In this document: positions 1 through 22,194 of the stretch, one piece after another
Numbering within the stretch: the stretch's first letter is position 1
Layout of the letters: each line of letters starts with the position of its first letter
Virus record (IMG/VR): IMGVR_UViG_3300044535_000366
Coordinates: 1 to 22,194 of that record
DNA: 22,194 bases
Origin: a virus
Reading direction: 5' to 3' (one strand)
Notes under the pieces: generated by a model
Seen by the model: only the letters and a program-made list of their open reading frames with translations
Told to the model about the DNA's origin: nothing
The model's database searches: none
Translations under genes and position numbers: made by a program

Positions 1-287
1 ACATTCTGAATTTGTGGCCGGTCCCCGACCAGACCTATACGGTCGTCCTCACCATCCAGAAGAACGCCGAAGATACGCTGCGCGCTTTCGACAACATCGA
101 CGTTCCTCGGCGCTTCCTGCCCGCCGTCATCTACGGCCTCGCCTACTGGATTGGCATGCGGCGCCCGCCCAACATGATCCCCGAGTCTCGCCTTCAGATG
201 CTGCGCGCCGAATACGACCGGGCCGTCCGCGATGCCATGCGTGAAGACCGCGAACGCGGTAAGACCTTCATTAGGATTGGCCGCTAA
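1..287 (+). CDS. Head-to-tail adaptor, P22 gp4-like (C-terminal part; gene begins upstream of window)
   Basis: The reading frame is open from the first base of the window, with no stop upstream, so this is the C-terminal part (about 94 residues) of a longer gene. The visible protein begins with the LNLWPVPD signature, which is characteristic of gp4-like tail accessory/adaptor proteins, where it is followed by a strand and a terminal helical region. The rest is helical and ends in a charged tail (REDRERGKTF). Such proteins bind under the portal ring and close the head after DNA packaging. The next gene, an SU10-type adaptor, starts inside the stop codon (TAATG at 285-289), which fits co-translation of a connector module. 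A TTG at position 12 is in frame, but the conserved motif begins before it, so I reject it as the start. The family call comes from the motif and gene order and is fairly secure; the exact subfamily is not. Confidence 0.72.
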   Translation, partial: ILNLWPVPDQTYTVVLTIQKNAEDTLRAFDNIDVPRRFLPAVIYGLAYWIGMRRPPNMIPESRLQMLRAEYDRAVRDAMREDRERGKTFIRIGR

Positions 288-940
288 TGCCATACACCTA
301 TTCCACCCTAACGAGCGACGTCATCGCGAACATGGAGGAAGATTCCTCCGAGTTCCTGGCGGCGCTGCCCGCAATCATCGAACGAGCGCAGTCCCACCTA
401 CAACGGCGCATGGACCCGGTCAACATCATTCGCTTCACCGAAGTCTCGGTCAGCGCCTCGACCCGCACGCTCAACCTGCCCTCCGACCTCTTGGTCCTCA
501 AGTCCATTCAAGTGTGTGCGACGGGCGGCTGGAACAATCTGCTCGAACAGAACAACGAGTTCCTCACCGCATACTGGCCTGACTATACGTCGTGCGCCCC
601 CTCAAAGTATTACGCACCGAAGGACAATGCCTCGGTCTATCTGGCCCCGACGCCCCCGACCAACGGCACGGCCCTGGTCGAATACATTCCGCGCGTCACC
701 ATTCTGAGTTCGGCCTTCCCTTCCAACTACTTCTCCGACCGCACCGACACCGCCTTCTTCGCCGCAGCCATGCTATACGCAAATGCGTGGACGAAAAATG
801 CAGGTGCCGTTACTGTCTGGAAGGGCATCCTCGATGAGGAACTTACGGTCCTGAACATCGAAGCAACTCGGGCACGCCGCTCCGACACTTCCAATCGGTT
901 CAACGGCTCTCCTGAAAATACCATTGCGGGCAACCCCTAA
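287..940 (+). CDS. Phage head-tail adaptor protein (SU10 adaptor-like)
   Basis: This 217-residue protein resembles adaptor proteins of short-tailed phages such as SU10. It has an N-terminal helical part with a conserved pattern (SDVIANMEEDSSEFLAALP, then IERAQSHLQRRMD). A beta-rich centre follows, then a C-terminal helical part with a conserved FFAAAMLYANAW block near residues 158-171. Adaptors of this kind form a ring between portal and nozzle and give fibers a platform. The start ATG overlaps the upstream stop (TAATG). An AGGA at 273-276, about ten bases upstream, can serve as ribosome binding site. The stop overlaps the next start in the same way. Length and gene order match the family. 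The evidence is sequence pattern and context; no structure comparison was possible. Confidence 0.75.
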   Translation: MPYTYSTLTSDVIANMEEDSSEFLAALPAIIERAQSHLQRRMDPVNIIRFTEVSVSASTRTLNLPSDLLVLKSIQVCATGGWNNLLEQNNEFLTAYWPDYTSCAPSKYYAPKDNASVYLAPTPPTNGTALVEYIPRVTILSSAFPSNYFSDRTDTAFFAAAMLYANAWTKNAGAVTVWKGILDEELTVLNIEATRARRSDTSNRFNGSPENTIAGNP

Positions 941-1218
941 TGTCCGTCATGGACATGTGGTCGGTATGCGACCGCTGTGGTTTCGACTACAAGCGCCGCG
1001 ACCTCCGCAAAGAATCCACCAAGTTCGTCGTCTGTTCTTCCTGCTACGATGGTCGCTACGACTTAAAAAGCCATCCGCAGAATCGGCCTTTCCGCCCTCG
1101 CCGTGAACTGCTGCCCGTTCCTGATGGACGCCAGATCGCCCTGATCCTTCCGGTGCTAGTCCAAGAAAACGACGCTTGGCTCTACACCGAAGACGGCGAC
1201 CTGATCGGCGTTACATGA
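940..1218 (+). CDS. Small zinc-ribbon protein in virion operon
   Basis: This 92-residue protein carries two CxxC knuckles, C10-C13 (VCDRCGF) and C32-C35 (VCSSCYD), spaced like a treble-clef or zinc-ribbon fold that would bind one zinc ion. The C-terminal half contains a PVPDGRQIALILPV segment of unknown role. Small proteins with a cysteine arrangement like this one commonly sit beside adaptor genes in podovirus-like genomes, but no function is established to my knowledge. It could be a virion component, a DNA-binding protein or a decayed HNH nuclease; I see no His-Asn-His core. The start overlaps the upstream stop (TAATG at 938-942). A second ATG at codon 4 is possible but gives no better ribosome site. 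Confidence 0.7.
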   Translation: MSVMDMWSVCDRCGFDYKRRDLRKESTKFVVCSSCYDGRYDLKSHPQNRPFRPRRELLPVPDGRQIALILPVLVQENDAWLYTEDGDLIGVT

Positions 1219-1245
1219 TCGCTCGGCTTTGCTAGGATATCGCCC

Positions 1246-1506
1246 GTGGACATCAAGCTTCTTTTCGATTTCGTCGCCACCTTTCTGTGGCCGCTCCTGA
1301 TGGCTTACGGCGCGTATCTGCACCGGGAGATTTCGGCTGTGCAAACCAAGTTCGACAACCTGCATGAAGCGCACCACCGCCATGTCGCCCAGGTCAACAA
1401 GGACTTTGCCACGCGCGAGGTTGTCTCCGATCTTGAAAATAAGCTGACAACTGTGCTAAATAGAATCGACGACAAAGTAACACGCATCCTAGAGGAGCGC
1501 AAGTAA
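1246..1506 (+). CDS. Small membrane protein with one TM helix and coiled coil
   Basis: This 86-residue protein has a hydrophobic N-terminal helix (about residues 4-24, KLLFDFVATFLWPLLMAYGA). A heptad-like charged helix follows (about residues 28-86), ending in a lysine/glutamate-rich tail. This is the shape of an inner-membrane anchor with an extended coiled-coil domain, as seen in i-spanins and in small phage TM proteins of unknown function. No partner lipoprotein (o-spanin lipobox) is visible nearby, so a spanin role is only a possibility. The start is GTG at 1246, preceded by AGGA at 1235-1238. It follows a 27-base gap, the first break in the string of overlapping genes. The stop overlaps the next ATG (TAATG). 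Confidence 0.66.
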   Translation: MDIKLLFDFVATFLWPLLMAYGAYLHREISAVQTKFDNLHEAHHRHVAQVNKDFATREVVSDLENKLTTVLNRIDDKVTRILEERK

Positions 1507-1949
1507 TGCCTTCGACTTTCGATCCGCTCCTTCGCCTTGAACTCCAGGCGACGGGCGAGAACGCCACCACCTGGGGCACCAAGACCAACAACAACCTTGA
1601 CCTCATTGCGGCGGCGGTTGCGGGCCTTGCTGTTGTCAGCGTCTCGGCAGGCGACACCACCCTCACGACCGCTAATGCGGCAGCTGACCAAGCGCGCTGC
1701 GCCATCCTGTTGGTGCAGGGCACGCTGACGGCCAACGCCAACATCATCGTCCCGGCTTCGCCTAAGTCCTACATCTTCATTCGCAACACGACGGGCGCCT
1801 TCGACATTACCGTAAAGCAATCTGCCGCTACGGGCACGGTCCTCCCGGCGTCTGGTCCCGCCCTTGTCGTCAGCACCAGCACCACCAGCATCGACCTGAT
1901 GGCGGGCCTCCTAGCCAACTACGGCATTCGGATCACCGAGACGGTCTAA
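1506..1949 (+). CDS. Small virion/tail fiber-like structural protein
   Basis: This 147-residue protein opens with STFDPLLRLELQATGENATTWG and then TNNNLDLI, a motif shared by the N-termini of many phage tail fiber and virion proteins, where it probably forms the attachment region. The rest is rich in Ser, Thr, Ala and Val with alternating hydrophobics, which suggests a beta-sandwich or small fiber head domain. No TM segment or catalytic motif is visible. It lies directly before the nozzle-type gene and is joined to neighbours on both sides by TAATG overlaps, so it is likely made with the tail components. It could attach to the adaptor or nozzle; the exact location is inference. Confidence 0.68.
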   Translation: MPSTFDPLLRLELQATGENATTWGTKTNNNLDLIAAAVAGLAVVSVSAGDTTLTTANAAADQARCAILLVQGTLTANANIIVPASPKSYIFIRNTTGAFDITVKQSAATGTVLPASGPALVVSTSTTSIDLMAGLLANYGIRITETV

Positions 1950-3805
1950 TGTCAGCAACGCTTCAGGACCAGAAGCTTACCGAACTAGAGTTCCGCTCTG
2001 GCGTTGTCAAGGAGCAAAGCCGCTTGCTTGCCTCGGGCTACTGGTCCGACGCAGACAAGATTCGCTTCCGCTTCGGGCGTGCCGAACTCATGGGCGGCTG
2101 GCAGCGCACGATTGATCCTTCCCAAGCCTCCAAGATCACGGGCATCCCTCGCTACCTGACCGCAGTTCGCAGTCGCCTGGGCCAGCCTGCCGCCATCATC
2201 GCCACCCATACGGGCCTGTTCTCCAGCGAGCTTTCGACCTTCTTCAACATCACGCCGGTCGTCTCCACCCTTGCCACCAGCAACATTCTTTCTACGACCG
2301 CCGGCTCCACAAAGGTTGTCGTCTCTGTTACAGCGCATGGCCTAACCAACTCCACCCTCATCGAAGTTGTGTCGGCGGCCACCACCATTGGCGGCAACAT
2401 CCTCATCAATGCAATCTCCTCCACGACGGCAACCTTCCCGGTTAGCGTCATCGACGCCGACAGCTTTGAAATTGATGTGGGCACTACTGCCGCCGCAACC
2501 TCCGCTGCTACGGGCGGCTCCATCACCATCGGCTTCGACTACAACGCAGGCACCATTTCCACCGACCTCATCTCTGGTTGGGGCGTTGGCTTTTGGGGCG
2601 GCACTTTCGGCTGGGGTGCTCCTGCCAATCCGACGCCCCTTCCGCTGCGTCTGTGGTCGGTCGATCTGTGGGGCACGGACGCAATGGCCGTTCCGTCTGG
2701 CGGCCCGCTCACGTATTGGAATACGTCGGTCGGCATCACAGGCCGGGCAACCATCGTAACGACGGCGCCCTCCGTCAACCAAATTGTGCGCGTCGCTTCC
2801 GAAGCCCGCCACGTCCTGCTCTACGGCACTCACGACATTTCTGGCTCCTACAGCCCGCTCCTCATTCGCTGGTGTTCTCAAGAAGACTTCACCGACTGGA
2901 CACCTTCCTCCATCAACACCGCAGGCGATTATCCACTGCCTAGCCGTGGCTCGGAAATCCGCGCCGTCAACCGCATTGGTGACAAGACCGCTATCCTAAC
3001 CGACGGCGACATGTTCATCCAGCAATACATTGGCGGCAACGACGTCTTTGGCTTCACCGCTGTGGGCGAACGGTGCGGCGTCATCTCCCGCAATGCTGCC
3101 GTCGAATACAATGGCACCCTCTACTGGATGGCGACGAACGGCCAATTCTACAAATACGATGGACGTCTGCAAACCCTGCCTTGCACGGTGCTGCGCTTCA
3201 TCTATGACAACATCGACCCCGCCTATCAAGACAAAATCTACGCGGGCACCAACTCGACCTTCGACGAGATCATCTGGTTCTACCCGACCTTCGACTCTCC
3301 TAACGGCGAGAACGACCGCTACGTCATTTACAATACGCGCGAGAACCATTGGACTATCGGCACGATGCCCCGCACCGTGTGGGAAGACATCGGAACCTTC
3401 AGCCTGCCTCTCGCTATTGACGACGTCGCCGCCAACCTCTACTATCAAGAAAGTGGCTATACTGCCGATACCTCTGCCCTAGCAGCCAACCTAGAGGGCG
3501 ACTTCTTCGACGAAGAAGACGGCAACAACATCCTGTTCGTCAACAAGTTCGTGCCCGACTTCACCAACCTGTCCGACATCACGCCCTACGTGGGCACCCT
3601 CTACGTTACCCTGAAGGCCCGTAAATATCCCGGCGGCCCCATCATCAGCAAAGGCCCCTTCCCCGTAACCGGTACGACGCAGAAAACTTCTGTCCGTCTG
3701 CGGGGCCGCGAACTCACCCTGCAAATCCAGTCCTCCACTTCTTCCAACGTGCCGTGGCGGATGGGCGACTTCCGCATGGCAATCGAGCCTGACGGTCTGC
3801 GATGA
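1949..3805 (+). CDS. Tail nozzle/DNA-stabilisation-type virion protein (P22 gp10-like)
   Basis: This 618-residue protein has features of short-tail nozzle proteins. The N-terminus contains FRSGVVKEQSRLLASGYWSDADKIRFRFGRAELMGGW in segments (residues 15-51), a pattern typical of these proteins. A middle region reads as a beta-propeller, with RWCSQEDFTDW (307-317), AGDYPLPSRGSEIRAV (325-340) and an ILTDGDMFIQQYIGG segment (349-363). Residues 115-195 form an apparent insertion with an HGLTNSTLIEV motif (130-140) and DSFEIDVGTT, like the small FCCH-type beta domains often placed inside virion proteins. Known relatives close the tail tip, hold the packaged DNA and carry receptor-binding proteins. 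The ATG overlaps the upstream stop, and the last codons overlap the next gene in an ATGA. I am confident in a nozzle-like virion role; specific homology to P22 gp10 is less certain. Confidence 0.75.
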   Translation: MSATLQDQKLTELEFRSGVVKEQSRLLASGYWSDADKIRFRFGRAELMGGWQRTIDPSQASKITGIPRYLTAVRSRLGQPAAIIATHTGLFSSELSTFFNITPVVSTLATSNILSTTAGSTKVVVSVTAHGLTNSTLIEVVSAATTIGGNILINAISSTTATFPVSVIDADSFEIDVGTTAAATSAATGGSITIGFDYNAGTISTDLISGWGVGFWGGTFGWGAPANPTPLPLRLWSVDLWGTDAMAVPSGGPLTYWNTSVGITGRATIVTTAPSVNQIVRVASEARHVLLYGTHDISGSYSPLLIRWCSQEDFTDWTPSSINTAGDYPLPSRGSEIRAVNRIGDKTAILTDGDMFIQQYIGGNDVFGFTAVGERCGVISRNAAVEYNGTLYWMATNGQFYKYDGRLQTLPCTVLRFIYDNIDPAYQDKIYAGTNSTFDEIIWFYPTFDSPNGENDRYVIYNTRENHWTIGTMPRTVWEDIGTFSLPLAIDDVAANLYYQESGYTADTSALAANLEGDFFDEEDGNNILFVNKFVPDFTNLSDITPYVGTLYVTLKARKYPGGPIISKGPFPVTGTTQKTSVRLRGRELTLQIQSSTSSNVPWRMGDFRMAIEPDGLR

Positions 3806-4077
3806 CACGCCGCATCTCTTCCCGCACCTTCCCTTCAGCGCCGCCCGAGTGGGACGATTCCTCCCGCGACGCTTGGAACAGACTTATCAAGGTCCTAGAA
3901 CAGAGCGACCTGTTCGATCCGGGCCGCCGCACCCGCCCCCAATTCATCATTGATGGCACCGTCTCCGCGCCCGTCACCATCTCCATGAATGGGGGAACTT
4001 CCAATCGCGAACTTGCCAACATCGTCGGCAAGTTACTGATTGCCTTGCAGTCCTCCAACTTCGTGGACGTTCGCTGA
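3802..4077 (+). CDS. Conserved small phage protein of unknown function
   Basis: This 91-residue protein starts inside the end of the nozzle gene (ATGA overlap). Its C-terminal half has a clear small-domain pattern: a strand with VTISMNGG, then a helix NRELANIVGKLLIALQSSN, ending in FVDVR. I have the impression of small proteins with similar C-terminal halves following nozzle genes in related phages, but I cannot name a family with a function. No TM segment, cysteine cluster or catalytic signature is visible. It is the last gene before the promoter at 4079-4107 and so probably ends the connector/nozzle transcription unit. A minor virion component or chaperone is possible but unproven. Confidence 0.65.
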   Translation: MTRRISSRTFPSAPPEWDDSSRDAWNRLIKVLEQSDLFDPGRRTRPQFIIDGTVSAPVTISMNGGTSNRELANIVGKLLIALQSSNFVDVR

Positions 4078-4078
4078 G

Positions 4079-4107
4079 TTTATTTTCCCCAAACCCTGTG
4101 GTATAAT
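4079..4107 (+). promoter_or_regulatory. Sigma70-like promoter with extended -10
   Basis: The 50-base AT-rich gap between the connector genes and the ejection genes holds a perfect -10 (TATAAT, 4102-4107). It is preceded by TG one base away (TGG at 4099-4101), an extended -10. A weak -35 (TTTATT, 4079-4084) sits at the ideal 17-base spacing. Transcription would begin near 4114, giving a leader of about 14 bases with AGAAGG (4115-4120) right at its 5' end and ATG at 4128. The strength of the extended -10 makes this a convincing host-type promoter. Confidence 0.7.
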
Positions 4108-4127
4108 ATGCATTAGAAGGCCCATAT

Positions 4128-5114
4128 ATGTCCGAATCCCTGCTGAACCGCACCTACACGCCGCCGACTGAGGGCACCTTTGATCCGCTTACGGCAGGGA
4201 TCACGGGCACACTTCCTTCGTTCTATTCGTACCGGCCCGCTACCCCGGCTCCCGCGCCCACGCCTCCCGCTTCGACTGCTGGCGGCGCTGTTGCTGGCGG
4301 AGGCGGTGGCGACTCTGGCGGCGGTATCGGCTCCACTCCTGAAGGCGGCCTTACCGGCCTCGGCCCCAACCCCGGCAACCTCGGCAGCCCCGGCAGCTTG
4401 GGGAATATTACCAGCGGGCGACTAGGTGATATTAGCCTTGCGGACGTAGCGCGTGGCGCGCAGTTGGGAGGTTTCCTTGGCGGCCCGTTCGGGGCTATTG
4501 CGGGCGGGCTTATCGGCGGCTACCGCAGCATGAGTGATTCGCGTGATGCTCGCGACACTGCCCGCGCTCAAGCTCAAGTTCATGAAAACCTTCTGAGCAA
4601 TTATCTTTCCGACTGGGAAGCCTCATCTCCTAGCCTAAGTGATTTTTCCGATCCCGCTTCACAGGCTATCTCAAACGAAATCAGCGAGGCAATCAGCGCA
4701 GGCTTCGGCCCTGAAAGCGCTGGATACGGCGGCGGTGATTTCGGCGCTCCTAGCAGTGAAGCAAGCACCAGCGGCGGCGACATGGGCGGCGGTGCCCCCG
4801 GTGACAGCGGCGATGGTTACAAGCAAGGCGGCCTCGTCGAACTGCAAGGGGGCGGCAAGGTTGCGGTTGGTCCGGGCGGCGGCCTCGACGATCTCATTCC
4901 GACTTCCATTGAGGGGCGCCGCGCCGCTGCGCTTTCGGACGGCGAGTTTGTCATTCCCGCTGACGTCGTGTCCATGATGGGCGACGGTTCTTCCAATGCA
5001 GGCGCTCGTCGCCTCTACGATCTGGTGCGACAGGTCCGCGATACCAAGACCGGCACCACCCGTCAAGCAGGGCCGCTGCCCGTTGGCGAAATTCTCAAGA
5101 GGAGTCTCGGCTAA
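4128..5114 (+). CDS. Gly-rich internal virion protein with conserved C-terminal domain
   Basis: This 328-residue protein is low-complexity over its first half (Pro/Ala/Gly runs at residues 38-105). It then has a glycine-zipper hydrophobic segment (about 108-131, with LGGFLGGPFGAIAGGLIGG) of the kind that inserts in membranes. The C-terminal domain (about 228-328) carries a KQGGLVELQGGGKV stretch followed by GGLDDLIPTSIEGRRAAALSDGEFVIPADVVS in segments, a block I recognise from phage tail/ejection-region proteins. It is first of four genes for internal or ejection-type proteins and has its own promoter and a good ribosome site (AGAAGG, seven bases before ATG). A role in penetrating the cell envelope during DNA entry fits but is inference. 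Confidence 0.68.
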   Translation: MSESLLNRTYTPPTEGTFDPLTAGITGTLPSFYSYRPATPAPAPTPPASTAGGAVAGGGGGDSGGGIGSTPEGGLTGLGPNPGNLGSPGSLGNITSGRLGDISLADVARGAQLGGFLGGPFGAIAGGLIGGYRSMSDSRDARDTARAQAQVHENLLSNYLSDWEASSPSLSDFSDPASQAISNEISEAISAGFGPESAGYGGGDFGAPSSEASTSGGDMGGGAPGDSGDGYKQGGLVELQGGGKVAVGPGGGLDDLIPTSIEGRRAAALSDGEFVIPADVVSMMGDGSSNAGARRLYDLVRQVRDTKTGTTRQAGPLPVGEILKRSLG

Positions 5115-6109
5115 TGAGCGGCGCGCTTGGCGATCTGTTTGGCCTAGGTCGCCCGACCTCTACAGCCACCTCTACCCCTACTGCCCCGCCTGACGTTGAG
5201 GCTGCGCGCCGCGATCTACTGGGCCGCGCCCAGGCGATAGCTGCCGAGCCCTTCGCCCGCTACAACCAGCCACGGATCGCGGGCTTCACCCCTGACCAGA
5301 TGGCTGGCTTCCAAGGTACGCGCGACATTGCGGCTGCCAGCCGGGGCCTCTCTGGCCTGACGCCGGAACTCACGCGCGAAGGTGTCGAAGCTACGCGGGG
5401 TCTGGCACAGCGCCTGCCCGACGTCGATATCTCTGAATACATGTCGCCCTACACCGAAGCAGTTCTCGACCCTGCTATCCGGGACATCGAGGAAAAGGCG
5501 GCACGCGAGCGTATGCGCCTCGGTCAGCAGTCCGCGCGCACCGGTTCGTTTGGTGGCTCCCGCCAAGCCATCGCAGAATCCGAACTGGAGCGCGGCACCC
5601 AGCGCACCATCGGTGAAGAATCCGCCCGCCAGCGCGCTGCCGCCTACACCAATGCGCTCGCGCAGTTCCGCGCCGACCAAGAGCGTATCCCCCAACTTTA
5701 CGCGGGCGCCCTCGGCCAACTCGGCATGGGCCTCCAGCAAACGGCGGGCCGCCTGGGCACCGAAGTCAATCCGCTTCTCGCGACGGGCGCTGCCCAACAG
5801 GGCCTTGACCAGCGCAATCTTGACCTGTTGCGCCAGTCCTTCGAAGAAGAACGGGACTATCCACTTCGCGGTCTTGAAGTGCTGCGGACGTCACTGGGCC
5901 TCCAGCCCTCCACTCTCGGCGTCGGCAACACCCAAGTCAGCACCGCCCCCGCACCCAATGTCCTCGGCTCCGTCGTCGGCGGTATCGCTCAGGCGCCGCA
6001 ATTCATTCAAGGCGCACAGGCTCTCGGTAACTTCTTTGGCCTCGGTGGCGCCGCTGCACCCGCAGCCCCTGGCCTGTCTCCCATGTTTAGCAACTTTGGG
6101 AATACCTAA
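5114..6109 (+). CDS. Internal virion/ejection-type protein
   Basis: This 331-residue protein contains the conserved block YMSPYTEAVLDPAIRDIEEK followed by GQQSARTGSFGGSRQAIAESELERG (around residues 112-160). I recognise this block from virion proteins of podovirus-like phages, where it lies in a long helical region. Residues 30-290 are predominantly helical with many Arg, Glu, Gln and Ala. The last 50 residues are hydrophobic and glycine-rich (SVVGGIAQAPQF, ALGNFFGLGG), possibly membrane-active. It starts inside the stop of the preceding gene (TAATG) and is followed closely by another helical protein. An internal core protein ejected with the DNA is the likely role; no enzymatic motif was seen. 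Confidence 0.66.
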   Translation: MSGALGDLFGLGRPTSTATSTPTAPPDVEAARRDLLGRAQAIAAEPFARYNQPRIAGFTPDQMAGFQGTRDIAAASRGLSGLTPELTREGVEATRGLAQRLPDVDISEYMSPYTEAVLDPAIRDIEEKAARERMRLGQQSARTGSFGGSRQAIAESELERGTQRTIGEESARQRAAAYTNALAQFRADQERIPQLYAGALGQLGMGLQQTAGRLGTEVNPLLATGAAQQGLDQRNLDLLRQSFEEERDYPLRGLEVLRTSLGLQPSTLGVGNTQVSTAPAPNVLGSVVGGIAQAPQFIQGAQALGNFFGLGGAAAPAAPGLSPMFSNFGNT

Positions 6110-6112
6110 GTC

Positions 6113-6808
6113 ATGTCACAGTCCATGCTTGATATGCTCCGCAATCGCGTAGCAGCTAACATGCAGAACGAAGGGATTGCCCGGCTCTCTGAGTTTGGTG
6201 CTGGCATGGCCGCGTCAGGTAGCCCTAACTTCTTCACGATGCTTAGTGCCGGTGCCCGCGCCCAACGCGAAGGCGATGCTACCCGCATGGAAGAACTGCG
6301 TCGCGTAGCCGAAGCCGAACGTCAGGCCCGCGCCCAGCAGGCCGAAGAGCAATACCGCAGCAGCCAACTTGAAATCGAACGCCAGCGTCGCGCCAACGAG
6401 GAACGCCGCATTAACGCCGAGATTGCGCGTGGCGACCGCCCGCAATATACTGTGGTCGGCCAGGACGCTGACGGCAATGCTATCGTCATGGACCCGCGCA
6501 CCGGTCAGCGTCAAACTCTCCAAGGTGTTACGCCCCTCCAAGTCGCTTCGCGTGGCGCACAATCAGAGACGCAAAACCGTCAGTTGGCTGCCCGCCTCGC
6601 TGAAGCTGCTGTCAACCGTGAAGCCACCAATCGCAGCAACATGGGCCGCACCTTCAGCGACACTGACCGCGCTGCCCTGCGCCGCCAAGTCGAAGGTGAT
6701 GTTCTTAGGAGTCTCGGCCTTGAGCCTGTTGCCGGGGCTGGTGGCGCGCCCGGCACGCAAGGTTCGCAACCGAGCAGGGTGCTTACATATCCTCGGACCC
6801 CCGAATAA
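6113..6808 (+). CDS. Coiled-coil internal virion-type protein
   Basis: This 231-residue protein has an N-terminal segment with a small hydrophobic stretch (GAGMAASGSPNFFTMLSAG, about 29-47). It is followed by a long charged coiled coil rich in Arg, Glu and Gln (about 50-105). A short beta segment follows, YTVVGQDADGNAIVMDPRTGQ (112-132), of a kind I associate with phage internal or tail-region proteins. The C-terminus is Gly/Pro-rich. It begins three bases after the previous stop and ends three bases before the 1784-aa gene, so it belongs to the ejection block. It may scaffold or accompany the large neighbour. No catalytic residues are visible. Confidence 0.63.
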   Translation: MSQSMLDMLRNRVAANMQNEGIARLSEFGAGMAASGSPNFFTMLSAGARAQREGDATRMEELRRVAEAERQARAQQAEEQYRSSQLEIERQRRANEERRINAEIARGDRPQYTVVGQDADGNAIVMDPRTGQRQTLQGVTPLQVASRGAQSETQNRQLAARLAEAAVNREATNRSNMGRTFSDTDRAALRRQVEGDVLRSLGLEPVAGAGGAPGTQGSQPSRVLTYPRTPE

Positions 6809-6811
6809 GCA

Positions 6812-9800
6812 ATGGCTAACGGCAACTTTGATTTTAAGCTTCCAGATGGGCGCCTCATTCGGGTGGAAGGCGCCCCTTCAGAGGAGGCTGCCTATGCCTA
6901 TATGGATACGCAGTGGCCGACGCTGCGCCGCGAAATGCCCATTGAAGGCTTCTTCGAAAGTGCGGGTCAGCAGTTCAGGGGCCAAATCACTTCGCCGCTT
7001 GGTGCTGCCGCTGCTGGTGCTGCTGCCCTCGGAGCGCCGGAAACCCGCGCAGCAATCGAACAAGTTCGGCAAGAGTATAGCCCCGGCGACACCAACCCTG
7101 CAACGCGGGCACCCGAACTCCGCGACATCATTAGCCGTGATGCTGTCACCGCCCTAAAAGCATATGCGGGTCAGGCTGCCGGTTCTATTGCGGGCGTCGC
7201 TGCTGGCGCACTAACCGGCGCAGCCGTTGGCGGGACCATTGGCGCAGTCGGCGGTCTTCCGGGCGCAGCAGCAGGTGCAGCAACAGGCGCCCGCATCGGC
7301 ACTAGCGGCGGCCTCCTTGCGGGCGGCATCGACGAACTCTTCCAAGGTCTTACCGCCGAAGGCGTCGATCCCCAACTCGCGGGTCGCCTCGCTGTTACTG
7401 TCGGCCCGGCTATCGGGCGCATTGAGAACCGCTACGTCGAGCAAGCCCTGTCGCGTGCCCTCGGCAACCAAGTCGCGCCCGGCATTGCCAATCGCGTCGC
7501 GCAGCGGCTTATCGGCGGTCGAGCGGGTGGCATCCGGCAGACAGCAGCGGGCGGCGCAGCAGGCGAAGTCCTTGGCGAAACCCTCCGTCAGACCACCATC
7601 GGCGCTTTTACGGGCGAAGCCAATCTGGCCGAGCGCGCCGAACGCATTGCCGAAGCTGGCCTCGTTGGCACCGTCGGCGGCGCTGGTGTCGGCACGGCAA
7701 CCCGGTTTGCAGGGCGAGCCGGTCCTTCCGAAGCCCAACGTCAGCAGCAAGCCGCAGCCGAAGCCGAACAGCAGGCCCAAGCCCAAGCCCCGGTCCAACC
7801 CGGCGCTGCCGCTGGGGCTGCTGCTCCCGGCGAAGAAGGTGCTGCGCCCGCTACGCCTGCTGCTCCCGAGCCTTACTTTAGGCGCACGCCCATTCCGCAG
7901 TCGCCGGAACTTATTCGCACGCCCGAGCAGGCCGAAGCCCTTGCTGCAAGCGATCCCGAAAACTATACGCCGCCTCCCGCACTCACGACGCCCGAAGCAC
8001 GCCTTGCTTGGATCAACTTCAAGCGGCAAGCCGAGCACCAGCGTGATGTCCAGAACCTCCGCGAGAACGCAATCTCTAACTTTGCGGCTACACAGCCCGA
8101 TACTTTCTTTAGCAATCTAACGCAGGCGGCAGCCGAAGGCAACCTCAATAGCCTCAACCGCTTCTCCGCTAACGACGTTGCCAACGCGGCGCTGCGCTCC
8201 AGTGGCATCGAGCCGGGCCGCCTTTCTAAGGATGAACGAAAATTCGTCAACGAGCAGTTGAACATTCTGGCGAACGAAGGTATCCTAGTCAAGCCTACCG
8301 CATCCAGCTTCAGCGCTTCGTTCGACCCCCGCCCGCCAATCGTCGAACAAACTCCGCAAACCGAGTTCACCCAGCGCGAGCGGGAAGCAGCCCTGCGCGA
8401 CGTCGCTGACTTCAATGCTGCCTACGAGGCGGGCACTCTCGACCGCGTAAGCCCCTTCGAAGCTCGGCGCCGGTTCGCCCTCAAAACCCCGCCCCGCCAA
8501 CAGCCTGCCCCGACCCCCGCCCCCGAAGCGGCCCAGCCTGCCCCGCAAGCTGCGGCGGTTCCCTCGTCGGCTGCATTTGCTCAGACCGCCCCCGCCCCGC
8601 AAGCCCCCGCAGGCTTTAAGACTGCTCTCGGAAGCAGCTACGCCATAAACGAGCAGGGTCAGACGATCCGTACCAAGGGTTCGCCGGGTCGCGGACAAGG
8701 TAAAACCTATGAACCGCATAATGTCCTGTTCGTCACTCCCAACGAAGCGAACGACATCTTAGACGAATTGCGCGGGGGTAATACCTATCGCTTCATCGTA
8801 AACGATCCCGCAGGTCCGCGTCGTATTGAACCGGGTGAATCGCTTCAAGGCAAGCAGGCGGCGCTGGGTATTTTTCGCCCGGATGGTAGCGTCGTCCGTT
8901 ACGTCCCAGCGCAGATGCGTCCCGCTGTTGGCTTGTCGCCAGTGGAGTTGCGTGTCGAAGGAACTGGAACTGACCGCAAGTCCTTCCGTCACATCGGCAA
9001 CCCTATCACCGAACTAACAGGCGCCCCTCCTGCCCGGCCTACTCCTAGTGCCGCTCCTTCTCCTGCTCAGGAGCAACAGCAGCAACAGCGGCAGCGAGTG
9101 GAAGACCCGGCCAATCCGCGTGGACCGGAACGCAGCCCGGAGAAGTCTGAGCCTGGGCAGATGACGCAGCAGAACCCACCGCAAGAGTGGTCGCCCGCTT
9201 CTGACAATTCGCCGGAAGCTGACGTCGATCTAATGGAAACGGCCAATGGCGTCTATTCGCCGGTCGTTGGTCAGCTTCCGCCCGACACCGCCGCCGCCCA
9301 CGCAAACCTCAAGCGGGCTACCCGCGACGGCATGGGCTTCATGGGCCGCTGGTTCTACTCGCCTATCCTTACCGCGTCCAAGCTTATTCCGGCGGTGCGC
9401 CCCGCTGCCCGTGCCCTAAACGCTATGCGGCGCCGTGGCAACCAATATCAGGGTGAGGTGCAGCCGCTCCTTGCCGAAGGTGCTGCTGCGCTTTCGCCAC
9501 AAGAAATGTCAACGGTTGCGCGCCTCCGTGAAGAATCCTCGGTGCTGGGCCGCGAAGCGCCCGGCGTTGCTGCTCTTCCCGCCAACGCACGCACCTTCTT
9601 CAACAACCAGATTGCTGCGATGAATCGCATCTGGGACTACTGGATTTCTGCCAACGCCATCAAATACTTTGACCCTGCGGCCACGACGGACCCCGTTGAT
9701 AAAGCCCGGCTCAATGAGTTCTGGCGCAAGAACCGCAACAAGGATTTGTGGCAAATCCCGCCCGACGAACTGCGCGCCGCCTCTCCGCAGGGCTTCGCCA

Positions 9801-12166
9801 CCATGCAGGAACTTGATGCTCTCCGCAATCCCTACTACATGCCCATGATTGCAGAGGGCACCCACTTCATCGCCGCCTACAAGATCGGCGCAGATGGCAA
9901 GCGGACTGGCGCCCCCGTCAAGATGGTCGCTTTCAATCCGCTGCCCGCCAACAAGAAAGGTGGTCGGCGCCCCGATCCCGAAGTCTATGCGCGCGAAGAG
10001 CTTACGCGGCGCGGCATCACGCCCGACAAATACTACATCACGCCGCAGCCCGTCGAGTTTACCCGCGACCAGCAGGCCCGCGAACTCCGCGACGGTTCCG
10101 ACGCACTCGCCAAGATGCTGAACGACCTCAATAATGTTCGCAGCATTCGCAACGACAGCGAAGCCCAAAACGTGTTGCGGAGCTTCATGAAGTCGCTGGA
10201 CAAGGCCAAGATGAAAAGCTTCATGCGGCCTAACCAGGGCATCCTCATTCCCTTCACTACCCTCAACGACAGCACCTACCTGACCGACGTAGTGCCCCGT
10301 TACGCTGCGGCGCTTGGCAAGCTTCAGGCCCGCATCTACACCAACGACAGTTTCAATAGGGGCGTCCAGAACCTCGACGCGGCCAACCAAGAATACTTCC
10401 GCGATCTGCGCGACTACGCCAGCCAGCCCACCGAATCTACGGTTGTGGCTCGTCTGCGGACGCTGTCCTTCCATTACTTCATTGGTCCCGCGCTCGACTC
10501 CATGCTGCTGAACATGACTTCGACTTACAACAGCACGATGCCCCTTCTCATTCGCGACAGCGGTAATCCCCGCCAAGCCATCGCCATGGGGCAGGGCGCT
10601 CTTAACGACGTCATCAAATACATCGAACAAGCTCTCAAGTCCGACACCAAGAACTTCGACAACGTCATCGTCAATGCGGGCCGAACCCCGGCTGAACGCG
10701 CGGCCCTTCGTCGGGCTGCCCAGCTTGGCGCGTTCCCGCCTGCCATGACCGTCGATATGGGCGCTATCTCGGAAGGCGTTCGCACCCAAACCCTGATCGA
10801 CGCTGGTATCCCCAAGGCCGCCACCGTCGCCAAGAACTTCAACCGACTGCTCAATCTCTTTGGTAAGCCGCAGCAGGCTGCCGAGCAGGTCAACCGCGCC
10901 GCCGCCTTCCTGGCTGCCTTCCGGCTCGCGCAAGTAAATCCCGCCGTCATCGAGCGCGCTAACAGCATCGACGGCTACAACTTCACGGGACCGGATGCCA
11001 CCTTCGAATATGCGATGAGCCGCGTTGATGACAGCCAGTTCATCATGACGCCTGAAGACCGCGCCCTGATTTTGCGCGCCACCCCGCTCAACGAACTCGC
11101 CTTCCAGTTCATGTCGTATCCGTTCAAGATGACGGAGGTTTTCCTTCGCCAAGGCTCTAACGCAATTCGCGGCATCAAGGAAGGCAACCCCGAACTCGCC
11201 AAGGTTGGCGCGCTGGGCCTCATGTCCTACACCGTCCCGCTCGTCTTCCTGGCTGGCGTATGGGGTTTCCCCGGCGCCGAACTCCTGCGTGACGCCCTTG
11301 AAGAACTCATCAAGACTGTGTGGAAGGACGTCGAGAACTTCGACCAAGAACTCTACGAATATGCCCGTGACCTTCCCCTCATCGGCAGCCAGTTCACCGC
11401 CGACCTCGTTACGCGGGGCGCCCCTCACGCCCTCGGCATGTTCACAGGCTCGACTCGTCTTGGCCTGAACCCCTTCCAGTTCCAAGACCTCATGAGTGCC
11501 GGTCCCGCTATGGCCCTTGGCCCTGTCGGTTCTCTGCCCGGCAAGGCCGCCGAAGCCTACCAATTCGCTAAGGAAGGCGACTACCTCAATGCGCTGGCCT
11601 CCATCATGCCGCGCTTCGCTGGCAACATTGCGCGCGGCGTCAACGTAGGCTTTGGCACCGGAGAAGTCCGTACGCCCGAAGGCCGCACTACCATCAACCA
11701 GCATCAGATCGCTGAACTCGACAGCCAACAGGGTGTCCCTACTTGGATTCGTATGGCAGTCGGCCTGCCCCCGCCCGAGTTCCTTGATATTCGCACCGCG
11801 CGCCGCTACGCTGAAGAACTCTCTAAGGCTTCGCGCCCCTACACCGAGTGGGCCAACAACTCCATTGCGCGCATCCTGGCCGAACAGCAACGCGCCCGCG
11901 AACGCGGCGACACCGCTGGAGAAGCTCAGTTGCAGCGCGAATACGACGAACTCCTGAGCGAAATCAACGCACGCAACGACCGCCTCATAGCAGAAGGTAA
12001 GAGCGCCCTCGTCTATCGCCGCAACGACACGGCCATCCGCGACCGCATCCGCGACCGCCTTGAGGGCACCACCGAACCTGACCGCCTCATCCAGCGGGGC
12101 AGCCCCCGTAGCCGCGAAAACATCCGCGAAATGCTTGAGTCGCGCGGCCTACCCCCAACTCAATAA
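6812..12166 (+). CDS. Very large polyvalent/internal virion protein (ejection candidate)
   Basis: This 1784-residue protein takes a quarter of the window. Residues 6-35 (FDFKLPDGRLIRVEG, then AAYAYMDTQW) match a small N-terminal domain found at the start of many phage polyvalent or tail-region proteins. Residues 119-172 are a long Gly/Ala zipper. Low-complexity Pro/Ala/Gln linkers lie near 305-355, 563-603 and 740-766. The C-terminal 900 residues are mostly helical, with conserved-looking segments FHYFIGPALDSMLLNMTSTYNS (split, about 1220-1242), NRLLNLFGKPQQAAEQVNRAAAF (about 1345-1367) and PLNELAFQFMSYPFKMTEVF (about 1428-1447). A hydrophobic stretch runs near 1468-1491. This resembles the large-polyvalent-protein associated regions of podovirus internal proteins that enter the host with DNA. 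No lysozyme, protease or polymerase motif was found by eye. The start ATG (6812) follows the previous stop by three bases. Confidence 0.7.
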   Translation: MANGNFDFKLPDGRLIRVEGAPSEEAAYAYMDTQWPTLRREMPIEGFFESAGQQFRGQITSPLGAAAAGAAALGAPETRAAIEQVRQEYSPGDTNPATRAPELRDIISRDAVTALKAYAGQAAGSIAGVAAGALTGAAVGGTIGAVGGLPGAAAGAATGARIGTSGGLLAGGIDELFQGLTAEGVDPQLAGRLAVTVGPAIGRIENRYVEQALSRALGNQVAPGIANRVAQRLIGGRAGGIRQTAAGGAAGEVLGETLRQTTIGAFTGEANLAERAERIAEAGLVGTVGGAGVGTATRFAGRAGPSEAQRQQQAAAEAEQQAQAQAPVQPGAAAGAAAPGEEGAAPATPAAPEPYFRRTPIPQSPELIRTPEQAEALAASDPENYTPPPALTTPEARLAWINFKRQAEHQRDVQNLRENAISNFAATQPDTFFSNLTQAAAEGNLNSLNRFSANDVANAALRSSGIEPGRLSKDERKFVNEQLNILANEGILVKPTASSFSASFDPRPPIVEQTPQTEFTQREREAALRDVADFNAAYEAGTLDRVSPFEARRRFALKTPPRQQPAPTPAPEAAQPAPQAAAVPSSAAFAQTAPAPQAPAGFKTALGSSYAINEQGQTIRTKGSPGRGQGKTYEPHNVLFVTPNEANDILDELRGGNTYRFIVNDPAGPRRIEPGESLQGKQAALGIFRPDGSVVRYVPAQMRPAVGLSPVELRVEGTGTDRKSFRHIGNPITELTGAPPARPTPSAAPSPAQEQQQQQRQRVEDPANPRGPERSPEKSEPGQMTQQNPPQEWSPASDNSPEADVDLMETANGVYSPVVGQLPPDTAAAHANLKRATRDGMGFMGRWFYSPILTASKLIPAVRPAARALNAMRRRGNQYQGEVQPLLAEGAAALSPQEMSTVARLREESSVLGREAPGVAALPANARTFFNNQIAAMNRIWDYWISANAIKYFDPAATTDPVDKARLNEFWRKNRNKDLWQIPPDELRAASPQGFATMQELDALRNPYYMPMIAEGTHFIAAYKIGADGKRTGAPVKMVAFNPLPANKKGGRRPDPEVYAREELTRRGITPDKYYITPQPVEFTRDQQARELRDGSDALAKMLNDLNNVRSIRNDSEAQNVLRSFMKSLDKAKMKSFMRPNQGILIPFTTLNDSTYLTDVVPRYAAALGKLQARIYTNDSFNRGVQNLDAANQEYFRDLRDYASQPTESTVVARLRTLSFHYFIGPALDSMLLNMTSTYNSTMPLLIRDSGNPRQAIAMGQGALNDVIKYIEQALKSDTKNFDNVIVNAGRTPAERAALRRAAQLGAFPPAMTVDMGAISEGVRTQTLIDAGIPKAATVAKNFNRLLNLFGKPQQAAEQVNRAAAFLAAFRLAQVNPAVIERANSIDGYNFTGPDATFEYAMSRVDDSQFIMTPEDRALILRATPLNELAFQFMSYPFKMTEVFLRQGSNAIRGIKEGNPELAKVGALGLMSYTVPLVFLAGVWGFPGAELLRDALEELIKTVWKDVENFDQELYEYARDLPLIGSQFTADLVTRGAPHALGMFTGSTRLGLNPFQFQDLMSAGPAMALGPVGSLPGKAAEAYQFAKEGDYLNALASIMPRFAGNIARGVNVGFGTGEVRTPEGRTTINQHQIAELDSQQGVPTWIRMAVGLPPPEFLDIRTARRYAEELSKASRPYTEWANNSIARILAEQQRARERGDTAGEAQLQREYDELLSEINARNDRLIAEGKSALVYRRNDTAIRDRIRDRLEGTTEPDRLIQRGSPRSRENIREMLESRGLPPTQ

Positions 12167-12172
12167 AAAATA

Positions 12173-12201
12173 TTGACAGTCTGGCAGGAGAATAGTATCC
12201 T
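12173..12201 (+). promoter_or_regulatory. Sigma70-like promoter of the glycosylation/counter-defense cassette
   Basis: The -35 is a perfect TTGACA (12173-12178) and the -10 is TATCCT (12196-12201), separated by exactly 17 bases in a short AT-rich gap. The expected start point, about seven bases past the -10, is 12208, the A of the ATG of the downstream gene, so the mRNA would be leaderless. A purine-rich GGCAGGAG (12183-12190) lies 17 bases before the ATG. That is too far to be a normal ribosome site, and it would lie upstream of the transcript. Confidence 0.75.
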
Positions 12202-12207
12202 ACCGGC

Positions 12208-12996
12208 ATGTCAAAATTTGCCTATTACATTGGTGTTGATCACCGCGAGCCCGAAGCTCTCCGTGTAACTGAGTCGTCTGTCCGAGCCTACGCCAGTAAG
12301 CCCGTTCAGATCGGCCACCTAGAACACATCGACCTGCGAAGGCGCCAACTCTTTGATCGCCCGTGGCGCATCAACGAAGACGGCACCTACATGGACGAAC
12401 GTGACGGGCGGCCCTTCAGCGTCCAGTTCTCCCACTCGCGCTTCCTGACGCCCATCGTCGCCAAGCAAGACGGCATCACCGACTGGGCTCTCTTCACGGA
12501 CTCGGATCTCCTCTGGATTGATGACATCCACAAGTTGCTGTGTGAGGCTGACCCGTCAAAGACGGTCATGGTCGTGCCCCACAATTTCCAACCGGGCGCC
12601 ACGATTAAGATGGACGGTCAGAAGCAATCTCAATATGCCAGAAAGCTGTGGTCTTCTGTCATGCTGTGGAATCTCAAGTCCAAGCTGTTACCCACCTTCG
12701 AGATGGTAAACTCCGCTCCCGGCAGTTACCTTCATGCTTTCGAGTGGCTAGACGATTCCGACATCGGTTATCTCTCCGAAAGCTGGAACTGGATACCTAA
12801 TTACAGTCCCACAACTGACAAGGGAATTGAGGCGGAAAACAATAATCGTCCGCTCCCCATTAACGCAATCCATTATACCATGGGGCCGCCTGTGGCTGGC
12901 ATGGACAACCGGGAACCGACAGCTTTCGACGAAATGTGGCGCGGCCACTTGAAAACCGCCATGCAGCAATTTGCTGACGATCTTCCAAGTGGCTAA
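12208..12996 (+). CDS. GT8-like glycosyltransferase (GT-A fold)
   Basis: This 262-residue protein resembles family 8-type glycosyltransferases. The N-terminus YYIGVDHREPEA (6-17) matches the nucleotide-sugar binding start of the fold. WALFTDSDLLW (93-103) holds the metal-binding DxD (D98-S-D100). KMDGQKQSQYARKLWSSVMLWN (split, 134-155) and LHAFEWL (175-181) match the acceptor-side region. IHYTMGPP (221-228) supplies the C-terminal metal-binding His. It would move a sugar from a nucleotide donor to an unknown acceptor in the cytoplasm. It opens a cassette with its own promoter and has no Shine-Dalgarno (leaderless). The second sugar-related gene lies after an inserted nuclease. Donor and acceptor cannot be read from sequence; phage glycans, virion proteins or host surface sugars are candidates. 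Confidence 0.78.
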   Translation: MSKFAYYIGVDHREPEALRVTESSVRAYASKPVQIGHLEHIDLRRRQLFDRPWRINEDGTYMDERDGRPFSVQFSHSRFLTPIVAKQDGITDWALFTDSDLLWIDDIHKLLCEADPSKTVMVVPHNFQPGATIKMDGQKQSQYARKLWSSVMLWNLKSKLLPTFEMVNSAPGSYLHAFEWLDDSDIGYLSESWNWIPNYSPTTDKGIEAENNNRPLPINAIHYTMGPPVAGMDNREPTAFDEMWRGHLKTAMQQFADDLPSG

Positions 12997-13561
12997 AATA
13001 TACTACAACGACAAGCCGTGTAAGCATGGACACTCGGCGGGGCGCTATGAAGCCTCTCGTCAATGTGTCGTGTGCCACAAAGAAACACAAGATAGGCGCC
13101 GCCAATCTCCTGAAGGTAAGGCTGCCCACTTGGCGCGGGTAAAAGACTGGCAACAACGCAACCCCGAAAAGGTACTTTCTTATAAGAAGAAATACCTAGA
13201 CGAAAACCGCGAGCAAATATACGCGCGACTTGCTGACTATCGAAAAGCTTTTCCAGAACGGCGAAAAGCCGTAACACGCGCCTATGCAGTAAAGAACAAA
13301 GATAAGATTTGCGCGTCATCCAGACAGCGTCAAGCCAAAAAGCTTTATGCCATGCCTGCGTGGGTAGATAAAAATGAAATCCAAATTATATACGAACAAT
13401 GCTCATATATAAGCAGGCTCATGGCCGTTCCACATGAAGTAGATCACATAGTGCCTCTTCAAAATTCAAAGGTTTGCGGCCTGCACGTACCGTGGAATTT
13501 GCAAATCATTCCTACTGTAGAAAACCGCCGTAAGGCAAATGTCTTCCAAGGGTTTAGATAA
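12989..13561 (+). CDS. HNH homing-type endonuclease
   Basis: This 190-residue protein ends in an HNH core: HEVDHIVPLQNSKVCGL (149-165, with D152-H153) and HVPWNLQIIPTVENRRKAN (166-184, with N170 and the final Asn). The N-terminus carries a zinc-knuckle arrangement, CKHGHSAGRYEASRQCVVC (11-29), typical of phage free-standing HNH enzymes. A long Lys/Arg-rich helical linker lies between. The DNA is clearly AT-richer and uses different codons than the flanking genes, a sign of recent transfer. I choose GTG at 12989 because MAKIYYNDKPCKHGH then begins the typical N-terminus. A TTG at 12971 in the same frame would lie deeper inside the upstream gene. The gene overlaps the end of the glycosyltransferase by 8 bases, and its stop overlaps the next ATG. 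It probably spreads itself by cutting a related genome lacking it. Confidence 0.8.
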   Translation: MAKIYYNDKPCKHGHSAGRYEASRQCVVCHKETQDRRRQSPEGKAAHLARVKDWQQRNPEKVLSYKKKYLDENREQIYARLADYRKAFPERRKAVTRAYAVKNKDKICASSRQRQAKKLYAMPAWVDKNEIQIIYEQCSYISRLMAVPHEVDHIVPLQNSKVCGLHVPWNLQIIPTVENRRKANVFQGFR

Positions 13562-15705
13562 TGCGCGCTAAGATCATCACCACCATCGGCCCCAACTCAT
13601 GGGAACGCTATGGCCTGCGCTTCGCAGAATCCTTCACGAAGTTCTGGCCCGCCGATATCGCCCTCGAAATCTGGCACCACGACCTCGACGGCAACGTGCC
13701 CGAGTTCCCCGACGTCACCTTCCATGCCCTCGAAGATACCGCTTCCTTCCAGAAGCTCAAGGCCCACATCGGCGCCCAAGCCAAGGACGGCCCGTCGCTG
13801 GACTACTGCTTCAAGGCGGTGGCCCTCGCTTCCAGCGTGACACCGGACCTCGACTGGATTGGCTTCATCGACGCAGACACCGAAACCATGCGGCCCGTCG
13901 ATGAAGCCCTGCTGGCCGAACTGTTCGACGACAACCATCACCTGACTTACCTGTATCGGCGCTCGGCCAAGGAAAGCGAGGGTTCTTGGTTTGCCTTCAA
14001 TCTGGCTACCGTCAAGGGCGCCTCCCTGCTGGCCGATTATTGGGGCCTCTACAATTCGCTTGAAGCCTTTCACTACAAGAAGGCCCACGACAATGCAATC
14101 CTTGACCGCATCACCCTGCTGCACCAAGCGCATGGCCTTCAAGTCAAGAACCTGTCGCCCGGCTGTCTTGGCCTCGACGCCTTTCACCAGTCGCCGCTTG
14201 CCGCCTACATGGTCCACTACAAAGGCCCCGACAAGCAGACCATCGCCAACCCGGCCCTCGGTTCCCCGGCCCGCTACGAAACCCTGTGCGAAATCCTAAC
14301 GGCCTCTGTCGCTGCCACTAACGCCGCCCGCCTCGTCGAAGTCGGCACATGGAACGGCAGTCGCGCAATCCAGATGGCAAACGCGGCCTTCGCTGCCGGG
14401 GCCGTGACCGTCTCCTACATCGGCTTCGACACCTTCGAAGGCGGCAACGACCGCGTTTATGAAGGCCATACCAAGCCGCACGCCGACTCGTGGATTGTCC
14501 GCAACCGCCTCAACAACTACGCCCAGGTGATGGCGCGTAAGGGCCTGACCTTCGACTTCTCCCTAGTCATGGGCAACACGCTTGAGACGCTGCCCGGTTC
14601 ACCCGACCTCGTAGCCGACGCCACCTTCGCTTACATTGACGGCGGCCACTCCTACGAAACCACCAAATCTGATTATGAATGCCTGAAGCATGTGCCTTAC
14701 ATCGTCTTCGATGACGTCATTGTCAACGAGGAAGAAGGTGCGCCCGAGGGTCCGCGCCGTATCATGCAGGAGATCGAAGGGCAGAAGCGGATCATCACCA
14801 GCGGCGATGGCTACTCCGGTCTGGAGCAAACCATTTCGCTTGGCGTCGTCGTGCGCGACAACTATCCGGTGCCGGAACTCCGCACCCGCATCGAAGTGAA
14901 GCCCGTCGATTCTGTTGACAAGGGCGAGCAACTTCAGCATATTGCGGATAACGCTGCCGCCATTCCAACTTGGATCGGCTCCTACCAAGCCCACACCGGC
15001 ATTGCTTTGTTCGTCAGTGCGGGGCCTACCCTGCCCGACCACATCGAAGACATTCGTGCCAAGCAGGCAGCCGGTGCCGTTGTCTTCGCAGTCAAGCACG
15101 CCTTCCCCGTTCTGAAGGCCGCCGGTATCCGGCCCGACTGGACTGTCATTCTTGATCCGCGCCCGGTCGATGGCAAGTCCACGCACGGCATCATTCGCAC
15201 CGAACTGTTCGCGGACGTCGATGCCAATGACCGCTTTCTCTTCGCGACCATGACGCATCCGTCGGTGCGTAAGGTGCTAGAAGAAAAGGGCGCCCAGCTT
15301 TACGGTTGGCACGCCCACACCCAAGCCACCCTAGCTGCCAAGCCACCGGCCTTCGACACCGGCCTCGTCGTTGCAGGGGGCACTTGCTCTGCGACCCGCA
15401 TCCCGATGCTAGCTTTCGTCATGGGCTTCCGCCGCTTCGAGTTCTACGGCTACGACTTCTTCTACCCCGACAACGTGCAGCAGTCCGACGTCAAGCAACA
15501 ACTGATGCGCGTTAACTTGGGCACTGACCAGAAGTCCTACCTGACGACGGGCGAACTCATCGCCGCGATGCAGGACCTCGGCCAATGGAATCGGTGGCTG
15601 GTCGAGAACCGCATCACCGTCACCTTCCACGGCGAGGGCGCGGGCGCAGCCATCTGGAACCAGACCACCGCCGCCTACAAAGCCCCAGAGGAATATCCAT
15701 TCTAA
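13561..15705 (+). CDS. Three-domain glycosyltransferase / SAM methyltransferase / DUF115 (MAF-like) protein
   Basis: This 714-residue fusion has three recognisable parts. Residues 1-225 form a GT-A-like glycosyltransferase with LDWIGFIDADTETM (97-110; DxD at 104-106), HDNAILDRI (176-184) and a terminal HYKGPDK (219-225). Residues about 235-440 form a class I methyltransferase of the CmcI/Methyltransf_24 type, with LVEVGTWNGSRAI (258-270; SAM-binding loop), GFDTFEGGND (288-297), YIDGGHSYETTKSDYE (358-373) and IVFDDV (381-386). Residues about 475-700 match DUF115 (MptE/MAF-like), with ALFVSAGPTL (482-491), DWTVILDP (526-533), GLVVAGGTCSATRIP (601-615) and FYGYDFFY (628-635). DUF115 domains occur in flagellin glycosyltransferases of the MAF family. 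The protein could build and methylate a sugar and attach it to a protein. Translation is coupled to the genes on both sides (TAATG). Confidence 0.8.
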   Translation: MRAKIITTIGPNSWERYGLRFAESFTKFWPADIALEIWHHDLDGNVPEFPDVTFHALEDTASFQKLKAHIGAQAKDGPSLDYCFKAVALASSVTPDLDWIGFIDADTETMRPVDEALLAELFDDNHHLTYLYRRSAKESEGSWFAFNLATVKGASLLADYWGLYNSLEAFHYKKAHDNAILDRITLLHQAHGLQVKNLSPGCLGLDAFHQSPLAAYMVHYKGPDKQTIANPALGSPARYETLCEILTASVAATNAARLVEVGTWNGSRAIQMANAAFAAGAVTVSYIGFDTFEGGNDRVYEGHTKPHADSWIVRNRLNNYAQVMARKGLTFDFSLVMGNTLETLPGSPDLVADATFAYIDGGHSYETTKSDYECLKHVPYIVFDDVIVNEEEGAPEGPRRIMQEIEGQKRIITSGDGYSGLEQTISLGVVVRDNYPVPELRTRIEVKPVDSVDKGEQLQHIADNAAAIPTWIGSYQAHTGIALFVSAGPTLPDHIEDIRAKQAAGAVVFAVKHAFPVLKAAGIRPDWTVILDPRPVDGKSTHGIIRTELFADVDANDRFLFATMTHPSVRKVLEEKGAQLYGWHAHTQATLAAKPPAFDTGLVVAGGTCSATRIPMLAFVMGFRRFEFYGYDFFYPDNVQQSDVKQQLMRVNLGTDQKSYLTTGELIAAMQDLGQWNRWLVENRITVTFHGEGAGAAIWNQTTAAYKAPEEYPF

Positions 15706-15950
15706 TGACACATGTATTTGAAGGCAAGCCTGATGGCCGTCAACTCGAAACGATCCAGCCTGTGTCCCGCTTTCGGCCCCGTTACAGGGCGCTGACTGAC
15801 GAAGAAAAGGCGCTGCACGACAAGCTCAAGGCCAAGGCCGAAGAACTCGAATCGCTGTTCAACGAGGTGAAAGATGGGCGATATAAGTCGCTGGCATTCA
15901 CCTCCCTTGAACAGTCCATCATGTGGATCGTCAAGGAGCTAACGTCTTAG
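15705..15950 (+). CDS. Small helical-hairpin protein, Acb2/Tad1-like (candidate anti-CBASS/anti-Thoeris sponge)
   Basis: The protein has 81 residues when started at MTHVFEG, whose ATG overlaps the upstream stop (TAATG). The same frame is open further upstream inside the 714-aa gene, but that part is an alternate reading of it. Residues 24-30 (RPRYRAL) lead into helix one, LTDEEKALHDKLKAKAEELE, and SLFNEV (30-55). A turn DGRYKS and helix two LAFTSLEQSIMWIVKELT (63-80) complete a hairpin. This matches the pattern of the Acb2/Tad1 hairpin family: R-x-L-T-x-E-E, IK-x-KA-x-EL, R-(W/Y)-x-S-(I/L), T-x-L-(E/Q), then a hydrophobic M-x-x-V-(K/R)-x-(I/L). Characterised members form oligomers that bind cyclic nucleotides and silence CBASS or Thoeris immunity. 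Some relatives have no tested function, so the ligand is unknown. I infer the family by eye; the function is a hypothesis. Confidence 0.6.
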   Translation: MTHVFEGKPDGRQLETIQPVSRFRPRYRALTDEEKALHDKLKAKAEELESLFNEVKDGRYKSLAFTSLEQSIMWIVKELTS

Positions 15951-16192
15951 CGGAACTTCTTCGCTATCTTCGCGGCGCTGGCAGGCTGCTTTGAAAACTG
16001 CTTGCCAGCCCGCGTTGCCTTCCGTTTCGCTGCGCTACTCGCCGCATAAGTCGAGGCAGACATAGCCTTAATAGCCGCTTCGGGTAAGTAGCGTTCACCT
16101 GTCGCTTGCGGCCCCTGCGTGCTAGGCTTGCCCGACTTGGTGCGCCACTTCTGCTTGGTCCAATCGACCAGCGACTTCTGCGGGGCCTTCAC
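15947..16192 (-). CDS. Small basic protein, DUF5872-like
   Basis: This 81-residue, Lys/Ala/Ser-rich protein contains SLVDWTKQKWRTKSGKPSTQG (split, about 7-27) and ATGERYLPEAAIKAMS (about 30-45). It continues with KRKATRAGKQFSKQP (about 56-70) and ends in KFR. I recognise this pattern from a small conserved family of phage and some cellular proteins that I believe is DUF5872; the family number is from memory. No function is established. The start is GTG at 16192, overlapping the stop of the nuclease upstream (GTGA). It is the last gene of the leftward operon, and its stop shares bases with the stop of the convergent hairpin-protein gene. A DNA- or RNA-binding role would fit the charge but is inference. 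Confidence 0.66.
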   Translation of the reverse strand: MKAPQKSLVDWTKQKWRTKSGKPSTQGPQATGERYLPEAAIKAMSASTYAASSAAKRKATRAGKQFSKQPASAAKIAKKFR

Positions 16193-16617
16193 GACTTATA
16201 GCCCTTTGCATTTTGTTTGAGATATTCGACGGCAGCTTCTAAGACTTCAATCTTGTCACGAGCATGGCCCAGAACCGTGTTGCACGGGTTGCAAAGAACG
16301 CCGCGCACTACTCCGGTAGCATGACAATGATCCACGTCCAGCTTCCTGCCCAATGCCGTCTCTTCAATACCGCAAATCATGCAGGAATAATTCTGCTCTT
16401 TACGAATTTCTTCCCACTGGCTATGCTCTAACCCGTAACGCAGCTTCAGCTTCTCGGCTTTGCGATTACGCTTGGTGTTTGGGTTAGTGTGCTTATATAG
16501 CAAATGGCATGGACGGCAACGCGAGCTATAAAACTTACGCCCCGCCCACTTGTCATAGAACTGATAGTACTCAGTCAGCTCTTTCTCTTGCTTGCAGTGG
16601 AGGCATGACTTAGTCAC
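16189..16617 (-). CDS. Endonuclease VII-like nuclease (His-Me/HNH-type)
   Basis: This 142-residue protein matches the recombination endonuclease VII family. KLKLRYGLEHSQWEEI (56-71) leads into CMIC (79-82), LDVDHCHATGVVRGVLC (93-109) and NPCNTVLGHARD (110-121). The zinc is probably held by C79, C82, C109 and C112; the catalytic His is in the DHCH motif (96-99). An additional N-terminal zinc finger is formed by C5-C8 and C34-C37. T4 endonuclease VII resolves DNA branches for packaging, but many small relatives are mobile homing-type enzymes. This one is AT-richer than most neighbours and sits among tiny genes, which favours a mobile origin. The start is GTG at 16617, overlapping the previous gene by 8 bases. 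Confidence 0.8.
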   Translation of the reverse strand: MTKSCLHCKQEKELTEYYQFYDKWAGRKFYSSRCRPCHLLYKHTNPNTKRNRKAEKLKLRYGLEHSQWEEIRKEQNYSCMICGIEETALGRKLDVDHCHATGVVRGVLCNPCNTVLGHARDKIEVLEAAVEYLKQNAKGYKS

Positions 16618-16795
16618 GGTACTTGCCGCCCTTCGCCTTGTATTCTGAGGCGAGCATCTGTGCCTTGCGGGCGCTCCATTGGCCCGGCCTGCCGCCCTTG
16701 TCTCCCGCCTTCAAGCGTTCGAACAAAGACTTACGCATACCGGGCTTCGTATAGACGCCCGCCTCGTTCACCCGGCTTTCGGGCTTCTTAGGCAT
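16610..16795 (-). CDS. Small conserved phage protein with QWSARKAQ motif
   Basis: This 61-residue protein contains VYTKPGMRKSLFERLKAGDKGG (split, about 14-35) and GQWSARKAQMLASEYKAKGG (38-57). This is a recurring phage protein pattern, usually read as a short helical, positively charged domain. No function is established. Its ATG overlaps the upstream stop (TAATG on the minus strand). It shares Lys/Gly-rich character with several operon neighbours. It might be a minor virion or nucleic-acid binding protein; nothing in the sequence decides this. Confidence 0.66.
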   Translation of the reverse strand: MPKKPESRVNEAGVYTKPGMRKSLFERLKAGDKGGRPGQWSARKAQMLASEYKAKGGKYRD

Positions 16796-16971
16796 TAGCC
16801 AGCCATCAGGCAGCGGCCAGCCTTACGACAAGCCGCCGGGTTCGGGCACTGCGCGCATGGCACCTTGCCGCCCTTCTGCATCTTGACCGGCTTACCAGCA
16901 GCAACCTTGCCGCCAGCCTTCTTCTTCATCGGGGGCTGCGTAACCTGCTTGCCCATGTTCGACCGCATCAT
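16795..16971 (-). CDS. Small Cys-rich KGG-motif protein
   Basis: Starting from the ATG at 16971, which shares its A with the upstream stop (TGATG), this protein has 58 residues. A GTG nine bases further upstream is in frame but lies inside the previous gene and is less likely. The N-terminal two-thirds is basic with MKKKAGGKV and KMQKGGKV motifs. The end carries four cysteines in CAQCPNPAACRKAGRC, which may bind zinc. The KGG motif also occurs in the 98-aa and 290-aa proteins of the same operon. Function is unknown. Confidence 0.6.
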   Translation of the reverse strand: MMRSNMGKQVTQPPMKKKAGGKVAAGKPVKMQKGGKVPCAQCPNPAACRKAGRCLMAG

Positions 16972-17267
16972 CACTTGCACCCCTTCCCAATCATACCACC
17001 CTTAGCCTTCTTCACCACACCGCCCTTCTTCATGCGGCGGGCAGGCGGGCGCTCATCGGTGGGCACCGCGTTAGAGCGGAAGTTACGCATGCCACGGGGC
17101 GGCGTCATATCTTCTTCGTAGCTGGGCGCGCCCGGCTGAATGTTCGACGGCTTCGCATTGGAGCGGAAGTTCCGCATACCGCGCGGAGGCGTCATGTCTT
17201 CTTCGTAGGACGGGGCGCGACGGCTCTTGACCTGCCCACCCTGCTGATACTTCATAGTTCCAGGCAT
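16971..17267 (-). CDS. KGG-motif protein with an internal 21-residue duplication
   Basis: This 98-residue protein contains two identical copies of a 21-residue unit beginning APSYEEDMTPP and ending FRSNA (residues 18-38 and 47-67). They are separated by the 8-residue spacer KPSNIQPG. Before the units lies YQQGGQVKSRR, and after them a basic end MKKGGVVKKAKGGMIGKGCK. The duplication in DNA is at 17154-17216 and 17067-17129. The unit ends in basic residues and contains an acidic YEEDM, so it may be a short binding motif repeated for avidity. The start ATG follows a good ribosome site, AGGGGA at 17275-17280, seven bases away. Function is unknown. Confidence 0.65.
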   Translation of the reverse strand: MPGTMKYQQGGQVKSRRAPSYEEDMTPPRGMRNFRSNAKPSNIQPGAPSYEEDMTPPRGMRNFRSNAVPTDERPPARRMKKGGVVKKAKGGMIGKGCK

Positions 17268-17299
17268 ATTAGATTCCCCTTCAAACTTATCTGTGTTAT

Positions 17300-17326
17300 G
17301 TTATACTAAGCTACTAACAAGGCTTC
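17300..17326 (-). promoter_or_regulatory. Weak promoter candidate before the KGG-protein genes
   Basis: The 33-base gap upstream of the 98-aa gene is AT-rich. On the minus strand TATAAC (17305-17300) is a fair -10. The nearest -35-like sequence is TTGCGA, which lies 19 bases upstream in the end of the fiber gene, a suboptimal spacing. The predicted leader of about 26 bases would include the AGGGGA ribosome site. Alternatively the gap may only serve translation. Confidence 0.33.
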
Positions 17327-18551
17327 GCAACTCAGCGTCGCTAACCACTCGCGGCAGAACAGTCAGACGCTGGATGGTGCCGAACATAGCTTCCGTCCCA
17401 CCTGTCGCCCCGCTGCTACCCTCCAGCAACCGCGTCAATCCAGACGTCGGCCCTCCCGTAACGGCTTGCACCGCCCCAGCATTCAAGGCACCGGCCAGCC
17501 TGCCCGCCGCATCATACGTCACGCCGACGCTGAAGGTTGTGCCGGGCGTCATGCTGCCCAAGCTAACAGGACTGCCAGCCACGCCACCAACTACATTGAG
17601 TATCTCAATGCTATTGCCGCCGCCAGCATTCCGCACTACATAGCGGTTGCTATCGCTGCCATCATCAACCTGAAACAACATCTGGTTGACACCTGTAGGC
17701 GCCGACTGCGGCAACGTGGCCCGCATCAGTATCGTGCCAACACCATTTCCGGTAAGGCCGAAACCAGATATGAGGGTCGATGCAATATCAGCGTCGCGCG
17801 TGCTGGCGCCGGGTGTGCCGATGGGGGGTAGAATGGGCGTAGCCGCAAAGGCGGCTAGTTGTTCCCGCTGAGGCCAACCTAGAAAAATCGAGGTATTTAC
17901 GGGCGTAACTGTATTTGGAAAACCAAAACTAATGCGGCAGCGATAAACTGTGCCTACCGCTGTGGTGACATTCGTTACGCGGCGCAACGTGGCGTCAGGG
18001 CTAAACGGCGTCGCTGTCCCAGCAGCCTCGTTAGCGTTCCGCAAAGTCAAGCTTGAAAGCGTGTTTGTTCCGGCGACAAGCTGGTAAAATAGCGACAGGG
18101 CACAAAGCTGCCCAGCCGTAGATGTCAGCCCCGCTTCAAAAGCTAGTTCTGTGCCCGCCGTGCTATTTGGTGTGCCCGAAAAAGCCCACACCACACCCTC
18201 AACACCGTTAACAACGGCTGGCGTAAATGTGTGTGTTAGGCCGCGCGTAGCAGAAAGGGTCCAAGTGGTTGGCAGCGTCGCCGTGCCCGAGGCGCCCTCT
18301 CCACGCGGGTTAGTGACAGCGTTCGTGCGTTGCCCTTCGATCAGCAGGCCGCCGTTTGGAAAGACAAACCGTGGCGTGTCAGCAGCATAGGTATCCCAAG
18401 TCGTGCCGTCGCTACCAAGCCCGGCGGACTCGACGCCGGTAGCCTGTGCCCGCGTAAACGTCGTTAGCCCGCTAATAGCACCGGGCACCACCACGTTGCG
18501 GGCAGCGGCAAAGCGCGACCGACCGCGCAGAAGGCCGGGTCCGACGATCAC
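17301..18551 (-). CDS. Tail fiber/receptor-binding protein with C-terminal LamG-like domain
   Basis: This 416-residue protein reads as a beta-rich tail fiber. Residues 30-85 (TTFTRAQATGVESAGLGSDG, then GLLIEGQRTNAVTNP at 68-82) form a conserved fiber motif. Residues about 85-235 resemble a carbohydrate-binding jelly-roll. STRDAD (250-255) follows, as in similar fibers. Residues about 270-416 form a concanavalin/LamG-like domain with LFQVDDG, then FGTIQRLTVLPRVVSDAELRSLV near the end. Such proteins bind host surface sugars or proteins. The start is GTG at 18551, directly after the upstream stop (TAA-GTG). It lies between a small beta-type protein and a possible internal promoter. It has no enzyme motif typical of depolymerases that I can see. 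Confidence 0.7.
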   Translation of the reverse strand: MIVGPGLLRGRSRFAAARNVVVPGAISGLTTFTRAQATGVESAGLGSDGTTWDTYAADTPRFVFPNGGLLIEGQRTNAVTNPRGEGASGTATLPTTWTLSATRGLTHTFTPAVVNGVEGVVWAFSGTPNSTAGTELAFEAGLTSTAGQLCALSLFYQLVAGTNTLSSLTLRNANEAAGTATPFSPDATLRRVTNVTTAVGTVYRCRISFGFPNTVTPVNTSIFLGWPQREQLAAFAATPILPPIGTPGASTRDADIASTLISGFGLTGNGVGTILMRATLPQSAPTGVNQMLFQVDDGSDSNRYVVRNAGGGNSIEILNVVGGVAGSPVSLGSMTPGTTFSVGVTYDAAGRLAGALNAGAVQAVTGGPTSGLTRLLEGSSGATGGTEAMFGTIQRLTVLPRVVSDAELRSLVSSLV

Positions 18552-18881
18552 TTAGGTCATCTCAGTCACGTTGAGGGTGCCCGCCGTAGCAACGCCCAGC
18601 GCCGCTACCTTCCAGCCCGCCGCCTGATCCACGCGGAAATACTCCACGCTAAACGCCGGAAGATACATCGACGCACTCGTCGCTGCCACCGTCGCACTCG
18701 GACCAATCGACACATAGCAATCCGCCGTAGCCAGCAGCCTGACCACCACCGTATTGCCATTCAGATCGGCAGCCGTAGCCGAACTACTGGCCGTAATAAA
18801 GGCAAGGCTCTGCACGGTGCCCGGCTCCAGCGCCTGAATAGGATGCTGGAACCGGTCCTTAGCTAGATAGGTCTGTGTCAT
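18552..18881 (-). CDS. Small beta-type phage protein
   Basis: This 109-residue protein is mostly beta-strand by pattern, with alternating hydrophobics and Ser/Thr/Ala. Segments such as VVRLLATADCYVSIGP (47-62) and YLPAFSVEYFRV (73-84) recall small phage proteins that decorate capsids or attach fibers; I cannot name a family. The start is directly after the upstream stop (TAAATG). The stop is followed immediately by the fiber GTG, so the two are likely co-translated and may work together, for example as a fiber connector or chaperone. That is inference from position. Confidence 0.65.
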   Translation of the reverse strand: MTQTYLAKDRFQHPIQALEPGTVQSLAFITASSSATAADLNGNTVVVRLLATADCYVSIGPSATVAATSASMYLPAFSVEYFRVDQAAGWKVAALGVATAGTLNVTEMT

Positions 18882-19754
18882 TTACTTCTTACCCTTCTTA
18901 ATCATGCCGCCCTTCTTGAAGGGCATCGCCTTCGGCATCGCCTTGGGCTTGGCCTTCGAAGCGGCAACCTTCGGCTTCGCAACCATGCCGCCCTTCATCA
19001 TCTTCTTCGGCGCGGCCTTAGCCTTCACCATACCACCTTTCTTGAAAGCGCTGCCCCGCTCCTCAAGTTCCTGTCGCCGCGCCCGCATACGCCGCACCGC
19101 CAGATTCTCTTCCGTGGTAGTGGGCTCCGCGCCGTCTGCCAGTTCGTTCAGACGATCCGCAGAAATCCCACGACTGGCAGGAGCAGGGCGGCGGGCAGGA
19201 GCAGGGCGGCGGGCAGGAGCAGTACGCCGCGTAGGCATCCGGCTGCCAGCCTCGCCCATGTCCTGCTCCATAGTAGCGCGCTCACGGGCCATCTGCTCTG
19301 CGCGGGCCTGCGCCACACCTTCCCGATTGAACCGGGCGCCCTCTTCAAGTGACGTCGGCATAACTAAAGCAGCCCCTGGGATGGCTCGGCTATAAAAACG
19401 TCCGGTCATGGCGGCAGCCTCGGGCAACAGCGCGCGAAGAGGGGCGGCTGCGCGTGCTGTGCCCACCGTAGAGGGACGGGGCGGGTCGGGAATAGCCTGC
19501 GGTGGCAGGTTCGCCATAGAACGCACAGTCGAGGGGCGCGGCGGGTCTGGGATTTGGCCCGGCCCAGCAGGAACGCTTCGGGTTGCGGGAGGCCGGGCAC
19601 GCCGATCCTCCATTTCCTGCATGAAGCGGCGGCGAACTTCCTCTTCGCTTAGGACTTCGCGGGCAGCCGCGCGTCGCGCCTCACCATCCCGGCGGCGGCG
19701 AGCGGCTTCTTCTCCGGGCGGCAGCCCTGCCCTGCTACGAATATCATCAGCCAT
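18882..19754 (-). CDS. Repeat-rich basic protein with C-terminal KGG motifs
   Basis: The protein has 290 residues when started at MADDIRSRAG (19754), which overlaps the endolysin stop by 8 bases; the longer reading upstream lies inside the endolysin gene. The N-terminal third is a charged, Arg-rich helix. The middle carries IPDPPRPSTV twice (spaced by 20 residues or so) and a six-residue unit ARRPAP repeated three times. The C-terminus has FKKGGMVK, MMKGGMVA and FKKGGMIKKGKK, spaced by Lys/Ala/Pro. The composition suggests a disordered, nucleic-acid or virion binding protein. Phage proteins with repeated KGGM motifs are familiar to me but have no assigned function. Confidence 0.65.
   Translation of the reverse strand: MADDIRSRAGLPPGEEAARRRRDGEARRAAAREVLSEEEVRRRFMQEMEDRRARPPATRSVPAGPGQIPDPPRPSTVRSMANLPPQAIPDPPRPSTVGTARAAAPLRALLPEAAAMTGRFYSRAIPGAALVMPTSLEEGARFNREGVAQARAEQMARERATMEQDMGEAGSRMPTRRTAPARRPAPARRPAPASRGISADRLNELADGAEPTTTEENLAVRRMRARRQELEERGSAFKKGGMVKAKAAPKKMMKGGMVAKPKVAASKAKPKAMPKAMPFKKGGMIKKGKK
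19176..19229 (-). repeat. 18-base tandem repeat in the repeat-rich protein gene
   Basis: Three copies of an 18-base unit lie at 19176-19193, 19194-19211 and 19212-19229. The first two are identical and the third differs at a few positions. Each encodes a six-residue ARRPAP-type unit. The in-frame length means copy number can change without breaking the gene. Confidence 0.8.
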
Positions 19755-20226
19755 TGTCGGTATCCTTCTGAGGAAAGGGGGTGCCCCACTTGCGGGCCGG
19801 TCCCATGTCGATGTGCATAAAAGGCGGCGTCGAGTCCGGATAGTAGCCGAAACCCGTGAAGCCCGCCTTACGCGCCGCAGCTTCAAATGCTTGGGGATCG
19901 TGGCCGTCCATGACCACATCGAATGCATCACCGGCCATGTGCCGACTATTAGGTGAGCCACCCACCCTTGTATTATGTTCGGCGCTCCTGTAAGCAGAAG
20001 CAATACGCATAGGCTTGCCGACCATGTGCCTTAAATCCTGTAATGCCACGACGGCTTTGCGCTGCAACCGGATGCGCCCAGTTCCTTTGCACGCCAGTTC
20101 GCGAGGACGGAAGTTCGGCCACACCCACACACTAGGCGGCACCAGTTCCCACGATGCATACTCAAGCACGGGCGCCGGTTCGGCCACTTCCTTCTTGCCT
20201 CCGCGCAGATACGTCCAGTAGTTCAT
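19747..20226 (-). CDS. Endolysin: M15-family peptidase
   Basis: This 159-residue protein fits the M15 (M15_3-type) peptidoglycan peptidase family. FRPRELACKGTG (39-50) is followed by ALQDLRHMVGKP (61-72), SAYRSAEHN (77-85), SRHMAGDAFDVVM (94-106) and FMHIDMGPARKWG (136-148). Zinc ligands are H96, D103 and H138. Family members cleave stem peptides of the cell wall. There is no signal peptide or membrane segment, so release through the holin just upstream is expected. The ATG overlaps the holin stop by four bases (ATGA). Holin-endolysin order and coupling support the lysis role. Confidence 0.85.
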   Translation of the reverse strand: MNYWTYLRGGKKEVAEPAPVLEYASWELVPPSVWVWPNFRPRELACKGTGRIRLQRKAVVALQDLRHMVGKPMRIASAYRSAEHNTRVGGSPNSRHMAGDAFDVVMDGHDPQAFEAAARKAGFTGFGYYPDSTPPFMHIDMGPARKWGTPFPQKDTDNG

Positions 20227-20639
20227 CGGGCCGCCACTCCGCGCAGCTTCTCAAAGGAACGCAGCGCGCCCAGGCCCAGCATCGCAGCCACCAGTTCCAG
20301 CAGATAGTCCATCTGGAGAACCGGCAGCGCCGCTACCACACCCGCCGCAGGCAGCAGCCACGCCAGCATGGGCGCCAGCAGGAAGGCCCACGCCAGTCCA
20401 GCGCCGCACACCCATCCGATGAAGGGGCGCCAGCCCGACACAAACAGGGAAGCATTAGCTGCCTCGACCTGATTGATAGCGGCCTGCTGCCCCGCCTGCT
20501 GGGTCGCCGCCTCCAGCAATTTTGCTTCCATCTCTAGCTTGGCCTTGGCAGCCGCCGCCTGATCAGGTACAACCCTGTCCAGCACCTCAGTAAGTGCGGG
20601 CAGCAACGTCGGCAGTAAGGCCAGCAAAGGGCCGGGCAT
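20223..20639 (-). CDS. Holin, GTA three-TM type
   Basis: The protein has 138 residues when started at MPGPLLALLP (20639), three bases after the preceding stop; an upstream in-frame ATG at 20678 lies inside the previous gene. A short hydrophobic N-terminus is followed by a helical Ala/Gln-rich region (about 25-60). Next comes the signature SLFVSGWRPFIGWVCGAG (64-81), typical of three-TM GTA-type holins. TM helices continue through about 82-108, and the end reads LGLGALRSFEKLRGV (121-135). It should form the inner-membrane lesion that releases the endolysin encoded next. The motif is clear, so the call is firm; triggering and exact topology are not visible. Confidence 0.83.
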   Translation of the reverse strand: MPGPLLALLPTLLPALTEVLDRVVPDQAAAAKAKLEMEAKLLEAATQQAGQQAAINQVEAANASLFVSGWRPFIGWVCGAGLAWAFLLAPMLAWLLPAAGVVAALPVLQMDYLLELVAAMLGLGALRSFEKLRGVAAR

Positions 20640-20640
20640 C

Positions 20641-20817
20641 TTACTTGCCCCGCTGCCTTCCGGCTTTCTGAAGGGCAATGGCCGTAGCCTGCTTCACAGC
20701 CGCCGCCTTATTAGCAGGCTTCGATGTGCCGATGCTGCCCTTCCGCTGGAAGTCATCCACCAACGTCTGGATATTCTTGCTAACGACCTTGTTAGACTTA
20801 CCCTTCGCAAGCGGCAT
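20641..20817 (-). CDS. Small basic phage protein (MPLxKGKS family)
   Basis: This 58-residue protein begins MPLAKGKSNKVVSKNIQTLV and ends ATAIALQKAGRQRGK. A basic start, a short helix and a C-terminal QATAIALQKAG block are the recurring design of a small family found in many phages. It sits between the DUF6321-like gene (one base apart) and the holin (one base apart), so it is part of the lysis operon. Function is unknown; with nearly 30 percent Lys/Arg it may bind nucleic acid. Confidence 0.68.
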   Translation of the reverse strand: MPLAKGKSNKVVSKNIQTLVDDFQRKGSIGTSKPANKAAAVKQATAIALQKAGRQRGK

Positions 20818-20818
20818 C

Positions 20819-21073
20819 TTAACAGTTCCACGCCCTGAGTGATTTGTTGATACGGCTATTGGGATCGTTGGCCGTCTTCGCGCTGGTGAGCTTCTTCTTC
20901 ATGCCCTTCATGCGGGCGCAGAACGAATCCCGGCGCGGGCCTCCCTCGGGTTGAGGTGCCTTGAGGCCCGGCTTACCGGGGTTCGCGCGATTGTAAGCGG
21001 CACGGCCTTTAGCATTGAGCCCGCCCTTGGGGTCTTTGCCTTCGGCCCGCTGCCATGCCGGGGTCTTAGCCAT
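20819..21073 (-). CDS. Small conserved Lys-rich protein (DUF6321-like)
   Basis: This 84-residue protein carries a strongly conserved pattern that I recognise from many phages: AKTPAWQRAEGKDPKGGLN (2-20), YNRANPGKPGLKAPQPEGG (27-45), and RRDSFCARMKGMKKKLTSAK then DPNSRINKSLRAWNC to the end. I believe it is the family named DUF6321, from memory. No function is assigned. The Cys near each end of the second half are conserved in my recollection of the family. It is the first gene behind a strong promoter whose start point falls at the ATG, so its mRNA is probably leaderless. The high basic charge suggests a DNA-binding or packaging-associated role, unproven. Confidence 0.74.
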   Translation of the reverse strand: MAKTPAWQRAEGKDPKGGLNAKGRAAYNRANPGKPGLKAPQPEGGPRRDSFCARMKGMKKKLTSAKTANDPNSRINKSLRAWNC

Positions 21074-21078
21074 ACTAT

Positions 21079-21107
21079 ATTATAGCAGAGTTAGCCTAAT
21101 CTTTCAA
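21079..21107 (-). promoter_or_regulatory. Strong sigma70-like promoter before the lysis/fiber operon
   Basis: On the minus strand TTGAAA (21107-21102) and a perfect TATAAT (21084-21079) are separated by exactly 17 bases. The -35 lies in the end of the metallophosphoesterase gene. The predicted start point (about 21072) coincides with the ATG at 21073-21071. The transcript would have essentially no leader and no Shine-Dalgarno site. Confidence 0.82.
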
Positions 21108-21867
21108 GGCTGACAGACTCGACGTCGAACTCGCCACTAGCGTAGAAGTGCAGCAGATGAAAGCCATTCCACCACAGCTTCTTGGCCGCCTTCGCATATG
21201 CAAAGTCCCCTTCGGGATCGACGAAGCACCCGCCTACCAGCGCATGAATCTTGGTGCCGTCGCCCTTAGTACGGGTCGAAGTGGAGAGCAGGTGCGAATG
21301 CCCGCAGACAGACGAAACATGCTGCGACCGCAACAGATTGTTCGCATGGTGTTCGCCGCCTTGTGGCCTGCCCATAACGCCCGACACAAAGTAGTGCTGG
21401 AAGACAGCCCCATAAATTGTGACCGGCTTCAGAAAGTTATGATAGCGAATCGGCAGTGTCTTCCGGCGTTCAGCCACCAGTTGCTTGACGGTCTTCGGGA
21501 AGTCCGACGTCAGCAACCGGTTATCAGAAGCCATCCACTTGTTGTAGCGGTCCTCATGATTGCCTTCGATGAACTCAATGGGGGCGCCCCCATACGCCGC
21601 AGCAATGGAGGCAATCCAATCGAGGGCGTCGAAGCCTGCGTCGATGTCAGCCTGCAAAGACCTATGCGACCAGCGCGGATCGTCCATGTCATGGGTGCAT
21701 AGCGAGCCGAAGTCCCACAGATCACCGATATGAACGACGCGATCCAGATAGATATCGCGGCCTTCCAGCCATGCCATCATCTTGCCGAAGCGGTCCAGCT
21801 TATCGCCCGGCATCGCATGGGTGTCGGGGATCAGTAGGACTGTCTTCCTATCTCGTGCGCGGGACAT
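21091..21867 (-). CDS. Calcineurin-like metallophosphoesterase
   Basis: The protein has 258 residues when started at MSRARDRKTV (21867), two bases after the stop of the TM protein; an upstream ATG at 21933 would overlap that gene and is rejected. The metal-binding motifs are in the expected order: PDTH (14-17), IGDLWD (47-52), GNHED (102-106), FQHYF (156-160) and CGHSH (188-192). These bind two metal ions and hydrolyse phosphoesters. Substrates in phages range from nucleotides to RNA or cyclic nucleotides, and the sequence does not decide. The TGATAATG junction suggests coupled translation with the TM gene. Its neighbour dUTPase suggests nucleotide metabolism. Confidence 0.83.
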   Translation of the reverse strand: MSRARDRKTVLLIPDTHAMPGDKLDRFGKMMAWLEGRDIYLDRVVHIGDLWDFGSLCTHDMDDPRWSHRSLQADIDAGFDALDWIASIAAAYGGAPIEFIEGNHEDRYNKWMASDNRLLTSDFPKTVKQLVAERRKTLPIRYHNFLKPVTIYGAVFQHYFVSGVMGRPQGGEHHANNLLRSQHVSSVCGHSHLLSTSTRTKGDGTKIHALVGGCFVDPEGDFAYAKAAKKLWWNGFHLLHFYASGEFDVESVSLERLG

Positions 21868-21869
21868 TA

Positions 21870-22085
21870 TCACAGACCCCAGATCAGGCCCATGCTTGCC
21901 ACCACGATGCTGATGAAGAAGACCACCACGCATCCCAGCATCGCATAGTCAATGGGCCGCATCTTGATGTCAGTAAACTCCTTACCCTTGGAGTCGATGG
22001 CATCCTCGTCCATGAGAAAGCTGACGGCTGCCATAGCTAAGAAGCTAAGAACCATCAGCGTCAGCGCAATCTGCGTCACAATCAT
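21870..22085 (-). CDS. Small two-TM membrane protein
   Basis: This 71-residue protein has two hydrophobic helices, about residues 5-24 and 46-69, joined by a charged loop DEDAIDSKGKEFTDIKMR. Size and topology are compatible with a holin-like or antiholin-like protein, but an unmistakable holin is encoded nearby, so this remains a membrane protein of unknown role. It begins one base after the dUTPase stop and is followed after two bases by the metallophosphoesterase. The loop is acidic at its start and basic at its end. No motif identifies a family. Confidence 0.65.
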   Translation of the reverse strand: MIVTQIALTLMVLSFLAMAAVSFLMDEDAIDSKGKEFTDIKMRPIDYAMLGCVVVFFISIVVASMGLIWGL

Positions 22086-22086
22086 T

Positions 22087-22194
22087 TCAAATCCCCGTCG
22101 AGCCTAGCCCTTGCTGGCCCCGCTTGGTTGTGGAAAGTTCCTCTACTTCTTGCACCGCCAACTCAGGTAGCGGCAGCACCATGAACTGGGCGAT
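22087..22194 (-). CDS. dut: dUTPase (C-terminal end; gene continues beyond the window)
   Basis: The last 35 residues of a longer protein are visible, from the window edge to the stop at 22087. They read IAQFMVLPLPE and then LSTTKRGQQGLGSTGI, which is the C-terminal motif V of trimeric dUTPases (RGxxGFGSTG, here with Leu for Phe). The preceding QFMVLPLPE strand fits motif IV and its surroundings. The enzyme hydrolyses dUTP to dUMP and keeps uracil out of phage DNA. The stop (TGA) is one base before the ATG of the TM protein. The motif is diagnostic even in this fragment; the catalytic residues lie outside the window. Confidence 0.85.
   Translation of the reverse strand: MAQFMVLPLPELAVQEVEELSTTKRGQQGLGSTGI

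Follow-up and report, generated by a model that had tools for sequence, protein, structure and literature searches.

An optional phage gene for a predicted Acb2-type cyclic-nucleotide sponge of the Acb2/Tad1 hairpin family

Known members of the Acb2/Tad1 family sequester the alarm molecules that bacteria use against viruses. Acb2 is a homohexamer that binds cyclic di- and trinucleotides and blocks CBASS, Tad1 is a sponge for gcADPR and cyclic oligonucleotides, and the Tad2 family was reportedly first found against Thoeris. Among the structurally known proteins are the Acb2 of the Pseudomonas phages PaP2 and PaMx33 (p26; PDB 8H2J, 8H2X) and that of phage T4 (Vs.4; PDB 7UQ2). In T4 Acb2, cyclic-dinucleotide binding is reportedly disrupted by the exchange Y8A (PMC12657218, PMC12657230) and the binding affinity lowered by T68M (PMC12657230), while Phe82 stacks on the ligand (PMC12657218). 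Here we describe a new member of this family, encoded in a 22-kb virus record with phage structural, ejection, endolysin and holin genes, which was analysed over its whole length of 22,194 nucleotides (the window). We consider it, with a probability of roughly 78%, to be a short Acb2-type sponge that blocks CBASS-like signalling and is carried as an optional cassette.

The gene extends on the plus strand from an ATG at 15705 to a TAG at 15948–15950 (15705–15950), and its product is the 81-residue protein MTHVFEGKPDGRQLETIQPVSRFRPRYRALTDEEKALHDKLKAKAEELESLFNEVKDGRYKSLAFTSLEQSIMWIVKELTS. The earlier note had the coordinates of this 81-codon frame right, and the gene is real. Its full length is retained in dozens of relatives, and in comparisons with the two nearest of them, third codon positions account for 22 of 27 differing nucleotides in one case and 22 of 30 in the other, with a dN/dS of about 0.05–0.07; against the more distant relatives compared, dN/dS is about 0.09–0.14. 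The gene is under purifying selection, and these substitution patterns, together with the full-length relatives and a family match at E 1.4e-15, exclude a chance open reading frame.

This match is to PF24729 (Acb2_Tad1_hairpin), the sole significant family in Pfam-A, and it aligns residues 27–77 with positions 2–54 of the 58 in the profile. The earlier note had placed the protein in this family and suggested a Pfam search; the resulting 57.6 bits, against a curated cut-off of 27 bits, bear the assignment out, as do the predicted fold and the conservation of known ligand residues, and its main claim holds at the family level. On the same scale, PaP2 Acb2 scores 66.1 bits and T4 Acb2 71.4 bits. 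Among the PHROG families, the protein matches phrog_1454 (9e-8) and phrog_717 (E 0.0019), the latter being the best PHROG family of both PaP2 and T4 Acb2. No match was obtained in NCBIfam, and a phmmer search of the PDB with the single protein returned a chance hit only. When known phages were searched at the DNA level, nothing but short matches emerged, in two Roseobacter phages and confined to the neighbouring gene. With a subfamily profile, PDB sequences yielded PaP2 Acb2 only at E 0.17, alongside coiled coils, so that sequence searches of the PDB are not proof by themselves. As for the sequence motifs highlighted in the earlier note, they are present, except that its ‘IK-x-KA-x-EL’ reads LKAKAEEL here; among relatives, Ile is commoner than Leu at the first position of this motif.

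On the structural level, AlphaFold2 predicts the same two-helix hairpin from alignments with 31 and with 59 relatives, with antiparallel helices spanning residues 32–52 and 59–80. The pLDDT is 94–98 across most of the hairpin and above 90 for most helix residues, and about 50–70 in the N-terminal part of the model, which is thus of low confidence. In a fold search of the PDB, T4 Vs.4 and PaP2 Acb2 rank at the top, the first eight matches are all Acb2, and Tad1 follows next; with the deeper alignment, the first 17 are all Acb2 or Tad1. Likewise, the best matches in a library of viral structures are named Acb2/Tad1 hairpin proteins. For so plain a fold, a two-helix hairpin, Foldseek returns weak E-values (0.27 at best), as can be expected, and the evidence lies in the ranking of the matches rather than in single E-values. 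Even so, these E-values and the E of 0.17 for PaP2 Acb2 in the profile search count against the sponge reading.

Despite an identity of only about 28%, the protein resembles PaP2 Acb2 in its hairpin profile, in its predicted fold (rmsd about 1.5 Å over the aligned part), in a GR...T...M pattern and in being a short single-domain phage protein. Both also share two residues linked to ligand binding. Lys42 (codon 15828–15830, plus strand) aligns with T4 K23 and with PaP2 K26, reportedly a cyclic-dinucleotide residue in the Acb2 structure. Tyr27 (15783–15785, plus strand) aligns with the cyclic-dinucleotide-binding residues Y11 of PaP2 Acb2 and Y8 of T4 Acb2, and it is the sole fully invariant column in an alignment of 13 sequences that includes both of these proteins and distant phage relatives. 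T4 Acb2, at about 23% identity, additionally shares Thr66 (15900–15902, plus strand; T4 T68). All three residues are invariant among 74 distinct close relatives, a set that leaves out the members with a loop insertion, in which Thr66 is replaced. R59, examined with regard to the separate cyclic-trinucleotide site, does not vary among close relatives and corresponds to R67 of PaP2 Acb2. By contrast, the ligand-stacking Phe82 of T4 corresponds to Thr80 here and to Ala in PaP2, and is therefore not required family-wide.

The C-terminus, where the earlier note had seen an unusual Trp/Lys (MWIVKEL), turned out to be ordinary: T4 Acb2 has SMWACR and most relatives MW..K, and we reject these residues as a mark of a different ligand. 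PaP2 Acb2 differs here, with Ala at the position of Trp74.

What sets the protein apart from both PaP2 and T4 Acb2 is an N-terminal extension of 26 residues (codons 1–26, 15705–15782, plus strand) with the conserved pattern HVFEGxPDxRQ...SRFRP. Its residues D10, R12, F23 and R24 are invariant among the 74 distinct relatives, and their positions are gaps in PaP2 and T4 Acb2. This conservation exceeds what an arms race would lead one to expect and, lacking a counterpart in these two proteins, also counts against the sponge reading. The extension is partly common to gp37 of Sinorhizobium phage Aussie and DVVG_00015 of Dunaliella viridis virus SI2 (D-x-R and R-x-x-Y-R), two proteins of similar length that score 68 bits each against PF24729. 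They are only 32–40% identical to the protein described here, have a shorter N-terminal part and are annotated as hypothetical only. The hairpin loop of the subfamily is short, that of PaP2 Acb2 being about 20 residues longer. In Azospirillum-type relatives (L037, L038, L040, L041 and L042), roughly 30–45 residues are inserted in this loop, and some of these members score at or under the PF24729 cut-off.

In some relatives, a second sponge family is found nearby. A Tad2-like gene (PF11195) is present in three of the 89 viral and phage records that bear a relative, in each case directly upstream of it (L084, 4747–5249; L019 and L021, both 5751–6246). In the first, it overlaps the GTG start of the Acb2-like gene by four bases; in the other two, the genes are 28 bp apart. 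Since L019 and L021 hardly differ over the stretch that was compared, the pairing represents two lineages; it speaks in favour of the sponge reading, although the window itself holds no Tad2-like gene. One could imagine that the 26-residue extension and the short-loop hairpin form a new lid or second pocket, which would set these proteins apart as an Acb2 subfamily of their own, able to bind ligands outside the range of known Acb2 and Tad1 and acting in some phages as a unit with the adjacent Tad2; we regard this as possible, yet rather unlikely.

The same features bear on the question of whether the main ligand could instead be a cyclic ADP-ribose of the Thoeris type, or some other nucleotide signal; the extension would then stand in for the gcADPR part of Tad1. 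PF24729 also covers Tad1, whose C-terminal hairpin domain belongs to the family and whose structures come after those of Acb2 among the fold matches, and both the invariant extension residues and the Tad2-like neighbours, from a family associated with Thoeris, would fit such a ligand. However, Tad1 has a four-stranded antiparallel β-sheet at its N-terminus (PMC12043709), whereas the N-terminal part here is short and its first 31 residues, in the low-confidence region of the model, contain no predicted strand of at least three residues and hence no sign of this sheet. Furthermore, the Tyr and Lys with which Acb2 binds cyclic dinucleotides are retained, and a further gcADPR sponge would in part be superfluous beside Tad2. 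We therefore find a Thoeris-type main ligand improbable.

The genomic context adds a further line of evidence. Directly upstream lies the gene for a 714-residue protein (13561–15705, plus strand), which combines a DxD-bearing N-terminal part with Methyltransf_24 and MptE-like domains, and whose MptE region also finds a match among PDB sequences. Its stop codon overlaps the start codon of the 81-codon gene by one base (TAATG). On the other side, the stop codon of the latter overlaps that of a convergent gene for a small basic phage protein (phrog_14910; 15947–16192, minus strand), which forms the right border of the site. The view in the earlier note that the gene ends a sugar-modification cassette is only partly upheld: the MptE-like and methyltransferase domains speak for it, but an HNH/endonuclease VII-type frame (12971–13561) lies in between, and the 262-residue protein has no Pfam match and only a chance-level hit in a PDB sequence search. 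In L002 and L003, the nearest relatives, the HNH-type frame does not occur at the same place; it therefore probably entered as a free-standing endonuclease of the homing type. Another endonuclease VII gene, at 16189–16617, is likewise optional, being absent at this place in L002 and present in L003; in several other contigs, such a gene adjoins the empty site.

The site itself can be followed through 36 loci of the same lineage, fetched with the 714-residue protein as bait. Six of them carry the gene. In 28, it is cleanly missing and the convergent gene directly follows the 714-residue gene; in one example of the junction, the empty site reads TTCTAGCGGAAC and carriers read TTCTGATGACG...GTCTTAGCGGAAC, with no other change at the joint. 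The remaining two have other genes in the slot, namely a GNAT acetyltransferase gene in L157, directly after the homologue of the 714-residue gene (which ends at 6145), and another small open reading frame in L154. An exact empty site and alternative occupants confirm the suggestion in the earlier note that accessory genes collect here, and the gene is best read as an optional single-gene cassette. Outside the lineage, its relatives occur in unrelated settings.

This pattern also speaks to the idea that the hairpin is a small housekeeping protein of the phage, for example in morphogenesis, lysis or regulation, that has lost the binding of immune signals. The gene does follow a block that includes structural genes, a distant relative lies between head-tail genes in phage Aussie, and the strong conservation and low dN/dS would suit such a role. 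A gene absent from 30 of 36 contigs of its own lineage is dispensable, though, and neither the many unrelated places of its relatives nor the retained ligand residues would be expected, which makes a housekeeping function quite improbable. That the protein is only a coiled helical hairpin resembling Acb2 by chance and composition, as might be suggested by geminin and designed coiled coils, which score about as well as Acb2 when the subfamily profile is run against the PDB, is hardly credible: it is largely refuted by the PF24729 match, and the PHROG matches, including phrog_717, the fold and the position-specific conservation of Y27, K42 and T66 also stand against it.

Regarding possible hosts, the relatives detected in cellular genomes, at nine loci, all come from Alphaproteobacteria (Bradyrhizobium, Caulobacteraceae, Acetobacter, Azospirillum and similar), which makes an alphaproteobacterial host plausible for the phage in the window. 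Three of these nine genomes have genes for SMODS CD-NTases, as do 29 of 99 Bradyrhizobium genomes; these counts show that a CBASS-type target is available, and nothing beyond.

Under the Acb2-type sponge reading, the two-helix hairpin subunits would most likely form a hexamer whose pockets lie at the subunit contacts, where Tyr27 may stack on, and Lys42 contact, cyclic di- or trinucleotides. These ligands would be the products of host CD-NTases, from CBASS or related systems; with the signal sequestered, the effectors would stay off and the infected cell would be spared an early death. The gene would thereby serve counter-defence from its optional single-gene cassette, which lies between two convergent genes at the point where the rightward block ends.

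Many PF24729 proteins carry only a hypothetical annotation. The locus offers a natural experiment, in which related phages differ by one gene at one exact site, and the effect of the sponge on plating is directly testable with hosts that bear CBASS, Thoeris or Panoptes. Worth following are the conserved extension and this clean presence or absence of a single gene. Finally, from the arrangements with Tad2 beside Acb2 it would seem that phages can carry two signal sponges as neighbours.
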